Origin: Nitrospira sp.
Lineage (GTDB): Bacteria; Nitrospirota; Nitrospiria; Nitrospirales; Nitrospiraceae
Assembly: GCA_029194535.1 (NCBI GenBank)
Contig: JARFXR010000001.1
Span: forward strand, 1,806,721 to 1,870,720
Direction: 5' to 3'
DNA: 64,000 nt
Made by a program: the position numbers and the translations under genes. This document shows, piece by piece, positions 1-64,000 of the stretch; the first letter of the stretch is position 1; every line of letters starts with the position of its first letter. The notes under the pieces were generated by a model. The model was not told the DNA's origin, made no database searches, and was given only the letters and a program-made list of their open reading frames with translations.

Positions 1-9
1 GGAGCGGGC

Positions 10-444
10 ATGTCGACAGTGGCGCAGATCATGGCGAAGAAACTTAAGACGGTCGGTCCGGCGACCACAGTCTCCAGCGCAGCGAGGACGATGAAGGCGG
101 CCCGTATCGGGGCCCTTTTGGTAAAAAAGGGCAAGCAACTCGTCGGCATCGTAACGGATACCGACATTGTTCGCCGGGGCGTGGCCGCCAACAAGAGTTT
201 GGGCAAGGTGAAGGTGGAAAAGATCATGACGTCGCCCATCTGCACAATCGAAGGGCACCGACCGGTCGATGACGCGCAGGACATGATGGGTGACCTCGCC
301 GTGCGCCATCTCGGCGTGACGCAGAACGGCACCATCGTCGGCATCGTCTCGGTGCGCGATCTGTTGCTGCACTACAAGCGGTATGCGCAGTCGAAGATTC
401 CGCAGATGCAAGACTATTCCGAACCGAAGATCGGACAAGACTAG
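10..444 (+). CDS. CBS-domain pair protein
   Basis: A stand-alone pair of CBS domains (144 aa) with no catalytic domain. CBS pairs usually bind adenine nucleotides or related ligands and regulate a partner. The first repeat spans about residues 5-60 and contains GIVTDTDIVRRG; the second spans about 70-125 and ends in GIVSVRDL. The start is supported by GGAG five bases upstream. It is a clear paralogue of the CBS protein at 26971-27363, sharing the TDTD-(I/M)-VRR and VGxxSVRDL stretches. Its partner is not evident. It converges on moaB, with an inverted repeat between the two genes. The family call is secure; the ligand and target are unknown. Confidence 0.85.
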   Translation: MSTVAQIMAKKLKTVGPATTVSSAARTMKAARIGALLVKKGKQLVGIVTDTDIVRRGVAANKSLGKVKVEKIMTSPICTIEGHRPVDDAQDMMGDLAVRHLGVTQNGTIVGIVSVRDLLLHYKRYAQSKIPQMQDYSEPKIGQD

Positions 445-452
445 ATCAGGCG

Positions 453-529
453 AAGTGCTCAGTCCTGAGTGCCCGGTGTTGAGATCTCCGAGCCCATCTC
501 AGCCCCCCTAGCTCAGGACTCAGCACTTT
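453..529. terminator. Inverted repeat, possible bidirectional terminator
   Basis: Two arms, 453-470 and 511-529, are near-perfect inverted repeats of the form AAGTGCTnAGTCCTGAG. They lie between the converging CBS gene and moaB, separated by a pyrimidine-rich spacer. The right arm is followed by TTTATTTG on the plus strand. The arrangement suits a bidirectional terminator, but the 40-base spacer is long, so a short dispersed repeat is also possible. Confidence 0.45.
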
Positions 530-1040
530 ATTTGTGGAGTTCTTTGACGAGATGTCCCAGCTCGGGCAGGATCAACTTTTCCATCGCCAGGCGGACGGCG
601 TTTTCGGACCCAGGGGTGGAGAAGAGCACGCGTCCTTTGATGATTCCGGCGGTGGCTCGGCTCATGATGGCCGGTGAGCCGATGTCCTGGTAGGTGAGAT
701 AGCGGAACACTTCCCCGAACCCGTCCAGTCGTTTTTCCAGCATTCCATCCACGGCCTCGAAGGTGGAATCCCGTCGCGAAATGCCGGTTCCCCCGTTGAT
801 GATGATGGCCTGGATCCGCTTGTTCGCGACGCCGGCTTTGATCTTGGCTTTGATCTTGGCCGGCTCGTCCTTGACGATACAGTAGTCGACGACGCTATGG
901 CCGGCGTCCTTGAGCATGTGCATGATGCGATGCCCGCTGGCATCCGTTTCCCTGGTGCGTGTGTCGCTGCAGGTAATCACCATACAGCCGATCGACCGAG
1001 GGGCATCGTGTTTGTGTTCGTGAGCGGTGTGGCTGCCCAT
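528..1040 (-). CDS. moaB: Molybdenum cofactor biosynthesis protein MoaB
   Basis: MoaB/MogA-family protein (170 aa) of molybdopterin cofactor synthesis, expected to adenylylate molybdopterin before molybdenum insertion. The diagnostic stretch INGGTGISRRDST lies at about residues 81-93, with the second conserved block IGSPAIMSRA near 120-129 and STPGSENAVRLA near 141-152. A histidine-rich N-terminal extension (HTAHEHKHD) precedes the fold and may be real or may reflect a later true start. No strong ribosome binding site is visible. The start codon lies only about nine bases from a 120-bp palindromic repeat, so the repeat is part of its leader. No other Mo-cofactor genes are nearby. Confidence 0.9.
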   Translation of the reverse strand: MGSHTAHEHKHDAPRSIGCMVITCSDTRTRETDASGHRIMHMLKDAGHSVVDYCIVKDEPAKIKAKIKAGVANKRIQAIIINGGTGISRRDSTFEAVDGMLEKRLDGFGEVFRYLTYQDIGSPAIMSRATAGIIKGRVLFSTPGSENAVRLAMEKLILPELGHLVKELHK

Positions 1041-1048
1041 ATCGTCCA

Positions 1049-1168
1049 GGATGCTGAAAATGGCTTGTTGCTTTGTTCTCGCATCGCTCAGCCCCTCAAC
1101 GTACCGAAAAACGTACGACTCGGGGCTTCGCTTGCTGCGGCCTCGCTACAGGACCATTTTGAGCATCC
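1049..1168. repeat. Palindromic intergenic repeat, copy 1
   Basis: A 120-bp element bounded by GGATGCTgAAAAtGG and its near complement at the right end. Its centre carries a TACCGAAAAACGTACG block. The same architecture and many identical positions occur at 3865-3983. This copy lies between the ferredoxin gene and moaB, both on the minus strand, so it is transcribed as the moaB leader if the genes share a transcript. Confidence 0.8.
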
Positions 1169-1201
1169 TCAGCAGAAGGACTGATGCAGTTACGTCTTCA
1201 A

Positions 1202-1528
1202 TTATTTCCAGACGGCGTCCGGATTGAGTTTCGCCGCCGGCTTCCCGCCCTTGATGTGTTCGTCGAGGATGACGGCGACGTCCGCTTCCGTGACCTTGGA
1301 ATACCAGGTTCCCTCCGGATACACGACGACGGTCGGGCCCTGCTCGCAGGGACCGAGGCAGGAAGAACCGGTCACGAGCACCTCGCCCGGCATCACGCCT
1401 CGCTGCATCAGGCCCATGTTGAAGGTCATGAGTAATTGCGCGGAGCCCTGGCTGCCGCACGAGGGCTTTGGATGGCCTGGGGGCCTGGCGTTGGTGCAGA
1501 CGACGATATGATACTTCGGCTTCGGCAT
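1202..1528 (-). CDS. Thioredoxin-like [2Fe-2S] ferredoxin
   Basis: A 108-aa stand-alone ferredoxin of the thioredoxin-like (NuoE-related) fold. Four cysteines sit where the family places its 2Fe-2S ligands: C11 and C24 in the first loop, C57 and C61 in SSCLGPCEQGP. It is expected to be a soluble cytoplasmic electron carrier; the redox partner cannot be read from the sequence. Length fits the family. Start supported by GAAGGAGCACTC upstream. It is followed by the palindromic repeat and then moaB on the same strand. Confidence 0.9.
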   Translation of the reverse strand: MPKPKYHIVVCTNARPPGHPKPSCGSQGSAQLLMTFNMGLMQRGVMPGEVLVTGSSCLGPCEQGPTVVVYPEGTWYSKVTEADVAVILDEHIKGGKPAAKLNPDAVWK

Positions 1529-1654
1529 GAGTGCTCCTTCTTCGGGGAACGAATGGCCTATGGCTTAGGGCACGTAAGCTAAGCGGAGGCATTCCTCAAA
1601 AAACCTGCTCCGTCCTACCACCTGCTCTATGCAATACGCCATCTGCTCCCTGGT

Positions 1655-2098
1655 TTACTGCGGCCTATACAACTGCCACTGCTCGATGCATTCCTCTGGG
1701 AACTTCCAGTGTTTGAGACCTTTGATCACCCAATCGAGGTAATGGTCCTTGGGCTTGAACTTGCCGATGGATTCGGCGGCGTAAGTGGTCACAAGCATTT
1801 TTTCGCCCGCTTCGTCGTGCACGGTGACCTGTACGTGGCGATAGGCGCCCTGCGGCACGTCGTCCTCGAACTGGTCCAGCAGCTTGACGTCTTCCTCCGT
1901 CACTTCGAAGACCGCGCCCCACACTTTTTCCCCCGGTGAAGGAACGACGTTGGCCAGGCCGCAACGCCACTGCGACGACCAGCGGCCGAACTGAATCGTA
2001 TGCTCGGGGAGCGTCGCCAGCGTCACGAACTGATGCTCCGGGGCCCGTCGCTTGAGCTGGGTCGGGTTGACATTGTCGCCGTAGAGAAAGAATTTCAT
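1655..2098 (-). CDS. Gamma-glutamylcyclotransferase-like protein
   Basis: A 147-aa protein of the gamma-glutamylcyclotransferase (AIG2/BtrG-like) fold. The N-terminus MKFFLYGDNVNP matches the family's substrate-loop consensus (YGxxN), and GAVFEVTEEDVKLLDQFED near residues 81-99 matches the region carrying the acidic catalytic residue. Members cleave gamma-glutamyl amines to 5-oxoproline, but many bacterial homologues have no known substrate. The gene stands alone, divergent from the gene at 2356. Family call is good; the reaction is inferred. Confidence 0.75.
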   Translation of the reverse strand: MKFFLYGDNVNPTQLKRRAPEHQFVTLATLPEHTIQFGRWSSQWRCGLANVVPSPGEKVWGAVFEVTEEDVKLLDQFEDDVPQGAYRHVQVTVHDEAGEKMLVTTYAAESIGKFKPKDHYLDWVIKGLKHWKFPEECIEQWQLYRPQ

Positions 2099-2355
2099 GG
2101 ATGGTTCTACGCCTCAGGGTTGTGCCGGATATATGATTTCGAGAGAGCGAATCCTGCCAGGTCGGTACTTGTAGCATATCGGCTTTCGACCGTACAAGAC
2201 ACCGGTTGACCGTTTCGAGATGCGAGTGTCCGGGACTGTTTCGTGTTACGTGTTTCGTCCGCCCGGACAACAAGAAACCTGAAACCCGAAACTCGGCTCT
2301 GCTCCGGCAGATTGACTTCGTGAGCACTGCATTTCTATGATGAGTTTCTTTCGCT

Positions 2356-2817
2356 ATGGTCAAGGCGCTCCACTATCTCGCCGTCGTCGTCCTCCTCGTG
2401 GGGGCGGCCTACTTTATCTGGACGAAGCCTCCCGTCGTCAATCCCATGATCGACCGGCGAAGCGCCGATGCACTGGCCCTGGTGCAGACTCACCGCGCAT
2501 TGGGCTATCCGACCATACTCCAGGCCATGACCGAGCATGTCAGGTCCATGAAGGATCGGGGGCTCAATGCGAGGCTCGGCGAGTGGCGCGTGAAGCAGGT
2601 CGACGGCGATCTCTACGAGATACGGGTGCAACTCCGCGATCAGGGGGTGGGAGGGCAATGGTTCGAACGCGAGTTCATCTGGCACGCCAATCTGTCGTTG
2701 AAGAAAGTCAATGCCGCATCGCTACCGGCCGACGGAGTGACACCGAAAGAGCCGGATCAACCGGACCCGGCCGGGCCGTCCGTGCCGCAGTTTCCCGGCG
2801 TGCGAGGGCCTGCCTGA
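2356..2817 (+). CDS. Membrane-anchored protein of unknown function
   Basis: A 153-aa protein I do not recognise. It has one N-terminal hydrophobic segment (about residues 5-22), so it is probably anchored in the inner membrane with the rest outside. A compact charged domain follows (about 35-120, with GEWRVKQVDGDLYEIRVQLR), then a proline-rich tail ending PQFPGVRGPA. The ribosome binding site is weak. The stop codon lies one base from the end of the converging Rieske gene. Confidence 0.6.
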   Translation: MVKALHYLAVVVLLVGAAYFIWTKPPVVNPMIDRRSADALALVQTHRALGYPTILQAMTEHVRSMKDRGLNARLGEWRVKQVDGDLYEIRVQLRDQGVGGQWFEREFIWHANLSLKKVNAASLPADGVTPKEPDQPDPAGPSVPQFPGVRGPA

Positions 2818-2818
2818 G

Positions 2819-3151
2819 TCAGGCTCCGTGCGGATCGAAATTCGGCGGCAGCGCGACCTGAATCTCGCCGTCCGCCACCTGGACCGGACAGCAAGCGACG
2901 GTGATGTTCGGATTACCGGAGCGCTCGCCGGTGCGAAGGTTGAACGCCCATCCGTGCCAGGGACATTCAACCACATCCCCTTTCACGAATCCTTCGCCCA
3001 GCGGTCCGCCCGCATGGGGGCAGGTGTTGTCCACTGCGTAGTAGGTACCGTCGACGTTGAACAGCGCAATGCGCACGCCGTGCACTTCGACGGTACGCGA
3101 GGTTCCTGGAGGAATCTGATCGACCATGGCGACAGTGACGAAGTCCGACAT
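2819..3151 (-). CDS. Rieske [2Fe-2S] ferredoxin-like protein
   Basis: A 110-aa soluble Rieske protein with both cluster-binding boxes: CPHAGG (C44, H46) and CPWHGW (C63, H66). It has no membrane anchor or signal peptide and matches the NirD/BphF-type small Rieske ferredoxins rather than the cytochrome bc1 subunit. The start is chosen at the second of two tandem ATGs because AGTAGGA then lies at good spacing; a longer frame upstream lacks support. It has no oxygenase or reductase partner beside it, so its role as electron carrier is inferred. Confidence 0.88.
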   Translation of the reverse strand: MSDFVTVAMVDQIPPGTSRTVEVHGVRIALFNVDGTYYAVDNTCPHAGGPLGEGFVKGDVVECPWHGWAFNLRTGERSGNPNITVACCPVQVADGEIQVALPPNFDPHGA

Positions 3152-3321
3152 CATTCCTACTCTTGACCGTTCTTCTAGGCAGTCTGCCGGGGACATGCCA
3201 CCCCGGAACGGCCCGTAGCTTGATTTAGCGGCTGCCTTATGGCATAGACATACGTGAGCGTACCCAGACCGGCAAAAGGCCCTCTCGACGAAGGAGCCTC
3301 GGTTGGGAATGAGGTTTCCGA

Positions 3322-3864
3322 ATGGAAATGACCCTCCTGCTCAATTCCACCTATGAACCCCTGCGTGTCGTCCATTGGCAAAAAGCGATTGCGTTGCTCT
3401 GGCAAGGAAAAGTCGAAGTGCTGGAGGTGTACGATCGCGAGATCCACGGAGTGTCGATCTCCTTCAAGCTGCCGTCGGTCATGCGGCTGCTCAAGCTGGT
3501 TCGTCTGAAGGACAGTCATCGGGCAGTCAAGTTTTCACGCATCAACATCTTTACCAGAGACGGGTACACCTGCCAATACTGCCGGACGAAGTATCGGACG
3601 GAAGAGCTCACCTTCGACCACGTCGTGCCGATCGCCAAGGGCGGCAGGAAGACCTGGGAGAACATCGTCACCGCCTGCTGGCGCTGCAACAACCGCAAGA
3701 GCGGCCGCACGCCGGATGAAGCGGGCATGCGCCTGATGAAGCGGCCGGTCAAGCCGCGCTGGAGCCCCATCGTGACGATCACCATTGGGATCAGGAATAC
3801 ACCCGAGAGTTGGCGGGATTATCTGTATTGGAATATGGAGCTTGACGCCGACCCCTCCGGTTAG
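3322..3864 (+). CDS. HNH endonuclease family protein
   Basis: A 180-aa protein with a zinc-stabilised HNH nuclease domain: CxxC at C84/C87, the catalytic DH pair at D99-H100, N114 and a second CxxC at C119/C122 (CWRCNNRKSGRTP). Length and domain order match the widespread stand-alone bacterial HNH family whose members carry an N-terminal segment of about 70 residues (here VEVLEVYDREI). The natural target is unknown and no restriction or toxin partner is adjacent. Followed by palindromic repeat copy 2. Confidence 0.87.
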   Translation: MEMTLLLNSTYEPLRVVHWQKAIALLWQGKVEVLEVYDREIHGVSISFKLPSVMRLLKLVRLKDSHRAVKFSRINIFTRDGYTCQYCRTKYRTEELTFDHVVPIAKGGRKTWENIVTACWRCNNRKSGRTPDEAGMRLMKRPVKPRWSPIVTITIGIRNTPESWRDYLYWNMELDADPSG

Positions 3865-3983
3865 GGATGTTGAAAAAGCCCTCCCGCTGCGTTCTCACAT
3901 CGTTCAGACTCTCAACATACCGAAAGACGTACGCTTCGTGCCTTCACTCGATGCGGCCTTGCGGGCGGACTTTTTGAACATCC
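3865..3983. repeat. Palindromic intergenic repeat, copy 2
   Basis: A 119-bp element with terminal inverted repeats: GGATGTTGAAAAAGCCCTCC at the left is matched by the reverse of GGACTTTTTGAACATCC at the right. It contains the same TACCGAAAgACGTACG core and CATCG-TCAG block as copy 1. It sits between converging genes (HNH nuclease and the CcmI-like gene). The terminal A/T runs could let it act as a terminator in both directions. Confidence 0.82.
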
Positions 3984-4031
3984 TTTAGGGCAATTCAAGA
4001 ATAAAACCCTCTCCACTGCAAATTCATATTC

Positions 4032-4487
4032 CTAGTTCTTCACCGTGTCCAAAATGATTTCCAGATTCCGTCCACCAGGGAGCGTGGGGTTTTTCGCGTA
4101 GCGCCCTTCGATATCGCCTGGCTGGGCCGGCCCCGCCTGGCCGTCTCGATCGAGCCTGGCGACCACATCGACCATCCCGCGCAGTTCCGAGCCTTGAACC
4201 ATGACGTCGGCGTTGGTGATCTCGAACGACACGGGAAATACCGGTTGGTCGATTCGCTTGGCCGCGACCGGTCTGGGCGAGGAGCCTGGTCGGCGCACGA
4301 TCACGAACAGCACGTCGGTCGGACGCACTTGGCCGGCGAGCCCAGGCGCGATCTGGACCCGACCGGCGATCACCGGTTCGCCGGTTTGAGGATCGCAGCT
4401 ATGGGCCAGGCCGAGCCACGCTGCGACGGCCGCGAGGCCGATGATGCTGCCGGCCATGCCGATTGATTTCGCTGTGAATCCTGACAT
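4032..4487 (-). CDS. Membrane-anchored protein resembling the CcmI C-terminal domain
   Basis: A 151-aa protein with one membrane segment (about residues 8-28) and an outward domain. The block from IAGRVQIAPGLAGQVRP through VLFVIVRRPGSSPRPVA to QPGDIEGRYAKNP resembles the C-terminal domain of the cytochrome c maturation protein CcmI/CycH in order and key residues (a sequence-style match, not a search). The TPR part of CcmI is absent. The start at 4487 is preferred over an upstream TTG because GAGGAAA precedes it. It may help apocytochrome handling, but no ccm genes are adjacent. Confidence 0.6.
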   Translation of the reverse strand: MSGFTAKSIGMAGSIIGLAAVAAWLGLAHSCDPQTGEPVIAGRVQIAPGLAGQVRPTDVLFVIVRRPGSSPRPVAAKRIDQPVFPVSFEITNADVMVQGSELRGMVDVVARLDRDGQAGPAQPGDIEGRYAKNPTLPGGRNLEIILDTVKN

Positions 4488-4600
4488 GCGAGATGGTTTC
4501 CTCAGCCTCAACTTTCTTCTTTGGCGGGGCGCATTATACCGGGGCCAATCGGAAAAGGGGAGGGTAGCGGATCAGTGTGCCATCAGCCACCCTGACGTGT

Positions 4601-4690
4601 GTCATTCCCGCGGAAACGGGAATCCGGTCACGGTCCTCCCCTAATAGGGGGCTTGATCGAGCAGTGGATGCTCGCCTACGCGGGTATGAC
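4601..4690. repeat. REP-like hairpin
   Basis: Arms at 4601-4625 (GTCATTCCCGCGGAAACGGG...) and 4666-4690 (...CCTACGCGGGTATGAC) are imperfect inverted repeats around a 40-base loop. The sequence is typical of REP-type elements built on GTCATTCCCGCG. It lies in the 386-base gap 4488-4873 between divergent genes. I see nothing else definite in that gap apart from the ribosome binding site of the downstream gene. Confidence 0.65.
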
Positions 4691-4873
4691 GCAGGAGTAA
4701 AGTGACCCACGACCAAGGGGAGGGCGCAGTTTACGATGGAAAACGGACTATTGTATGATCAAGACTTTGGAAGGTAGCAGACGGTCTCGATGCGCGAGTC
4801 GTGCGAGTGAAGAACGGCGGCGCGGCCTGAGGACCGTTTTAAACTACGTGAAGGCACATTGAAGGAGTGAGCC

Positions 4874-5527
4874 ATGGCTGCGAATCCAGGTTTTCCCTTG
4901 TCGCTTGATGTTAGAGGTTATCCCGTCGTGGTGCTCGGGGGCGATGAGGAGGCGGCGGAAAAGACGCAACGATTGTTGGATGCCGGCGCCAAAGTAACGG
5001 TGGTCGCGCCGATGTTGCACGATCACCTCAAGCAACTGGCCGCGTCCGCGAAAGTGGTCCACCGCGGGCGTCATTTCCGCGAGGCTGACTTGGAAAGCGC
5101 CGTTCTGATCCTGAACATGGTGCGAGGGGATCGGGACTTCGCCCGCTCGCTGTTCGCCAAGGCCCGCGAGAAAAAGGTGTTGTTGTGGTCGGTGGATTTT
5201 CCCGAAGCGTCGAGCGTGAACATGCCGGCGGTCGTGGCGACCGGACACATGCGTCTGGCCATCAGCACCAGCGGCCAAGCTCCGGCGCTCTCGGGTTTCA
5301 TGAAGGAGGATTTGGAGCGGATTCTCGACGGCGAGTTCGCGGCATTCGTGGAGTGGCTGGGGGAGTTGCGAGAACAGGCGAAAAAGGATGAGCCGGATGT
5401 GGAGAAGCGGCGGACGCTTCTGCGGGAAGCTCTCGATGGGTTCCGATTCTTGGGTAAGGTACAGTATCCGAAGGTCTGGCTCGATCATCGAGCCCAGGAG
5501 AAAGCCGGCAGCCCGGCGCAGCCTTGA
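4874..5527 (+). CDS. Precorrin-2 dehydrogenase / sirohydrochlorin ferrochelatase (CysG N-terminal type)
   Basis: A 217-aa protein matching the N-terminal half of CysG and yeast Met8p. It oxidises precorrin-2 to sirohydrochlorin with NAD and can insert iron to make siroheme. A Rossmann motif lies near residues 19-26 (VVVLGGDEEAA) and the conserved VNMPAVVATGHMRLAISTSG block at about 116-135. It lacks the C-terminal methyltransferase, which is instead fused to HemD at 25360. Start supported by GAAGGAG seven bases upstream. The stop is followed at once by the MTH1187 gene. Confidence 0.88.
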   Translation: MAANPGFPLSLDVRGYPVVVLGGDEEAAEKTQRLLDAGAKVTVVAPMLHDHLKQLAASAKVVHRGRHFREADLESAVLILNMVRGDRDFARSLFAKAREKKVLLWSVDFPEASSVNMPAVVATGHMRLAISTSGQAPALSGFMKEDLERILDGEFAAFVEWLGELREQAKKDEPDVEKRRTLLREALDGFRFLGKVQYPKVWLDHRAQEKAGSPAQP

Positions 5528-5547
5528 AGCGAGGAGGAGTGACGACC

Positions 5548-5856
5548 ATGGTGTTGTTGGAGTTCAGCATGTCCCCCATCGGCAAGGGCGAGAGCGTGGG
5601 AAAGTACGTCGCCCGTTCGCTGGACATCGTCGATCAGAGCGGTGTGGAGTATCGCCTGAATCCGATGGGAACCGTCCTGGAAGGGGAGTGGGACGAGGTG
5701 ATGGCGGTGGTGAAGAAGTGCTATGAACGCATGAAGAAGGACTGTAACCGGATTTCCTGTTCGGTCAAGATCGACTACCGAAAAGACCATTCCGGCCGGT
5801 TGTCCGGAAAAGTCAAGAGCGTGGAACGTCGGCTGAAGCGCCACGTGCGGACCTGA
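5548..5856 (+). CDS. MTH1187 family thiamine-binding protein
   Basis: A 102-aa member of the MTH1187/YkoF-related family of small ferredoxin-like-fold proteins; related proteins bind thiamine. The signature N-terminus VLLEFSMSPIGKGESVGKYV and the central YRLNPMGTVLEGEW are clear. The start at 5548 is preferred because GAGGAGT precedes it; an in-frame ATG at 5524 overlaps the previous gene. It is probably cotranscribed with the siroheme gene; a functional link is not established. Confidence 0.82.
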   Translation: MVLLEFSMSPIGKGESVGKYVARSLDIVDQSGVEYRLNPMGTVLEGEWDEVMAVVKKCYERMKKDCNRISCSVKIDYRKDHSGRLSGKVKSVERRLKRHVRT

Positions 5857-5862
5857 CGCGAC

Positions 5863-5900
5863 GGCCGTTGGTTCCACGGCCTCGACTTCTGTATCTTTTC
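5863..5900 (+). terminator. Possible weak terminator
   Basis: A six-base-pair hairpin (GGCCGT/ACGGCC) starts seven bases after the MTH1187 stop and is followed by a T-rich, interrupted tract. It is short, so confidence is low. The rest of the ~300-base gap up to 6154 shows no gene or RNA I can identify; it should hold the promoter of the histidine kinase. Confidence 0.35.
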
Positions 5901-6154
5901 CTTCCCTTTTTGTATCTCAATCAATACTGACCAGCCTCCGTGCCTGGTCCCATCCTATCTCCTCACGTCGTCTCAACCGGGATGCAGAGAGATTCAGACG
6001 GTTGTTCGCAGCTGTAGGCTATACGACAAAGGTACGTCCTTTGCGTAATGCGAAAAGCTGCGAACTGGAATCCGCCGCCTGTTTTCGGTGAGACATTTGC
6101 CGAAGGGCTCTGCGAAGCAGTCTGACGGACTGGAGTGGAACGGCCCTGGTCCAA

Positions 6155-8923
6155 ATGATTGAGCGCCACACAAGAGTGCCGCGACTGACGACATGGTTGG
6201 GATATAGCTCGGAATCCGAATCAAGGCCAGTGATGACACCTCATTTGCTGTCGCAGGACCATACGATTCTGGAACGGGGAACGATGCAGTTCGTCCCGTT
6301 CGGTGTCGATGCGCGCGGCGAACCGGTCCGAGACGTCAGTGGCATCGTCATCCGCGACAACGTGGACTATCTGGAGGAGTGGATGACTCGGACCAAAGGG
6401 ACCGAGGCGGCTCGACGAGCCATCGAGGAGCTGTGCCGGCTGCTCAACCGACGCTTGCGCGATTCCTCGCACCACGTGACGCTCGAGCAGTTGCGCAATG
6501 TCTGGAACAGCTACTCGTACGAATTCACGTCGTATCTGCGCGAGTTTTGTCGGGAACTGTCCGAGGATCCCGCGTTCTACCGGAACGTCGGACGGGAGAA
6601 GCACATTTCCCCGCTGATTCAGGCATTGGGGCGACCCTTCAGCCTGGCGCAAGTCCACCGTATGTATCCCTATTACGCGAAGAAATTCGCCCGGGGTCTG
6701 GACTATTCGGTCGTCGCCGTCACGGAATCATCGGCGGTGCTGCGCTTGAGTCTGACTCAGCGGGTCTATGAGCAATTCGGATCCTACCGAAAAGCTTGCG
6801 CAGCGCAGATCTGCGAGTCCGTCAAAGGGCGGCTGGCCATGGTTCCGGCGAAGCTGCATGGGCTGCCGCCGTCCACCGTGACGGATCGGGCATGCATTGT
6901 CAGGGGCGACGCGCACTGCGAGTGGGAGGTTCGATGGCAGTCGCAGTCGAACCGCCATGTCGCATGGCATGTGTGGGGCGCGCTCGTCGGGGCGCTGGCG
7001 GCGGCGGCGATGCGATCCTTGTTTTCCGGGGTAAGCATCGGAGAACTCGCCCTGGCGGCGCTCGTGCCGATAATCGTGTCCGGAACGCTGATCAATCGAC
7101 GGTTGCATCAGGAGAGCCGACTGCGGGAAACGTTGATTAAAGAACAGATGGCCGACGTGGAATCGCGCCATGAACAGCTTCGGGACGCCTATCTTGAGCA
7201 GGAGCAGACGCGCGTGGAGTTGCGGAGAAAGATCAGCCATCTGATGGTCCTGCATCGAGCCGGGCTGCTCTTCAGTTCCATGCTCGACCGTGAGGTGTTG
7301 CTGCAACAGGTCTTGGAGACCCTGACCAGTGACTTGCATTTCGACAGAGCCATGATCTCGTTTTATGACCCGGACCAACAGGTGGCCAAGGACGCGAGAC
7401 TCGTCGGCGTGTCTCCCGAGGTCACGGCTCGAGCCCGTGCCAGCGTCATTCCCGTGTCGGACCCCGAGAGTCCGGAGGGCACGGTGTTGTTGCGCGGCAC
7501 CCCGCTGCTGATTGGCGATATCCGGACGGTGTGGGGACGCCTGCATCCATCGACCAAGCAACTGGCGATGCTGATCGGGACCAAGGCGTTCATCGTCGTG
7601 CCGCTGAAGGCCAAAGATCGCATCCTCGGTTGCCTGATGGTCGATCGAATGCAGGAGCATTGTCTGACTCTTGAGGATCTTGAGCTGTTGGTCACCTTCG
7701 CCCACCAGGTCGCCGGGGCGATGGACAACGCGGCTGCGTACCGCCAAATCGAAGAGCTCAACGTGGGATTGGAAGCCAAGGTCCGCGAGCGCACGGCCGA
7801 ACTGGAACAGGCGGACCGTCTGCGTTCGCAGTTTCTGTCCCATGTGTCGCACGAACTGAAAACGCCGCTGACATCAATCAAGGGCTTTCTGCAGAACATG
7901 TTGGATGGACTGACCGGGACGGTGAACGAGAAACAGCAGCGATATCTGTTCCGTGTGCTGGAAAACTCCGAGCGCCTCATCCGCATGATCGACGATCTTC
8001 TCGACCAAACGCGGATTCAAACCGGCCGGCTGGAGTTGGTTCCGGCCCAGGTCGATCTGGCCCACGCGGTGTCCGATGCAGTGGAGCAGCTCAGGCCTCT
8101 GGCTCAAGGCAAGCGGCACAAGCTGGAGGCGGTGTATCCCTCCGTTCCGTTGATTGTCTGGGCTGATCGGGATCGGCTGTTCCAGATCGTCACCAACCTG
8201 GTCCAGAATGCGGTGAAGTTCACGCCGGAATGCGGATGCGTCACCGTGGAGGTGACGATGGCGCATCCGTGCGCCGCCAAGATTTCCGTCCAGGATTCCG
8301 GTCCCGGTATTCCCCCTGAATTCATCGACAAGGTCTTCGATCCATTCTTCAAGCTGAAGGCGCGGACCGAGACCAAGGGATTGGGACTGGGGCTCTCCAT
8401 CGTGCGCACCCTCGTCGAATTGCATGGAGGCGCCATCGAGGCGCGGAGCGGCGAGGACGAAGGGGCGGAGTTTTCGGTCACTCTTCCACTGTGGTCTCCA
8501 CCGAACATCCATGTGAAAGGGGGGATCAATCGGATGGCGCCGGTTCTGGTGGTCGATGACGACTCGGACATTCGGCAATATTTGGAAGATCGCCTGAGGG
8601 CCAAGGGCTATGACGTCCGATCGGAAAGCGACGGTCTCCGGGCTCTGGAAGCGATCTGTCGGGAAACGTTCTCGGGCATGATCCTGGACATCGGCCTGCC
8701 GTCGATCGGCGGCATGGAATTGCTGAGACGGATCCGCCGGAAGGATCAACAGGTCCCGATCGTGATGGTGACGGCGTCTGGGGCCAGGGACACGGCTGTG
8801 CAGGCCATTGGGAGTGGCGCCCAAGCCTATCTGCTGAAGCCGTTTCATGCGGACGAATTGGAGCAGGTAGTGAACACCTGGTTCGGGGCCGCGGAACCTG
8901 CGAGCCGAGAGGCTGCTGAATGA
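6155..8923 (+). CDS. Hybrid sensor histidine kinase/response regulator
   Basis: A 922-aa multidomain sensor. About residues 45-260 resemble a V4R-like sensory domain ending in ACIVRGDAHCEWEV (cysteines near 247 and 256). Two hydrophobic stretches (about 270-312) form a membrane hairpin, followed by a short coiled coil and a GAF domain (about 365-535). The HisKA box SHELKTPLTSIKG carries the phospho-accepting histidine near 566. HATPase motifs are NLVQNAVKF, DSGPGIP and KGLGLGLSI. A C-terminal receiver has DDD near 800 and acceptor Asp in ILDIGLPS near 843. No DNA-binding output is present. The start is uncertain: an ATG at 6233 is also plausible. Its stop overlaps the fadL-type gene by ATGA, implying coupling. 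Confidence 0.88.
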   Translation: MIERHTRVPRLTTWLGYSSESESRPVMTPHLLSQDHTILERGTMQFVPFGVDARGEPVRDVSGIVIRDNVDYLEEWMTRTKGTEAARRAIEELCRLLNRRLRDSSHHVTLEQLRNVWNSYSYEFTSYLREFCRELSEDPAFYRNVGREKHISPLIQALGRPFSLAQVHRMYPYYAKKFARGLDYSVVAVTESSAVLRLSLTQRVYEQFGSYRKACAAQICESVKGRLAMVPAKLHGLPPSTVTDRACIVRGDAHCEWEVRWQSQSNRHVAWHVWGALVGALAAAAMRSLFSGVSIGELALAALVPIIVSGTLINRRLHQESRLRETLIKEQMADVESRHEQLRDAYLEQEQTRVELRRKISHLMVLHRAGLLFSSMLDREVLLQQVLETLTSDLHFDRAMISFYDPDQQVAKDARLVGVSPEVTARARASVIPVSDPESPEGTVLLRGTPLLIGDIRTVWGRLHPSTKQLAMLIGTKAFIVVPLKAKDRILGCLMVDRMQEHCLTLEDLELLVTFAHQVAGAMDNAAAYRQIEELNVGLEAKVRERTAELEQADRLRSQFLSHVSHELKTPLTSIKGFLQNMLDGLTGTVNEKQQRYLFRVLENSERLIRMIDDLLDQTRIQTGRLELVPAQVDLAHAVSDAVEQLRPLAQGKRHKLEAVYPSVPLIVWADRDRLFQIVTNLVQNAVKFTPECGCVTVEVTMAHPCAAKISVQDSGPGIPPEFIDKVFDPFFKLKARTETKGLGLGLSIVRTLVELHGGAIEARSGEDEGAEFSVTLPLWSPPNIHVKGGINRMAPVLVVDDDSDIRQYLEDRLRAKGYDVRSESDGLRALEAICRETFSGMILDIGLPSIGGMELLRRIRRKDQQVPIVMVTASGARDTAVQAIGSGAQAYLLKPFHADELEQVVNTWFGAAEPASREAAE

Positions 8924-10362
8924 GGCAGGCCGTCGTAGTGGAATGGGCCGGCGGACTGTCAGACTGGATTCGACTGAGGAGGGTCCGGGTCGGCCGGCTG
9001 TCCGGCGTGGTCCTCACGCTCGTGGGGTTGTGCGGCGCGGCGGCTGCGCCCCGGATAGCGTCGGCTCAGGTGCCTCGTATACAAGGCCAGGGCACGGCGG
9101 CTTCGGCTATGGGCAATGCCTTTGCCGCGCAAGCGGACGATCCGTCCGCCGTTCACTATAATCCCGCCGGGCTCACCGGGCTTCACGCGGTCGAATTCAT
9201 GGGAGGGTTGCTGCTGTCGGGTGGCACGACCAGGTTTGCCGGTCCGACCGGCGTGACAGCCACCGGGGACCGAAACGGCAGTGTGGCCTGGCCGCCGCCT
9301 GCCCATCTCTATCTGACCGCCAATTTTCAGGACCTTGGGCTGAGAGCCCTGGGGCCGCTTTCGGCGGGGATCGGCGTCACATCACCGTTTGGCTCGTTGA
9401 TGCGGTGGCCCACTGACGGCCCTTTTCGCAGCGCCACGGTCTTCAATACGCTTCCGCTGCTGGACATCAAACCGACGGTGGCCTATGAGCTGGTCCGTGG
9501 CCTGTCCTTGGGGGTGGGGGCCGATATCTACACCTTTTCCGAATTGGTAGGAGAGGGACAGGTCGAGAGGCAGTCGATCTGGCCCGGCGGGTTGGGCATC
9601 CCGGCCGGCGCTCGAATCGAGCTGCTCGGCGCCGATACGGCGGCTGGTTTCAACGTGAGTCTGTTGTACACCGCGCTGCGAAATTCAGACGGGCGGCCCC
9701 TCATCAACATCGGCTTCGTCTATAGAAGTCAGGCGACTCTGCATCTCTCAGGTGCATTTCTGGCCAACGGAGCCAAGGTGTCCGACGCCACGGCGACGTT
9801 GGTCCTGCCGTCTGTCATGACCGGCGCCGTCGCCGTGTGGCCGCATCGTACAGCGGCTCATGAATGGAAAGTGGAACTGGATGTCGACCGGGTCGGCTGG
9901 CATACGGTGAAGAACCTCGATGTGCATCTGGCGAACGGAGCGACGATTCCTCAACCGCTGAGTTGGCATACTACCTATGCGGTCATGGTGGGCACCGAAT
10001 ACAAGTGGCTTGCGCTTGAGGCGCTGCCTTCGTGGGACGTGGCGTTGCGCGCCGGCTATACCAACCAGCAGACGCAGATGCCGGATGTCTCGTTCGACCC
10101 CGGCGTGCCATCTGCCGACGTGAATATTCTTGGAGGGGGCGTGGGATTCCTCTGTCATGCCGCCGGCTCGTTCTTAGGGTTGGTCCGCTGCGGAGACGTT
10201 GGGGTAGGGGCGGTCAGAATGAAAGGCATCGGCCTCGACCTGTCTTACCAGGCTTCCCTGTATGAGACGCGTATCATCGTCGGCAACCGTAATCCGACCG
10301 TGAACGGTACGTACAGGACGGTGTTGCATACCGGAGGACTCTCGCTCCGTCTGTTGTTCTAG
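8920..10362 (+). CDS. FadL/OmpP1-type outer membrane transporter
   Basis: A 480-aa beta-barrel of the FadL/TodX family, which carries hydrophobic compounds such as long-chain fatty acids or aromatics across the outer membrane. An N-terminal signal segment (hydrophobic stretch about 29-48, cleavage probably after IASA) precedes the hallmark GTAASAMGNAFAAQADDPSAV and HYNPAGL motif. The tail is rich in aromatic/aliphatic strand patterns and ends SLRLLF with a terminal Phe, as expected of porins. It overlaps the kinase stop codon by ATGA, so the sensor and porin are probably coexpressed. The substrate is unknown. Confidence 0.85.
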   Translation: MRQAVVVEWAGGLSDWIRLRRVRVGRLSGVVLTLVGLCGAAAAPRIASAQVPRIQGQGTAASAMGNAFAAQADDPSAVHYNPAGLTGLHAVEFMGGLLLSGGTTRFAGPTGVTATGDRNGSVAWPPPAHLYLTANFQDLGLRALGPLSAGIGVTSPFGSLMRWPTDGPFRSATVFNTLPLLDIKPTVAYELVRGLSLGVGADIYTFSELVGEGQVERQSIWPGGLGIPAGARIELLGADTAAGFNVSLLYTALRNSDGRPLINIGFVYRSQATLHLSGAFLANGAKVSDATATLVLPSVMTGAVAVWPHRTAAHEWKVELDVDRVGWHTVKNLDVHLANGATIPQPLSWHTTYAVMVGTEYKWLALEALPSWDVALRAGYTNQQTQMPDVSFDPGVPSADVNILGGGVGFLCHAAGSFLGLVRCGDVGVGAVRMKGIGLDLSYQASLYETRIIVGNRNPTVNGTYRTVLHTGGLSLRLLF

Positions 10363-10449
10363 CGGGGACTGCCAACGGCTGGTGGTCGTCACCATCGGGT
10401 CGGAGATCGGTCGTGGGAAGCGTCTTTCAGCTCGTTCCGAAATGGTGGC

Positions 10450-11559
10450 TCATCCGTATATTCTCGGCACCCGAGGGCCGATCCCACAGAGAACTTCATA
10501 GGGAATAGTGCCGCTCCATTGGGCGATCTCGTCCGCTCCGATGGTCTCCTGGTCCTGCCGCCCGATGAGCACCACCTCGTCGCCGATCCGCGCCGCCGGA
10601 ATGTCCGTCACATCCACCATGGTCATATCCATGCAGATCATTCCCACGATCGGCGCGCGCTTGCCCTGAATCAGTACGGCTCCGCGGTTGGAGAGACGGC
10701 GGCTGTACCCGTCGGCGTACCCGATCGGCAACACGGCGATCCGACTGGGTCGAGCCGCGACGAACGTGCGATTGTAGCTGATGGAGGTCTCCGGCCTGAC
10801 TGTTCGCAGGTGCGCGATGGTCGTCCGCAAGGTCATCACCGGTTTGAGCGGCGGGGCGGACACGGAGGCGGGAAGGGTGTGATAGCCGTACAGCATGATG
10901 CCGGGCCGCACCAACGAGAAGTGCGCTTGGGGGTACCGGACGATGGCGGCGCTGTTGGCCGCGTGAATCAACGGGGGATGAAGTCCGCGCGCCTTGAGGA
11001 ACTCGAGTGCCTCGTGAAACCTGGCCAGTTGCTGCTCGGTATAGTCCGAAGTTTTTCCGTCGGCATCCGAAAGGTGCGTCATCATCCCCTCGACCCTCAG
11101 CGAGGTTTCTTTCCGGAGGGAGTCGAGTACGAGCGGCATCTCGTCCGCTGAGAATCCGAGCCTGCCCATGCCGGTCTCGACTTTCAGGTGAACGGGCACG
11201 GACAGCTGTTTCGCGGCGGCTGCGCGTGCCAGGGCGGTCAATCGCGGCTGATCGCCGACGACGAGCGTCAGCCGACTGTGCAAGACGTCCGGGAGTTGCT
11301 CGTCGAACGCCGGACCCAGCACGACGATGTCCGCCGCGATGCCGGCCTCCCGCAAGGCGAGACCTTCGGCGACCGAGACGACGCCGAGCACGGACAGGCC
11401 GTGACGTACCAGCGCCTTGGCCGTTTCCGCGGCGCCGTGTCCGTACGCATTGGCCTTGACGACGGCCAAGACGGCGGCGTTGCCGGAGAGGTATCGTCGG
11501 ATCTGGGTGAGGTTATGGACGAGGGAGGCAAGATCGATGTGAGCGTAGGTGGTGAGCAC
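10450..11559 (-). CDS. alr: Alanine racemase
   Basis: PLP-dependent enzyme converting L- to D-alanine for peptidoglycan; 369 aa, the usual length. The PLP lysine is K35 in VVKANAYGHG, and the second catalytic region MICMDMTMVDVT is present near residues 312-323. The start codon is GTG with a poor ribosome binding site. It is the last gene of the minus-strand run rpsB-tsf-pyrH-frr-alr, 48 bases after frr, and converges on the FadL-type gene. Confidence 0.95.
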   Translation of the reverse strand: MLTTYAHIDLASLVHNLTQIRRYLSGNAAVLAVVKANAYGHGAAETAKALVRHGLSVLGVVSVAEGLALREAGIAADIVVLGPAFDEQLPDVLHSRLTLVVGDQPRLTALARAAAAKQLSVPVHLKVETGMGRLGFSADEMPLVLDSLRKETSLRVEGMMTHLSDADGKTSDYTEQQLARFHEALEFLKARGLHPPLIHAANSAAIVRYPQAHFSLVRPGIMLYGYHTLPASVSAPPLKPVMTLRTTIAHLRTVRPETSISYNRTFVAARPSRIAVLPIGYADGYSRRLSNRGAVLIQGKRAPIVGMICMDMTMVDVTDIPAARIGDEVVLIGRQDQETIGADEIAQWSGTIPYEVLCGIGPRVPRIYG

Positions 11560-11607
11560 GATCCAAGTCGTTCTTAACGCGACGAGCGGTCGGGAAACGC
11601 CGCCGCG

Positions 11608-12171
11608 TCATACTTCCAGAATCTCCTGCTCTTTTTTCTTGATGACATCGTCGATCTTGTGCGTGTATTGGTCGGTCAGCTTCTGAATGTCGGCTTCGGA
11701 CTTTCGGAGTTCGTCTTCGGTCAATTTGGCATCTTTCTGCAGTTTCTTCAACTCTTCGTTCGCATCCCGTCGAAAGCCCCGGATGTGGACCTTGGTGTCC
11801 TCGCCGTGTTTCTTGCAGATCTTGGTGAGTTCCTTCCGGCGCTCCTCCGTCAAGGGGGGAAGCGGCACACGGATGATCTTTCCGTCGTTTGAGGGAGTCA
11901 CGCCGAGTCCCGAGATGGCGAGGGCCTTCTCGACTTCCTTGATGAGCTGCGGTTCCCATGGCTGGATCGTGATCAAGCGCGCCTCGGGCGTGGACAGGTT
12001 GGCGACCTGTCTGAGGGGCGTCATGGTACCGTAATAGTCCACCCGGATGTTGTCCAGCAGGGCGATGGAGGCGCGGCCCGTGCGCAGTCCCGCCAGCTCC
12101 CGTTTCAGGTGCTCCAGCGCCCCCTCCATCTTTCCCGTGACGGTCTGTCGTATCTCGGCGGCGTTCGGCAT
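11608..12171 (-). CDS. frr: Ribosome recycling factor
   Basis: RRF splits post-termination ribosomes together with EF-G. The 187-aa length is typical. Conserved features include LKRELAGLRTGRAS near residues 23-36, the Y-Y-G-T-M-T-P-L-x-Q-V-A-N hinge region, and the C-terminal helical block ending DVIKKKEQEILEV. It lies 16 bases after pyrH in the classical order rpsB-tsf-pyrH-frr. Confidence 0.97.
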   Translation of the reverse strand: MPNAAEIRQTVTGKMEGALEHLKRELAGLRTGRASIALLDNIRVDYYGTMTPLRQVANLSTPEARLITIQPWEPQLIKEVEKALAISGLGVTPSNDGKIIRVPLPPLTEERRKELTKICKKHGEDTKVHIRGFRRDANEELKKLQKDAKLTEDELRKSEADIQKLTDQYTHKIDDVIKKKEQEILEV

Positions 12172-12187
12172 AACGGCTCCAAAATGG

Positions 12188-12913
12188 TTAGTGGCGCTCG
12201 CCGGTGACGAGCGTGCCGAGAGGCTCGCCCGTGGCCACGCGTTTGAAATTCCCCTGCTGTTTGAGACTGAAAACGATCAGCGGCAGGTTGTTGTCCATGC
12301 ACAGGCTGATTGCGGTGGCGTCCATGACCTTGAGATTTTGGTTGAGGATGGCGAGAAAGGAAATTTCCTGATACTTTTTGGCGTTGGGATTCTTGACCGG
12401 ATCTGCGTCATAGATCCCGTCGACTTTCGTGCCCTTCATGATGACCTGGGCTCCGATTTCCATCGCGCGCAGGGCGGCGGCCGTGTCGGTCGAGAAATAA
12501 GGGTTGCCGGTTCCTCCCGCGAAGATCACGACCCGCTTCTTTTCAAGATGGCGGATTGCGCGACGCCGGATGTATCCCTCCGCGAGCTGGCGCATCTCGA
12601 TGGCGGATTGGACTCGAGTCATGACGCCGGCGCGTTCCAGCGCGTTCTGCAGGGCCAGGGCGTTGAGGACGGTGGCCAGCATGCCCATGTAATCGGCCGA
12701 TGCGCGCTCCATGCCGCTGGCGCTGGCGGCGATGCCGCGGAAGATGTTCCCTCCGCCGATGACGACCGCCACTTCGATGTCGAGGGCGACGACGGACGCG
12801 ATCTCGGCGGCGAGCCCTTCGAGAACGGAAGGCTGGATACCGTAGCCCTGCTCACCGGCCAGCATCTCTCCGCTGACTTTCAGGAGGATGCGCCGATAGT
12901 TGGCAGAGGTCAT
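12188..12913 (-). CDS. pyrH: UMP kinase
   Basis: Bacterial hexameric UMP kinase of the amino-acid-kinase fold, phosphorylating UMP to UDP. It is 241 aa with [10 protein letters not shown] at residues 8-17, [10 protein letters not shown] near 51-60 and [20 protein letters not shown] near 130-149. Its ATG overlaps the tsf stop as ATGA, indicating translational coupling. Confidence 0.97.
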
Positions 12914-13506
12914 GATTCGCCCAATTGATAGCGGGTAAAGCGCCGGATGTTCATGTTCTCGCCGATCTTGGCGATCTTTTGAGCGAGCAGATCCTTCACC
13001 GTGACGGCCGGATCCTTAATGAAGGCCTGTTCAATCAGGCAACTCTCCTGAAAAAACTTTTCGAGCTTGCCTTCGACGATCTTGGGCCATGCGGCAGGGG
13101 GCTTGCCCATCTCCTTGGCTTGGCCTTCGTAGATCGAGCGCTCTTTGTCCACGGTGCCGCCAGGCACATCCTCGCGCCGGACATATTGCGGCTTGGCCGC
13201 GGCCACCTGAAGGGCGAGATCGTTGACGAAGGCCTTGAATTCCTCGTTGCGGGCGACGAAGTCGGTCTCGCAATTGACTTCGATCAGGACCCCGATTTTG
13301 CCTCCCATGTGGATGTAGGCGTGGATCAGACCTTGGTTGGTCTCGCGTCCCGCCTTCTTCTGGGCGGCCGCGAGGCCTTTCTGCCGCAGATAGTCCACGG
13401 CCTTTTCAATGTCGTCTCCGTTTTCCTGGAGCGCCTTCTGACAATCGAGGATTCCGGCACCGGTTTTCTCCCTGAGCTCTTTGACGAGTTGACTTGAACC
13501 AGCCAT
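12910..13506 (-). CDS. tsf: Elongation factor Ts
   Basis: Nucleotide exchange factor for EF-Tu, 198 aa, of the short form common outside Proteobacteria. The start is at [18 protein letters not shown], where the family begins. The contacts with EF-Tu are visible in [11 protein letters not shown] (near residues 79-89). The frame continues 44 codons upstream without family similarity, so the longer start is rejected. It is 208 bases after rpsB and overlaps pyrH by ATGA. Confidence 0.96.
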
Positions 13507-13714
13507 GCGCGACAGTCCTTTGCTTTGACGGTGAATGAAGTGAAACTCCTGTCCGATTCTGCCGCTCCGGTCCGGAGACCCGCGCACGCGGCAAGGCCGT
13601 TCCCCGATTCGACCGCGTCGACCGGGGAGAGGCGCCACGCCCCGACGATCCCGGATCAGAGGGCCGGCCCGACAACATGCTGCTGAATATCCCGCGGAGA
13701 AGGGTGCCGCGATC

Positions 13715-14488
13715 TCAGGATGCCGGAGCCGCGGCCAACGTGGCGGTACCGACCTTGTCGTCTCCAGCCGGGCTCGACTGGAACTCCGCTTCCTCGCGCT
13801 GAGTCCGAAGATGATTGCCCTCGATGCAGGCTTCGGCGATCTTCGATGTAATCAGCTTGATGGAACGGATGGCGTCATCGTTGCCCGGAATCGGGTAAGT
13901 GATATGGTCGGGGTCGCAGTTGCTGTCCACAATCGCAATGACCGGGATATCCAAACGCGTGGCTTCCTGCACGGCGATCCGCTCGACCCTGGTATCGAGA
14001 ATGAACACGGCGCCGGGGAGACCACGCATGTTCTTGATGCCGGTGAGGAACTTTTGCAACTTGACGAGTTCCTTCTGTTTCTGCGAGATTTCCTTTTTCG
14101 TCAGGCCGTGCTGGGCCGGGTCGACCAGCATGCCCTCGATCTTTTTCATCTTGTCGATGCTGCGGCGAATGGTCTGGAAATTCGTGAGCATGCCGCCAAG
14201 CCAGCGCTGGTTCACGTAAAACATGTTGGCGCGCACGGCTTCCTCTTGGAGAATTTCCGCGGCCTGGCGCTTCGTGCCGACGAACAGGATGGATTGACCC
14301 GACGCGACGGTGTCACGGACGAAGGCATAGGCCTCTTCCATGCGCGTGACGGTCTGCTGCAGATCGATGATGTAGATGCCGTTTCGTTCGCCGAAGAGAA
14401 ATTTCTTCATTTTCGGGTTCCACCGGTTGGTCTGGTGACCGAAGTGGACGCCGGCTTCCAACAACTCCTTGATCGCGATCACTCCCAT
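13715..14488 (-). CDS. rpsB: 30S ribosomal protein S2
   Basis: Small-subunit protein S2, 257 aa. Conserved blocks are [19 protein letters not shown] near the N-terminus, [20 protein letters not shown] and AIVDSNCDP. The start at 14488 is chosen because GGGGAGGTGAAGGC precedes it and the family begins there; an in-frame codon 13 residues upstream is rejected. First gene of the minus-strand translation operon. Confidence 0.97.
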
Positions 14489-14717
14489 GCCTTCACCTCC
14501 CCTCAAGGCCTGCAGAGCGCCGGCCACAGCCGGCGAGAGGGACCAGCCCCCTTATTCTCAAGCCGAGCGACGCTCCCACGCGTCGATGTGAATTTGTTTT
14601 GTGGGCCGGCCCGCAGAAATGTGCGCACCGGCATCTTGCTTCTTCGGCTCCAAAGCCTTGGCACAGTAGCAGATTGTCCAGGGTATTACAAGATGAAGGT
14701 GGGACGGTCGCGCCGCC
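14489..14717 (-). promoter_or_regulatory. rpsB upstream region
   Basis: This 229-base gap between argJ and rpsB must contain the rpsB promoter and leader. On the minus strand a possible -35 TTGTAA and -10 TACTGT, 17 bases apart, occur within 14663-14691. The match is weak. I see no convincing S2-type autoregulatory fold by eye. Confidence 0.3.
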
Positions 14718-15950
14718 TCATGACCGATAGCTGGCGTTGATACGGACGTAATCAAAGGACAAGTCCGTCGTCCACAGCTGCGCATCACGGCGTCCTTGAC
14801 CCAAGGCCACTCTGACGGTGAACTCCTTGCGCCGAAAGACGCGCGCAATGCGGCGTTCAGCGGCCAGACCGAGTCCGACCCCTTTCCTGACCATGGGAAT
14901 CCCGTCGAAGGACAGGGCGATCTTTGAAGGAATCAGCTCGACTCCGGCCCGTCCCACGGCGGCCATCACCCGCCCCCAGTTGGCATCTTCTCCGAAGAAG
15001 GCGGTCTTGACGAGATTGGACGTGCCGATCGTACGGGCGACCTGCCGGGCTTGCGCTATGGTGCGGGCTCCCACGACTTCGATCTTGACGACCTTGGTGA
15101 CACCTTCTCCGTCACGGCAAATGGCCAGCGCCAACGTGCTGCAGGCTTCCGTCAACAGCTCGGTAAAGCGGCGATATCCCGGCGTGCCTTCCCGAATCAC
15201 ACGGTTGCCGGCCAGGCCGTTGGCCAGACAGAGCACCGTATCGTTGGTGCTCGTATCGCCGTCTACGGAGATGCAATTGAACGACTGATTGACCGCCGCA
15301 GTGACGGCTCGTTGCAGGGCGATTCGACCGATGGCCGCGTCCGTCGAGAAATAGCCGAGCATGGTGGCCATGTCGGGGTGGATCATGCCGGATCCCTTTG
15401 CCATCCCGCCGATCGTGACCCCCGCGCCGTTGATGTCGGCGCGAACGGCTACCGATTTAGGACGGAGATCGGTGGTCATGATCGCCCTGGCTGCCGGCAA
15501 GCCGCCGCGCGGACTCAACCGCCGTACGAGTTCGGAAAGGCCCCGGAGGATCCGGTCCACCGGCAATCGGCGCCCGATCACTCCGGTGGATCCGATGAAC
15601 ACCTCATGCAGCGGAATGCCTAAACGCTTCGCCAGTTCGGCGGCGGTGTTGCGGGCGGCGGACAGACCCTCCGATCCCGTGCAGGCGTTTGCGTTGCCGC
15701 TATTGACCAGGATCGCGCGCCCCACACCTTTTCGCAGATGGTGACGGTCGAGCGCCACTGGAGCGGCGACCACGCGGTTGTTCGTGAACACGCCGGCGAT
15801 CGGCCCCGGTCGATCCGAAACCACGAGGGCCAAATCGAGAAGCTCCGGCTTCTTGATGCCGCAATGGATTCCGGCCGCCCGGAATCCCTTGGGCGCCGTG
15901 ATGCCCTGGCCGTGCCTGAGTCTGGCGGTGTGTGCGGTGTGTGTGGACAT
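14718..15950 (-). CDS. argJ: Bifunctional glutamate N-acetyltransferase/ornithine acetyltransferase
   Basis: ArgJ recycles the acetyl group in arginine synthesis by transferring it from N-acetylornithine to glutamate. The 410-aa precursor is processed autocatalytically: the site KGSGMIHPDMATMLGYF is present, with the nucleophilic Thr in the ATML motif. TDLRPKSVAVR and the C-terminal FDYVRINASYRS end are typical. It follows argC by 18 bases on the same strand. Confidence 0.96.
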   Translation of the reverse strand: MSTHTAHTARLRHGQGITAPKGFRAAGIHCGIKKPELLDLALVVSDRPGPIAGVFTNNRVVAAPVALDRHHLRKGVGRAILVNSGNANACTGSEGLSAARNTAAELAKRLGIPLHEVFIGSTGVIGRRLPVDRILRGLSELVRRLSPRGGLPAARAIMTTDLRPKSVAVRADINGAGVTIGGMAKGSGMIHPDMATMLGYFSTDAAIGRIALQRAVTAAVNQSFNCISVDGDTSTNDTVLCLANGLAGNRVIREGTPGYRRFTELLTEACSTLALAICRDGEGVTKVVKIEVVGARTIAQARQVARTIGTSNLVKTAFFGEDANWGRVMAAVGRAGVELIPSKIALSFDGIPMVRKGVGLGLAAERRIARVFRRKEFTVRVALGQGRRDAQLWTTDLSFDYVRINASYRS

Positions 15951-15968
15951 CGGTGTCGGTGATCGAGA

Positions 15969-17033
15969 TCAGGGATAGGCGGCGGGAGCCGTGAGTCCCA
16001 TGGCTTCGGGCAGGTTCAACATGAGGTTCATCGCTTGGATCGCCTGGCCGGCTGCGCCCTTGACCAGATTGTCGACGGCGGCGACGGTGATCACCCATCC
16101 GGCACGCTGGTCGGCATAGATGCCGATGTCGCAGTAATTCGATCCCTTGATGTATCGGGGGTTGGGGACAATGTCCTCGGATAGTCTCACGAAAGGCGCG
16201 CCAATGTAATACGTGCGGTAGAGAGCCCGAAGGTCCGCCAGCGGCATGTGGCGTTTCAGCCGGCAGTACGCCGTGCTCAAGATCCCACGGTTCATCGGGA
16301 CGAGGTGAGGCGTGAAGGCGACCCTCGACGCGGCGGTGTCTGCAGCCGGTCGTCCGGGAAGCAACGCGTTCAACTCTTGCTCGATTTCGGGGATATGGCG
16401 GTGCTGGCCGATCTTGTAGGGTTCGAGCGATTCATGCGCTTCAGGAAAGTGATAAGGCAGAGCCGGGCTTCTTCCGGCGCCGGAAATGCCGGACTTGGCG
16501 TCGATCACGACTGTATCCGGCTGAACGAGGTCGTGCGCAAACAGCGGAGCCAGTTGGAGAATCGCCGCGGTCGGATAGCATCCGGGAGAAGCGACCAGCC
16601 GCGTGTTGGCGATGGCGTCGCGATGCAATTCCGGAAGACCATACACCGCCTCTTTCAAGAGGTGCGCATGGCAGTGCGGTGTCTGATACCACTGTTCGTA
16701 GGCCGCGGGATTCTTCAATCGGTAGTCGGCGCTGAGGTCCACGACGGGCTTGCCGACCTTCATGCAGGCGGCGACGGGGTCCAGCGATTTCGTATGAGGC
16801 AGGGCCAGGAAGACGGCGTCGGCGTCCGCCAGCAGCGTCTCCGGGGCCAGGGACTGAAACGAATGGGAGACGAGGCCGGCGAGGCTCGGGAAGACCGAGG
16901 CCACGGCCATGCCGGCCGATTTTTCCGAGGTGACGGTCGCCAACTCGAACTGCGGATGCAGCGCGACCAGCCGGAGCAGTTCCGCTCCCGCGTAGCCGCT
17001 GGCCCCTGCAATGGCGATTCGATTTTTTTTCAT
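15969..17033 (-). CDS. argC: N-acetyl-gamma-glutamyl-phosphate reductase
   Basis: NADPH-dependent reductase of arginine synthesis, 354 aa. The N-terminal Rossmann motif is IAGASGYAGAELLRL, and the catalytic cysteine lies in ASPGCYPTA near residue 151. The coding sequence opens with a run of eight adenines just after the ATG, which could allow polymerase slippage. It is cotranscribed with argJ and begins downstream of the rpsI terminator. Confidence 0.96.
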   Translation of the reverse strand: MKKNRIAIAGASGYAGAELLRLVALHPQFELATVTSEKSAGMAVASVFPSLAGLVSHSFQSLAPETLLADADAVFLALPHTKSLDPVAACMKVGKPVVDLSADYRLKNPAAYEQWYQTPHCHAHLLKEAVYGLPELHRDAIANTRLVASPGCYPTAAILQLAPLFAHDLVQPDTVVIDAKSGISGAGRSPALPYHFPEAHESLEPYKIGQHRHIPEIEQELNALLPGRPAADTAASRVAFTPHLVPMNRGILSTAYCRLKRHMPLADLRALYRTYYIGAPFVRLSEDIVPNPRYIKGSNYCDIGIYADQRAGWVITVAAVDNLVKGAAGQAIQAMNLMLNLPEAMGLTAPAAYP

Positions 17034-17094
17034 CGCTCAACCAACACGCGACGGCGAATGTCTCGGTGCTTCACGCAGTCTTAGAGCGGCGGAC

Positions 17095-17127
17095 ATAAAA
17101 AAGGGAAGGCCGTGAGCCTTCCCTTTC
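17095..17127 (-). terminator. Intrinsic terminator of rplM-rpsI
   Basis: A ten-base-pair stem (AAGGGAAGGC / GCCTTCCCTT) with a five-base loop, followed on the minus strand by T6. It lies 21 bases after the rpsI stop. A T-run on the other side also makes it usable in the plus direction. Confidence 0.9.
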
Positions 17128-17147
17128 TTCGATGCCGGCTCCGGCGA

Positions 17148-17540
17148 TTAGCGCTTGGAGTACTGGAACCGTTTTCTCGCGCCCTTTTGGCCGTACTTCT
17201 TGCGCTCCTTGACGCGCGAGTCGCGCGTGAGCAGTCCTTCCTTCTTCAAAGGGGCGCGAAGCGGCTGGCTCAGCTCCACGAGCGCTCTGGCGATGGCATG
17301 ACGAAGCGCTCCGGCCTGTCCCGTCGGTCCACCGCCGTGCACGGTCGCCTTGATCGAAAACTTTCCCGAGACGCCGGCGAGCTCGAGCGGCAACTGGATG
17401 ATCTGCCGGAGGGTCAGCCGCGGAAAGGCCTTTTCCAGCGGTTGATCGTTGACGATGATATCGCCGGCGGTTCCGGTTACCCAGGCGCGTGCGATCGCGC
17501 ATTTCCGCCGTCCCGTCGCATATTGCATTGCCGCTGCCAT
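17148..17540 (-). CDS. rpsI: 30S ribosomal protein S9
   Basis: Small-subunit protein S9, 130 aa, with YATGRRKCAIARAW at the N-terminus, GGGPTGQAGALRHAIARAL near residues 70-88 and the basic C-terminal tail KKYGQKGARKRFQYSKR that reaches the P-site tRNA. Ribosome binding site GAAGGAGG precedes the start. It follows rplM, but 188 bases intervene, including a degenerate repeat copy. Confidence 0.97.
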   Translation of the reverse strand: MAAAMQYATGRRKCAIARAWVTGTAGDIIVNDQPLEKAFPRLTLRQIIQLPLELAGVSGKFSIKATVHGGGPTGQAGALRHAIARALVELSQPLRAPLKKEGLLTRDSRVKERKKYGQKGARKRFQYSKR

Positions 17541-17584
17541 ACTGCCGTGCCTCCTTCTTGAGTTAGCAGAATACCGGAAACGTC

Positions 17585-17680
17585 CATCCTCGGTGCACTC
17601 GCATAGCGCAGAGGCGCGACGTACGATGCGTCGTCTCTGCGTTCGCTGCGGGCTTGCCAGACGGCCTGTTTGAGCATCCT
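17585..17680. repeat. Degenerate palindromic repeat, possible copy 3
   Basis: The right end TTTGAGCATCC and the inner CGTACG and GCTGCGGgCTtGC blocks match copies 1 and 2, while the left arm has diverged. It also forms an inner hairpin (CAGAGGCGCGACG with CGTCGTCTCTG). It lies between rplM and rpsI and would be read as part of their transcript. Confidence 0.45.
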
Positions 17681-17728
17681 GCCGAAATCGTCATGATTCT
17701 ACGTGAGCCGAGGTGGTGTCCAAGTGGG

Positions 17729-18160
17729 TTACAGGGTGATCGGCTCCGGCTGCTGAGCCAGATGAGGATGCGTGGTGCCGACGTACACGCGGAGCTTTTT
17801 CGCCATGTGCTTGCCCAGCGGAGTCTTGGGCAGCATCCCCTCGATCGCCAGCGTCAGCAACCGTGTCGGGTCTTTGCGGAACACGTGCTGTGCCGTGGCG
17901 GTTTTCAATCCGCCGGGATAGCCCGAGTGCGTACGGTAGAGCTTCGTCTCCAGCTTGTCGCCCGTGAGGTGAATTTTCTCCGCGTTCACGATCACGACAT
18001 GGTCGCCCATGTCTACGTTGGGCGTGAACGTGGGGCGATGCTTGCCGCGGAGAATTGCGGCGACTCGGGCCGCCAGGCGCCCTAATGTCTTGCCTTCCGC
18101 ATCGACCAGGTACCATTTTTCCTGTACGTCCATCGGATTCTGTAGATAAGTCGACATCAT
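17729..18160 (-). CDS. rplM: 50S ribosomal protein L13
   Basis: Large-subunit protein L13, about 143 aa. Family landmarks are KWYLVDAEGKTLGRLAARVA near residues 14-33, RTHSGYPGGLK and EGMLPKTPLGKHMAKKLRVY. Two tandem ATGs occur; the first is taken because GGAG lies nine bases upstream. The open frame extending further upstream antisense to the nuclease gene has no family similarity and is rejected. Forms the conserved rplM-rpsI pair. Confidence 0.96.
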   Translation of the reverse strand: MMSTYLQNPMDVQEKWYLVDAEGKTLGRLAARVAAILRGKHRPTFTPNVDMGDHVVIVNAEKIHLTGDKLETKLYRTHSGYPGGLKTATAQHVFRKDPTRLLTLAIEGMLPKTPLGKHMAKKLRVYVGTTHPHLAQQPEPITL

Positions 18161-18191
18161 TCGTTCTCGCTCCTTCACGTCGAAGAGTGAT

Positions 18192-18692
18192 TCAGATCTC
18201 GCGGACCTCGGGCTGCGCGCCGACGCGTTTCGACTCCAGCTTAGCGAGCCAGGCGTCCAAGTTGGCCGTGCTCCGCCGCGCGAGGACATCCTGCGCGATA
18301 TAAATGGGGCATTGCACCCGCACGGCCAGCGCCAACGCATCGCTCGGCCGTGCGTCGAGGGTTCGGTCCACCCCGTTGTTTCCCAGGTGGACGGTGGCGT
18401 AGTAGGTGCTGTTGCGGACATCCGAAATGACGACGCGGCGGACCGTGACCCCCAAATGCTCCGCGAAGCTCTTGACCAGATCATGGCTCATCGGGCGCGG
18501 GGTGACGGTGGCGTCCAAGGCCAGCTTGATGGCGTGCCCCTCGGCCGCGCCGATCCAGATCGGAAACGCGTCGGGGTCGCCGCCTTTGCGGGAGAGGACG
18601 ACGATCCTGGTCTCGGTGCTGGTCTCGTCGACCACGCGGTCGATCTGATACTCCACGAGCGGTTGATTCTGCGGCGCGTCGCTCTGGTTCAT
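18192..18692 (-). CDS. Bifunctional nuclease family protein (DUF151), second copy
   Basis: A 166-aa BFN-domain protein. Characterised homologues have been reported to degrade RNA and DNA, though many bacterial members are uncharacterised. The core is FPIWIGAAEGHAIKLAL, RPMSHDLVKSF and the highly conserved LDARPSDALALAVR near residues 111-124. It begins one base after the stop of the paralogue at 18694, so the two form a tandem pair, probably from duplication. They are followed by rplM. Confidence 0.85.
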   Translation of the reverse strand: MNQSDAPQNQPLVEYQIDRVVDETSTETRIVVLSRKGGDPDAFPIWIGAAEGHAIKLALDATVTPRPMSHDLVKSFAEHLGVTVRRVVISDVRNSTYYATVHLGNNGVDRTLDARPSDALALAVRVQCPIYIAQDVLARRSTANLDAWLAKLESKRVGAQPEVREI

Positions 18693-18693
18693 C

Positions 18694-19161
18694 TCACTTC
18701 TCTTCCCCCGAGTCCAGTTTGCCGAAATCCTCCGGTTTCAGGTTTTCCAGCCACTGCTCGAGTTCTTCCGAACTCTGTTTCGTCAGCACGGACTCCTTTG
18801 CGAAGATCGGAGCCTGGGAACGGAGAGCGAGCGCGATGGCGTCGCTCGGCCGCGCATCGACCGTGTATTCGGAGTCCCCGTACATCAGATGAATCTTGGC
18901 GAAGTATGTGTGGTCGGCCAGATCGGTGATCACCACACTCAGGACCTTGGCATCGTAGGCATCGAGAAACGACTTCATGAAATCATGGGTCATGGGACGG
19001 GGCGGGCCCACGTTCTCCAAGGCCATACTGATTGAATTGGCCTCGGATTTTCCGACCCAGATCGGCAACATTTCGGAACCGTCCTCATCGCGGAGCACCA
19101 CGATGTAGGCGTTGTTGTATGGGTCGAACATCAACCCTTTGAGGTGCATTTGCGTGATCAT
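18694..19161 (-). CDS. Bifunctional nuclease family protein (DUF151), first copy
   Basis: A 155-aa BFN-domain protein with LPIWVGKSEANSISMAL, RPMTHDFMKSFLDAY and VDARPSDAIALALRSQ. It matches the canonical bacterial single-domain form more closely than its neighbour. The C-terminus is acidic. First gene of a probable four-gene minus-strand unit: two DUF151 genes, then rplM and rpsI. Confidence 0.87.
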   Translation of the reverse strand: MITQMHLKGLMFDPYNNAYIVVLRDEDGSEMLPIWVGKSEANSISMALENVGPPRPMTHDFMKSFLDAYDAKVLSVVITDLADHTYFAKIHLMYGDSEYTVDARPSDAIALALRSQAPIFAKESVLTKQSSEELEQWLENLKPEDFGKLDSGEEK

Positions 19162-19327
19162 AATGAACCTCCGTCACTCCCGGCGGCTGCTGCCGACGGG
19201 GAAACGGACAAGAAGCAGGGGACTCTATCATTTCCGTTTTTGGCCTGTCAACGAAGTCGGCCGGATCACGGAAGAATCTGGCGAGTGTCGCAGAACAATC
19301 TTGGAGAAGAGTCGAGTGTGCATCGTC

Positions 19328-19609
19328 TCACGATTGCGGTCGATAGTTTTGGTCCAACTTGCTCGTGTCCGCCTGCTCGGCCCCGATCTTGAGAAAGGCC
19401 TTCATCTGCTTCTTGACCAACTCGCGGCCGCTCTCGTCCCCGAGATTGACCTGGTATTCGTTGATGACCATCACACGCATGGACTCCCACTTTTTCCAGC
19501 AGGGTTTACATACCTTGGATTTGATTTCCGCTTCGAGTTTGCCCATGAACAGGGGTTCGGTGATCGTTTCCCCCGTTTGTCCGCACGTCACGCATTGCAC
19601 TTCGGTCAT
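19328..19609 (-). CDS. YggX-like protein with added zinc-ribbon cysteines
   Basis: A 93-aa protein. The part from LFMGKLEAEIKSKVC to KKQMKAFLKIG aligns by eye with the Fe(2+)-trafficking protein YggX (GxxIxxxISKxxWxxWxxxxxMLINExxLN pattern). Unlike the E. coli protein it carries CxxC pairs at C6/C9 and C34/C37, suggesting a zinc or iron site. The start is set at 19609, with GAGGA upstream. A role in iron handling or cluster protection is inferred only; a zinc-binding regulator is an alternative. Confidence 0.6.
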   Translation of the reverse strand: MTEVQCVTCGQTGETITEPLFMGKLEAEIKSKVCKPCWKKWESMRVMVINEYQVNLGDESGRELVKKQMKAFLKIGAEQADTSKLDQNYRPQS

Positions 19610-19719
19610 GATCGCGATGTCCTCCTCAAAAAAAGAAACCGACCCTCGCGATGATTCTAACACCCGGCTCGAGCCGATGAAAAGAGGGATGCGGAGGACG
19701 TCAGCAGTGCGAAGATCGA

Positions 19720-19748
19720 TTGACCCCTGGGTGGCATCATGTTAGAAG
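19720..19748 (+). promoter_or_regulatory. Promoter of tRNA-Leu
   Basis: A TTGACC -35 box and a TAGAAG -10 box separated by 17 bases, placed 36 bases before the mature tRNA. The -35 match is good and the -10 moderate. Confidence 0.6.
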
Positions 19749-19784
19749 GAGCGCCCTTCTGTATGCGCTGTATGCGCAGAGGAT

Positions 19785-19871
19785 GCCCGGATGGCGGAAC
19801 TGGCAGACGCGCCGGACTCAAAATCCGGTTCTCGTAAGAGAGTGGGAGTTCGACCCTCCCTCCGGGCACCA
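19785..19871 (+). tRNA. tRNA-Leu (anticodon CAA)
   Basis: Acceptor stem GCCCGGA pairs with TCCGGGC; the D-arm is TGGCGGAACTGGCA-like; the anticodon stem CCGGA/TCCGG encloses loop CTCAAAA, giving anticodon CAA for the UUG codon. A long variable arm, as in class II tRNAs, and the T-arm GGAGTTCGACCCTCC follow. The 3' CCA is encoded (19869-19871). Confidence 0.95.
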
Positions 19872-20078
19872 GATAGGCCGGAGGGCTGAAGCCGCGTACG
19901 CTACAGCTCGTGTTCCAGGGAACGAGATCCCCCTTGACTTGTGTGCCGATGTGGCCTATAGTCCGCCCGCTGAGAGTTAGTATCATACGTATTTCAACGT
20001 CTTCATGTTTCGAGAGTTTTCACCCTTGCGTCCGTCATTACTTCATTACTTATCTCTAACTCACCAAGGAGGCAGCAC

Positions 20079-20840
20079 ATGCGTAACGTGTTGGCACTAG
20101 GAGCGGCAGTTCTTCTTGTCGGCTCCGTGAGTGTATCCATGGCTCAGGAACGTTTGCAGTCCAACCAGTCCGGTATGGGCGTCGGCGAAGGAGTCGGGGA
20201 CGTGTCGGGGTCCAGCACCCGCGTCACCACATTCGACCGGCAGCAATTTCTTGATCGCCTGTCGCAGCCTGAAACCGTCTATGGCAGAGTCCTGGGCATT
20301 GATATTCCTGGGAGGAAGTTGCATTTGGAGAGTGGTGGGAGTTCTCACGACGAGGGACGAGCTGGCACTGGGTCCATGGTGTACCGGACCGTTTATCTCG
20401 ATGACCGGACAAATATGGATCAGATGCGAACTATCGAGACCGGGGACGACGTCATGATAATGGCCGTTGAGGAGACCAGTACGAACCAGCCTTTCGGCAC
20501 TGGTCGCAAGTTGGTCCGCGAAATCACCGTGCTTCGCGGCAACGAGAAGTTGGCCGGCTTCGGCGGACTCGGGCAAAGACCGAATCCAATGACGGAGCGC
20601 GGGATCAATACGAACAGTGGTAGCACCACCGGCGGCGTGAGCGGCGGCGTGCTGCCCGGCACTGCGACCGGCGTCGTGACTACCGGTGTCAGCGAGTTCA
20701 CCGGTGCGGCCCCCTGCTGGAACTGCGAGCCGCAGCCGGGTTGGGGTTACAACACCGTGGCTCCCGAAACCAAGATGCCGAACAAGTCCGATTACGGATC
20801 AGATGTCGCCAAGCCGAACCTGATCAAGGGGCTTCAGTAA
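20079..20840 (+). CDS. Exported glycine-rich protein of unknown function
   Basis: A 253-aa protein with a clear Sec signal peptide (hydrophobic stretch 4-21, cleavage probably after SMA). Residues about 45-150 form a compact domain with strand-like pattern (VYGRVLGIDIPGRKLHLES ... TGDDVMIMAVEE). A low-complexity Gly/Thr/Ser stretch (about 170-210) follows, then a CWNC motif (PCWNCEPQPGWGY). It is likely periplasmic or outer-membrane associated. Strong ribosome binding site AAGGAGG. Its own terminator follows, so it is monocistronic. I do not recognise the family. Confidence 0.65.
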   Translation: MRNVLALGAAVLLVGSVSVSMAQERLQSNQSGMGVGEGVGDVSGSSTRVTTFDRQQFLDRLSQPETVYGRVLGIDIPGRKLHLESGGSSHDEGRAGTGSMVYRTVYLDDRTNMDQMRTIETGDDVMIMAVEETSTNQPFGTGRKLVREITVLRGNEKLAGFGGLGQRPNPMTERGINTNSGSTTGGVSGGVLPGTATGVVTTGVSEFTGAAPCWNCEPQPGWGYNTVAPETKMPNKSDYGSDVAKPNLIKGLQ

Positions 20841-20867
20841 GCCGGTTCGAGCCTGGTGTGCAGGTCG

Positions 20868-20900
20868 AAAGGGGCAGCGCAAGCTGCCCCTTTTTATTTT
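20868..20900 (+). terminator. Intrinsic terminator
   Basis: A stem of AAAGGGGCAGC with GCTGCCCCTTT around a four-base loop, followed by TTTATTTT. It ends the exported-protein gene. Confidence 0.92.
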
Positions 20901-21042
20901 CGGACACTGCTCGGGCGGGATCCTTGCCGCCGGTTCGGTTGCTGGATGGGATCATCGCGATCTGTCCGCTCGTTATGCGGACCGGTGTGACCGAATGCCG
21001 CGCGGCATGAATCGCGACGCGAGTAACCTGAGTGAGGCCGAC

Positions 21043-21285
21043 ATGACGGTGCAGCCCGATGCGGAACTGGATCTCAGGGGGGTCATCTGCCCCTATAACT
21101 TCGTCAAGACCAAGCTGAAGCTGGACACGATGGGGGAGGGACAGGTGTTGGTCGTGCTGCTGGATGACGGCGAGCCGATCCGAAACGTCCCTCAGAGCCT
21201 CCGCAATGAGGGCCACACGATCCTATCTCAGGAACAGATCGAGCGTGTGCATCGGGTCGTGATCCGCAAAGGCGGCGGCGATTAG
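21043..21285 (+). CDS. TusA-like sulfurtransferase
   Basis: An 80-aa SirA/TusA-fold protein. The motif LDLRGVICPYNFVKTKLKL contains the conserved C16-P17 pair that carries persulfide in TusA. The second proline of the classic CPxP is replaced by Asn-Phe, as in several TusA-related subfamilies. The start at 21043 is supported by GAGG five bases upstream; in-frame ATGs at 20995 and 21007 are possible. Its end overlaps the end of rsmI by four bases. Partner pathway unknown. Confidence 0.8.
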   Translation: MTVQPDAELDLRGVICPYNFVKTKLKLDTMGEGQVLVVLLDDGEPIRNVPQSLRNEGHTILSQEQIERVHRVVIRKGGGD

Positions 21286-22079
21286 GTGGGGCGGCCGATC
21301 TTCCGCCGATCTGCCGACCGCTTCGCGGACGTTGCACCTGTCACGACGACGGTCGTTTTCGTCCCTCCTCCTTTGCGCAAGCGGACCCCGAGTTTGAGCA
21401 GCGCCGGCGCCGTCCCTCGGTGGATCTGTTCATCTTCCATCGTCAGGTTCTGAGCCAGGACGATCATTCTGGTCGGCAACACGGAAGCGAGCGTCTCCAG
21501 CATGGCCGCGACGGCGCGTTCCTCGACGAAGAAGATCGCGGTGCGCCGGTCTCCGCACCGCTGACGGAGAAACGATGTGAGTCGCCGGCGGGATCGTGGC
21601 AGGCGTCCTTCGAAGACGAGACAGTCCGCGGAAAATCCGGACAGGGCGGCTGCCGCCGTGAGCGCCGAGGGTCCCGGCACGGATGTCACGGGAATCTCCG
21701 CTTGCCGGGCGGCCGCAATCAGGCGCGAACCCGGATCTTGGATCACCGGCATCCCGGAATCGGAAACCAACGCGACGTCGTCTCCGCGTCTGAGCCGATG
21801 GAGGAGCAGCGAGATTTTTTCTTCGAGATTCCCCGGTCCATAGCTCGTCACTGTGCCCGCGATGCCACCCGTGATTCCATGGTACGCCAAGAGGGCCTGC
21901 GTGGATCGGGGATCCTCGGCCGCAATGATCGGAACAATCCTCAGAATGCGCAGTGCTCGAATGGTGATGTCGTCGGGATCGCCGATGGGAGTGCCGACGA
22001 CGTACAAGGTTCCCGGTCGCGGCGGCGCCTGCTCGAGCCTGGTCCTGGTGCTCTTTGGTTGACTCCCTTCTCCGCTCAT
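21282..22079 (-). CDS. rsmI: 16S rRNA (cytidine(1402)-2'-O)-methyltransferase
   Basis: SAM-dependent tetrapyrrole-methylase-fold enzyme that 2'-O-methylates C1402 of 16S rRNA; 265 aa. Motifs: LYVVGTPIGDPDDITIRAL near residue 24, ALVSDSGMPVIQDPG and VPGPSALTAAAALSG. The N-terminus has about 20 extra basic residues. It is divergent from the ccsA-like gene, with only 63 bases between them holding both promoters. Confidence 0.93.
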   Translation of the reverse strand: MSGEGSQPKSTRTRLEQAPPRPGTLYVVGTPIGDPDDITIRALRILRIVPIIAAEDPRSTQALLAYHGITGGIAGTVTSYGPGNLEEKISLLLHRLRRGDDVALVSDSGMPVIQDPGSRLIAAARQAEIPVTSVPGPSALTAAAALSGFSADCLVFEGRLPRSRRRLTSFLRQRCGDRRTAIFFVEERAVAAMLETLASVLPTRMIVLAQNLTMEDEQIHRGTAPALLKLGVRLRKGGGTKTTVVVTGATSAKRSADRRKIGRPT

Positions 22080-22142
22080 CGATATAATTCTCCGTTTAAA
22101 AGTTGGAGTTTTGCCCTTACAAGTTGCGAGGATAGCACTGCG

Positions 22143-22946
22143 ATGGCCGCGGTGTTTTTCATGGTGACCATGGCGCTGTACTTTACGGCGACGATGGCGT
22201 TTCTTGCCCTATTGTTGCGGCGGGCCGAGGCATTGTCGACAGTCGCGCTGAGCATCACGGCCACGGGATTTGCCACGCACACATTGGCGCTGGTTGCCAG
22301 GATGGTGGGGACGACGACCGCCTCGCCGCCGAGCTTTCAGGAGGCGTTGTCGTTTTTTTCCTGGATGCTGATCCTCGTCTTTCTTGTCGTCGAGTTCCGG
22401 CACCGTCTGCATGTCCTTGGATCCTTCATCCTTCCTCTGGCGCTGGTGTCCCTGGTGTCGGCCGCCGCCTTACCCGAAACCGCTCCCACCCTCCAGCCGG
22501 TGTTCCGGACCTTATGGGTGCACGTGACTCTCAGCATGCTTGGGACGGTCGGCTTCGCCGTGGCCTTTGTCGCGGGTGTCATGTATCTGATCCAAGACGG
22601 ACTTCTCAAGTCCAAACGTTTCAACGTGCTCTATAGCAAGCTGCCGGCCTTGGATTTTCTCGACGAACTCAATCAACAGTCGATCGTGTTCGGATTCCCG
22701 CTGCTGACGCTCGGAATTGTGACCGGCGCCATCTCGGCCGAGTTTGCCCGCGGGGCCTATGTCAACTGGAACCCAGAGCAGACGTGGGCCATCGTCACCT
22801 GGTTGTTCTATTTCGCGGTGCTCGTGGGCCGGTTGACCGTCGGGTGGCGAGCCAAGCGGGCGGCGTATTTGACGATCATCGGATTCGCCTGCGTGATTTT
22901 GACGCTGGTCGGCGTGGCGATTAAGAGCTCCGGAGCCGTGTCCTAA
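22143..22946 (+). CDS. CcsA/HemX-type cytochrome c assembly membrane protein
   Basis: A 267-aa polytopic protein of the cytochrome c assembly (CcsA/CcmC-like) family with about eight hydrophobic segments. The tryptophan-containing stretch NWNPEQTWAIVTWLFYFAVL near residues 210-235 resembles the haem-handling WWD-like region, and HVTLSMLGTVGFAVAFVAG carries a candidate haem-ligand histidine. The position directly before hemA matches hemX of other bacteria, which affects GluTR levels or haem delivery. The start at 22143 is preferred, as the upstream extension is antisense to rsmI. The CcsA versus HemX assignment is open. Confidence 0.82.
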   Translation: MAAVFFMVTMALYFTATMAFLALLLRRAEALSTVALSITATGFATHTLALVARMVGTTTASPPSFQEALSFFSWMLILVFLVVEFRHRLHVLGSFILPLALVSLVSAAALPETAPTLQPVFRTLWVHVTLSMLGTVGFAVAFVAGVMYLIQDGLLKSKRFNVLYSKLPALDFLDELNQQSIVFGFPLLTLGIVTGAISAEFARGAYVNWNPEQTWAIVTWLFYFAVLVGRLTVGWRAKRAAYLTIIGFACVILTLVGVAIKSSGAVS

Positions 22947-22948
22947 CC

Positions 22949-24310
22949 ATGCATATCGTCGTCGTGGGACTGAGCCACAAGACCGCGCCGGTGGAGATCC
23001 GGGAAAAACTCGCGATTCCGGAAAGCCGGCTCGGCGAAGCGCTGGGCAGATTGTGCTCCTATTCCGGTGTGCGCGAAGGCTTGCTGTTGTGCACGTGCAA
23101 TCGTGTCGAAGTGTATGCCGTCGTGGATGAGCTGGAGGTGGGCTATGGGCGTATTCAGGAATTCCTCGCCGATGCGCACATGTCGCTGTCGTCGGAACAG
23201 CTGACGCCGCATCTCTACTGGCAAACGGGGGATCGGGCCATCTCCCATCTGTTCCGAGTGGCTTCCAGCCTGGATTCCATGATCGTGGGGGAATCTCAGA
23301 TCCTCGGGCAGATCAAGGATGCGTTCGATTCCGCTCTTGCCCACAAAGCCACGGGGTTGATTCTGAACAAGGTGGTTAAGAAGGCGATTTCCGTCGCGAA
23401 ACGTGTGCGAACGGAAACGAAGATCTCCGAAATGGCGGTGTCGGTGAGTTATGCGGCCGTCGAACTGGCGAAGAAGATCTTCTCTGATTTGAGCGACAAG
23501 ACAGTGCTGCTGGTCGGTGCGGGAGAAATGGCGAAGTTGGCGGCCCGACATTTCATCGCCAGCGGAGTCCGCAACGTGTGCGTGACCACGCGGAATCCGC
23601 AGCACGGGATCGAACTCGCCGACCGTTTCGGCGGCACCGCTGTGCTGTTCGAGCAGTTTCGGGAGGATATGGCTTCGGCGGACATCGTGCTGGTGTCGAC
23701 CGGCGCCTCGCACTACCTGATCGGTGCTGAGGACGTGCAGCGGGCGGTCAAACAGCGCATGAACCGTCCGGTGTTTCTTATCGACATTTCGGTCCCGCGC
23801 AATATCGATCCTTCCGTGCGCCACGTGGACAACGCGTTTCTCTTCGACATCGACGATCTGAAGTTGCGTGTGGAGCGCAACAAGGGGGAGCGGGTCCAGG
23901 AAGCCGAGAAGGCCGAACGCATGGTCGTCGACGAGGTCGAGGTGATCCGGCAGTGGCTCCGCTCGCTGGAAGTGACCCCAACCATCGTGGCATTGAGGAC
24001 GCGTGCGGAGGATATCAAACGGTCGGAAGTCGAGAAGGCCATCGGACGGCTCGCGCATCTATCGACGCAGGAGCGCGAGTTGGTCGAAGGGATGGCCTCG
24101 TCGATCGTCAACAAGCTCATTCACCATACGATGGTCACGTTGAAGACGGAGGTCGCCTCGGCCGACGGAGCCGCGTTTGTGGAAGCGGCCAGACGGTTCT
24201 TCAACTTGACCGAGACCGAACAAGGGGTCAATGGCGCAGGGTCCACGCTGCTCAAGGATGTCGGTGAGGAGACGGAATCGACGCAGCGGACAGGAGAAAA
24301 TGCGCCGTGA
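22949..24310 (+). CDS. hemA: Glutamyl-tRNA reductase
   Basis: First committed enzyme of C5-pathway tetrapyrrole synthesis, reducing glutamyl-tRNA(Glu) to glutamate-1-semialdehyde with NADPH; 453 aa. The catalytic cysteine is C50 in CTCNRVEVY; GESQILGQIKDA near 113-124 and the NADP motif VGAGEMAKLAARH near 187-199 are clear. It starts two bases after the ccsA-like stop. It feeds hemB and hemC in the same run. Confidence 0.96.
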   Translation: MHIVVVGLSHKTAPVEIREKLAIPESRLGEALGRLCSYSGVREGLLLCTCNRVEVYAVVDELEVGYGRIQEFLADAHMSLSSEQLTPHLYWQTGDRAISHLFRVASSLDSMIVGESQILGQIKDAFDSALAHKATGLILNKVVKKAISVAKRVRTETKISEMAVSVSYAAVELAKKIFSDLSDKTVLLVGAGEMAKLAARHFIASGVRNVCVTTRNPQHGIELADRFGGTAVLFEQFREDMASADIVLVSTGASHYLIGAEDVQRAVKQRMNRPVFLIDISVPRNIDPSVRHVDNAFLFDIDDLKLRVERNKGERVQEAEKAERMVVDEVEVIRQWLRSLEVTPTIVALRTRAEDIKRSEVEKAIGRLAHLSTQERELVEGMASSIVNKLIHHTMVTLKTEVASADGAAFVEAARRFFNLTETEQGVNGAGSTLLKDVGEETESTQRTGENAP

Positions 24311-24412
24311 TGGGTGCGTTGAATGAGCCGAGGCTTCGGCGGGAGCCATGGCCGGAGCGTCGGTGAGCAGGACGGTGCCTCGAGTGACGACAGGCAGCCG
24401 CGAGCGGATTCT

Positions 24413-25363
24413 ATGACGCCCGTGACACATACCCGATCGAGGCTCGTGCTCGGCACCAGGGGCAGCAAGTTGGCCGTCTGCCAGAGCGAATGGGTCCAGG
24501 CGCGGCTGAAGGAACTTGCCCCGGATGTCGGCGTCACGTTGCGCCGTATCCAGACCTCCGGCGACAAAATCCTAGATGTGCCTCTGGCCAAGATCGGCGG
24601 CAAGGGACTCTTCGTGAAGGAGATCGAAGAGGCGCTGCTGCGCGGTGACATCGATCTGGCCGTGCACAGCATGAAAGATGTTCCGGCCGAATTGCAGCCC
24701 GGCCTGGCGCTGCTGTGCGTTCCCCGACGGGAGGATCCGAGGGACGCTCTGATCAGCCGGGATGCTCGGTCATTCAAAGATCTGCCGCAGGGGGCGCGGA
24801 TCGGGACAAGCAGTCTCCGCCGCCAGGCCCAATTGCTGCGGGCCAGGCCGGACTTCAAGATCGAAATGCTCCGCGGCAATCTCGATACGCGGCTCCGCAA
24901 GCTGCGCGAAGGCCAGTATGATGCGATCGTGTTGGCGGCGGCCGGGCTCCGGCGGTTGGGATGGGCGGAGGAGATTACGGAACTCTTGGATTTCGAGACT
25001 TGTCTCCCCGCGATCGGGCAAGGCGCGCTCGGCATCGAAGGTCGGGAGGACGACGACGTTGTCCGGTCGTTGTTGAGCGGACTGGAACATCACGCGACGA
25101 GGACGACCGTCATGGCTGAACGCGCGCTGCTTCGCCGCTTGCAGGGTGGCTGCCAGGTTCCGATCGCCGCGCACGCGACGATACTAGCTGGGGCTCGACT
25201 GTCGATTGATGCGCTTGTGGCCGGCTTGGACGGAACAGACATCGTCCGTGAACGAGCCGAAGGACCGGTGGAGGAGGCGGAGTCTCTCGGGGTCCGTGTG
25301 GGGGAACGTGTGTTGGCTCGCGGGGGCGACAAGATCCTACAGTCGATTTACGATAAGGCATGA
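24413..25363 (+). CDS. hemC: Porphobilinogen deaminase (hydroxymethylbilane synthase)
   Basis: Polymerises four porphobilinogens to hydroxymethylbilane; 316 aa. LVLGTRGSKLAVCQS opens the family domain, and the dipyrromethane cofactor cysteine is in LQGGCQVPIAAH. GTSSLRRQAQLLRARPD is also conserved. The start at 24413 is preferred because the family begins near it; 30 further in-frame codons upstream look like leader. Its stop overlaps the next start as ATGA. Confidence 0.95.
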   Translation: MTPVTHTRSRLVLGTRGSKLAVCQSEWVQARLKELAPDVGVTLRRIQTSGDKILDVPLAKIGGKGLFVKEIEEALLRGDIDLAVHSMKDVPAELQPGLALLCVPRREDPRDALISRDARSFKDLPQGARIGTSSLRRQAQLLRARPDFKIEMLRGNLDTRLRKLREGQYDAIVLAAAGLRRLGWAEEITELLDFETCLPAIGQGALGIEGREDDDVVRSLLSGLEHHATRTTVMAERALLRRLQGGCQVPIAAHATILAGARLSIDALVAGLDGTDIVRERAEGPVEEAESLGVRVGERVLARGGDKILQSIYDKA

Positions 25364-26931
25364 TGGACGGCGTGTACTCCGGTAAAGTCTATTTGGTCGG
25401 CGCCGGTCCCGGAGATCCCGGTCTCTTGACGCTCAAGGGGAAGGAGTGCCTTGAGCAGGCCGACGTGGTCCTGTACGATTATCTCGCGAATCCCGCCTTG
25501 CTCCAGTATGCGCCGGTAGAGGCCGAACGCATTTACGTCGGTCGTAGAGGTCGCGGCCGCTATCAGAATCAGGAGGACATCAATCGTGTGCTCATCGAGC
25601 GGGCGAGAGCGGGTGAGGTGATCGTCCGTTTGAAGGGAGGAGATCCGTTCGTGTTCGGTCGGGGCGGGGAAGAGGCGGAAGCCGTGGCGGCAGCTGGGAT
25701 CGACTTCGAGGTGGTGCCGGGGGTCAGCGCAGCGGTGGCCGTGCCGGCCTATGCCGGCATCCCGGTGACGCACCGCACCCTGGCCTCGATGGTGACGGTC
25801 GTCACCGGCCACGAGGATCCTTCGAAGCCAGGGACGGACTTGGACTGGACGAAGCTGGCGATGCTCCCCGGCACGCTCGTGTTTCTGATGGGCATGAAAA
25901 CGCTTCCCGCGATCGTGACGCGGCTCATTGAGCAAGGGCGTGCGGCGGACACGCCCGTCGCCGCCATCCGGTGGGGGTCGAGAGCGGATCAGCGCACGAT
26001 CTGCGGCACGCTTCGGGATATCGTGACGAAGGCGGCGGCTGCGAAATTCGAACCGCCGACCGTGATCGTCGTGGGCGAAGTCGTACGGTTGCGGAACCGG
26101 CTGAATTGGTTCGAGCGTCGGCCGCTGTTCGGCAAGCGGATCGCGGTTACTCGTCCCGAGAGCCAGGCGCGCGAATTCACGCAATTGCTGTCCGCCTACG
26201 GGGCGGAACCGGTCGTGGTGCCGACCATCCAAATCGCGCCGCCGCCGAGCTGGGACACGTTGGATCAGGCGATCGACCGCTTGGGGGACTATCGCTGGCT
26301 GATTCTGACCAGCGTCAACGGAGTGGGCCCGTTCATGAGTCGTCTGCGCGCGGCGGGCAAGGATGCGCGCGCCCTGTCCCATGTTCGGGTCTGTGCGATC
26401 GGTCCCAGGACGGCGCACGAGTTGGAGGCCCACGGAATCGTGCCGGACCTGATTCCGGCGCAGTATCAGGCGGAAGGGCTTCTGGAGGCGCTCGGCAACG
26501 AGCCGGTGCGAGGGAGTCGGGTGCTGATTCCCCGGGCGGAAACCGCACGGGAAATTCTTCCGGAGCGGCTGACGGCGATGGGAGCGCACGTGGACGTCAT
26601 TCCCGTGTATCGAACGGTTGCGCCGGTCGCGGCGCTGGATTGGTTCAAGGAGGAGATTGCGGCCGGGAGAATTCACTTGGTCACGTTCACGAGTTCATCC
26701 ACTGTCCACAATTTCGTGGCCCTCATCGGGGGAGTGGATACGGCCAGGCGCCTGATGAACAGCGTTCCCATAGGCTGCATCGGGCCGATCACGGCGGATA
26801 CCGCCGCAGAATATGGGCTTTCGGTCGCCGTCGTTCCGGAGGAGAACACAGTCCCCGCACTGACGGAGGCGATCGTACGGCATTTCGCCGGATCGGTGCA
26901 GGTCGCCTCCGCGTCGTCATCGCGTGAGTAA
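25360..26931 (+). CDS. Fused uroporphyrinogen-III C-methyltransferase / uroporphyrinogen-III synthase
   Basis: A 523-aa CobA-HemD fusion. Residues about 6-250 are the SAM-dependent methyltransferase making precorrin-2 (VYLVGAGPGDPGLLTLKG, then KGGDPFVFGRGGEEAEA and PVTHRTLASMVTVVTGHE). Residues about 258-515 are uroporphyrinogen-III synthase (RPESQAREFTQLL, LTSVNGV, HLVTFTSSSTVHNF). The fusion both closes the tetrapyrrole ring and diverts it to siroheme and corrinoids. Two tandem ATGs occur; the first overlaps the hemC stop. Confidence 0.95.
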   Translation: MMDGVYSGKVYLVGAGPGDPGLLTLKGKECLEQADVVLYDYLANPALLQYAPVEAERIYVGRRGRGRYQNQEDINRVLIERARAGEVIVRLKGGDPFVFGRGGEEAEAVAAAGIDFEVVPGVSAAVAVPAYAGIPVTHRTLASMVTVVTGHEDPSKPGTDLDWTKLAMLPGTLVFLMGMKTLPAIVTRLIEQGRAADTPVAAIRWGSRADQRTICGTLRDIVTKAAAAKFEPPTVIVVGEVVRLRNRLNWFERRPLFGKRIAVTRPESQAREFTQLLSAYGAEPVVVPTIQIAPPPSWDTLDQAIDRLGDYRWLILTSVNGVGPFMSRLRAAGKDARALSHVRVCAIGPRTAHELEAHGIVPDLIPAQYQAEGLLEALGNEPVRGSRVLIPRAETAREILPERLTAMGAHVDVIPVYRTVAPVAALDWFKEEIAAGRIHLVTFTSSSTVHNFVALIGGVDTARRLMNSVPIGCIGPITADTAAEYGLSVAVVPEENTVPALTEAIVRHFAGSVQVASASSSRE

Positions 26932-26970
26932 TTGGTAGACGGACTAATTCCTATAGGAGGACTTATTGCC

Positions 26971-27363
26971 ATGGTTCCTGTGAAATCGTTCATGGTGCCA
27001 AAAGACAAGTTCGTGACCGTGGAGCGTGATATGGACGCGCAGACCGCCGCGCGCATCATGAGAGATCGCGGCATCGGCAGCCTCTTTGTCACGAACGGCA
27101 AAGAGATCATCGGGATTCTCACTGATACCGACATGGTGCGGCGGGTGGTGGCGGCCGGGGCGGATACCCACAAGACGACGGTCGAGCAGATCATGTCGGC
27201 GCCCATCATGACGATCGAAGAGAGCAAAACCTTGCTGGACGCCAACGATCTCATGGCGCAGAGCCATCTTCGGCACCTGGGCGTGACGAAAGAGGGAAAA
27301 CTCGTCGGCATGATCTCCGTGCGCGATCTCGTCGTGTTCCTCACCAACCTGCCGAGGAAATAG
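26971..27363 (+). CDS. CBS-domain pair protein within the haem operon
   Basis: A 130-aa protein made only of two CBS domains (about 5-60 and 70-125), with [16 protein letters not shown] and [19 protein letters not shown]. It is a paralogue of the protein at 10-444. The start at 26971 is fixed by a strong AGGAGG ten bases upstream. It lies between cobA-hemD and hemB, four bases from the latter. That context suggests nucleotide-dependent tuning of tetrapyrrole synthesis, which is speculative. Confidence 0.87.
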
Positions 27364-27367
27364 CGCG

Positions 27368-28339
27368 ATGGCATTTCCCATCCAGCGATTGCGCAGGCTC
27401 AGGCAGCGTGAAGGGTTTCGGCGGATGGTGCGCGAGACGTCGCTGGCTCCCTCCGACTTCATCTATCCCCTGTTCGTCGTCGAGGGACGGGGTCGGAGCG
27501 AGGAGATCGTTTCGATGCCGGGACAGTTCCGCCGCTCAGTCGATCTCCTCATCAAGGAAGCGGGCGAGATCTTCGGATTGGGAATTCCGGCCGTCATCCT
27601 GTTCGGCGTTCCCGATCGTAAGGATGAGCGGGGGAGTTCCGGATTCGATCCCGACGGAATCGTGCAACGGGCGATCAGAGCGATCAAGGACAAGGTGCCG
27701 GATCTGGTCGTTGTGACGGATGTTTGCATCGACGAATATACGAGTCACGGCCATTGCGGCATCGTCAGGGATGGGTGCATCGTCAACGACGATACTTTGG
27801 AATGTCTGCGGGCCATGGCGCGGACCCATGCGCAGGCCGGAGCCGACATGGTAGCGCCGTCGGATATGATGGACGGGCGCGTGGCTGCGATCAGGGCGGA
27901 ACTGGACGGAGCCGGTTATCCCGATACGCCGATCATGGCCTATGCGGCCAAGTTTGCCTCGTGCTTCTATGCGCCGTTTCGGGATGCGGCGGCCTCGGCT
28001 CCGCAGTTCGGCGACCGCCAGTCCTACCAGATGGATCCGGCCAACCGCCGTGAAGCCCTCCGGGAAATCGCGCTCGACATCGAGGAGGGCGCGGACATCG
28101 TCATGGTCAAGCCGGCGCTGCCCTATCTCGATATCATCGCCGCCGCACGGACCTTCACCGATCTCCCGCTTGCCGCGTACCAGGTCAGCGGCGAATACAG
28201 CATGATCAAAGCTGCGGCGAAGGCCGGCTGGCTTGATGAGCCCCGGGCCATGATGGAATCATTGCTGGCGATCAAGAGGGCGGGGGCCGATCTGATTCTC
28301 ACGTATTTTGCGAAAGACGCCGTCCGGCTGCTTCGCTGA
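27368..28339 (+). CDS. hemB: Delta-aminolevulinic acid dehydratase (porphobilinogen synthase)
   Basis: Condenses two 5-aminolevulinates to porphobilinogen; 323 aa. The Schiff-base lysines are K195 in YAAKFASCF and K248 in [10 protein letters not shown]. The metal-binding stretch [14 protein letters not shown] has C120 and C130, but Asp122 where the zinc enzymes of E. coli and human have a third cysteine. The site may therefore prefer zinc with altered ligation or Mg. It sits downstream of hemA, hemC and cobA-hemD. Confidence 0.96.
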
Positions 28340-28344
28340 CGACC

Positions 28345-29289
28345 ATGTTGACGGTGACGCGGGGATTAGCCGACGCGCAACCCAGGCCGTACGCCGTTGC
28401 TACGATCGGCAATTTCGACGGCCACCATCTCGGGCATCGCGCGCTGCTTGGAACCGTGGTGGACGCCGCGCGCCGTTCCGGCGGCACGTCGGTTGTCCTG
28501 ACGTTCGATCCGCATCCCGTGACGGTGTTGGCCCCCCAGGTCGCCCTGCGGTTCCTGACGAGTCCCGATGAAAAATTGGCGCGCCTGGAAGCCGCTGGCG
28601 TCGATGAAGTGGTGTTCATCGAGTTCACTCCCGCGCTTGCGTCCATGAGTCCGGAAGAGTTTGCCGAGTCGATCCTCTGTCGGCGACTGAAGCTCGCCGA
28701 AATCTTCGTCGGCCGGCATTTCGCGTTCGGGAAGGGGCGAGCCGGTCGGATCGCCGATCTCGAGCGCTACGGGGCAAAGCTCGGATTCGACGTTCACCCC
28801 TTTCCTCCCGTCACGCTGGATGGCGGGGTCGTCAGTTCCACGAGGATCAAACAGCTGATCCAAGCCGGCCAGATGGCAGATGCCGCCAGATTGTTGGGCC
28901 GATGGTATGCGGTGACAGGCGACGTGATTCCAGGCGCGCAGCGTGGACAGACGCTCGGCTGGCCCACGGCCAACCTCCGGCTTCCCCCGCAACGGGTGGT
29001 TCCTCCGGACGGCATTTACGCGGCTCGTGCGACGCAGGACGGAGCGACATATGATGCTGTGGCCTATATCGGGACCAGGCCGACCTTCGGCGGAGGCGAC
29101 CGGCTGCTCGAGGTCAACCTGCTGGATGAGAACCGGAACCTGTATGGGCGCCCGCTGACCGTGGAGTTTGTGGAACGTCTGAGGGGGGATCGGAATTTTG
29201 CCACAGCCGAAGCGCTGGTGGAACAAATCGATCAGGATGCCGCGCGGGCCAGAGAACGGCTGAAACGGGCGGCGGAAGAGGTACCGTAA
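28345..29289 (+). CDS. ribF: Bifunctional riboflavin kinase/FAD synthetase
   Basis: Makes FMN and FAD from riboflavin; 314 aa. The N-terminal nucleotidyltransferase motif is ATIGNFDGHHLGHRALL, with SSTRIKQLIQAG near 161-172. The C-terminal flavokinase domain has GQRGQTLGWPTANL-like sequence and YAARATQDG. Five bases after hemB. Confidence 0.95.
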   Translation: MLTVTRGLADAQPRPYAVATIGNFDGHHLGHRALLGTVVDAARRSGGTSVVLTFDPHPVTVLAPQVALRFLTSPDEKLARLEAAGVDEVVFIEFTPALASMSPEEFAESILCRRLKLAEIFVGRHFAFGKGRAGRIADLERYGAKLGFDVHPFPPVTLDGGVVSSTRIKQLIQAGQMADAARLLGRWYAVTGDVIPGAQRGQTLGWPTANLRLPPQRVVPPDGIYAARATQDGATYDAVAYIGTRPTFGGGDRLLEVNLLDENRNLYGRPLTVEFVERLRGDRNFATAEALVEQIDQDAARARERLKRAAEEVP

Positions 29290-29290
29290 C

Positions 29291-30748
29291 GTGGCGGCGC
29301 GGTCGGCTCGACCGACCAGGGCGGCTTTCTTCACGCGTGTCGTTCACGCCATTCGCGAGCAACGGCTTTTCTTTCCGGATCAGCATCTGCTGATCGCGCT
29401 CTCAGGCGGACCCGACTCCACGGCACTGGCTGCGGTGCTGATGCGGCTTGCGCCGGCGTGGCGGTTGCGGCTCACCGCGGTCCACGTCAATTATCGGCTT
29501 CGCGGAACAGAATCCGACGAAGACGAGGCCAGTGTGGCCTCGTTCTGCAAAGAGCGGAAACTGCCGTTGCGGATCCTGCGGCTCGCCGTCGTGAAGCGAC
29601 CCGGACAATCTTCAGTGCAAGCGCTGGCGCGCGAAGCCCGATACGATGCGATGAAGAAGCTGGCGATGGAGATTGGAGCCGATCGAATCGCGGTCGGCCA
29701 TACGGCCGATGATCAGGCAGAGACCATTTTGCTCTGGATGCTACGCGGGGCCGGGTTGACCGGGCTGGCCGGGATGCCGTCCATCCGCGATTCTATCGTC
29801 ATTCGCCCGCTCCTTTCGGTAACGCGAGTGCAGATTCTGGACTATCTCAAGCAGGAGAAGTTGCGCTATCGGCAGGACTCCAGTAACGCCACGGATCGCT
29901 ACAGGCGCAATCGCATCAGGCACGAGTTGATGCCGACCTTGCGGAGACTGTCTCCCAAGGTCGTCGCGCTGCTCCGGCAGTCGGGGGAACTGCTGCGGGA
30001 AGACGAGCGGTACCTGGATCAGGTAACTCGCGAGCACCTGTCCGGTTTGCTCAAACCGCAGAGTGGGGGAAGATTTCTGGTCGATGGACGAGCCTTCGCG
30101 CTTCTGCATCCCGCGTTGCAGCGGCGTGTCCTGCGGATGCTGTTGCGGAACCTCGAGGATTCCCAGCAGGCGCCGAGCGTCCGTGTGGTCGAGACGGCCA
30201 GGCGATTTCTCCTGTCCGGTCGCCGGCCGGTGTGCGTGCCGTATCGCAACGTGCATCTCAGACGTCGCGGTGAGTGGTTCGACATCGGCCACGGGAAACA
30301 TCCGGAGACGGGCATCGCTGGTCCGGAGCAGGTTGAAGTCCCGATTGCGGTGCCGTCCGTCGTGTCTTGGGCTGGCACCAATACGCAATTTCATGTACAA
30401 CTCCTGAGCAGGCAGGAAGTCGAGCCGTTTCTTCGAACCAAGATGCCGAACGAGGCGGTGTTCGATGCGGATCTTGTCGGGGCCCCTCTGGTCTTGCGCG
30501 GGTGGCGTCCCGGCGATCGGTTCCGGCCGGCCGGTATGAAGGGGAAAAGTAAGAAACTCCAAGACCTGTTCACGGACCTGAAACTTCCCCGGGACCGGCG
30601 AAACACCCTTCCCGTGCTGGCGGCACCCGAAGGCATTGTCTGGATTCCCGGCATCCGACAGGATGAGCGGTTCCTGGTTCGATCTCAGTCGACACGCTGT
30701 CTTCTGGTCACCATGATCGACCGGAGCGATGAAAAAGGAGAGCGATAG
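29291..30748 (+). CDS. tilS: tRNA(Ile)-lysidine synthase
   Basis: ATP-dependent enzyme that modifies C34 of tRNA-Ile(CAU) to lysidine so it reads AUA; 485 aa, full length with the C-terminal TilS domains (WRPGDRFRPAGMKGKSKKLQDL near 400-421). The P-loop is ALSGGPDSTALAAVL at about 36-50, and GHTADDQAETILLWMLRGAGLTGL is conserved. Start codon GTG, one base after the ribF stop. Confidence 0.95.
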   Translation: MAARSARPTRAAFFTRVVHAIREQRLFFPDQHLLIALSGGPDSTALAAVLMRLAPAWRLRLTAVHVNYRLRGTESDEDEASVASFCKERKLPLRILRLAVVKRPGQSSVQALAREARYDAMKKLAMEIGADRIAVGHTADDQAETILLWMLRGAGLTGLAGMPSIRDSIVIRPLLSVTRVQILDYLKQEKLRYRQDSSNATDRYRRNRIRHELMPTLRRLSPKVVALLRQSGELLREDERYLDQVTREHLSGLLKPQSGGRFLVDGRAFALLHPALQRRVLRMLLRNLEDSQQAPSVRVVETARRFLLSGRRPVCVPYRNVHLRRRGEWFDIGHGKHPETGIAGPEQVEVPIAVPSVVSWAGTNTQFHVQLLSRQEVEPFLRTKMPNEAVFDADLVGAPLVLRGWRPGDRFRPAGMKGKSKKLQDLFTDLKLPRDRRNTLPVLAAPEGIVWIPGIRQDERFLVRSQSTRCLLVTMIDRSDEKGER

Positions 30749-30749
30749 G

Positions 30750-31289
30750 ATGGAGCGAATCTTCGGTCGCCCGATTGTGACCCAGGAAGAGATGCGGACG
30801 CGCATCAAGGAACTCGGCAAACAGATTACGGCCGACTACGTCGGAAAGGACTTTGTTCTGGTGGGAGTCCTCAAGGGGGCCTATGCGTTCTATGCGGACT
30901 TGGCCCGCGCCATCCGGATACCGATGCGCGTCGACTTTCTCGTCGTCACCAGCTACGGGTCACGGGCGAGAACGTCCGGCAAGGTCAAGATTGTCACGGA
31001 GTTGACGGAAGACATCCAGGGGAGGGACGTCCTGTTAGTGGAAGACATCGTCGATTCGGGGCTCACCGCCCAATATTTGGTCAAGACGTTGGCGAAGAAG
31101 AAACCGCGATCGATCAAGGTCTGCACGTTATTGAGCAAGCCGGAACGGCGAACGGTCGACGTGGCGCTGGACTATGTGGGATTCAAGATTCCGAACCAGT
31201 ACGTGGTCGGGTACGGACTGGATTACCAGCAGAAATATCGGAACCTGCCGTATCTGGCCGTCTTGGATATGGAGGGAGAACAGGAATAG
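30750..31289 (+). CDS. hpt: Hypoxanthine phosphoribosyltransferase
   Basis: Purine salvage enzyme forming IMP/GMP from hypoxanthine/guanine and PRPP; 179 aa. The PRPP-binding loop is VLLVEDIVDSGLTAQYL near residues 95-111; FVLVGVLKGAYAFYADL is also typical. Start at 30750 chosen for the AAAGGAG upstream. The tilS-hpt-ftsH order is widely conserved in bacteria. Confidence 0.95.
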   Translation: MERIFGRPIVTQEEMRTRIKELGKQITADYVGKDFVLVGVLKGAYAFYADLARAIRIPMRVDFLVVTSYGSRARTSGKVKIVTELTEDIQGRDVLLVEDIVDSGLTAQYLVKTLAKKKPRSIKVCTLLSKPERRTVDVALDYVGFKIPNQYVVGYGLDYQQKYRNLPYLAVLDMEGEQE

Positions 31290-31303
31290 AGAACCCGCGG
31301 CGG

Positions 31304-31333
31304 TTGTCACCCTCGGCGCCCCTGTGGTAACAT
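31304..31333 (+). promoter_or_regulatory. Possible promoter of ftsH
   Basis: TTGTCA and TAACAT hexamers separated by 18 bases, about 57 bases before the ftsH start in the 100-base gap after hpt. This would allow ftsH to be expressed apart from the haem operon. Confidence 0.45.
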
Positions 31334-31389
31334 CTCAAAAGTTCAGAGTATTTCTCACCGCTCGATGGTGATCCCACAAGGAGTACCGG

Positions 31390-33201
31390 ATGAACTCCAG
31401 GGCGAAAAATCTTCTCTTCTGGGTCGTGGTCGGCCTGTTCATGATTTTGCTGTTCAATTTGTTCAGCGTGCCCACCCATGCTCCCGAAGAGGAGGTCATT
31501 TTCAGCGACTTCATGGCGAAGCTCGACAAGGGCGATATCGAGAAAGTCATCATTAAATCCAGCCATGTCAGCGCCGTGCTGAAGGATAAGACCCGCATCA
31601 GAACCTACACGGCGGAATATCCGGATTTTGTCAAAGTTTTGCGAGAGAAGGGGGTGCAGATCGAGGCTAAACCGCCTGATGAAAGCCCGTGGTATATCAC
31701 CTTCCTCGTGACGTGGGGTCCCTTCGTACTGTTCCTGGGCCTATGGTTTTTCCTGATGCGCCAGATGCAAATCGGGGGGAACAAGGCGCTGTCCTTCGGC
31801 AAGAGCCGGGCGAGGATGCTGACCGAAGAGCGGAAAAAAGTCACATTCTCGGATGTTGCCGGAATCGATGAAGCCAAGGAAGAAGTGCTGGAAATCATCG
31901 AGTTCCTGAAGGATCCGCGAAAGTTTCAGAAACTCGGCGGACGCATTCCCAAGGGCGTCTTGATCGTCGGGCCTCCCGGCACCGGCAAGACCCTGCTGGC
32001 CAAGGCGATCGCCGGGGAAGCCGGTGTGCCGTTCTTCAGCATCAGCGGATCCGACTTCGTGGAAATGTTCGTGGGAGTCGGAGCGTCCCGAGTTCGCGAT
32101 TTGTTCGAACAGGGGAAGAAGCACGCGCCGTGCATCATCTTTATCGACGAAATCGACGCCGTCGGTCGGCTCCGGGGGGCCGGTTTGGGCGGCGGTCACG
32201 ATGAGCGGGAGCAAACGCTCAACCAGCTGCTCGTTGAGATGGACGGTTTCGATACGACCGAGGGCGTCATCCTCATCGCAGCTACGAATCGGCCGGACGT
32301 GCTGGATCCTGCGCTTCTCCGCCCGGGCAGGTTTGACCGGCAGGTCGTGGTCAATCGTCCCGATTTGAGGGGGCGGTGCGAAATCCTCAAGGTGCATACC
32401 AAGAAAGTTCCGATTGCTCAGGACGTCGAACTGGAAAAGATCGCCAGGGGAACTCCCGGCTTCTCCGGCGCCGACCTGGAAAATCTGGTCAATGAGGCGG
32501 CGCTCTGGGCTGCTCGACAGAATAAGAAGGAAGTCGCGACGGTCGATTTCGAGATGGCGAAGGACAAAGTGCTCATGGGCGCGGAGCGCAAGAGCATGAT
32601 TTTAAGCGACGAAGAAAAGCGCACGACGGCCTACCATGAAGCCGGCCACGCGCTGATGGCCAAGCTCCTGCCGGGCACGGATCCGGTGCACAAAGTGACG
32701 ATCATCCCGCGCGGCCGGGCGTTGGGGGTCACCATGCAATTGCCCACCGATGATCGGCACAACTACTCCAAGGATTTTTTGTACAACAATCTGGCCATCC
32801 TCATGGGCGGCCGGGTTGCGGAAGAGCTGATCTTGAAGCACATTACGACCGGCGCCGGCAACGACATCGAACGGGCGACCGATTTGGCCAGGAAAATGGT
32901 CTGTGAATGGGGGATGAGTGAAAAGCTGGGTCCTCTCACCTTTGGCCGCAAGGAAGAGGAAATCTTCCTGGGCCGAGAACTGACCACGAAACGGGATTTC
33001 AGCGATCAAGTCGCCTTGGAAATCGACCTTGAAATCAAGCGGCTCGTTACGGAAAACTACGAACGAGCCAAACGGCTCTTGACCGAGCATATGTCGAGTC
33101 TCAAAGCGTTGGCGGAAGCCCTCTTGGAAAAGGAGGTGCTTGATGCGCCGGAGATCGATCATATTCTGATGCAATCTTCCTCACAGACGGTTCCTGCCTA
33201 G
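31390..33201 (+). CDS. ftsH: ATP-dependent zinc metalloprotease FtsH
   Basis: Membrane AAA+ protease for quality control of membrane and regulatory proteins; 603 aa. Two membrane segments (about 6-24 and 103-123) flank a periplasmic domain. Walker A is GPPGTGKT (about 194-201), Walker [12 protein letters not shown], and the zinc site HEAGH (about 416-420), with the third ligand in the ATDLARKMV region. Start supported by AAGGAG upstream. Confidence 0.97.
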
Positions 33202-33404
33202 GCTCCGCTGAGTCTTTCGGCTGCTTCACGGGCGCTGGAGTGGCCGAAGGACGTCAACCCGGCGGAACCAACGAGTTGGTGGGCCGAGATTCATGTCCAC
33301 CACCTATTTCGTACGATTGTATTTCATGACCCGATGTGCAAGGCTGTGCCTCGCACTGGCTTTGCACGGGTGAATGTCGTCCGACCAGCGCCGGCAAGCA
33401 ACCG

Positions 33405-34268
33405 ATGGAATTGCACGCGGGAGATCGGGTGATCGCATGGCAGGAGCATCCCCTAGTCATGGGGATTCTCAATGTCACACCCGATTCGTTCTTCGACGGA
33501 GGTCGATTCGTCGATCCCGAGGCTGCGGTCTCTCATGCCGTACGGCTGGCGGAGGAAGGGGCGGACCTGTTGGACATCGGCGCCGAATCGACGAGGCCGG
33601 GGTCCGATTCCGTTGACGAGGAGGAAGAACGGCGCCGCCTCATTCCCGTCGTCGCAGCGGTTGCCAAGGCGGTGACGATTCCGATCTCGGTCGATACGTC
33701 GAAAGCATCGATCGCCCAGGCGGCGATCGATGCCGGGGCGGTCATCGTCAACGATGTGACCGCGATGCGCGGGGATCCGGCCATGCCGGGTGTGATTGCG
33801 CAAAGCCGAGCCGGCGTGGTCCTGATGCACATGCAAGGCGCGCCTCGGACCATGCAACAGGCTCCCTGTTACCGTGATGTGGCCCAGGACATATCCACCT
33901 TCTTTGCCGACCGCCTGCAGTACGCGGCCGACAGATTGATCTCCAGAAGCTGCATCATTCTTGATCCGGGCATCGGATTTGGTAAGCTCCTGAGGGATAA
34001 TCTGGATCTGCTGGCTGGGCTACGAAGTTTCGCGCGGTTCGAATGTCCAGTGTTGGTGGGGGTCTCTCGGAAAGCGTTCATCGGCACGCTCACTGGTCGT
34101 CCGGTTGAAGACCGTGGGTGGGGGACGGCGGCGGCCGTGGCCTTGGCCGTGGAGCATGGGGCACAAATCCTTCGGGTTCACGACGTTGGGGCGATGCGGG
34201 ACGTAGTGAGAGTCGCCACGGCGATTGCCCGACGACAGCACTTATCATTGCGGGAACAACATGCGTAA
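33405..34268 (+). CDS. folP: Dihydropteroate synthase
   Basis: Folate enzyme joining p-aminobenzoate to dihydropterin pyrophosphate; 287 aa from the chosen start. Motifs: [38 protein letters not shown] and [10 protein letters not shown]. The ribosome binding site is weak and the frame is open 23 codons further up, so the start is uncertain. The 203-base gap after ftsH shows no other feature I can identify. It overlaps glmM by eight bases. Confidence 0.94.
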
Positions 34269-35610
34269 ACTGTTCGGCACAGACGGAGTCCGCGGGGTTG
34301 CCAATCTTGAACCGATGACGAGCGAAACGGCCATGCAGTTGGGGCGCGCCGCTGCGCATCTGTTCATGCGTCGCGCGGGCCGCCATCAAATCGTCATCGG
34401 CAAGGATACGAGAGTGTCGGGTTACATGCTGGAATCGGCCTTGACGTCCGGCATCTGCTCCATGGGCGTGGATGTCCTGCTCGTCGGACCGATGCCCACT
34501 CCGGCCATCGCGTTTCTGACCCGCAGCCTGCGGGCGGATGCCGGGGTCATGATCTCCGCATCCCACAATCCTTATCAAGACAACGGCATCAAGTTTTTCT
34601 CCAACGAGGGATTGAAGCTGCCGGACGATATGGAGGCCAGAATCGAACAGTTGATCGTCTCCGACGAAATCGCCCATCTGCGCCCGACCGCCGATGCGAT
34701 CGGCAAAGCCTTCCGAATTGACGATGCTGAAGGGCGATATATCGAGTTCGTCAAACGGTCGTTGCCCAAGGAGTTGGATTTTCAGGGTATCAAGCTGGTC
34801 GTCGATTGTGCCAATGGGGCGGCCTACAAAGTGGCTCCGGCTGTGCTCCGCGAGCTCGGCGCGAAGGTTCAAGTGATCGGCAACAAGCCGGACGGGATGA
34901 ATATCAACGCCGGGTGCGGGGCCGTTCATCCGGATCCGCTCCGACAGGCCGTGCTGCAGCACGGGGCGGATGTCGGTGTAGCTCTGGATGGAGACGCCGA
35001 CCGAGCCATCTTCGTCTGCGAGCAAGGGACGGTCATCGACGGCGATCACATTATGGCCGCTCTGAGCCTGGATCTCCATGAGAACGGAAAGCTGGCCGAG
35101 AAGACCGTCGTGGGAACCGTCATGAGCAACTTCGGACTGGAGAAAGCGATGGCCCAGGCCGGCATCACCCTGGTGCGAACGGCTGTCGGCGACCGGTATC
35201 TGCTCGAGCGGATGCTGGCAGACGGATATAACTTCGGCGGGGAGCAGTCGGGCCACTTCATTTTCCTTGACCACAATACGACGGGAGACGGCCTTATTTC
35301 GGCGTTGCAGGTGCTCTCGCTGATGAAACGCACGCAGCGGCCCCTGTCTGAACTGGCCAAAGCGATGACGGCGGTGCCGCAGGTGTTACTCAACGTGAAG
35401 GTCTCGAGAAAGCCGGACTTGGATTCGGTGCCAGACCTGCAGAGCGCGATCGGTGAGAGTGAGCGCAAGCTCAACGGAACCGGTCGCGTGGTCGTCAGAT
35501 ACTCCGGGACGGAGCCGCTGCTGCGGATCATGATCGAAGGCGAGCAGGACAGGGTTATCCGTCAAGAGGCTGATCGATTGGCGCAGGTGGTGAAGACGCA
35601 CATCGGATAA
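34261..35610 (+). CDS. glmM: Phosphoglucosamine mutase
   Basis: Interconverts glucosamine-6- and -1-phosphate for UDP-GlcNAc; 449 aa. The phosphoserine is S101 in [13 protein letters not shown]; the metal loop is [10 protein letters not shown] and the phosphate-binding end is [16 protein letters not shown]. It begins within the last codons of folP, the usual folP-glmM pair. Confidence 0.96.
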
Positions 35611-35652
35611 TCGCTCTTGCCAGGCACGGCATGCCTGCCCCGACGGGAGTTC

Positions 35653-38187
35653 ATGCTGCCAGCGCTGACTGCCGCGTTGATCGCGGGTCTCGTCCTCGGA
35701 TCGTTCGTCTCTTACTTCCCTCTTTCCATCTCCTGCTTCTTGATCCTGGTGGCGGTTGCGGCCTCACTGTCCAGCCGGACCGATCCTATCCTCAGACGGC
35801 GGACGACCTGTCTTTTCATAGCGGTACTGGGCGGCATGGTGTACTGGTCGATCAGAGCCGAGGGCGCAACCGTCATCAACCGCCTTTCCGGGCAGGGTGA
35901 GCAGACTCAGGAGATCGTGGGAAGAATCGTCGCCCCCGTCCAGCAGGGCCCCGATCGTTCGGTGCTCGTGGTGGCACCCGATACCGTGGCACCCAGGGAC
36001 GTGATCTCGGGGAGAATCCGGGTGACCTGGCGGGGACCGGATAGGATGTTGTTCCAGGGAGACCGGGTCCGTTTCTTCGCCAAACTCCGACCCCCGCATG
36101 GAACCCTCAATCCCGGAGGGTTCGACTACCGCGCCTATCTCGAGCGGCACCGGGTCGAGGCGGTCACCTCGGTGGTCGGGCCGGACAGCATCGTCTTGCT
36201 GGAATCCGGAAGCGCATCCAATTGGTGGGGAGTCTGGAACCAGTTCGATCGCTGGCGTGGAGATATCCGCTCGGCGGGGATCCGCAGCCTTGCACAGCCT
36301 GAACTGGGAATCTTCTTGGGAATCGTTCTGGGTGATCGGGGCTATCTCGACGACGATCTTCGTGATCAATTTATGGCCACCGGAACGGTGCATCTTCTCT
36401 CCATTTCCGGCAGTCATCTCGGGCTCGTCGCCCTGCTGATTCTAGTATCGACCAGACAGGCACTGCTATGGCTTCCCGCTGAGTGGCTGTTGAGGCTGTC
36501 GCGCCGCTTCACCCCGACGCGCCTTGCCGCCATGGCCACCGTCCCTCCCGTCATCTGGTACACGTGCCTTGCCGGCGCGGAACTCGCGACGGTGCGATCG
36601 CTGGTGATGGTGCTCGTGGCCTTATTGGCCAGATGGCTGGCATATGATCACAAGATTTTTCATGCGCTGGCGTTCGCGGCGCTGCTGATTGTTCTGCATG
36701 ATCCTCAAACGCTGTACGACATTTCATTCCAGCTGTCGTTTCTGTCCGTTCTGGCGATCGCCTGGTGGCTGACATGGGCGGAATCCGACGGCCTGACTAT
36801 CGAGGCCGACCCGACGCCGATACGAGCCGGGCTACGCTGGGGAAGAGACGCCGTCGTGATGAGTGCGGTGGTGACGCTCGTCACGCTTCCACTTGTCGCA
36901 TTCTATTTCAATCAGTTGCCCTGGCTGGGTATGGTCACGAATCTCGTCGCAGTTCCGCTGATGGGATTCGTCCTTGTCCCGATCGGCTTGGTTGCGGCGA
37001 TCGGGCACTTGCTGGTGAACGGCAGCGAATTGCCGCTGGCGGCGGTCCTTCAGTGGCTGATGTGGGTATTTGTCGATGGTCTGCGATGGATGGCCGGGGT
37101 ACCGTTCGCCGACTGGCACGTCGCGGCTCCTTCGGGACCGTCCATGCTGCTGTTCTATGGATGCATGGCGATGCTGATCTGGAAATTCCCATCTATCCTT
37201 GTGCGGCGTTCGGCTTGTCTGGTGATGGCGATGCTCGTGTTGTGGTGGGCCTGGTCACCGCGCCTCACATGGCGGGCCGACGGTTTTCGGGTCATGTTTC
37301 TGGACGTGGCACAGGGTGACAGCGCCGTGCTTGAGCTTCCCGGAGGGGAGGTCGTGTTGATCGACGGTGGGGCCAGCTTTGAGCGATTCGATATGGGACG
37401 AGCGATCGTGGGACCATATTTGTGGAACAGGGGGATCAGAACGATCGACCATGTCATCGGCACACACCCTCAATTGGATCATGTGGGAGGATTGACGTGG
37501 GTGCTTCGGCACTTTTCCGTTGGACGCTACTGGGGTACGGGAGTCGTTCGCGAGGAGGAGTTTTACCGACGCTTGGAGCAGGCTCTGGCCGCACAAGGCT
37601 TGTCCGAGCGCCATGCACGGGAAGGGGAAGAATTGCTGTTCTCCGAGGGGTGCCGGATCTTGATTGAGAATCCTCCCGAATCGGTCACGCCGCAGTCTTC
37701 GGTACGTTACGGACCGAAAGCAGGGCAGAGTCTCAACAATGATTCGGTGGTCGCGCGCCTGAACTGCAGGGGGCATTCCGTCCTCTTTGCTGCCGATGTC
37801 GAGCAGAGTGCGTTGTCGAGATTGCGGGCCGGCCATCGAGAGCCTGTGGAGGTGTTGAAGGTGCCGCATCATGGAGCGCAGAGTTCATTGAATCGGGAAT
37901 GGATCGCGTCATTGCGACCCACGTATGCCGTGATTTCAGTCGGACAGAATAACCCCTACGGCCATCCGGCCGCGGCTGTGCTCGATGCGTACCGGTCGCA
38001 GGGAATTCCAATTCTTCGCACTGACCGGGACGGCGGCGTGTGGATCACTGGCAGCCGTCCGGAAACGGCCCTCGTCGTGCGTACGACGCGAGCTAGTCGG
38101 ATCCGACCCGCAACGCTCAACTGCTTATGGGATTCTGAGAAGACGAACTGGAACCACCTGTGGGAACAGTGGAGCCAACGGATCTGA
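35653..38187 (+). CDS. comEC: DNA internalization competence protein ComEC/Rec2
   Basis: Inner-membrane channel for uptake of transforming DNA; about 844 aa. The N-terminal OB-like region is followed by the multi-spanning Competence domain (LLSISGSHLGLVALLI near residue 253) and a C-terminal metallo-beta-lactamase-like domain (DVAQGDSAVLELPGG, THPQLDHVGG, LKVPHHGAQSS). All three regions are intact. The start at 35653 is preferred to an upstream TTG. With ComEA at 41067 it suggests a competence pathway. Confidence 0.93.
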   Translation: MLPALTAALIAGLVLGSFVSYFPLSISCFLILVAVAASLSSRTDPILRRRTTCLFIAVLGGMVYWSIRAEGATVINRLSGQGEQTQEIVGRIVAPVQQGPDRSVLVVAPDTVAPRDVISGRIRVTWRGPDRMLFQGDRVRFFAKLRPPHGTLNPGGFDYRAYLERHRVEAVTSVVGPDSIVLLESGSASNWWGVWNQFDRWRGDIRSAGIRSLAQPELGIFLGIVLGDRGYLDDDLRDQFMATGTVHLLSISGSHLGLVALLILVSTRQALLWLPAEWLLRLSRRFTPTRLAAMATVPPVIWYTCLAGAELATVRSLVMVLVALLARWLAYDHKIFHALAFAALLIVLHDPQTLYDISFQLSFLSVLAIAWWLTWAESDGLTIEADPTPIRAGLRWGRDAVVMSAVVTLVTLPLVAFYFNQLPWLGMVTNLVAVPLMGFVLVPIGLVAAIGHLLVNGSELPLAAVLQWLMWVFVDGLRWMAGVPFADWHVAAPSGPSMLLFYGCMAMLIWKFPSILVRRSACLVMAMLVLWWAWSPRLTWRADGFRVMFLDVAQGDSAVLELPGGEVVLIDGGASFERFDMGRAIVGPYLWNRGIRTIDHVIGTHPQLDHVGGLTWVLRHFSVGRYWGTGVVREEEFYRRLEQALAAQGLSERHAREGEELLFSEGCRILIENPPESVTPQSSVRYGPKAGQSLNNDSVVARLNCRGHSVLFAADVEQSALSRLRAGHREPVEVLKVPHHGAQSSLNREWIASLRPTYAVISVGQNNPYGHPAAAVLDAYRSQGIPILRTDRDGGVWITGSRPETALVVRTTRASRIRPATLNCLWDSEKTNWNHLWEQWSQRI

Positions 38188-38393
38188 ACGCAGGATCTGC
38201 AGAGTTCACGTACATCACCGTACACTTCCGTGGTTTACTCGACGAAATTGGCTGCCTCTGCTGAGGGGCAATCGGCGGCCATTGGCTATAAGTCCTCAAT
38301 TTCATTCGTGGCGACTCTGAACCTGCCAAGGCATAGTGCGTGCACAGCGGGAGATGATTTTCCGACGGCCGCGTCCCTTTCAAGGAGTGAGCA

Positions 38394-38579
38394 ATGCCGA
38401 AACTCGTACGAATCGTTATTCAACTGCCGGTTGAATTGAAGACACAGCTCGACGCCCTCAAGCAGCAGGGGTATACCACCAGCGGGTTTATTCGAGCCAT
38501 GTTGGAGCGGGAGTTGGCCAAGCCGGAGGATGAGACGAGCAATGTCCTTCCCATGGTCAAGAGGGCCAACAGCCGCTAG
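38394..38579 (+). CDS. Small ribbon-helix-helix-like protein
   Basis: A 61-aa protein. VRIVIQLPVELKTQLDALKQQGYTTS followed by GFIRAMLERELA fits the strand-helix-helix pattern of CopG/Arc-type DNA-binding proteins, with a short acidic tail. Good ribosome binding site (AAGGAGTGAGCA). No toxin gene is adjacent, so an antitoxin role is unsupported; a small transcriptional regulator is more likely. The 206-base gap before it shows nothing clear. Confidence 0.65.
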   Translation: MPKLVRIVIQLPVELKTQLDALKQQGYTTSGFIRAMLERELAKPEDETSNVLPMVKRANSR

Positions 38580-38734
38580 GTCGCAGGTCATCCTTTCTTA
38601 CTTCTTATCAACTCCCTCCAACCGCGTTTCGCAGTCCTGACGTGTAAACAAGCCAATCCGCGCTTCTGACGGCCCGTATCGCCGGTGTTCCGCTTGCCTC
38701 TTGCACTCGTGCGTCGTTCTCGCTACAACAGCTG

Positions 38735-39766
38735 ATGGTTCCCACCGTGACATGGGATGAGGGTGCCATTCGATTGCTCGACCAGAGTCGACTTCCTGAG
38801 CATGTCGAGCTTCTCGAGTGTCGGGATGTCGAATCGGTTGCTCGAGCCATCCGAGAACTGAAAGTCCGGGGGGCGCCGGCGATCGGCGTAACAGCTGCCA
38901 TGGGGGTTGCTCTTGGAGCCCAGCTGAGCGCCGCAGAGGATTATCCCCAGCTGGAAAAAGACCTTGGTAGGGTCTGCGAGCAGCTTGCGGCGACCAGGCC
39001 CACGGCTGTGAATTTGTTCTGGGCCATCGAGCGGATGAAGCGAAAGCTCGACGAGCTTCGGGGACAGCCGATTTCCTCGATCAAGACCGGATTAGTTCGA
39101 GAATCTCAAAGCATTCTTGAAGAGGATATCGCCCTCTGCAAGGCCATGGGTCGGCACGGATCCCGTTTGGTGGGTGATGGACAGACGGTTCTGACTCATT
39201 GCAACGCGGGCGCGTTGGCGACCGCCGGATACGGAACAGCCTTGGGTGTCATTCGGGCGGCGTGGGAGGAGGGGAAGCGGATTCAGGTGATTGCCGGCGA
39301 GACCAGGCCCGTTCTGCAAGGAGCGAGACTCACCGCATGGGAGCTGATGCAGGACGGTATCCCGGTTACGCTTATCACGGACAGCATGGCAGGTACCATG
39401 ATGCGGCAAGGCAAAATACATCTCTGCATCGTGGGCGCGGACCGGATCGCGGCCAACGGGGACGTCGCGAACAAGATCGGTACCTACTCGGTCGCCGTAC
39501 TGGCTCAGGCGCATGGTATTCCGTTCTATGTTGCCGCACCCTATTCGACCATCGACCTCAGGACATCTTCCGGGAACGACATCGTCATCGAGCAGCGGAA
39601 TCCGCAAGAAGTGACGACCGTGCTCGGTGGTCATCTCATCGCCCCGAAAGGCGTGTCGGTCTATAACCCTGCGTTCGATGTGACGCCTGCGAAATTCATC
39701 GCCGGTATCATCACAGAACGAGGGGTTTTCAAGCCAGGCGAGGTGCTCCGTCAATTCTCCGGATAA
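38735..39766 (+). CDS. mtnA: Methylthioribose-1-phosphate isomerase
   Basis: Methionine salvage enzyme converting 5-methylthioribose-1-phosphate to the ribulose form; 343 aa. The family signatures [40 protein letters not shown] (with the conserved cysteine) and [20 protein letters not shown] are all present. eIF2B-related fold, but the catalytic C and D residues favour MtnA. Other mtn genes are not in the window. Confidence 0.94.
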
Positions 39767-39873
39767 GCGGAGTCAGTCTTGCAACTCACCGGACGCGCCC
39801 CTATAATGGCCCAGAAATTTTCGGCCTTGCCACTGATGAGACGCGTATCAGAATTGGAGGAAGACGTTTTACA

Positions 39874-40293
39874 ATGAGTGAGCGAACGCTGGCAATCATC
39901 AAGCCTGATGCGGTCAAAAAACACGTGATCGGGGACATCATCTCGCAGTATGAGCAAGCCGGGTTGCGGCCGGTCGCCGTGCGGATGCTGGTCATGGGCA
40001 AAGCGACAGCGGAAGGATTCTATGCTGTGCACCGGGCCAGACCCTTCTTCGACAGTCTGTGTACGTTCATGTCGTCCGGTCCCGTCGTGGTGTTGGTGTT
40101 GAAGGGCGAGAATGCCATCAAGAAGAATCGCGATCTCATGGGCGCGACAGATCCGGCGAAGGCCGAAAAGGGCACGATTCGCGCGAAACACGGGTCGAAC
40201 ATTGAAAACAATGCGGTACATGGGTCCGATTCGCCCGATACGGCCAGCGTGGAAATCGCCTATTTTTTCCCCGAAATGAATGTAATGGAGTAA
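39874..40293 (+). CDS. ndk: Nucleoside diphosphate kinase
   Basis: Transfers gamma-phosphate between nucleoside triphosphates and diphosphates; 139 aa. The phosphohistidine is near residue 116 in [25 protein letters not shown] opens the protein. Ribosome binding site GGAGG upstream. Confidence 0.97.
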
Positions 40294-40309
40294 CCGGACC
40301 CTGCCGCCC

Positions 40310-41066
<757 letters not shown>

Positions 41067-41067
<1 letters not shown>

Positions 41068-41525
41068 TGATTGTCTCATTGTTGGTCAAAGTGGTAATGG
41101 TCGCGCTCACCATGGGCGTGATCTTTTGGATCGGATGGGCCGTCCCGCAGCCGGAATCCGACAGCGTGCTTGCGCTGTCGAAAGAGGTTGCCCCAGCGCT
41201 CCACGCCGAAGGACCTGCCGACGCGGGTCCGATTCCAGGCCCGATTGGACAAACCGCCGAATCGATGAAGCGGTCCTCGGTGCCGAAAGTGGCCGGGAAG
41301 GTTGATCTGAACCGGGCGACGGAGAAGGATTTGGAGTTGCTTCCCGGCATCGGAGCGGTTCTGGCCGGCCGGATTGTGAAGTATCGGCAGGATGTCGGCT
41401 CCTTTAGCCGCGTCGAGGACCTGCGCGACGTGAAAGGCATCGGAAAGAAGAAGTTCGACAAGATCAAGAATCTGGTCCAGGTGACGGTCCGGAAACCGGA
41501 AGGGGATGGAAAGATTTCTGCATGA
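41067..41525 (+). CDS. ComEA-like helix-hairpin-helix protein
   Basis: A 152-aa membrane-anchored protein (hydrophobic segment about 3-23), a proline/acid-rich linker, then a ComEA-type double helix-hairpin-helix domain (about 78-135): [18 protein letters not shown] and [16 protein letters not shown]. Such proteins bind DNA on the outside of the membrane for transformation. The ATG overlaps the stop of the lpd remnant (TGATG), and the stop overlaps the tyrS start. Confidence 0.85.
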
Positions 41526-42733
41526 GTGAACTGGCACGGCAACTCGATCTGATTCTTCGCGGGACGGTCGAAGTGATTCAGCAGGCCGAATTGGAGTCCA
41601 AGCTCAGCCGTGCGCTGGCCGCCAATCGGCCATTGCGGGTGAAAGCCGGCTTCGACCCGACCGCGCCAGATCTGCATCTCGGGCATACCGTCCTGATTCA
41701 CAAGTTGAAGCATTTCCAGGATCTCGGACACGAAGTGATTTTCTTGATCGGCGACTTTACGGGGATGATCGGAGATCCCACGGGCGTATCTGAAACCAGA
41801 AAAGCGCTCACCAGAGACCAGGTTCTGGCCAATGCTGCGACCTACGAAAGGCAAATCTTCAAGCTCTTGAATCCCAAGAAGACGACCATCGAATTCAACA
41901 GTCGATGGATGGGTGCGATGACCGCCGCAGAATTGGTCGAACTCGCCGCGCATTATCGCGTTGCCCGGATGATGGAACGAGACGATTTTCAGAAGCGCTA
42001 TCAGGAGCAGAAACCTATTAGTGTTCATGAATTTCTCTACCCGCTTGTCCAAGGATACGACTCGGTCGTCCTTAAGGCCGACGTGGAGTTGGGGGGGACC
42101 GATCAGAAATTCAATCTGCTCGTCGGCCGTGACCTGCAGCGTGACTATGGTCAAGAGCCACAAGCCGTGCTTACGATGCCGCTGCTGGAGGGAGTCTCCG
42201 GTGGCAAGAAGATGAGCAAGAGTCTCGGCAACTATGTGGGACTGGAAGATCCACCAGGGGAGATGTTCGGGAAGATCATGTCGGTCAGCGACGAACTCAT
42301 GATCCGGTACTATGACGTGCTGACTACCGAAGATCTGGCCGCGGTCAAGATGTCGCATCCGATGGAGGCCAAACAGAGCCTGGCGCAGTATATCGTTGCG
42401 CTCTACCACGGAGAGGAGGCTGGCCGCGCCGCTCGAGAATCGTTCCAGGCGAAATTTCAGGATCGGGAGTTTCCCAGTGAACCGGATGTGCGTCTCAAGG
42501 TGACCAAAGAGGATCTGAACGAGGACGGGACGATCGGTCTTGTCGATCTTGTCTCCATGACGCGGTTGCTGGCGAGCAAAAGCGAGGTGCGCCGGCTCAT
42601 CATTCAAGGAGGGATCGAGGTGGAGGGACTCAAGCAGAGCGATGCGAATACCGTGCTGACGCTCAATCCTGGGACCACCTACCGGGTTAAAGTAGGAAAA
42701 AGGAAATTTGCGCTGATCGAGGTGCTGTCGTAG
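41522..42733 (+). CDS. tyrS: Tyrosyl-tRNA synthetase
   Basis: Class I synthetase charging tRNA-Tyr; 403 aa. The HIGH-like motif is HLGHT (about 51-55) and KMSKS is seen in [12 protein letters not shown]-terminal S4-like RNA-binding domain ([21 protein letters not shown]) completes it. ATGA overlap with comEA. Confidence 0.96.
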
Positions 42734-42744
42734 AGGCGGCGTTC

Positions 42745-42774
42745 TTGACTTGAATCGCCGGAGCGGCGTAGGAT
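42745..42774 (+). promoter_or_regulatory. Promoter of tRNA-Gly
   Basis: TTGACT (-35) and TAGGAT (-10) separated by 18 bases, ending 11 bases before the mature tRNA. Both hexamers are close to consensus. Confidence 0.7.
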
Positions 42775-42785
42775 CCGTTCCAAGG

Positions 42786-42860
42786 GCGGGCGTAGCTCAG
42801 TGGTAGAGTCCTAGCTTCCCAAGCTAGTTGTCGTGGGTTCAAATCCCATCGCCCGCTCCA
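42786..42860 (+). tRNA. tRNA-Gly (anticodon CCC)
   Basis: Acceptor stem GCGGGCG pairs with CGCCCGC; the anticodon stem CTAGC/GCTAG encloses loop TTCCCAA, giving anticodon CCC for GGG. T-arm GTGGGTTCAAATCCCAT is standard. CCA is encoded (42858-42860). The following 250 bases to 43110 show no gene I can support. Confidence 0.95.
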
Positions 42861-43110
42861 AACAAAGCTTGCTCGACGTGGCGCCTGTCGGTAGATCTTT
42901 GCGATGGGTTAAACACCTCCTCTGACTGGTTTACTGATTGACCCTATCGCGGGTGGACTCTGCGCTTTATCGTAATTGCGCTGAGCGGATCGATACCTCA
43001 AGTGCTGCGGGCCCTCGCGTTCAGACCTTCACTACCTGCTCAGTTCCAATGATCAAATTCAACTATGTCCCACCGCCGGTATCCCATCTCTTTTACAGAA
43101 AGGATCTGCC

Positions 43111-43425
43111 GTGACTCGAAGTCAATACGCTCTCTTGCTTGCAGCGGTTTTCTTGGGAAACGCGATGGGTGCGGCTTTGGGCGGTATGATCTTCGAGGTG
43201 AGCAGCGCGGGCGCCGAAAAGGCCAAGGGCATCAACGCCGAGGAGTTTCTCCTGTTGGATCAAAACGGCAAGGCGCGGGCCGGCCTAGGGCTCGACCCTC
43301 AGGGGGAAGTGGGATTTATCCTGACCAGCAGAGATGGGAACAAGAAATTGGCCCTGTCGCCCGACGAGCCGCTCGCCATCAAGCTCAGCGATCGTTCCGG
43401 CCGCGTGCTCTGGTCCGCCCCTTAG
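43111..43425 (+). CDS. Small exported or membrane-anchored protein of unknown function
   Basis: A 104-aa protein starting at GTG with AAAGGAT upstream. Residues about 5-27 are hydrophobic and alanine/glycine-rich (signal peptide or anchor). The rest contains two strand-like repeats (FLLLDQNGKARAGLGLD and VGFILTSRDGNKKLALS), a pattern seen in small beta-repeat proteins of unknown role. Family not recognised. Confidence 0.6.
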   Translation: MTRSQYALLLAAVFLGNAMGAALGGMIFEVSSAGAEKAKGINAEEFLLLDQNGKARAGLGLDPQGEVGFILTSRDGNKKLALSPDEPLAIKLSDRSGRVLWSAP

Positions 43426-43526
43426 CGAGGGTGGAGAATACAGCCTGAGAATGCCAAACCGAAGTCGACGTGACGTCTGGGACTGGAGGGAAACTCTCAG
43501 AGGATTTTTACCGCACGACCGGTCGG

Positions 43527-43718
43527 CTAGACGGCCTTTTTGACCAATCCGCTCCGTAAACAACGCGTACAGACACGAATCCGTTTCGCGGAACCATCGA
43601 CGATGGCCCGCACCCGTTGCAGATTGGGATTGAACGAGCGCTTGGTCTTGTTGTTCGCATGACTGACGTTGTGACCGGTCTGATGCCGCTTCAGGCAGAT
43701 ATCGCAGGCGAATGCCAC
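43527..43718 (-). CDS. rpmB: 50S ribosomal protein L28
   Basis: Large-subunit protein L28, 63 aa, in the zinc-binding (C+) form: CxxC at C5/C8 and C50/C53. [18 protein letters not shown] is the family core. Ribosome binding site AAGGAG precedes the start. Confidence 0.96.
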
Positions 43719-43870
43719 GGGAGGCTCCTTAGGCTAGGTCAAGGTGATCAGAGACGTGAAAATCTACCACAGAGCCCATGGATGTGACAAGCCTGGACGG
43801 GAGGTGGAGTTTTGGACAGGTCGCTGTTGGCCGGGATCGAATCAGGGCGGGGTGGACGATAGCGGCCCCG

Positions 43871-45277
43871 TTACAGCTGAGCGCCCTTACCCGTGGCGGT
43901 TCGGGGTGCCGGACCAACGAGCGCAGGAGCCGTGATGTCAAACGATGCGTCCGCTCCGTCGTCAAGCCGATCTTTCCCGACGCTGTAGATTTTTTGCTGA
44001 GTCTGACTCCACAGCATCGGCAATCCCGTGAACGGGTCGAAGTACTGCGAGCCGACCTCGGCGAGTCTGGTCGGTACCGCGATCGTGCCGCTCGGACGTC
44101 GCAATTTGATTTGGAGTGATGCGAGACGGAGCCGGGCGTCGGTTTCCATCAATTGATGGCGAAAAATATTCCAGTCCGGCTCGGGCGGCGCGGGATTCAA
44201 CATGCTCTCCAAAAATCCGCGGTGAACATTGCCGGAAGTCTGGTGTAAGGCAGGCAGCGATCCCTCTCCGGTTCCTGAGGCCTTCATGATTGCTTCATAG
44301 TATCCCGCATATATTTCGTCCGTCTGTCGAGTGCCGAAGGAATGGCCAAGAACAGACGAAGGCCGGGGATGTTCAATTTTCGCAAAAGCACTGTCCGGAA
44401 GCTGTGCCGTGGCAATAAGCCAATCACGTTCGGGATTGCTCACAATCGTCGAATCCTTTGCGGGGGCGGGACGACTTTGCGCCTCTCGGCCCGCGACCGC
44501 CAACTGGTGTCGAATCGGCCACCGGAGGGAATATTCTGACGAGGTCAGCGGAACCATGAGTTGCAAGGCGGTGACTAGAAACGCCTTATCTACGACAGAT
44601 CGTGAAACCATTCTCGAAATCAATTTCGCGTCGTCTTGAACGACGAATTGAGCGGCGACCGTCATGTCGGGCGTCGTCGCCTCGCGAAGCACCATTCGCC
44701 AAAACACCAGCTCTTTGGTCAAGCGGTCCAACCCGACAGCCGAGGACCGTGAGAATCCGTCGGCAACGTACAATCGATGGGCGAGCATCGTCTCTGTGAA
44801 CCTCGGCGTCGCGCGCTGGCCGAACCCGCGATCCTCGAACAACATTTGCAGGCAGTGATCGTACCGTGTCAGAAGAAGACCGTGTTGCGAAGTCCAGGTC
44901 TTGACCGGGGTGCTCTTGTCGCGAAATGCATTGACCGGATCCTCCGCATCCCAGAGGGGAAATGCTTGTCCAAGCGGGAGCGCGACCTGGAGGTCGAGTC
45001 GTCCCGGTTTGTCATAGTCGAATCGGCGACCGTCCGACATCTCGCGCGCTTCGACCCAGAGCTCATAGCCGACTTTCCCAGGATCGAGCGTAGGGGAGGA
45101 GGTCAGTCCCAGCAGGAAGAAGTAGGCATTGCGATAGGGATCGGTAAGCCGGACGGCAGGAGGCTCGGCCAAGTGGGCCAGCGGGGAGACGCCGGATGGA
45201 TTGTTCGAGAGACCAATCAATGACGTGACTTGGAACAGAATCCAGAGGGTCGCCAGCGCAATGATCAGGTGTTTCAT
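43871..45277 (-). CDS. Exported protein of unknown function
   Basis: A 468-aa protein with an N-terminal signal segment (about 4-22) and no further membrane segments, so probably periplasmic or anchored. It is rich in aromatic and charged residues (YRNAYFFLLGLTSSP, ELWVEAREMSDG, RYDHCLQMLFEDRGFG) and ends with GKGAQL. It has no catalytic motif or family I recognise. It is divergent from the first cobalamin riboswitch, 180 bases away. A link to corrinoid uptake is not shown. Confidence 0.6.
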   Translation of the reverse strand: MKHLIIALATLWILFQVTSLIGLSNNPSGVSPLAHLAEPPAVRLTDPYRNAYFFLLGLTSSPTLDPGKVGYELWVEAREMSDGRRFDYDKPGRLDLQVALPLGQAFPLWDAEDPVNAFRDKSTPVKTWTSQHGLLLTRYDHCLQMLFEDRGFGQRATPRFTETMLAHRLYVADGFSRSSAVGLDRLTKELVFWRMVLREATTPDMTVAAQFVVQDDAKLISRMVSRSVVDKAFLVTALQLMVPLTSSEYSLRWPIRHQLAVAGREAQSRPAPAKDSTIVSNPERDWLIATAQLPDSAFAKIEHPRPSSVLGHSFGTRQTDEIYAGYYEAIMKASGTGEGSLPALHQTSGNVHRGFLESMLNPAPPEPDWNIFRHQLMETDARLRLASLQIKLRRPSGTIAVPTRLAEVGSQYFDPFTGLPMLWSQTQQKIYSVGKDRLDDGADASFDITAPALVGPAPRTATGKGAQL

Positions 45278-45454
45278 GGCCGCCTACTGAGAGAGAGGTT
45301 CTAAGCGGATTCCGGTAGCATTCCGAAGTGCAGCAAAGCCCATGCCCGACCACATCCGCTACGAATTGCCCAGGTTGTTAGCTGTTTCAGCGTGCCTTCC
45401 TCTGTCGGCTAGAGGCTGTGGGAATTGCCGTTCACAATGCGGACAATATTGAAC

Positions 45455-45484
45455 TTGACAAGTTTTGTCCCTCTCTCCTAGAGT
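45455..45484 (+). promoter_or_regulatory. Promoter of the btuFCD transcript
   Basis: A perfect TTGACA -35 box and a TAGAGT -10 box separated by 18 bases, directly upstream of the first cobalamin riboswitch. Confidence 0.65.
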
Positions 45485-45499
45485 GCCCCCTCACATAAC

Positions 45500-45640
45500 C
45501 TTCAGGTAAGGGAAGAGGGTGCAAATCCCTCGCGGTCCCGCCGCTGTCAGTGGGGACGAAACCCGCGAAAACCACTGTCCAACTCATTTGGATGGGAAGG
45601 CGTGGGGAGTAGGGTGAACCATAAGCCAGAAGACCTGCTT
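45500..45640 (+). promoter_or_regulatory. Cobalamin riboswitch 1
   Basis: Conserved parts of the AdoCbl-type aptamer occur in order: GGGAAGAGGGTGCAAATCCC, GCGGTCCCGCCGCTGT, the CCACTGT block, GGGAAGG and the B12 box AAGCCAGAAGACCTGC (45623-45638). CAGGT at 45503-45507 pairs with ACCTG at the 3' end to close the fold. It controls btuF-btuC-btuD and the downstream nitrilase gene. Confidence 0.93.
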
Positions 45641-45701
45641 GGAGGAGTACCAACTGTTCTCTCGTGGGCTGGGGAACGGGCGAGGATGAAGAAGCGGGTG
45701 C

Positions 45702-45744
45702 AATCCTCAGGGTCGTCACTAGGCCTTGAGGATTTTTTATTTTC
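45702..45744 (+). terminator. Riboswitch 1 attenuator terminator
   Basis: An eight-base-pair stem, AATCCTCA with TGAGGATT, followed by TTTTATTTT, lies between the aptamer and the first gene. It is the expected off-state structure, so cobalamin probably reduces expression by premature termination. Confidence 0.8.
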
Positions 45745-45819
45745 CGCACATTGATCCGCTTCCTGCGTCCAGTTCATTCGGCTGTGACACTCCGGTGGAT
45801 TCGTCCGGTTCTCCATCGG

Positions 45820-46854
45820 ATGTTGAGGCTCGGTCGGAACGTGCGGAGCAATCGCACCCCGTCGTTTCGAGGCTATGTCCTTGGATGCCTGAGCATCCTC
45901 ATTGTGGTGTCCGTCTCGGACGATGGTCTGAGCGAAGCCTATGGGAGTTCCGTTGTGAAGCGTCGACAGCAGGGCATTCTCACCGGAATGCCATTCATGG
46001 CCAATATCATGCCACGGACATTCGTGGACGATGCCGGAAGAAAACTCTACATTGCGAAGCCGCCTACACGGGTTGTGTCGCTCGCCCCGAGCATCACGGA
46101 AATGCTGTTCGCCCTGGGGCTTGATGAGCAGATTGTCGGCGTCACGGAGCTTTGCAACTATCCATCGGCCGCCTTGTCCAAACCAAAGATCGGATATGCT
46201 CGTCCCAATATTGAAACGCTGGTCGCGCTTCGACCCGATATGATTGTGGCGCCGCAGGAGTTTCTCCGTGCCGACATACTGGCCAAGCTGGAAGAGCTGA
46301 GAATTCCCGTCTTCCTCGTTGAGGCGAAGACGATCGGCGATATCCTGATGCAGATCCAGAGCCTGGGAAAAATATTCAACAAGGTGAAGATGTCCGATGC
46401 GATCACGGGGACCATGCGGGATCGTATGGCCCGAGTGACGAAACGGGTCGCAACCTCGAAAGAAAAGCGCGTGCTCTATGTACTCAATAGTCATCCGCTG
46501 ATCACCGTGGGACCGGGAAGTTACATCCATCACATGATCGGGCTAGCAGGTGGGATCAATGTGGCACGAAGCAGCGAGTCTCCCTATCCAAGTCTCAGTC
46601 TGGAAACGGTGTTGCAGGAAGACCCGGAGGTCCTCATTTTTCCCGTCGGATCCGTCGAGAGTATTCCGAAGAGTGAGCAGGACGAATGGAACCGTTGGAA
46701 AAGCCTGTCGGCCGTTCGGAACCGACAGCTCCTCGAAGTGTCATCAGATGCCCTCAATCGTCCCGGGCCTCGTGTGGTGGAAGGACTGGATCTCCTCGCT
46801 CGAGCCATTCACCCCGAGGCGTACCTCTCAGACGAAGCCCATCCCTCGCCATGA
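45820..46854 (+). CDS. btuF: Cobalamin ABC transporter substrate-binding protein (BtuF-like)
   Basis: A periplasmic binding protein of the helical-backbone (BtuF/FhuD) type, about 344 aa from the chosen start. A hydrophobic export segment lies near the N-terminus (YVLGCLSILIVVSV). The domain opens with RVVSLAPSITEMLFALGL and continues LDEQIVGVTELCNYP, both typical of BtuF. Start uncertain: a TTG at 45751 is in frame. Stop overlaps btuC as ATGA. Vitamin B12 specificity is supported by the upstream riboswitch. Confidence 0.88.
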   Translation: MLRLGRNVRSNRTPSFRGYVLGCLSILIVVSVSDDGLSEAYGSSVVKRRQQGILTGMPFMANIMPRTFVDDAGRKLYIAKPPTRVVSLAPSITEMLFALGLDEQIVGVTELCNYPSAALSKPKIGYARPNIETLVALRPDMIVAPQEFLRADILAKLEELRIPVFLVEAKTIGDILMQIQSLGKIFNKVKMSDAITGTMRDRMARVTKRVATSKEKRVLYVLNSHPLITVGPGSYIHHMIGLAGGINVARSSESPYPSLSLETVLQEDPEVLIFPVGSVESIPKSEQDEWNRWKSLSAVRNRQLLEVSSDALNRPGPRVVEGLDLLARAIHPEAYLSDEAHPSP

Positions 46855-48005
46855 TATTGCCATCAGATCCTTCTGTACCTTCCTCATCGGCCGGCATTCC
46901 TACCTCATTGCCAGAACCGAAAATGCTGCCATTTGACCTCGCCGATGACGAGGTGTTTCGAAAGTCCACGGTGGGCACGGGACGCTGGATCACGATCATC
47001 GCCGTTCTCTCGGCTTCGGCCGTCCTCTCCGCGATCGTGTGCCTCCAGTTCGGAGCACGATTCGTCGGAGTACACGACATGTTGCGTCTCCTCTTTCTGG
47101 CGCCTGGAGAAAGCGGCGATGCTGCCGGCGATCTCGACACTGTGACAACGATCCTGCTGTATGTCCGTTTGCCGAGAGTCGTGTTGGGATTCCTCGTTGG
47201 TGGCTGTCTGGCGACTGTTGGGGTTGCTGTGCAGGCGCTGCTGCGCAATCCATTGGCCGATCCCTACGTGCTCGGTGTGTCGAGTGGGGCGGCCCTCGGT
47301 GTATCCGTCGCTGTCCTGTTCGGAGTGGGCTCGACCATATTACCGGTCGTCGTCTTACCGCTCTGCGGGTTCGCCGGTAGCCTCGTGGCGTTGCTGGTGA
47401 TTTATCAGATCGCGGCAAGCGATGGCCGATTGCCGATCTACAGCGTCTTACTGGCCGGCGTCATACTCAACGCCGTCCTATCGGCCCTCATCATGTTTAT
47501 TACCTCAATTATGGACCCCAACCGCTCCTTCGGCATGATGATCTGGCTCATGGGGTCGCTTACGGCTCCCGCCATTCCTACATTGCTGGTGTTTTCCCTT
47601 TACGTACTTGTCTGTCTCGGTTTCCTACTCAAACAGGCCAGGGTGCTGAACATCGTGGCATTCGGTGATGAACAGGCACGGTCGCTGGGGATTGATACGG
47701 AACGGACCAAGCGACACATTTTTCTGGTTTCGGCACTGATGACCGGAGCGGTCGTTTCCGTCAGCGGAATGGTGGGCTTCATCGGCATGGTCGTCCCCCA
47801 TGTGGTGCGTCTCATCGTCGGAGCCGACCACCGCCTCGTGATGCCGGCCGCGGCGTTGGTCGGCGGGACGTTCTTGATGGTCGCTGATACCTTCGCCCGC
47901 ACCGTTCTTTTGCCATCCGAGCTACCGGTGGGAATCATGACGGCGCTGGTGGGCGGACCGTTCTTTGTCTCTCTCCTCATCCGGCGAAAGGATCGAATGT
48001 TGTGA
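46851..48005 (+). CDS. btuC: Cobalamin ABC transporter permease (BtuC-like)
   Basis: FecCD/BtuC-family permease, 384 aa, with about ten membrane segments after a 45-residue soluble N-terminus. RLPRVVLGFLVGGCLATVGVAVQALLRNPLADPYVLGVSSGAALG is the family core, and GMVGFIGMVVPHVVRLIVGADHR is the coupling region with the ATPase. Start taken at the ATGA overlap with btuF. Confidence 0.92.
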   Translation: MILPSDPSVPSSSAGIPTSLPEPKMLPFDLADDEVFRKSTVGTGRWITIIAVLSASAVLSAIVCLQFGARFVGVHDMLRLLFLAPGESGDAAGDLDTVTTILLYVRLPRVVLGFLVGGCLATVGVAVQALLRNPLADPYVLGVSSGAALGVSVAVLFGVGSTILPVVVLPLCGFAGSLVALLVIYQIAASDGRLPIYSVLLAGVILNAVLSALIMFITSIMDPNRSFGMMIWLMGSLTAPAIPTLLVFSLYVLVCLGFLLKQARVLNIVAFGDEQARSLGIDTERTKRHIFLVSALMTGAVVSVSGMVGFIGMVVPHVVRLIVGADHRLVMPAAALVGGTFLMVADTFARTVLLPSELPVGIMTALVGGPFFVSLLIRRKDRML

Positions 48006-48892
48006 CGGTTCCTGTCGAACGAGATTTCAGCGGTGATCGAGCGGAGTCTGTCAAGGACGAGCCACTCCATGTCTATCATCTTCGCAATGTGCGATTTCAC
48101 TACGGACGTCGCGATTCGGACGCTCCTCGCTGGACCTTGCAAGACGTCAGCTTTCTTGTGGAGCCTGGAGAGATGCTTGCCATTGTCGGCCCGAATGGAT
48201 CAGGCAAGACATCGTTGCTGAAGCTGCTGGCGAAGATCGTTCCGCAGCAACAAGGAACCATCACGCTCTTCGGGAACCTCCTCTCTAAACTGAGGCAGGA
48301 CGATGTCGCTCGAGACGTCGCATTTGTTCCGCAGGATACGTCTCAGAGCTTCCCTTTCACCGTGGCCGAAACGGTCCTCATGGGACGATTCCCTCATCGG
48401 CACCGAAGGCCGTGGCATCTGGGATTTGGGTGGGATAGCCAGGACGATCGCACCATTGCGCGGCAGGCGATGGTGACCATGGATGTTTGGAAGCTGGCCA
48501 CACGTCCGGTGACGGAATTGTCTGGCGGGGAACGACAGCGTGCGGTGATCGCTCGATCGCTCGCCCAAGATCCGCGAGTGCTCTTGCTCGATGAACCCAC
48601 TGCCTTTCTTGACCTTCAACACCAGATCGAGATTTGTGCCCTGTTGCTCCGGCTCAAGCGGGCGCGTGGCCTGACTCTCGTCTTGGTGTCTCATGACTTA
48701 AATTTGGCCAGTCAGTATTGCGACCGGGTGCTGCTCTTGGATCAGGGGCGAGTCGTTCGGCTCGGCTCCCCGACTGAGGTCATTCAGCGGGACGTGTTGG
48801 AAAGCGTGTATCGGTGCCGAGTCCTTGTGGATCCCCATCCGCTTTCAGGACTGCCCCGTGTGACGCTGCCAAGTCGCAATATGGTGATGTAG
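48002..48892 (+). CDS. btuD: Cobalamin ABC transporter ATP-binding protein (BtuD-like)
   Basis: ABC ATPase, 296 aa. Walker A GPNGSGKTS, signature LSGGERQRAVIARSLA, Walker B VLLLDEPTAFLD and the switch histidine in LVLVSHDLN are all present. A GTG start overlaps the btuC stop. Belongs to the Fe-chelate/B12 importer class, and the riboswitch favours B12. Confidence 0.93.
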   Translation: MTVPVERDFSGDRAESVKDEPLHVYHLRNVRFHYGRRDSDAPRWTLQDVSFLVEPGEMLAIVGPNGSGKTSLLKLLAKIVPQQQGTITLFGNLLSKLRQDDVARDVAFVPQDTSQSFPFTVAETVLMGRFPHRHRRPWHLGFGWDSQDDRTIARQAMVTMDVWKLATRPVTELSGGERQRAVIARSLAQDPRVLLLDEPTAFLDLQHQIEICALLLRLKRARGLTLVLVSHDLNLASQYCDRVLLLDQGRVVRLGSPTEVIQRDVLESVYRCRVLVDPHPLSGLPRVTLPSRNMVM

Positions 48893-48896
48893 GCGG

Positions 48897-49673
48897 ATGC
48901 GGATGAGGTTCGGAAAGATTGCCTTGCTCCATCTCCGCGTAGCACCGGGAGATGTTCAACGCGATCGGTCCGTGATTGTCGAGGCCGTGAAACATGCAGC
49001 CCGGGCCGGTGCGCAGTGGATTGTGACGCCTGAGCTTGCCGTCTGCGGACTGCAGTTTCCACAGGCCATCGGGACCGACTGGATTCAGCCACAACCGGAC
49101 CAATGGACGGCGCGTTTCTGTCACCTCGTGAGAGAGCTGAAGCGGACGGTGTTTTTGTCCTGTCCGGAACGAGAGGGACGGAAGCTGTACAACTCCGTGT
49201 TCGTCATTGACCCGGCAGGTCAGATTATTGGCAAACATCGAAAGATCAACGTCAAGAGCGATTCTCTGTCCTGGTCTACTCCCGGCGAGAGCATTGCTCC
49301 CATAGAGTGCGACGGTGTCAAGGTTGGTGTCCTGATCTGCAGCGACGTGTATACGCGAAATCTCACGGATGCTCTCAAGATCGGAGGAGCACAATTGCTC
49401 ATTTCGCCGGCATCCTGGGGACCAGGAATCCATGGTCCGAGCGGTGAGTGGGAGGAACGGACAAAGGAAACCGATCTTCCGTTATTCGTCTGTAATCGAA
49501 CGGGAGGCGAGAAGACGCTCGACTTTGGAAGGGCTCCAAGTCTCGTGGTCAAGAATGGGAAGAGGGTTCTTTCACATGCGTCAGCGCGTTCCGCCGTCTT
49601 AACCTTTGACTGGGACTTCAATGCTATGGCCCCTCTCTCGACTGAATATCATGTCGAGTATTTCAGGGAATGA
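48897..49673 (+). CDS. Nitrilase-family carbon-nitrogen hydrolase
   Basis: A 258-aa member of the nitrilase superfamily with the full catalytic triad: E46 in TPELAVCG, K116 in GKHRKINV and C148 in VLICSDVY. It should hydrolyse an amide or carbamoyl bond. It lies four bases after btuD and ends before the second riboswitch, so it is probably under riboswitch 1. No such enzyme is established in cobalamin metabolism; action on a corrinoid amide or base precursor is possible but unproven. Confidence 0.85.
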   Translation: MRMRFGKIALLHLRVAPGDVQRDRSVIVEAVKHAARAGAQWIVTPELAVCGLQFPQAIGTDWIQPQPDQWTARFCHLVRELKRTVFLSCPEREGRKLYNSVFVIDPAGQIIGKHRKINVKSDSLSWSTPGESIAPIECDGVKVGVLICSDVYTRNLTDALKIGGAQLLISPASWGPGIHGPSGEWEERTKETDLPLFVCNRTGGEKTLDFGRAPSLVVKNGKRVLSHASARSAVLTFDWDFNAMAPLSTEYHVEYFRE

Positions 49674-49807
49674 TCCGTTGGTCTTGTTCCAAAGATTTGC
49701 TCGATAGCTAGCGGACCACGTGAACTAGGCGGAAAGAGGATGCACCCGCTCTTTCCGAGTGAGCAATAGGGTGAATCACATTCGTGCGGAGGGATTCACA
49801 AGGGGAT

Positions 49808-49960
49808 AACCGTCAGCGCCGGGGAAGATGGTGTAAACCCATCACGGTGCCGCCACTGTAAGCGGGGAGCGACTTTGCGAATACGCCACTGTGGATGACA
49901 TTCCATGGGAAGGTGCAGAGAAGCGATGAGCCGCGAGTCAGGAGACCCAACTGACGGAAG
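49808..49960 (+). promoter_or_regulatory. Cobalamin riboswitch 2
   Basis: The aptamer is recognised from GGGGAAGATGGTGTAAACCC, CGGTGCCGCCACTGTAAGCG, the GCCACTGT block, CATGGGAAGGTGC and the B12 box region GAGTCAGGAGACCC (49936-49949). CCGTCAG near 49810 pairs with CTGACGG near 49951 to close the fold. It precedes btuB and the cobalamin assembly genes. Confidence 0.92.
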
Positions 49961-49965
49961 CCATA

Positions 49966-49990
49966 ACACCCTTCGAGTCAAAGGGAGGTT
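49966..49990 (+). promoter_or_regulatory. Ribosome-site sequestering hairpin of riboswitch 2
   Basis: ACCCTT and AAGGG(A) around a short loop cover the ribosome binding site AAAGGGAGG that precedes btuB. There is no following T-run. This suggests control of translation rather than termination, unlike riboswitch 1. Confidence 0.5.
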
Positions 49991-49993
49991 GTC

Positions 49994-52063
49994 ATGTCGT
50001 CGCGTTTCGGTTCATTCGTACTTCGAGCGCTGGTATTCACGCTCGGGATGTGTATTCCCCTTCACGCGGTATTCGCAGAGGAGATTGCGACAACGGATCC
50101 GCCAACAGCCCACGCTGCTGCCACTGAAGAGGGCACGCTGACTGATAGGCCGACGGTCCTTGAAGCTCCCGAGGTGGTGATCAGCGCCACAAAGACGGAA
50201 GTTCCCATCAAGCAAGTGACCAGCGCGGTCGAAATCATGACTGGCGAACAGATGGAGCAACGGAGAGTGAGAACCGTTGCGGAGGCGCTACGGTGGGCTC
50301 AAGGTCTAGCCGTCTTCCAAAGTGGAGGCCCGGGCACCAACGTCGGTGTGCGGATGCGCGGGGGAACACCCGAGCAGACCTTGGTGCTGATCGATGGCGC
50401 CATCGTCAACAGTGCGACGCTTGGATCGTACGATTTCGCCAATTTGACGAGCGACAACATCGAACGGATTGAAATTTTGCGTGGCAGCCAGGGCATGATG
50501 TGGGGATCCGACGCCATGGGCGGGGTGATCAACATTACCACGAAGCGAGGTCGAGAAACTCCGAACATCGGAGCCTTTGTCGAGTATGGGTCCTTTACGA
50601 CGATTCGTGAGGGTGCGAACATCTCAGGGAAGAAAGGGGCATTCGATGTTGCCGCAACACTCACTCGCTGGGATGCGGCAAGCTTCTCCGCGATCAACTA
50701 TCGGCGAGGGGCGAGCGAGCGGGATGGATTCCATAATTGGCAAGGGTCCGTCCGGCTGGGCGTTGATCTTCCGAAGGACGGGCGATTGGACTTTAACTTT
50801 CGGTGGATGAATAGCATCGTCAATTTCGATGGGGTTGCGTTCAATCCAATCACGTTCGGCTCTGATCCGGCCGATGTGCTCGGAGCAACATCAAAAAGCC
50901 AGCAGTTTGTTTATTCGGGCAGCTATCTGCAGCCCATCACGAATTGGTGGTCGCAAAAGCTGACTTTGGCGCGTGCCACGGAGAGTCTGATCTCACAGTC
51001 AGGGACGGTCGAGCGTAATCTCGTGACCGGGGCTGTGGGCGTACCCTTCGCGTTTAACTCAGAAATCAACACGACGAGCAACCGCATCGAATGGCAGCAC
51101 GATTTTCAGATTGCCAAGCCCTTGGCGCTGACGGCGGGATATCAATTCCGCGAACAGATCGGAGAGAATTTCGATACCCTGGCCGGCACGACGACCATAC
51201 CGAGTAAGAACATCAGCAGCAATGCGGGATTCGCCGAAGCCAAGTTAAACCTCTGGGATCGGTTGTTTGGAACGGCGGGCATCCGGCAGGATGAATATAA
51301 CGTGTTCGGCAGTGCGACGACCTATCGCTTCACCGGAGGGTATCTGCATAAGGAAACCGGTACTAAGCTACGGGGCAGCTATGGGACTGGATTTCGGGCG
51401 CCGACGGTCAATCAGTTGTTCTTTCCCGATTTCGGCAACCCTAACTTACAGCCTGAACAGAGCAAGGGCATGGACGTGGCGTTAGACCAATCACTGTTCA
51501 ACGATCGAGTAGTCCTCAGTGTGGGCTATTTCTGGAACCGGTATCAGAATCTTATCCTGTCGGTCTTCGATCCGGCCGGGTGCAATTTCACCACGTTTGG
51601 ATTTTGCGCCCAAAACATCGGTGCAGCCAGAGCCGAGGGTATCGAGGCGAGCGCAAAGCTCCAAATCATGCGTGATCGACCGGGAATCAAGAGTTTGGAT
51701 CTACAGTTTCAATATACGTACACCAGCACGGAAAACTTGACGAACAATGCTGATACGCGCTTACCGCAGTGGCCCTTGAATCAATGGTCAACGATTCTGA
51801 GCTATCAACCGATCGAATCGCTGCGAGCCAATTTGGAAGGCCGCTATGCGGGGCAGCGGTTCAGCGACGTGAGTAATCAGCTGTCGGTCCCGTCGTTCTA
51901 CGTTTTCAACGCCTCTGCGACCTACAATGTCAGTAGAACCATTCAAGTTTATGGGCGGGCCGATAATATTTTTAATCAGAAGTATGAAGAAGTGTTGTAC
52001 TTCGGCACTCCCATTCGATCGGTGTTCGGTGGGGTTCGAGTGAATTTTGACGTGCCGTTGTAG
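49994..52063 (+). CDS. btuB: TonB-dependent cobalamin receptor (BtuB-like)
   Basis: Outer-membrane receptor, 689 aa: signal peptide (about 1-30), a TonB-box-like EVVISATKTEVP near residue 55, plug domain (MRGGTPEQTLVLIDGAIVN, then RIEILRGSQGMMWGSDAMGGVINI) and 22-strand barrel region ending GGVRVNFDVPL. The terminal residue is Leu rather than the usual aromatic. Specificity is inferred from the riboswitch and the cob genes that follow. Confidence 0.9.
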   Translation: MSSRFGSFVLRALVFTLGMCIPLHAVFAEEIATTDPPTAHAAATEEGTLTDRPTVLEAPEVVISATKTEVPIKQVTSAVEIMTGEQMEQRRVRTVAEALRWAQGLAVFQSGGPGTNVGVRMRGGTPEQTLVLIDGAIVNSATLGSYDFANLTSDNIERIEILRGSQGMMWGSDAMGGVINITTKRGRETPNIGAFVEYGSFTTIREGANISGKKGAFDVAATLTRWDAASFSAINYRRGASERDGFHNWQGSVRLGVDLPKDGRLDFNFRWMNSIVNFDGVAFNPITFGSDPADVLGATSKSQQFVYSGSYLQPITNWWSQKLTLARATESLISQSGTVERNLVTGAVGVPFAFNSEINTTSNRIEWQHDFQIAKPLALTAGYQFREQIGENFDTLAGTTTIPSKNISSNAGFAEAKLNLWDRLFGTAGIRQDEYNVFGSATTYRFTGGYLHKETGTKLRGSYGTGFRAPTVNQLFFPDFGNPNLQPEQSKGMDVALDQSLFNDRVVLSVGYFWNRYQNLILSVFDPAGCNFTTFGFCAQNIGAARAEGIEASAKLQIMRDRPGIKSLDLQFQYTYTSTENLTNNADTRLPQWPLNQWSTILSYQPIESLRANLEGRYAGQRFSDVSNQLSVPSFYVFNASATYNVSRTIQVYGRADNIFNQKYEEVLYFGTPIRSVFGGVRVNFDVPL

Positions 52064-52161
52064 CTGCGGAAGGCATGTGGCCGGACTTGGCGAGCGCGTA
52101 GGGTGCCGCCAGGACCCTGGTCACGCATGAGCGGCTGCGCGAGGTTGTTCAGCTGGACGAC

Positions 52162-52368
52162 ATGCTGGGTCCGATCAGCAAGACGTGTGAGGCCTGCAGT
52201 CAGACATTCGAATGCGGACAATACCGTTGTTGGTGCGGGCATCTCGGCGTGACGGAACAGCAGATGGATTGGATCGAGCGGAAATTCAAGGATTGTCTCT
52301 GTCCAGTGTGTCTTCGGAAGGTGATCAGCGGAGTGCTGGGGCCCGGTCGTACTCCCGGCCCTCAATGA
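52162..52368 (+). CDS. Cysteine-rich CWC-family small protein
   Basis: A 68-aa protein with eight cysteines (C9, C12, C18, C23, C25, C45, C47, C50), matching the bacterial cysteine-rich CWC family: CEACSQTFEC, then RCWCGHL and DCLCPVCL. Probably binds zinc. It sits between btuB and the adenosyltransferase and nearly abuts the latter. Function unknown; family known only by its motif. Confidence 0.75.
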   Translation: MLGPISKTCEACSQTFECGQYRCWCGHLGVTEQQMDWIERKFKDCLCPVCLRKVISGVLGPGRTPGPQ

Positions 52369-52376
52369 GGCATGGC

Positions 52377-52970
52377 ATGCGCATTACGAAAGTCTATACC
52401 AGGACGGGAGATGCGGGGCAAACCAGGCTGGCCGGCGGGCAACAGGTTTGGAAAGACAGCCTCAGGGTAGAGGTCTACGGCACTGTGGATGAGCTGAACG
52501 CATCGGTCGGTCTTGTTCGAGCGATGAACGAGGAATCGGCTCTGGCGACGGATTCGGCAACACGGCTTGAAGAAGACCTTCGCTGGATCCAGAACAAGCT
52601 CTTCGATCTTGGCAGCATTCTGGCCACAGCGCCCGGTCAGTCCTTCAAGAACATGCCGACAATCACTGCGCAGGATGTCGTGAAACTAGAGCGAATGATC
52701 GACCGGTGCCAAAAGGATCTCGCTCCGCTCAAGGAATTTATCCTGCCGGGAGGAGGAAAAGTCTCAGCCACGCTGCATCAGGCCAGAACGATCTGTCGAC
52801 GTGCCGAGCGGGTGTGCATTCGGCTGGCCAAGGAAGAAACGGTGGATCCGCAGATGAACAAATTCTTAAATCGCCTGAGCGATGCCTTGTTCGTGCTGGC
52901 TCGATGGGCGGCCAAGCAACGCGGAGAACCGGAGTTTCTCTGGGAGCGAGACCCGAAGGAATCCGGCTAG
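52377..52970 (+). CDS. PduO-type ATP:cob(I)alamin adenosyltransferase
   Basis: Adenosylates cob(I)alamin or cobinamide to the coenzyme form; about 197 aa. TKVYTRTGDAGQTRLAGG at the N-terminus binds ATP, and the C-terminal block FILPGGGKVSATLHQARTICRRAER is diagnostic of PduO/MMAB. The start at 52377 has GAGG at good spacing; an ATG four codons earlier is possible. Needed before CobU/CobS act. Confidence 0.93.
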   Translation: MRITKVYTRTGDAGQTRLAGGQQVWKDSLRVEVYGTVDELNASVGLVRAMNEESALATDSATRLEEDLRWIQNKLFDLGSILATAPGQSFKNMPTITAQDVVKLERMIDRCQKDLAPLKEFILPGGGKVSATLHQARTICRRAERVCIRLAKEETVDPQMNKFLNRLSDALFVLARWAAKQRGEPEFLWERDPKESG

Positions 52971-52982
52971 GGACAGCCAGAC

Positions 52983-54479
52983 ATGGCGGCGCGTAGACTC
53001 ATGGTGCAAGGTACTGCGTCTCACGTGGGAAAGTCCGTGCTCACGGCGGGTCTCTGCCGCTTGTATCACCGCCGGGGTCTTCGGGTGGCGCCATTCAAGG
53101 CGCAGAACATGTCGAACAATTCCTTCGTCACGCCGGACGGAAAGGAAATCGGCCGTGCTCAGGCGGTTCAGGCGGCGGCCTGCCGTGTGGCTCCGCGCGC
53201 GGACTTCAATCCTGTCCTGATCAAGCCAGGCGGCGAGACATCCGCGCAGCTTGTCGTGGATGGGGAGGTTGCGGGAACCTTGTGCGCCAGGGATTTCGGC
53301 CTGATACGCCGCAGGCATTGGGGGACCATTCAACGGGCATTCTCCCGTCTGGAGGAGGATTTCGATTTGCTTGTGCTCGAAGGAGCAGGCAGTCCGGCGG
53401 AAGTGAATCTGAGAGAGTGCGATGTCGTCAACATGGCGATGGCCCGGCATGCCGATGCGCGAGTTTTGCTGGTCGGTGATATCGATCGGGGTGGGGTGTT
53501 TGCCTCACTGGTGGGGACCTGGACCCTGCTTGACGAAGCGGATCGTCGGCTACTAAAGGCCTTTGCGATCAACAAGTTTCGAGGAGATTCCAGCCTTCTT
53601 ACGGAAGGGATTGACCGGGTAATTCGTGACACGGGAATGCAATGCGCCGGCGTACTGCCCCATTGGGGAGATTTGGAGCTGCCTGAAGAGGATTCCTGGG
53701 GTTGGAAATGGCGTCGGCCTCGACAGCGCGACCGTCCTGATCGGATCGTCATCGGTATTGTCGATCTGCCTGCTATTTCTAATGCTACGGACTTTGAGCC
53801 GTTGACAGATGAGGCGGATGTGGAAGTGGTTCCGCTGGATCAGACAACCGATCGCCGTTTGGATGCGTTGTTGTTCCCAGGTTCCAAGCAGACAGTCCAA
53901 GCGCTCGGGTTTGTCCGGGCGAATGGATTCGATCGCCTGGCGCATCGAGTCTTGGACGAGGGGGGAACCGTCGGCGGGATTTGTGCCGGCTACCAATTGC
54001 TGGGCCGCGTCATCAGCGACCCGGATCGTGTGGAATCGGATGACGTGAGGGTGGCCGGCCTCGGCCTCTTGCCTGTCGAGACAGTCTTCGCGGCCACGAA
54101 AGTTGTACAGGCCGTATCTGGTCGTCATGTAGAGAGCGGGCTTCCGCTGTCCGGGTACCAAGTAAGAATGGGGCGAACATCCGGCGACGATACACTTACA
54201 GCATTTCTTGAAATGTATGATGATAACGATTTGACAATACGGATCGACGGCATTTCAACTGTTGGGGGTCGTGTATTTGGAACCTATCTCCATGGATTGT
54301 TCGACTCGACACCGTTTCGACGTTGGTGGGTGAACGAGTTGCGGGTAGCAAGAGGATGGGCACCCGTTTCAGAAACTCGAAGCCTCTCGCTCGATACCAG
54401 ACTGGATCTGTGGGCCGACTTCATCGAGGAACATCTGTCGATGGCCGTGATCGACAGCCTGGTCGATGGGCATGTCTAG
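52983..54479 (+). CDS. cobQ: Cobyric acid synthase
   Basis: Glutamine-dependent amidation of adenosylcobyrinic acid a,c-diamide at four carboxylates; 498 aa. N-terminal P-loop-like ATPase part: MVQGTASHVGKSVLTAGLCR and FKAQNMSNNS. The C-terminal glutaminase domain has GICAGYQLLGR (nucleophilic Cys) and FGTYLHGLFD. It normally belongs to de novo synthesis, whereas the neighbours here are salvage genes; see findings. Confidence 0.94.
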   Translation: MAARRLMVQGTASHVGKSVLTAGLCRLYHRRGLRVAPFKAQNMSNNSFVTPDGKEIGRAQAVQAAACRVAPRADFNPVLIKPGGETSAQLVVDGEVAGTLCARDFGLIRRRHWGTIQRAFSRLEEDFDLLVLEGAGSPAEVNLRECDVVNMAMARHADARVLLVGDIDRGGVFASLVGTWTLLDEADRRLLKAFAINKFRGDSSLLTEGIDRVIRDTGMQCAGVLPHWGDLELPEEDSWGWKWRRPRQRDRPDRIVIGIVDLPAISNATDFEPLTDEADVEVVPLDQTTDRRLDALLFPGSKQTVQALGFVRANGFDRLAHRVLDEGGTVGGICAGYQLLGRVISDPDRVESDDVRVAGLGLLPVETVFAATKVVQAVSGRHVESGLPLSGYQVRMGRTSGDDTLTAFLEMYDDNDLTIRIDGISTVGGRVFGTYLHGLFDSTPFRRWWVNELRVARGWAPVSETRSLSLDTRLDLWADFIEEHLSMAVIDSLVDGHV

Positions 54480-55026
54480 GAGGCAGGTCAAACGGCGGTC
54501 TTCTCGAGTATTGTTTATCCTGGGTGGAGCCTCCTCCGGAAAGAGTGATGCAGCCCTCCGGCTCGCGGTGAAGGGAATCAGCCCAACTGCCTCGCGGGCC
54601 TTCGTCGCGACTGGTCAAGCCCTGGACGAAGAAATGACCGAGCGGATTGCCCGCCACCGGTCCTCCAGGCCGGCGACGTGGATTACGGCCGAAGTGCCCT
54701 TGGACTTGACCGGATGGGTCAAGCAACACGGCAGGGAGCACCGGGTTATTGTCGTGGATTGTGTGACCATGTGGCTCTCGAATCAATGCGGACGAGGAAG
54801 ACGAGACGCCCGGATTGTTCAGGATGTGCAGAATCTTCTTGATGCAGCCCGGCAGACGGGGGCGCGGATCGTGTTGGTGGCGAATGAGTTGGGCATGGGG
54901 ATTGTCCCCGGTGACGCGGTCAGTCGCCGTTTCAGGGAATTGGCTGGCGCAATCAATCAGTTGATTGCGAACGAGGCTGATGAGACGTATCTGGTGGTGA
55001 GCGGACTCAGTGTTCGGTTGAAATAG
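54466..55026 (+). CDS. cobU: Adenosylcobinamide kinase / guanylyltransferase
   Basis: Phosphorylates adenosylcobinamide and transfers GMP to make AdoCbi-GDP; 186 aa. The P-loop is ILGGASSGKSDAALRLA near residues 16-32, and VDCVTMWLSNQ and VANELGMGIVPGDAVSRRFRE match the family's nucleotide-binding regions. It begins within the last codons of cobQ. Confidence 0.92.
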   Translation: MGMSRRQVKRRSSRVLFILGGASSGKSDAALRLAVKGISPTASRAFVATGQALDEEMTERIARHRSSRPATWITAEVPLDLTGWVKQHGREHRVIVVDCVTMWLSNQCGRGRRDARIVQDVQNLLDAARQTGARIVLVANELGMGIVPGDAVSRRFRELAGAINQLIANEADETYLVVSGLSVRLK

Positions 55027-55035
55027 AGGGATACC

Positions 55036-56091
55036 ATGACGCTTGAAGAAGCCATCGCGTCGGTACGAAATGTGGACGCTTCGGCAGCCGTCGATACGCA
55101 GCGCCGGCTGGATCGATTGACGAAGCCTCAGGGAAGCCTGGGTCGGCTGGAAGAATTGGCTGTGCAGTATTGCGCCATGATTGGGGAACGCAAGCCCTCT
55201 GTGCCCCGCGGAGTCCTCTTCACCTTGGCTGCGGACCATGGGGTCGTGGATGAAGGCGTGAGTGCGTATCCGCGAGACGTGACGGCTCAAATGGTCAGAA
55301 ACTTCCTCCGAGGCGGAGCCGGCGTCAACGTGCTTGCGCGGCATGAAGGCATAGAGGTTCGGGTCGTCGATGTCGGTGTCGCGTATCAGTTTGGGCCGCT
55401 TCCGGGGCTCCTTGACCGAAAACTGATGCGGTCAACTCGAAACATGGCCAGAGAGGAAGCCATGCCCAGGGATATCGCGGAAAGGGCTTGCGCGATCGGC
55501 GTGGACTTGGCCGCTACCGCGGCCGGTGAAGGAGTCGGGTTGATCGGGACGGGAGAAATGGGGATCGGAAATACCACTGCGAGCGCCGCGATTACGGCGG
55601 TGATGACCGGATCTATGGTGGACCATGTGACCGGGCAAGGGACAGGAATTGACGAGCAAGGTCGTAAGGCCAAGGTGGAAGTAATTGAACGGGCCTTGGC
55701 GCGCCATCGGCCCGATCCGACCGATGCGCTGGGTGTGCTCGCCAAAATCGGAGGACTCGAGATTGCCGGTTTGGCCGGACTCATTGTCGGATGCGCGGCA
55801 GCGCGCATCCCGGTCGTGCTCGACGGGTTTATTGCCGGTGCCGCTGCACTCATTGCTTGCGGGTTGCAGCCACGGTGCCAGCAGTATCTCATCGCCGCCC
55901 ATCGCTCGGTCGAGCGCGGTCATGACGTCCTGCTCGAACATTTGCAGCTGAAGCCGCTTCTTGATCTGGAACTGCGACTGGGAGAAGGGACCGGTGCCTG
56001 TCTGGGAATGGGCCTCGTTCAGGCAGCCGTGAAGATTCTAGTCGAGATGGCGACGTTCGGCGAGGCGGGCATCTCGGAGCGGGGTTCATGA
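55036..56091 (+). CDS. cobT: Nicotinate-nucleotide:dimethylbenzimidazole phosphoribosyltransferase
   Basis: Activates the lower-ligand base to its alpha-ribotide; 351 aa. The catalytic glutamate is E317 in LRLGEGTGACLGM, the same number as in the Salmonella enzyme. LTKPQGSLGRLEELA, FTLAADHGVVDEGVSAYP and GTGEMGIGNTTASAAI are conserved. No base synthesis gene (bluB) is seen here, so the base may be supplied from outside or by another locus. Confidence 0.95.
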   Translation: MTLEEAIASVRNVDASAAVDTQRRLDRLTKPQGSLGRLEELAVQYCAMIGERKPSVPRGVLFTLAADHGVVDEGVSAYPRDVTAQMVRNFLRGGAGVNVLARHEGIEVRVVDVGVAYQFGPLPGLLDRKLMRSTRNMAREEAMPRDIAERACAIGVDLAATAAGEGVGLIGTGEMGIGNTTASAAITAVMTGSMVDHVTGQGTGIDEQGRKAKVEVIERALARHRPDPTDALGVLAKIGGLEIAGLAGLIVGCAAARIPVVLDGFIAGAAALIACGLQPRCQQYLIAAHRSVERGHDVLLEHLQLKPLLDLELRLGEGTGACLGMGLVQAAVKILVEMATFGEAGISERGS

Positions 56092-56852
56092 CGGCAAGCC
56101 TGCGCACCTTGATTGTCGCGTGGCAGTTCCTGACGTCCGTTCCGCTGAGCCGACGCCATCATGACCCAAATCCGGCCGAACTGGCTGGCTCGATGGTCTG
56201 GTATCCCTTCGTCGGGATCGGACTGGGCTTGGTCGTCGCTGCGACGGATCTGTTGTTAACACGCTGGCTTTCCCATGAGGTGTCTGCGGTTCTGTGTGTG
56301 GGGCTGTTGGTGGCGTTGACGCGCGGACTTCATCAAGATGGGCTCGCCGACACGCTTGATGGGTTGGCTGGTGGCCGCGCTCCCTCCGACCGACTGGTGA
56401 TCATGCGGGATCCTCGCATCGGTGCCCTCGGCGCGGCGGGTCTCGCCCTCTCGCTGATTCTGCGCTGTGCGGCGGTGGCCACTCTGCCCGAGGCGGCGCG
56501 ATTCTCGACCCTGCTCTGCATGCCCGTAGTGGGACGGTGGAGCATGGTCGTCGGGGCCTACGGAGCGACTCATGCCAGGGCCGAAGGGGGGCTCGCTTCG
56601 CCGTTTCTCGCCCATCTTTCGTGGCGACAGGTGTCCGGGGCGACCGTCGTAGCCGCCTGTCCCTTGGGCTGGGCCGTAGGCCTGTTTCCGGCGCTGGTCA
56701 TCTTGGGAGTTGGCGCGTCAGTGAGCCGGTTGCTGACTTGGAGTTATCGCCGGGCCTTCGGCGGCATCACGGGCGATACGCTTGGGACGACCAATGAGTC
56801 GGTAGAAATGTGCTTTCTCGTCCTGTTTCCCCTACTGTGGCGTCTTTTGTGA
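56088..56852 (+). CDS. cobS: Cobalamin synthase (adenosylcobinamide-GDP ribazoletransferase)
   Basis: Inner-membrane enzyme joining AdoCbi-GDP to alpha-ribazole (phosphate); 254 aa with several hydrophobic segments. The acidic metal-binding motif HQDGLADTLDGLAGGRAPSD is intact near residues 82-101. Its start overlaps cobT by ATGA, and its end overlaps cbiB. Confidence 0.93.
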   Translation: MTASLRTLIVAWQFLTSVPLSRRHHDPNPAELAGSMVWYPFVGIGLGLVVAATDLLLTRWLSHEVSAVLCVGLLVALTRGLHQDGLADTLDGLAGGRAPSDRLVIMRDPRIGALGAAGLALSLILRCAAVATLPEAARFSTLLCMPVVGRWSMVVGAYGATHARAEGGLASPFLAHLSWRQVSGATVVAACPLGWAVGLFPALVILGVGASVSRLLTWSYRRAFGGITGDTLGTTNESVEMCFLVLFPLLWRLL

Positions 56853-57802
56853 TACCGGGAGACCTTCTGCTGGCTAGTCTGCTCGACGCGCTTGTCGGCG
56901 ACCCACGTTGGCTGCCACATCCTGTCCGCAGCATGGGTCGTGTGGTCCGAGGGTTCGAACGAGCCATACGGCCGTGGTGCGGGAAACCCGGAGCCCTTCA
57001 CATGGCGGGTGTGCTGTTGGCGGTGACTCTTCCGAGCCTGACGTTCGTCCTGGCCTGGACGTTGATAATGACGGGAACAGCCGTGCACGACTGGCTCGGA
57101 CGAGGTCTGGGAATCTGGCTGGCTTTCAGCACGCTTGCTTGGCGTGATCTTGTCGATCATGTCGTCAGCGTGAGTAACCCGCTGAAGATCCGGTCTTGGC
57201 ACGAAGCCCGCACGGCGTTGAGCAGGATCGTTGGACGCGACACGGACCATCTATCCGAGTCGGAAATCGTGAGGGCCACGGTGGAGACAGTCGCAGAAAG
57301 TGCGGCTGATGGGATCATTGCCCCGTTATTCTATCTGATACTGGGAGGCGCTCCGCTTGCGTTGGCCTACAAAGCGGTCTCGACGTTGGATTCCTTGGTG
57401 GGGCATCGTGACGAGCGGTATCGGGAATTCGGTTGGGCGTCAGCCCGACTGGATGATCTGGCCAATTGGATTCCCGCGCGTATCACGGCGGTGCTAATCG
57501 TCATAGCAACCGCGCTGGTATTTCGACGACCTGCGCCGGTCATACGGAGTATCCGCACGCTCTGGCTGGACGGACGCAAACATCCCAGCCCAAACAGCGG
57601 CAGGCCGGAGGCTTCGATGGCGGGCGCGCTCGGCATTCGGCTCGGAGGCACCAATTACTACCACGGCATCCCACAGGAACGGCCATTTCTCGGCGACGCG
57701 ATCGAGCCGTTGGCGACTGTGCACATTGATCAGGCCAAGCGAGTGATGACGACCGCCTATCTTCTAGGCCTTGCGGCTGCATGGGGGCTCTTGTGGCGCT
57801 GA
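56849..57802 (+). CDS. cbiB: Adenosylcobinamide-phosphate synthase
   Basis: Attaches aminopropanol phosphate to adenosylcobyric acid; 317 aa polytopic membrane protein. GDPRWLPHPVRSMGR at the N-terminus and VRATVETVAESAADGIIAPLFY are family signatures. A GTG start at 56849 overlaps the cobS stop (GTGA); an ATG 13 codons earlier would give a long overlap. It uses the product of cobD and receives cobyric acid from cobQ or CbiZ. Confidence 0.92.
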   Translation: MIPGDLLLASLLDALVGDPRWLPHPVRSMGRVVRGFERAIRPWCGKPGALHMAGVLLAVTLPSLTFVLAWTLIMTGTAVHDWLGRGLGIWLAFSTLAWRDLVDHVVSVSNPLKIRSWHEARTALSRIVGRDTDHLSESEIVRATVETVAESAADGIIAPLFYLILGGAPLALAYKAVSTLDSLVGHRDERYREFGWASARLDDLANWIPARITAVLIVIATALVFRRPAPVIRSIRTLWLDGRKHPSPNSGRPEASMAGALGIRLGGTNYYHGIPQERPFLGDAIEPLATVHIDQAKRVMTTAYLLGLAAAWGLLWR

Positions 57803-58905
57803 GGGCGGCGGACAAACACGGGGGAAATATCCATGCGGTAGCAGCTGAGTTGGGACGAAGATCGTCTTCACTCCTTGATTTCAGCGCCAGTATCAATCCG
57901 CTTGGGCCGTCGCTGAACGTTCGTCGGATGCTGCTTCACCAAAAAGAGCGTCTGATGAGACACTATCCGGATCCAGACAGCAGGAGTCTAAGGCGAGCGC
58001 TCGCATTGCGATGGAGCTTGTCTCCGCAACACTTTGTCATCGGAAACGGATCGACCGAACTGATCCATCTCCTTCCTCGTGCGTTGTGCATTCGTTCGGC
58101 GCTGGTTGTGGGACCCACGTTCTCTGAATACGGCACTGCATTGAATTTGGCTGACGCACGGGTGCATGCCGTGTCGGCGATGAGACGAGACGGCTATCGC
58201 CCGCCGCTTGATGAAGCCGCGAGATGGATTTGGTCGGTCGGCCGACGAGATCGATCCGTTTCTGCGGTGTTTCTCTGCAATCCGAACAGTCCCACGGGTC
58301 AGGCATGCGAATCCGATGAGTTGGCAGAGTTTGTCGGACGGGTTGATCAGTCCGGTGTCTGGTTGATTCTCGACGAAACGTTCATGGAATATTGTGAGGG
58401 TCTGTCGTTGCTTCCTATGGTGCGGCGTTACCCTCGATTGATTGTGTTGAGAAGTTTCACGAAGTTCTACGCCCTGCCCGGTCTCAGAATCGGATACACA
58501 GTCTGCGCCCCCTCGATTGCCGAGACGTTGCGCCGACATCAACCACCATGGTCGGTCAATAGTGTTGCCCAAGCGGCGGCGGAAACCGCGATGAACGATC
58601 GGCGATACGTCCGGCGCTCCCTGGCGTATATGGAAGGGGAACGCGAACGTTTCTCGACACTCCTGGCCGATATTCCAGGACTCAGGGTTTTTCCCTCTCG
58701 GGCAAATTTTCTGCTGCTCGAGCTGCCAGAGCTCCATCGAGCACACCGTACGACCGAGGCGTTGAAGCGAAAAGGGATCCTGGTCCGAGACTGTTCGCGC
58801 GTGCCCGGGCTCACATCATGGTCGATCAGGGTTGCTGTGCGTACGAGACCGGAGAACGATCGGATGGTTTCTGCCCTGCGACGACTGCTGCCGAGCATAC
58901 CGTGA
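57781..58905 (+). CDS. cobD: Threonine-phosphate decarboxylase CobD-like
   Basis: PLP enzyme of the class I/II aminotransferase fold, 374 aa, making aminopropanol phosphate for CbiB. It opens with KHGGNIHAVAAELG and LLDFSASINPLGPS, a signature that separates CobD from HisC. The PLP lysine is K228 in RSFTKFYALPG. It overlaps cbiB by 22 bases and is coupled to cbiZ. A histidinol-phosphate aminotransferase is unlikely given this context. Confidence 0.92.
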   Translation: MGALVALRAADKHGGNIHAVAAELGRRSSSLLDFSASINPLGPSLNVRRMLLHQKERLMRHYPDPDSRSLRRALALRWSLSPQHFVIGNGSTELIHLLPRALCIRSALVVGPTFSEYGTALNLADARVHAVSAMRRDGYRPPLDEAARWIWSVGRRDRSVSAVFLCNPNSPTGQACESDELAEFVGRVDQSGVWLILDETFMEYCEGLSLLPMVRRYPRLIVLRSFTKFYALPGLRIGYTVCAPSIAETLRRHQPPWSVNSVAQAAAETAMNDRRYVRRSLAYMEGERERFSTLLADIPGLRVFPSRANFLLLELPELHRAHRTTEALKRKGILVRDCSRVPGLTSWSIRVAVRTRPENDRMVSALRRLLPSIP

Positions 58906-59663
58906 TTAGCAAAAAGCGCGGACGGTTTGTGGTCAAGCACCAGGTGGTGCTGAACACGCTGGTTCTCCGTCTGGACGGCGTGCATCGGGTCTTGTCGTCT
59001 GCACCGGGAGGAGGGGGATTGGTCCGAGCGCGCTCCATTCTGAATCACCAAGTGGCCGCGAACCCGATGGCGACCGGTACTCGAAAGGGGCAACCCTCCA
59101 AGGCCACACCACATTGGCGTGACCCGGCACGGTTTCTAAGCATGCTGGCCGACCGGTTGGGCGTAGATCGGCCAGTGGTCGGGCTCATGACGGCCGTACC
59201 GATGACACGGTTGGTGCGCCGTCGAGAGGCGAAGGATGGGGTTTGGGTCGAATGTTTCTGTACAGTCGGAGTCGCGAATGCCGTTACGGCCGGCGAACCG
59301 GCACGGCGTGATCTCAGGGTGAGCGGGCGTAGTCCGTACGGCACGATCAATATCATTCTCGTGACGAATGCGACGTTGACGGCGTCGGCAATGGTGGGAG
59401 CCGTCCAGGTAGCTACGGAGAGTAAGACGGCTGTCCTGCTCGGGCGATATATCCCAAGCGCATCTGGACGTGGCTCTGCGACCGGCACAGGCACGGACGC
59501 GGTTGTGGTGGCCGCCAGCAGTCGTGGTCGCCACAGGATCCAATACAGCGGTACGCATACCCAAATCGGATCGATGATCGGGCGCCTCGTCACTCGCTGT
59601 GTCGGGATGGGTCTGAAGCGATGTCTTCGTGGACGCCGGGCATCCCTCCCTGATCCGACTTGA
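58902..59663 (+). CDS. cbiZ: Adenosylcobinamide amidohydrolase CbiZ
   Basis: Hydrolyses the aminopropanol arm of adenosylcobinamide or pseudo-B12 to adenosylcobyric acid, allowing the lower ligand to be replaced; 253 aa. Motifs: CTVGVANAVTAGEPA, SPYGTINIILVTNATLT, ATESKTAVLLG, ATGTGTDAVVVAA and YSGTHTQIGSMIGR. The start is taken at GTG 58902, which overlaps the cobD stop (GTGA). It is often viewed as an archaeal-type enzyme that spread to some bacteria. Last gene of the cobalamin operon. Confidence 0.92.
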   Translation: MISKKRGRFVVKHQVVLNTLVLRLDGVHRVLSSAPGGGGLVRARSILNHQVAANPMATGTRKGQPSKATPHWRDPARFLSMLADRLGVDRPVVGLMTAVPMTRLVRRREAKDGVWVECFCTVGVANAVTAGEPARRDLRVSGRSPYGTINIILVTNATLTASAMVGAVQVATESKTAVLLGRYIPSASGRGSATGTGTDAVVVAASSRGRHRIQYSGTHTQIGSMIGRLVTRCVGMGLKRCLRGRRASLPDPT

Positions 59664-60116
59664 GATCTTCGAGCTTTGCACTGCTAGGCTCGGGGGCGCT
59701 TCCTCGTCTGCTTCTCCAGTCCAGTCCAATCTCCTCCCTCGAGAGCCGCCGCCCAGGGACCGTCTGCTACGTTTCTCTATGAGAGGTTTCGCGATCAGCC
59801 CTCTGTGATCATTTTTTGCCAGATTGGCATCATTTTGTCACAGGATGAATCGGCTCGTGTCGAACCGTCACGATTCTCTCTCTTATGATGAGATGTAAGC
59901 GATTGATAATGCGGAGTGTTCGATTCACCTTGTCTCGGCAAGTATAGACTCCTCCCGTAAGCATAGTCTTTGCAAAACGGCCCGAGGTGCCGTGAGCCAA
60001 TACCGGCTTCTCTGGGCTGACTAGAAAGAATTGCGGCGGCATAGTCGGTGTCGTTCAACACACAGGAATTCTCAACTGAATCCATTGAGTGAATGAACCA
60101 ATCAAGGAGGGGCGGT
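59664..60116. other. Intergenic region before the chemosensory genes
   Basis: A 453-base gap with lower GC content near 59800-59970. A short GATCA/TGATC hairpin followed by ATTTTTTG near 59793-59818 might end the cobalamin operon. The promoter of the DUF3365 gene is expected in the right half, but I see no confident pair of boxes. No coding or RNA gene is supported. Confidence 0.4.
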
Positions 60117-60854
60117 ATGGTACCGAGATGTTTCCGTATTCGGATTATGTGCCTTCTTGCTGCAGCGACCGTCACCCTCTGTGCTGGATCTGCATGGGCG
60201 ACAAATGAAGCGGAAGTGGCCGAGCATCTGATCGAACTGGTGAAGATCGGCCGCGGAGTGGTGTCGGAACAGATGGCGAATATCAATGATGCATCTAAGG
60301 CGGACAAGGGATTCACCGGAGACTATATGGGGACCCAAGTCATCGATCGGTTCAAGAAACGGACGAAGATCGACCTGAGAATTCCCAATGTAGTGCCGCA
60401 ATCGAACCTGTATCTTGCTCTCGTCGAAGCCGAAAAAGAAGTCGTCAACGAGGCTCAGCCGATCATTAACAAGCAGGGGATCGCTTTCAAGGGCTTTATT
60501 CCGGCGGTGTTCGCCAGAAGGACCGGAGAACAGTTCTACAAGAAATCGGGAGTGCGGTTGAAGCTTACCGGGAGCGATTACCGGAATCCCAGCAATAAGC
60601 CGGATGATTTCGAAGCGGAAGTGCTTCGGATGTTCAGCGATCCCCGCCATCCCAAAGGGCAGATCTACGTCCGCAACACCATGGTCGATGGCCGCCCAGT
60701 CCTGCGCATGATGGATCCGGAATATGCAGGAGCCTCCTGTCTGGGCTGTCACGGCGCGCCGAAGGGCGAACGAGACGTGTCGGGTCATAAGAAGGAAGGC
60801 TGGAAGGAAGGGGAATTGGCCGGGGCGATCAGCGTTGTGCTGCCGCTGAAGTAG
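60117..60854 (+). CDS. DUF3365 c-type haem protein
   Basis: A 245-aa exported protein: signal peptide (about 1-30, ending SAWA), a helical sensor-like region and a C-terminal haem-attachment motif CLGCH (C208, C211, H212). It matches the DUF3365 (Tll0287-like) family, whose members occur alone or as the outer part of sensors. The start at 60117 has AAGGAGG seven bases upstream. It is followed by pilus-type chemosensory genes, so a redox or gas input is plausible but not shown. Confidence 0.87.
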   Translation: MVPRCFRIRIMCLLAAATVTLCAGSAWATNEAEVAEHLIELVKIGRGVVSEQMANINDASKADKGFTGDYMGTQVIDRFKKRTKIDLRIPNVVPQSNLYLALVEAEKEVVNEAQPIINKQGIAFKGFIPAVFARRTGEQFYKKSGVRLKLTGSDYRNPSNKPDDFEAEVLRMFSDPRHPKGQIYVRNTMVDGRPVLRMMDPEYAGASCLGCHGAPKGERDVSGHKKEGWKEGELAGAISVVLPLK

Positions 60855-60920
60855 AGTTGAGGGCCGCTGATGTCCGCATCGCGTTCAGCAAATCATATTT
60901 AACACCAAGGAGAACGCAAG

Positions 60921-61283
60921 ATGAGCAAGATCGTCGTGGTGGATGATTCGTATGCCGAGCTGCAGATTATCGAAGGATTTCTCAAAGGAGCAAATCATAC
61001 CGTTGTCTCGTACCCCAATTCGGAAAAGTTGGAAGAAAAGATCATCAACGAAAAGCCGGACTTGATCGTGATGGACGTTGTGATGCCTGGCCGCAACGGG
61101 TTTCAAGCCTGCCGAGATCTCAAGAATGACGATCGTACTAAGAACATTCCGATCATCCTCTGTACTTCGAAGGGCAACGAGAGCGACAAATTCTGGGGGC
61201 AACAGCAGGGAGCCAATGCACACGTGGTGAAGCCGTTCAAAGGCGAGGAACTTCTCGCTGCGGTCAAGCGGGTGCTCGGGTAG
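60921..61283 (+). CDS. CheY/PilH-type response regulator
   Basis: A 120-aa stand-alone receiver domain. Acidic pocket D8/D9, phospho-acceptor D52 in VMDVVMPGRNG and K104 in HVVKPFKG are all present; the FWGQQQGANAHVVKPF stretch resembles PilG/PilH of the type IV pilus pathway. RBS AAGGAGAA precedes it. First of the linked signalling genes (regulator, CheW, receptor, kinase). Confidence 0.9.
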   Translation: MSKIVVVDDSYAELQIIEGFLKGANHTVVSYPNSEKLEEKIINEKPDLIVMDVVMPGRNGFQACRDLKNDDRTKNIPIILCTSKGNESDKFWGQQQGANAHVVKPFKGEELLAAVKRVLG

Positions 61284-61287
61284 TCCG

Positions 61288-61812
61288 ATGTCGGCGTCCT
61301 CCTCTTCGACGAATATGAATCAGGAGCCATCACCGGCTGGGATCGTGCCGGCGCGTTCCTCTGTTGCTCAGCCGTCCGGGTCACTCAGCGTGCGAGCCGC
61401 GATTATTTCGCTGGGAGGAGAACTGTTTACGGTGGATTTGCAGCACGTGCGGGAGGTCTTTGTCGTGGAGTCCGTGACCCCGGTTCCTGGCATGCCCTCC
61501 GGTTTGGTCGGTGTCACCAACTTGCGCGGGACGGTGATCCCGCTGCTCGATCTTCGTCAGATGTTCGGGTTGGGTACCGAAGCCGCATTGCGGTATGCCG
61601 TCGTGTTGAAACATGGTGCCTGGCAAGTCGGTGTGCTGGTCGATTCGGTTCCGGAGATTCGCACTCTTTCGAAAGACCAGTTCATGCCGGCGCCGACGGA
61701 CACAGGAGGGGGAGCCAATCTTTTTGTGTCGGCGGTCGTCAAGCTGGAGAATCGACTCAGAGGAGTATTAGAAACATCGGCTGTGCTCTCGCATTTCGAG
61801 AGTGCGGGATAA
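61288..61812 (+). CDS. CheW/PilI-type coupling protein
   Basis: A 174-aa adaptor linking receptors to the CheA-type kinase. About 35 disordered residues precede the CheW domain: [26 protein letters not shown] and [21 protein letters not shown] are the family landmarks. Four bases after the response regulator. Confidence 0.9.
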
Positions 61813-61873
61813 CCAGGGCACACGGGCCCCATCCAGGGCATCGGACACGATCGGAGAGAAGGAGGGGATTCTC

Positions 61874-63748
61874 ATGGCAAGGTTCAGCATGATGCAGCGG
61901 TTCGAAGACCTGAAAACACAATCGAAGCTCCTTATGACGTTCGGGGTAATTGGCATCATCATATTGATCATGGCGTCGCTCGGCGTGTGGACGAACAAGA
62001 AGCTCAGCCAACAAGCTGACGAAATTTATACCGACTATACGGTTGCACTGATCGATTTCAATCAGTTGTTGTTCAACGTCAATAGGTATCACGAGACGCT
62101 ACAAGAGCTATCGAAAGCGCCGCGTGCCGCCGACTTCAAATCCGACGTGACGAAGCTGACTCCCTTTAAACAGCAGGTCAATAGCCTGATCGCGGCGTAT
62201 GAGGGGAAGCCTCTGCGGATGTCGAGTTCTGGCCTCGATGAGGCCAAGGGGTTGAGCGATCTGAAGGGATCGCTCGCGGCCTTCTTCTCGCAGGCCGAGG
62301 CGGGCGTCGCCGCCATCGCCGAAAGTTTCGAGTCGAAGGCCTTGACGCCGAGCCAAGCACAGCAAATGCGGGAGTTAGGTCAGTTGGCGCTCACGGTCAG
62401 CATCGCACCTACGTACGACGTCGTCACCAACCGTCATGCCGACCAGATTAAGACCATGCAGGCGATCTCGGGCGATCTCAACGACGAGGCCAAATCTCTT
62501 GCGTGGAACGGAACGATGGTGCTGGTTTTCGGTGGTCTCGTGGCCGTGGCGTTGGGTCTGGGTCTCGGTTACTGGGTTGCCCACAAGCTCGCGCTCGGTA
62601 TCGGGCAGGTAGCCAGCGTGGCTCAGTTAGCCGCGAACGGCAACTACCAAGCTCGCGCGAAGATCGTCTCCAAAGATGAATTGGGGCAGATGGCATCATC
62701 GTTCAATACCATGTTGGACCGCATTACGGCGCTCGTGACCTCCGAGGACGAGCGGAATGAGATGCAAAAACGTCTGATGAGCTTCCTCGTTCTGGTGTCC
62801 GACGTCGGGAAAGGAGACCTGACCAAGCGCGGTGAGGTCACGGCGGACATGTTCGGTAACCTGGCCGATGGTTTCAACCTCATGATCACGAGATTCGGGC
62901 AATTGCTGAAACAGGTTCGCGAAGCGGCGGAGCGCGTCAACAAGTCCGCCGGAGCGCTTCGAGACAGCGCCGGCCAGATGGCCGGCACGGCAAAGCATCA
63001 AGCTGACGAGTCAGTACGCACGCTCAGCGCGGTTGAACAACTGGCTGCGCAGATGCGGCAGGTCGCCGAAACCGCTGGCGCCTCGTCCGAATCAGCCAAG
63101 CAGGTGTTGCAAGCGACTGAGCGAGGTCGAGTCGCGGTGCAGGAGACCGTGCAGGACATGCAGAGCATCAGATCCGCCGTGCAACGCATGTCGAAGCAGG
63201 TCAAGGCCCTCGGCGACCGATCGTTGGAAATTTCTCAGATCGTGTCGACGATACGCGATATCGCAAATCAAACCAACTTGCTTGCTCTGAATGCCGCCAT
63301 TGAGGCAGCCGGAGCAGGTGAAGCGGGAGCCCGATTCGCCGTCGTGGCCGATCAGGTAAGAAAACTGGCCGAAAGCTCGACGCAGGCCACCCGTGAGATC
63401 GCTGATCTGGTCAAAGTCATTCAGTCAGAAACACAGGACGCCGTGGTGGCGATGGAACAGGAAACTCAGGCGGTGGAAGCCGGCTCCGCCTCCGCTCTCC
63501 GGACCGGTGAAGTGTTCAATGAAATTTCAGGCATTGCCCAGCGTTCCGCCGAGTTGGCGCAAACGATCGCCAGTTCGGCGGTGAGTCAAACAGCTTCGAC
63601 GGATCAGGTAGGCCGATCGATTAAGGACTTCACGGGAGGGGCGGTCGCCACTCAGAAAGCGACCGATGCGGCGCGCATGACCGTTGAAGATATGGCCAAA
63701 CTTGCCGACGGACTGACCTCTTCGGTCGCTCAGTTCAAACTGGCCTAA
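61874..63748 (+). CDS. Methyl-accepting chemotaxis protein (PilJ-like)
   Basis: A 624-aa receptor: TM1 (about 22-41), periplasmic four-helix-type sensor, TM2 (about 210-235), HAMP, a second HAMP-like segment ([15 protein letters not shown]) and a signalling domain with the hairpin tip [21 protein letters not shown]. The double HAMP-like linker is PilJ-like. The start at 61874 has GAAGGAGG upstream. The input signal is unknown. Confidence 0.9.
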
Positions 63749-63799
63749 TCGTCTGGATCCCGGAGCGTCAGACGGCGTTCCGGGTCAGAAAGGATCGGG

Positions 63800-64000
63800 A
63801 TGAGTTCCGAACTGGACCGACAGGCCCTCATCGATATTTTCGTCCTGGAAGCCTCCGAAGCCGCGGACGCATTGTCGGCTGCCGTGAATCCTCCGGGCAA
63901 CGTCATTCCCACGGCACAAGAACTTCAAAACCAATATGTCTGGGCTCACAAGGTTCGTGGGGCCGCCGGTATCTACGGATTCACCGGACTCTCCACGCTC
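63800..64000 (+). CDS. ChpA/CheA-like kinase, N-terminal part (truncated by the window)
   Basis: Only the first 67 codons are present. An Hpt domain is visible, with the probable phospho-accepting histidine H50 in AHKVRGAAGIYGF. In ChpA-type proteins several Hpt domains precede a CheA-like kinase and receiver. Start ATG at 63800 with AAAGGAT upstream. The rest lies beyond the window. Confidence 0.75.
   Translation, partial: MSSELDRQALIDIFVLEASEAADALSAAVNPPGNVIPTAQELQNQYVWAHKVRGAAGIYGFTGLSTL

Follow-up and report, generated by a model that had tools for sequence, protein, structure and literature searches.

The B12 import locus and its genes

The analysed window is a stretch of 64,000 nucleotides of Nitrospira sp. 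DNA, part of a genome of 3.98 Mb. It contains B12 import genes, next to which lies a gene for a nitrilase-superfamily protein, here named NIT, with Nitrospira MAGs as its closest named relatives. All features of the window described below are on the + strand. The unit btuF-btuC-btuD-NIT is headed by cobalamin riboswitch 1 (45464..45656; Rfam RF00174, 92.9 bits). Just 3' of it, a terminator-like hairpin with a 13-pair stem and a T tail (45702..45734, pattern match only) is a possible expression platform of this riboswitch; terminator-like sites overall occur at a chance number (7 observed against 6.1 expected).

The importer is represented by genes of a btuF-like periplasmic binding protein (45751..46854; PF01497, E 2e-31), the real start of which is probably further in, a btuC-like permease (46686..48005 as the ORF is listed; PF01032, E 5e-84), which probably starts near 46853 and overlaps the btuF stop, and a btuD-like ATPase (48002..48892; PF00005, E 3e-33). 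Four bases separate NIT (48897..49673; PF00795, E 4e-25; 258 aa) from the btuD stop at 48892, or ten if the second ATG is used. This second ATG, at 48903, is probably the start of the protein (256 aa), since many orthologues begin with MRxGKIALLHL. NIT is followed by cobalamin riboswitch 2 (49797..49969; RF00174, 89.1 bits) and the gene of a btuB-like TonB-dependent receptor (49994..52063; PF00593 and PF07715; TIGR01779, 246 bits, cut-off 600). The first-pass annotation had placed NIT directly after btuD, between the B12 importer and receptor genes and apparently under riboswitch 1, and this layout held: the riboswitch heads the unit, and a pattern scan detected no + strand terminator-like sites between btuD and NIT. 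The candidates for BtuF, BtuC, BtuD and BtuB each score under the NCBIfam B12-specific cut-off, so the substrate of the importer and the receptor was assigned from the family, the riboswitches and the neighbouring genes.

Downstream of btuB are genes of a PduO-type cob(I)alamin adenosyltransferase (52212..52970; TIGR00636, 190 bits, over the cut-off), cobyric acid synthase cobQ (52983..54479; NF001989, 549 bits, over the cut-off) and cobU (54466..55026; NF004469, 170 bits, cut-off 161). The next unit includes cbiZ, encoding adenosylcobinamide amidohydrolase (58818..59663; PF01955, E 2e-51), as had been annotated from the sequence. CbiC was not found in 109 of the 118 genomes of the order, the host included, and because of this the host presumably lacks the corrin ring pathway. 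The gene cobQ is nevertheless kept, and in the family CobQ is present in 52 of 71 genomes while CbiC is present in only nine; CobQ without CbiC suggests that incompletely amidated corrinoids are salvaged. The host genome also contains a second, stand-alone nitrilase-like gene (L001; NF040852, 286 bits, below the cut-off of 500). A phage search was negative at E 1e-10.

Family, fold and active site of NIT

The sole Pfam match of NIT at E 0.001 is PF00795 (CN_hydrolase), which covers residues 8-242 (89 bits, E 4.3e-25, cut-off 23.2); the CbiZ domain PF01955 is absent. No NCBIfam equivalog came near its cut-off and no curated subfamily fits: NIT scores 50.9 bits with the model of deaminated glutathione amidase (NF033621, cut-off 355) and 55.3 bits with that of N-carbamoylputrescine amidase (TIGR03381, cut-off 410). 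The structure model (pLDDT 92.3, pTM 0.92) has a nitrilase fold and, in a search of solved chains, matched superfamily amidases with Z of about 31 (best 31.6) at about 25% identity. To judge from the domain match and the modelled fold, NIT is a member of the nitrilase (carbon-nitrogen hydrolase) superfamily.

Residues E46, K116 and C148, the Glu-Lys-Cys triad, do not vary among the 28 aligned sequences. Two hallmark blocks of the NIT family, one following the glutamate (IGTxWIxPQPDxW) and one following the cysteine (W-x-P-G-x-x-G-P-x-G-x-W-E), are mostly invariant in the same alignment. The triad thus stands as first annotated, but the description 'intact' goes too far, the triad being short of the full active-site set: the btu-linked clade has other residues in place of the second active-site glutamate, which is absent from all 31 sequences read (30 by pattern and L046 by eye, with two partial sequences left out). 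The residue two before the conserved tryptophan is L, R or S in the 30 pattern-matched sequences and L in L046, in the motif SDSLSW or close variants. Glutamate is kept at this place in 30 of 30 pattern-matched sequences of the sister clade, of the Myxococcota genome G118, of Geobacteraceae and of L059. The assignment of this position rests on the alignment, in which loop lengths vary. The btu clade has a conserved aspartate, D122, two residues ahead of the lost glutamate, and the member of the family from Peribacillus, also without the second glutamate, has aspartate at that very place, with DDW where others have SEAW.

The second glutamate is highly conserved in the nitrilase superfamily, as stated in the accessible text of PMC4812014; in some members it is essential and positions the substrate, according to the accessible part of PMC6946656. 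It is reported for many superfamily members and is no universal criterion of membership. Since this residue is lost, the chemistry or the substrate positioning of the btu clade probably differs from that of ordinary amidases, and the protein may have an unusual substrate or serve in acyl transfer. A stronger reading is that the btu-clade protein has lost the hydrolysis of ordinary amides and either transfers acyl groups or binds corrinoids as an accessory protein. The consistent loss of the glutamate in the btu clade, its retention elsewhere and its essential role in some members speak for such a protein, but the invariant triad, the conserved D122, which might stand in for the lost residue, and the Peribacillus member with aspartate in its place make this reading quite unlikely.

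Distribution, co-occurrence with CbiZ and neighbourhoods of NIT

Close orthologues of NIT (67-100% identity) were found in 11 of the 118 genomes of the order, the host included. The neighbourhood is conserved in these relatives: btuD is directly upstream of NIT in all 11 loci, and btuB is downstream in ten, the contig ending in the eleventh. A further 24 Nitrospira-type loci come from public contigs, of which two bear the label Nitrosospira, and overlap in organisms with the 11-genome set; NIT is preceded by btuD in 23 of them, the remaining contig beginning within NIT, and followed by btuB in 21, with contig ends in the rest. Both cobalamin riboswitches were found in all eight btu-linked loci scanned, including a locus with a NIT remnant in genome G050. 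In the tree of the NIT family, from which sequences under 240 aa or with an internal stop were omitted, 30 btu-linked sequences form one group (support 0.94), and their nearest sister is a single MAG sequence labelled Chloroflexi (support 0.996). A BtuC-like match was found in 109 of the 118 genomes, and btu-linked NIT in only 11; therefore, NIT is not needed for import. In G050, all that is left of NIT between btuD and riboswitch 2 is a C-terminal piece (L085, about 8014-8208, - strand), and CbiC, for de novo corrin synthesis, is encoded on the same contig. Two genomes with CbiC, G038 and G043, retain btu-linked NIT.

A sister clade, about 50% identical to the btu clade, is present in 28 further genomes of the 71-genome family, and in no case were both clades found in one genome (chance 0.002, ignoring phylogeny). 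Counting either clade, NIT and CbiZ are both present in 38 of the 71 genomes, NIT only in one, CbiZ only in ten and neither in 22. The NIT fragments of G050 and G117 were disregarded in these figures, which include G065 despite its one in-frame TGA. The ten CbiZ-only genomes lack an intact NIT, and in G026 NIT is present while CbiZ and CobU are absent. In genus g9, all five genomes with CbiZ have NIT, and all eight without CbiZ lack it.

Pagel tests were run for 65 genomes on a single-gene tyrS tree; G005, G012, G015, G023, G033 and G037, with no tyrS match, were excluded from the tree tests and kept in the 2x2 tables. The dependent model was preferred for NIT and CbiZ (LR 28.0, p 1.3e-5), followed by CobU (LR 22.1, p 1.9e-4) and CobQ (LR 12.9, p 0.012), the signal of CbiZ being the strongest of the three. 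The controls, urease (LR 2.5, p 0.64) and cyanase (LR 4.5, p 0.34), were not associated with NIT. Because CbiZ and CobU nearly coincide in the family, the association is best described as one with the module of remodelling and loop assembly; within CobU-bearing genomes, NIT and CbiZ remain associated (38, 0, 9 and 3 genomes in the order given above, p 0.011). NIT is thus genomically coupled to the functional class of corrinoid salvage.

Two other functions were considered and rejected. Replacement of CbiZ by NIT conflicts with the presence of CbiZ in 38 of the 39 NIT genomes, and participation in de novo synthesis conflicts with the similar frequency of CbiC in genomes with NIT (6/39) and without it (3/32; p 0.5). 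CobQ as an obligate partner, restoring amides that NIT strips, is not favoured: CobQ is present in 36 of the 39 NIT genomes, but also in 16 of the 32 genomes without NIT, and its phylogenetic signal is weaker than that of CbiZ.

Loci of the sister clade were analysed in 25 of its 28 genomes, 19 with several kb of neighbourhood and six with about 1.5 kb, G023, G054 and G068 being left out. All 25 loci are outside btu: the btu and cob proteins of the window match nothing nearby except ABC ATPases (30-34% identity), and no cobalamin riboswitch was detected in the six loci scanned. Genes of a soxC-type sulfite dehydrogenase and a cytochrome c were found within about 6 kb of NIT in four of the 19 larger stretches; the soxC-type gene adjoins NIT in L068 (3031-5912) and L072 (2313-8499) and is 5-6 kb off in L073 and L075. 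The stretch L072 also contains ECF transporter genes with a QueT-like part. Twin-arginine-like export signals of the RRQ type were found in seven sister-clade proteins from some of the Nitrospiraceae genera (L019, L023, L024, L027, L029, L030 and L084). Of the seven genomes concerned, six were inspected for CbiZ, and their copies have no obvious export signal.

Outside the phylum, NIT was detected in two of 282 Myxococcota-phylum genomes, G118 and G381, and adjoins CbiZ in both, in opposite gene orders. The search (E 1e-25, at most nine candidates scored per genome) began from G118, so that G381 is the only independent find. In G118, an exported-type NIT with a signal precedes an exported-type CbiZ, and the scanned stretch of this locus has no cobalamin riboswitch. 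In G381, CbiZ is followed by NIT, both with export signals, in a run headed by a cobalamin riboswitch, which also encodes a YncE-like propeller, an exported CobN-like protein, ExbB and a DUF2149 protein just under its cut-off. This operon-like run (L153 on contig G381:C993, 315-10723) further holds a PepSY protein, and the signal of its NIT is of the Tat type. From its gene content, it looks like an extracytoplasmic corrinoid-processing locus, and this arrangement is the strongest single hint that NIT and CbiZ share a process.

Against this hint stand copies elsewhere, those of Geobacteraceae and Peribacillus having no B12 context. Three Geobacteraceae MAGs contain a lipoprotein-like NIT, and CbiZ was found in none of these three, possibly incomplete, genomes. 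NIT directly follows a lipoprotein of 551-553 aa with an HExxH motif (L061, 439-2978; L062, 4229-6762; L065, where the lipoprotein-type NIT matches in the start region only), and this neighbour in L061 has a marginal M49-like peptidase match (E 1e-4). The copy on plasmid pA of Peribacillus (L234, 12001-12735; 47% identical) is located beside spore-germination genes. In the Chloroflexi-labelled MAG with NIT, CbiZ was not found.

The soxC-type neighbours of the sister clade speak for a more general role of NIT, and the marginal M49-like lipoprotein and the spore-germination genes beside the other copies point the same way, as does the lack of riboswitches in the sister-clade loci scanned. NIT might accordingly be a general amidase or a metabolite-repair enzyme that came to lie in the btu unit of some Nitrospira by chance. 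This explanation is quite unlikely: NIT scores far under the cut-offs of the deaminated-glutathione and carbamoylputrescine models, the host has the separate nitrilase-like gene described above, and the coupling with CbiZ is far above that of the urease and cyanase controls. The first-pass annotation had held that a conserved association with other loci, such as deaminated glutathione repair, together with inactivity on corrinoids, would speak against a function on corrinoids; the sister clade does lie elsewhere, but the btu clade stays with btu and the deaminated-glutathione score is low.

Possible role in corrinoid salvage and comparison with known systems

In our opinion, NIT hydrolyses an amide bond in corrinoid salvage, acting in the same process as CbiZ, with a probability of roughly 0.48. 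The idea of a second amide hydrolase in this salvage, raised in the first-pass annotation with corrinoid side chains or lower-ligand precursors as candidate substrates, gains from the synteny with btuCD, the co-variation with CbiZ and the adjacency to CbiZ in two Myxococcota-phylum genomes; the 28 sister-clade genomes, with loci outside btu wherever examined and soxC-type neighbours in part of them, tell against it. Counting against the salvage hydrolase are also the loss of the glutamate in the btu clade, the ten CbiZ genomes without NIT, and G026.

NIT might instead serve corrinoid salvage on a small molecule, namely, an aminopropanol-derived amide, a lower-ligand precursor, or cyanide or a nitrile from cyanocobalamin. 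The characterised superfamily members among the structure matches mostly act on small amides and nitriles, and this reading shares the genomic links of a corrinoid amidase; the adjacency to CbiZ itself, however, points at the corrinoid, and cyanide-degrading enzymes are distant matches only, which leaves a small-molecule substrate unlikely.

For the preferred salvage hydrolase, a mechanism may be proposed from the known chemistry of the superfamily. NIT would act after import or, in the forms with export signals, outside the cytoplasm. Cys148 would attack the amide carbon of an imported corrinoid, assisted by Lys116 and Glu46; a thioester would form with the departure of ammonia or an amine, and water would open it, freeing the acid. 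Foreign or damaged corrinoids would thereby be converted to carboxylates that CobQ or CbiB can rebuild. Which amide is cut is a guess: it could be the one of the aminopropanol linkage, in corrinoids not accepted by CbiZ, or one at the periphery of the molecule. Nitrospira marina is reported to be auxotrophic for B12, to need it from outside and to carry salvage genes (PMC8115632, accessible text). If NIT helped to make foreign corrinoids usable, this would fit that requirement and the failure to find CbiC in the host.

A more specific version, in which NIT is the first nitrilase-superfamily enzyme of cobamide remodelling, is tentative and less probable. Together with CbiZ, NIT would make up a two-amidase module, which would be cytosolic in Nitrospira but exported in Myxococcota. 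In scavenged corrinoids, NIT would open an amide not cleavable by CbiZ, and in the importer-linked branch it would do so without the usual second glutamate. NIT is a recognisable superfamily member whose biological role is probably new and whose corrinoid substrate is putative.

Many corrinoid-using bacteria scavenge B12 instead of making it, and the Nitrospira relatives appear to depend on scavenged B12. The conversion of mixed environmental corrinoids into usable ones is partly known and involves CbiZ, CbiR, CobS and the candidate DUF71-B12. A nitrilase-superfamily protein encoded in a B12-import operon and recurring with CbiZ may represent an unrecognised step in recycling scavenged B12. 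NIT is a candidate for a further step of corrinoid remodelling, directly testable because its partner gene is defined, a riboswitch heads its unit, its clade is clear and the residues concerned are named.

Among solved structures, the amidase PH0642 of Pyrococcus (PDB 1j31, 6ypa) resembles the NIT model most closely (Z 31.6, rmsd 2.2 over 238 residues), and the sequence alignments of PH0642 and related solved amidases overlap NIT. NIT differs from PH0642 in its low identity (25%), its own highly conserved loops and, in the btu clade, the loss of the second glutamate. No nitrilase-family step in B12 metabolism is proposed in the accessible parts of the open-access literature found, in line with the first-pass annotation, and nitrilase is mentioned in none of the publications on cbiZ or cobinamide amidohydrolase among the matches listed. 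The nitrilase-family protein MtnU, for which, as for NIT, no substrate specificity is assigned, is named together with btuB in one regulon study, but in the accessible text it is tied to methionine-salvage genes, and btuB is listed separately in the methionine regulon (PMC3228920). Among the NIT neighbours, no methionine-salvage genes were recognised in passing.

CbiZ is, like NIT in the preferred reading, an amidohydrolase of corrinoid salvage; it is co-present with NIT in Nitrospiraceae and adjacent to it in the two Myxococcota-phylum genomes, but belongs to an unrelated protein family (PF01955), and NIT accompanies it. The bond cut by CbiZ is the amide adjoining the aminopropanol linker; that cut by CbiR is the phosphoribosyl bond (PMC7733943, accessible text). 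The phosphodiesterase CbiR was, like NIT, spotted as a remodelling enzyme by its place near cobamide genes, but it belongs to the AP endonuclease 2 superfamily, as described in the same text. A parallel in context is DUF71-B12, which also adjoins btuFCD and for which a role in pseudo-B12 salvage was predicted from context; in the accessible part of that study (PMC3541065), it is a member of the PP-loop ATPase family, and its bacterial distribution is anti-correlated with that of CbiZ, unlike that of NIT, which tends to be found together with CbiZ.
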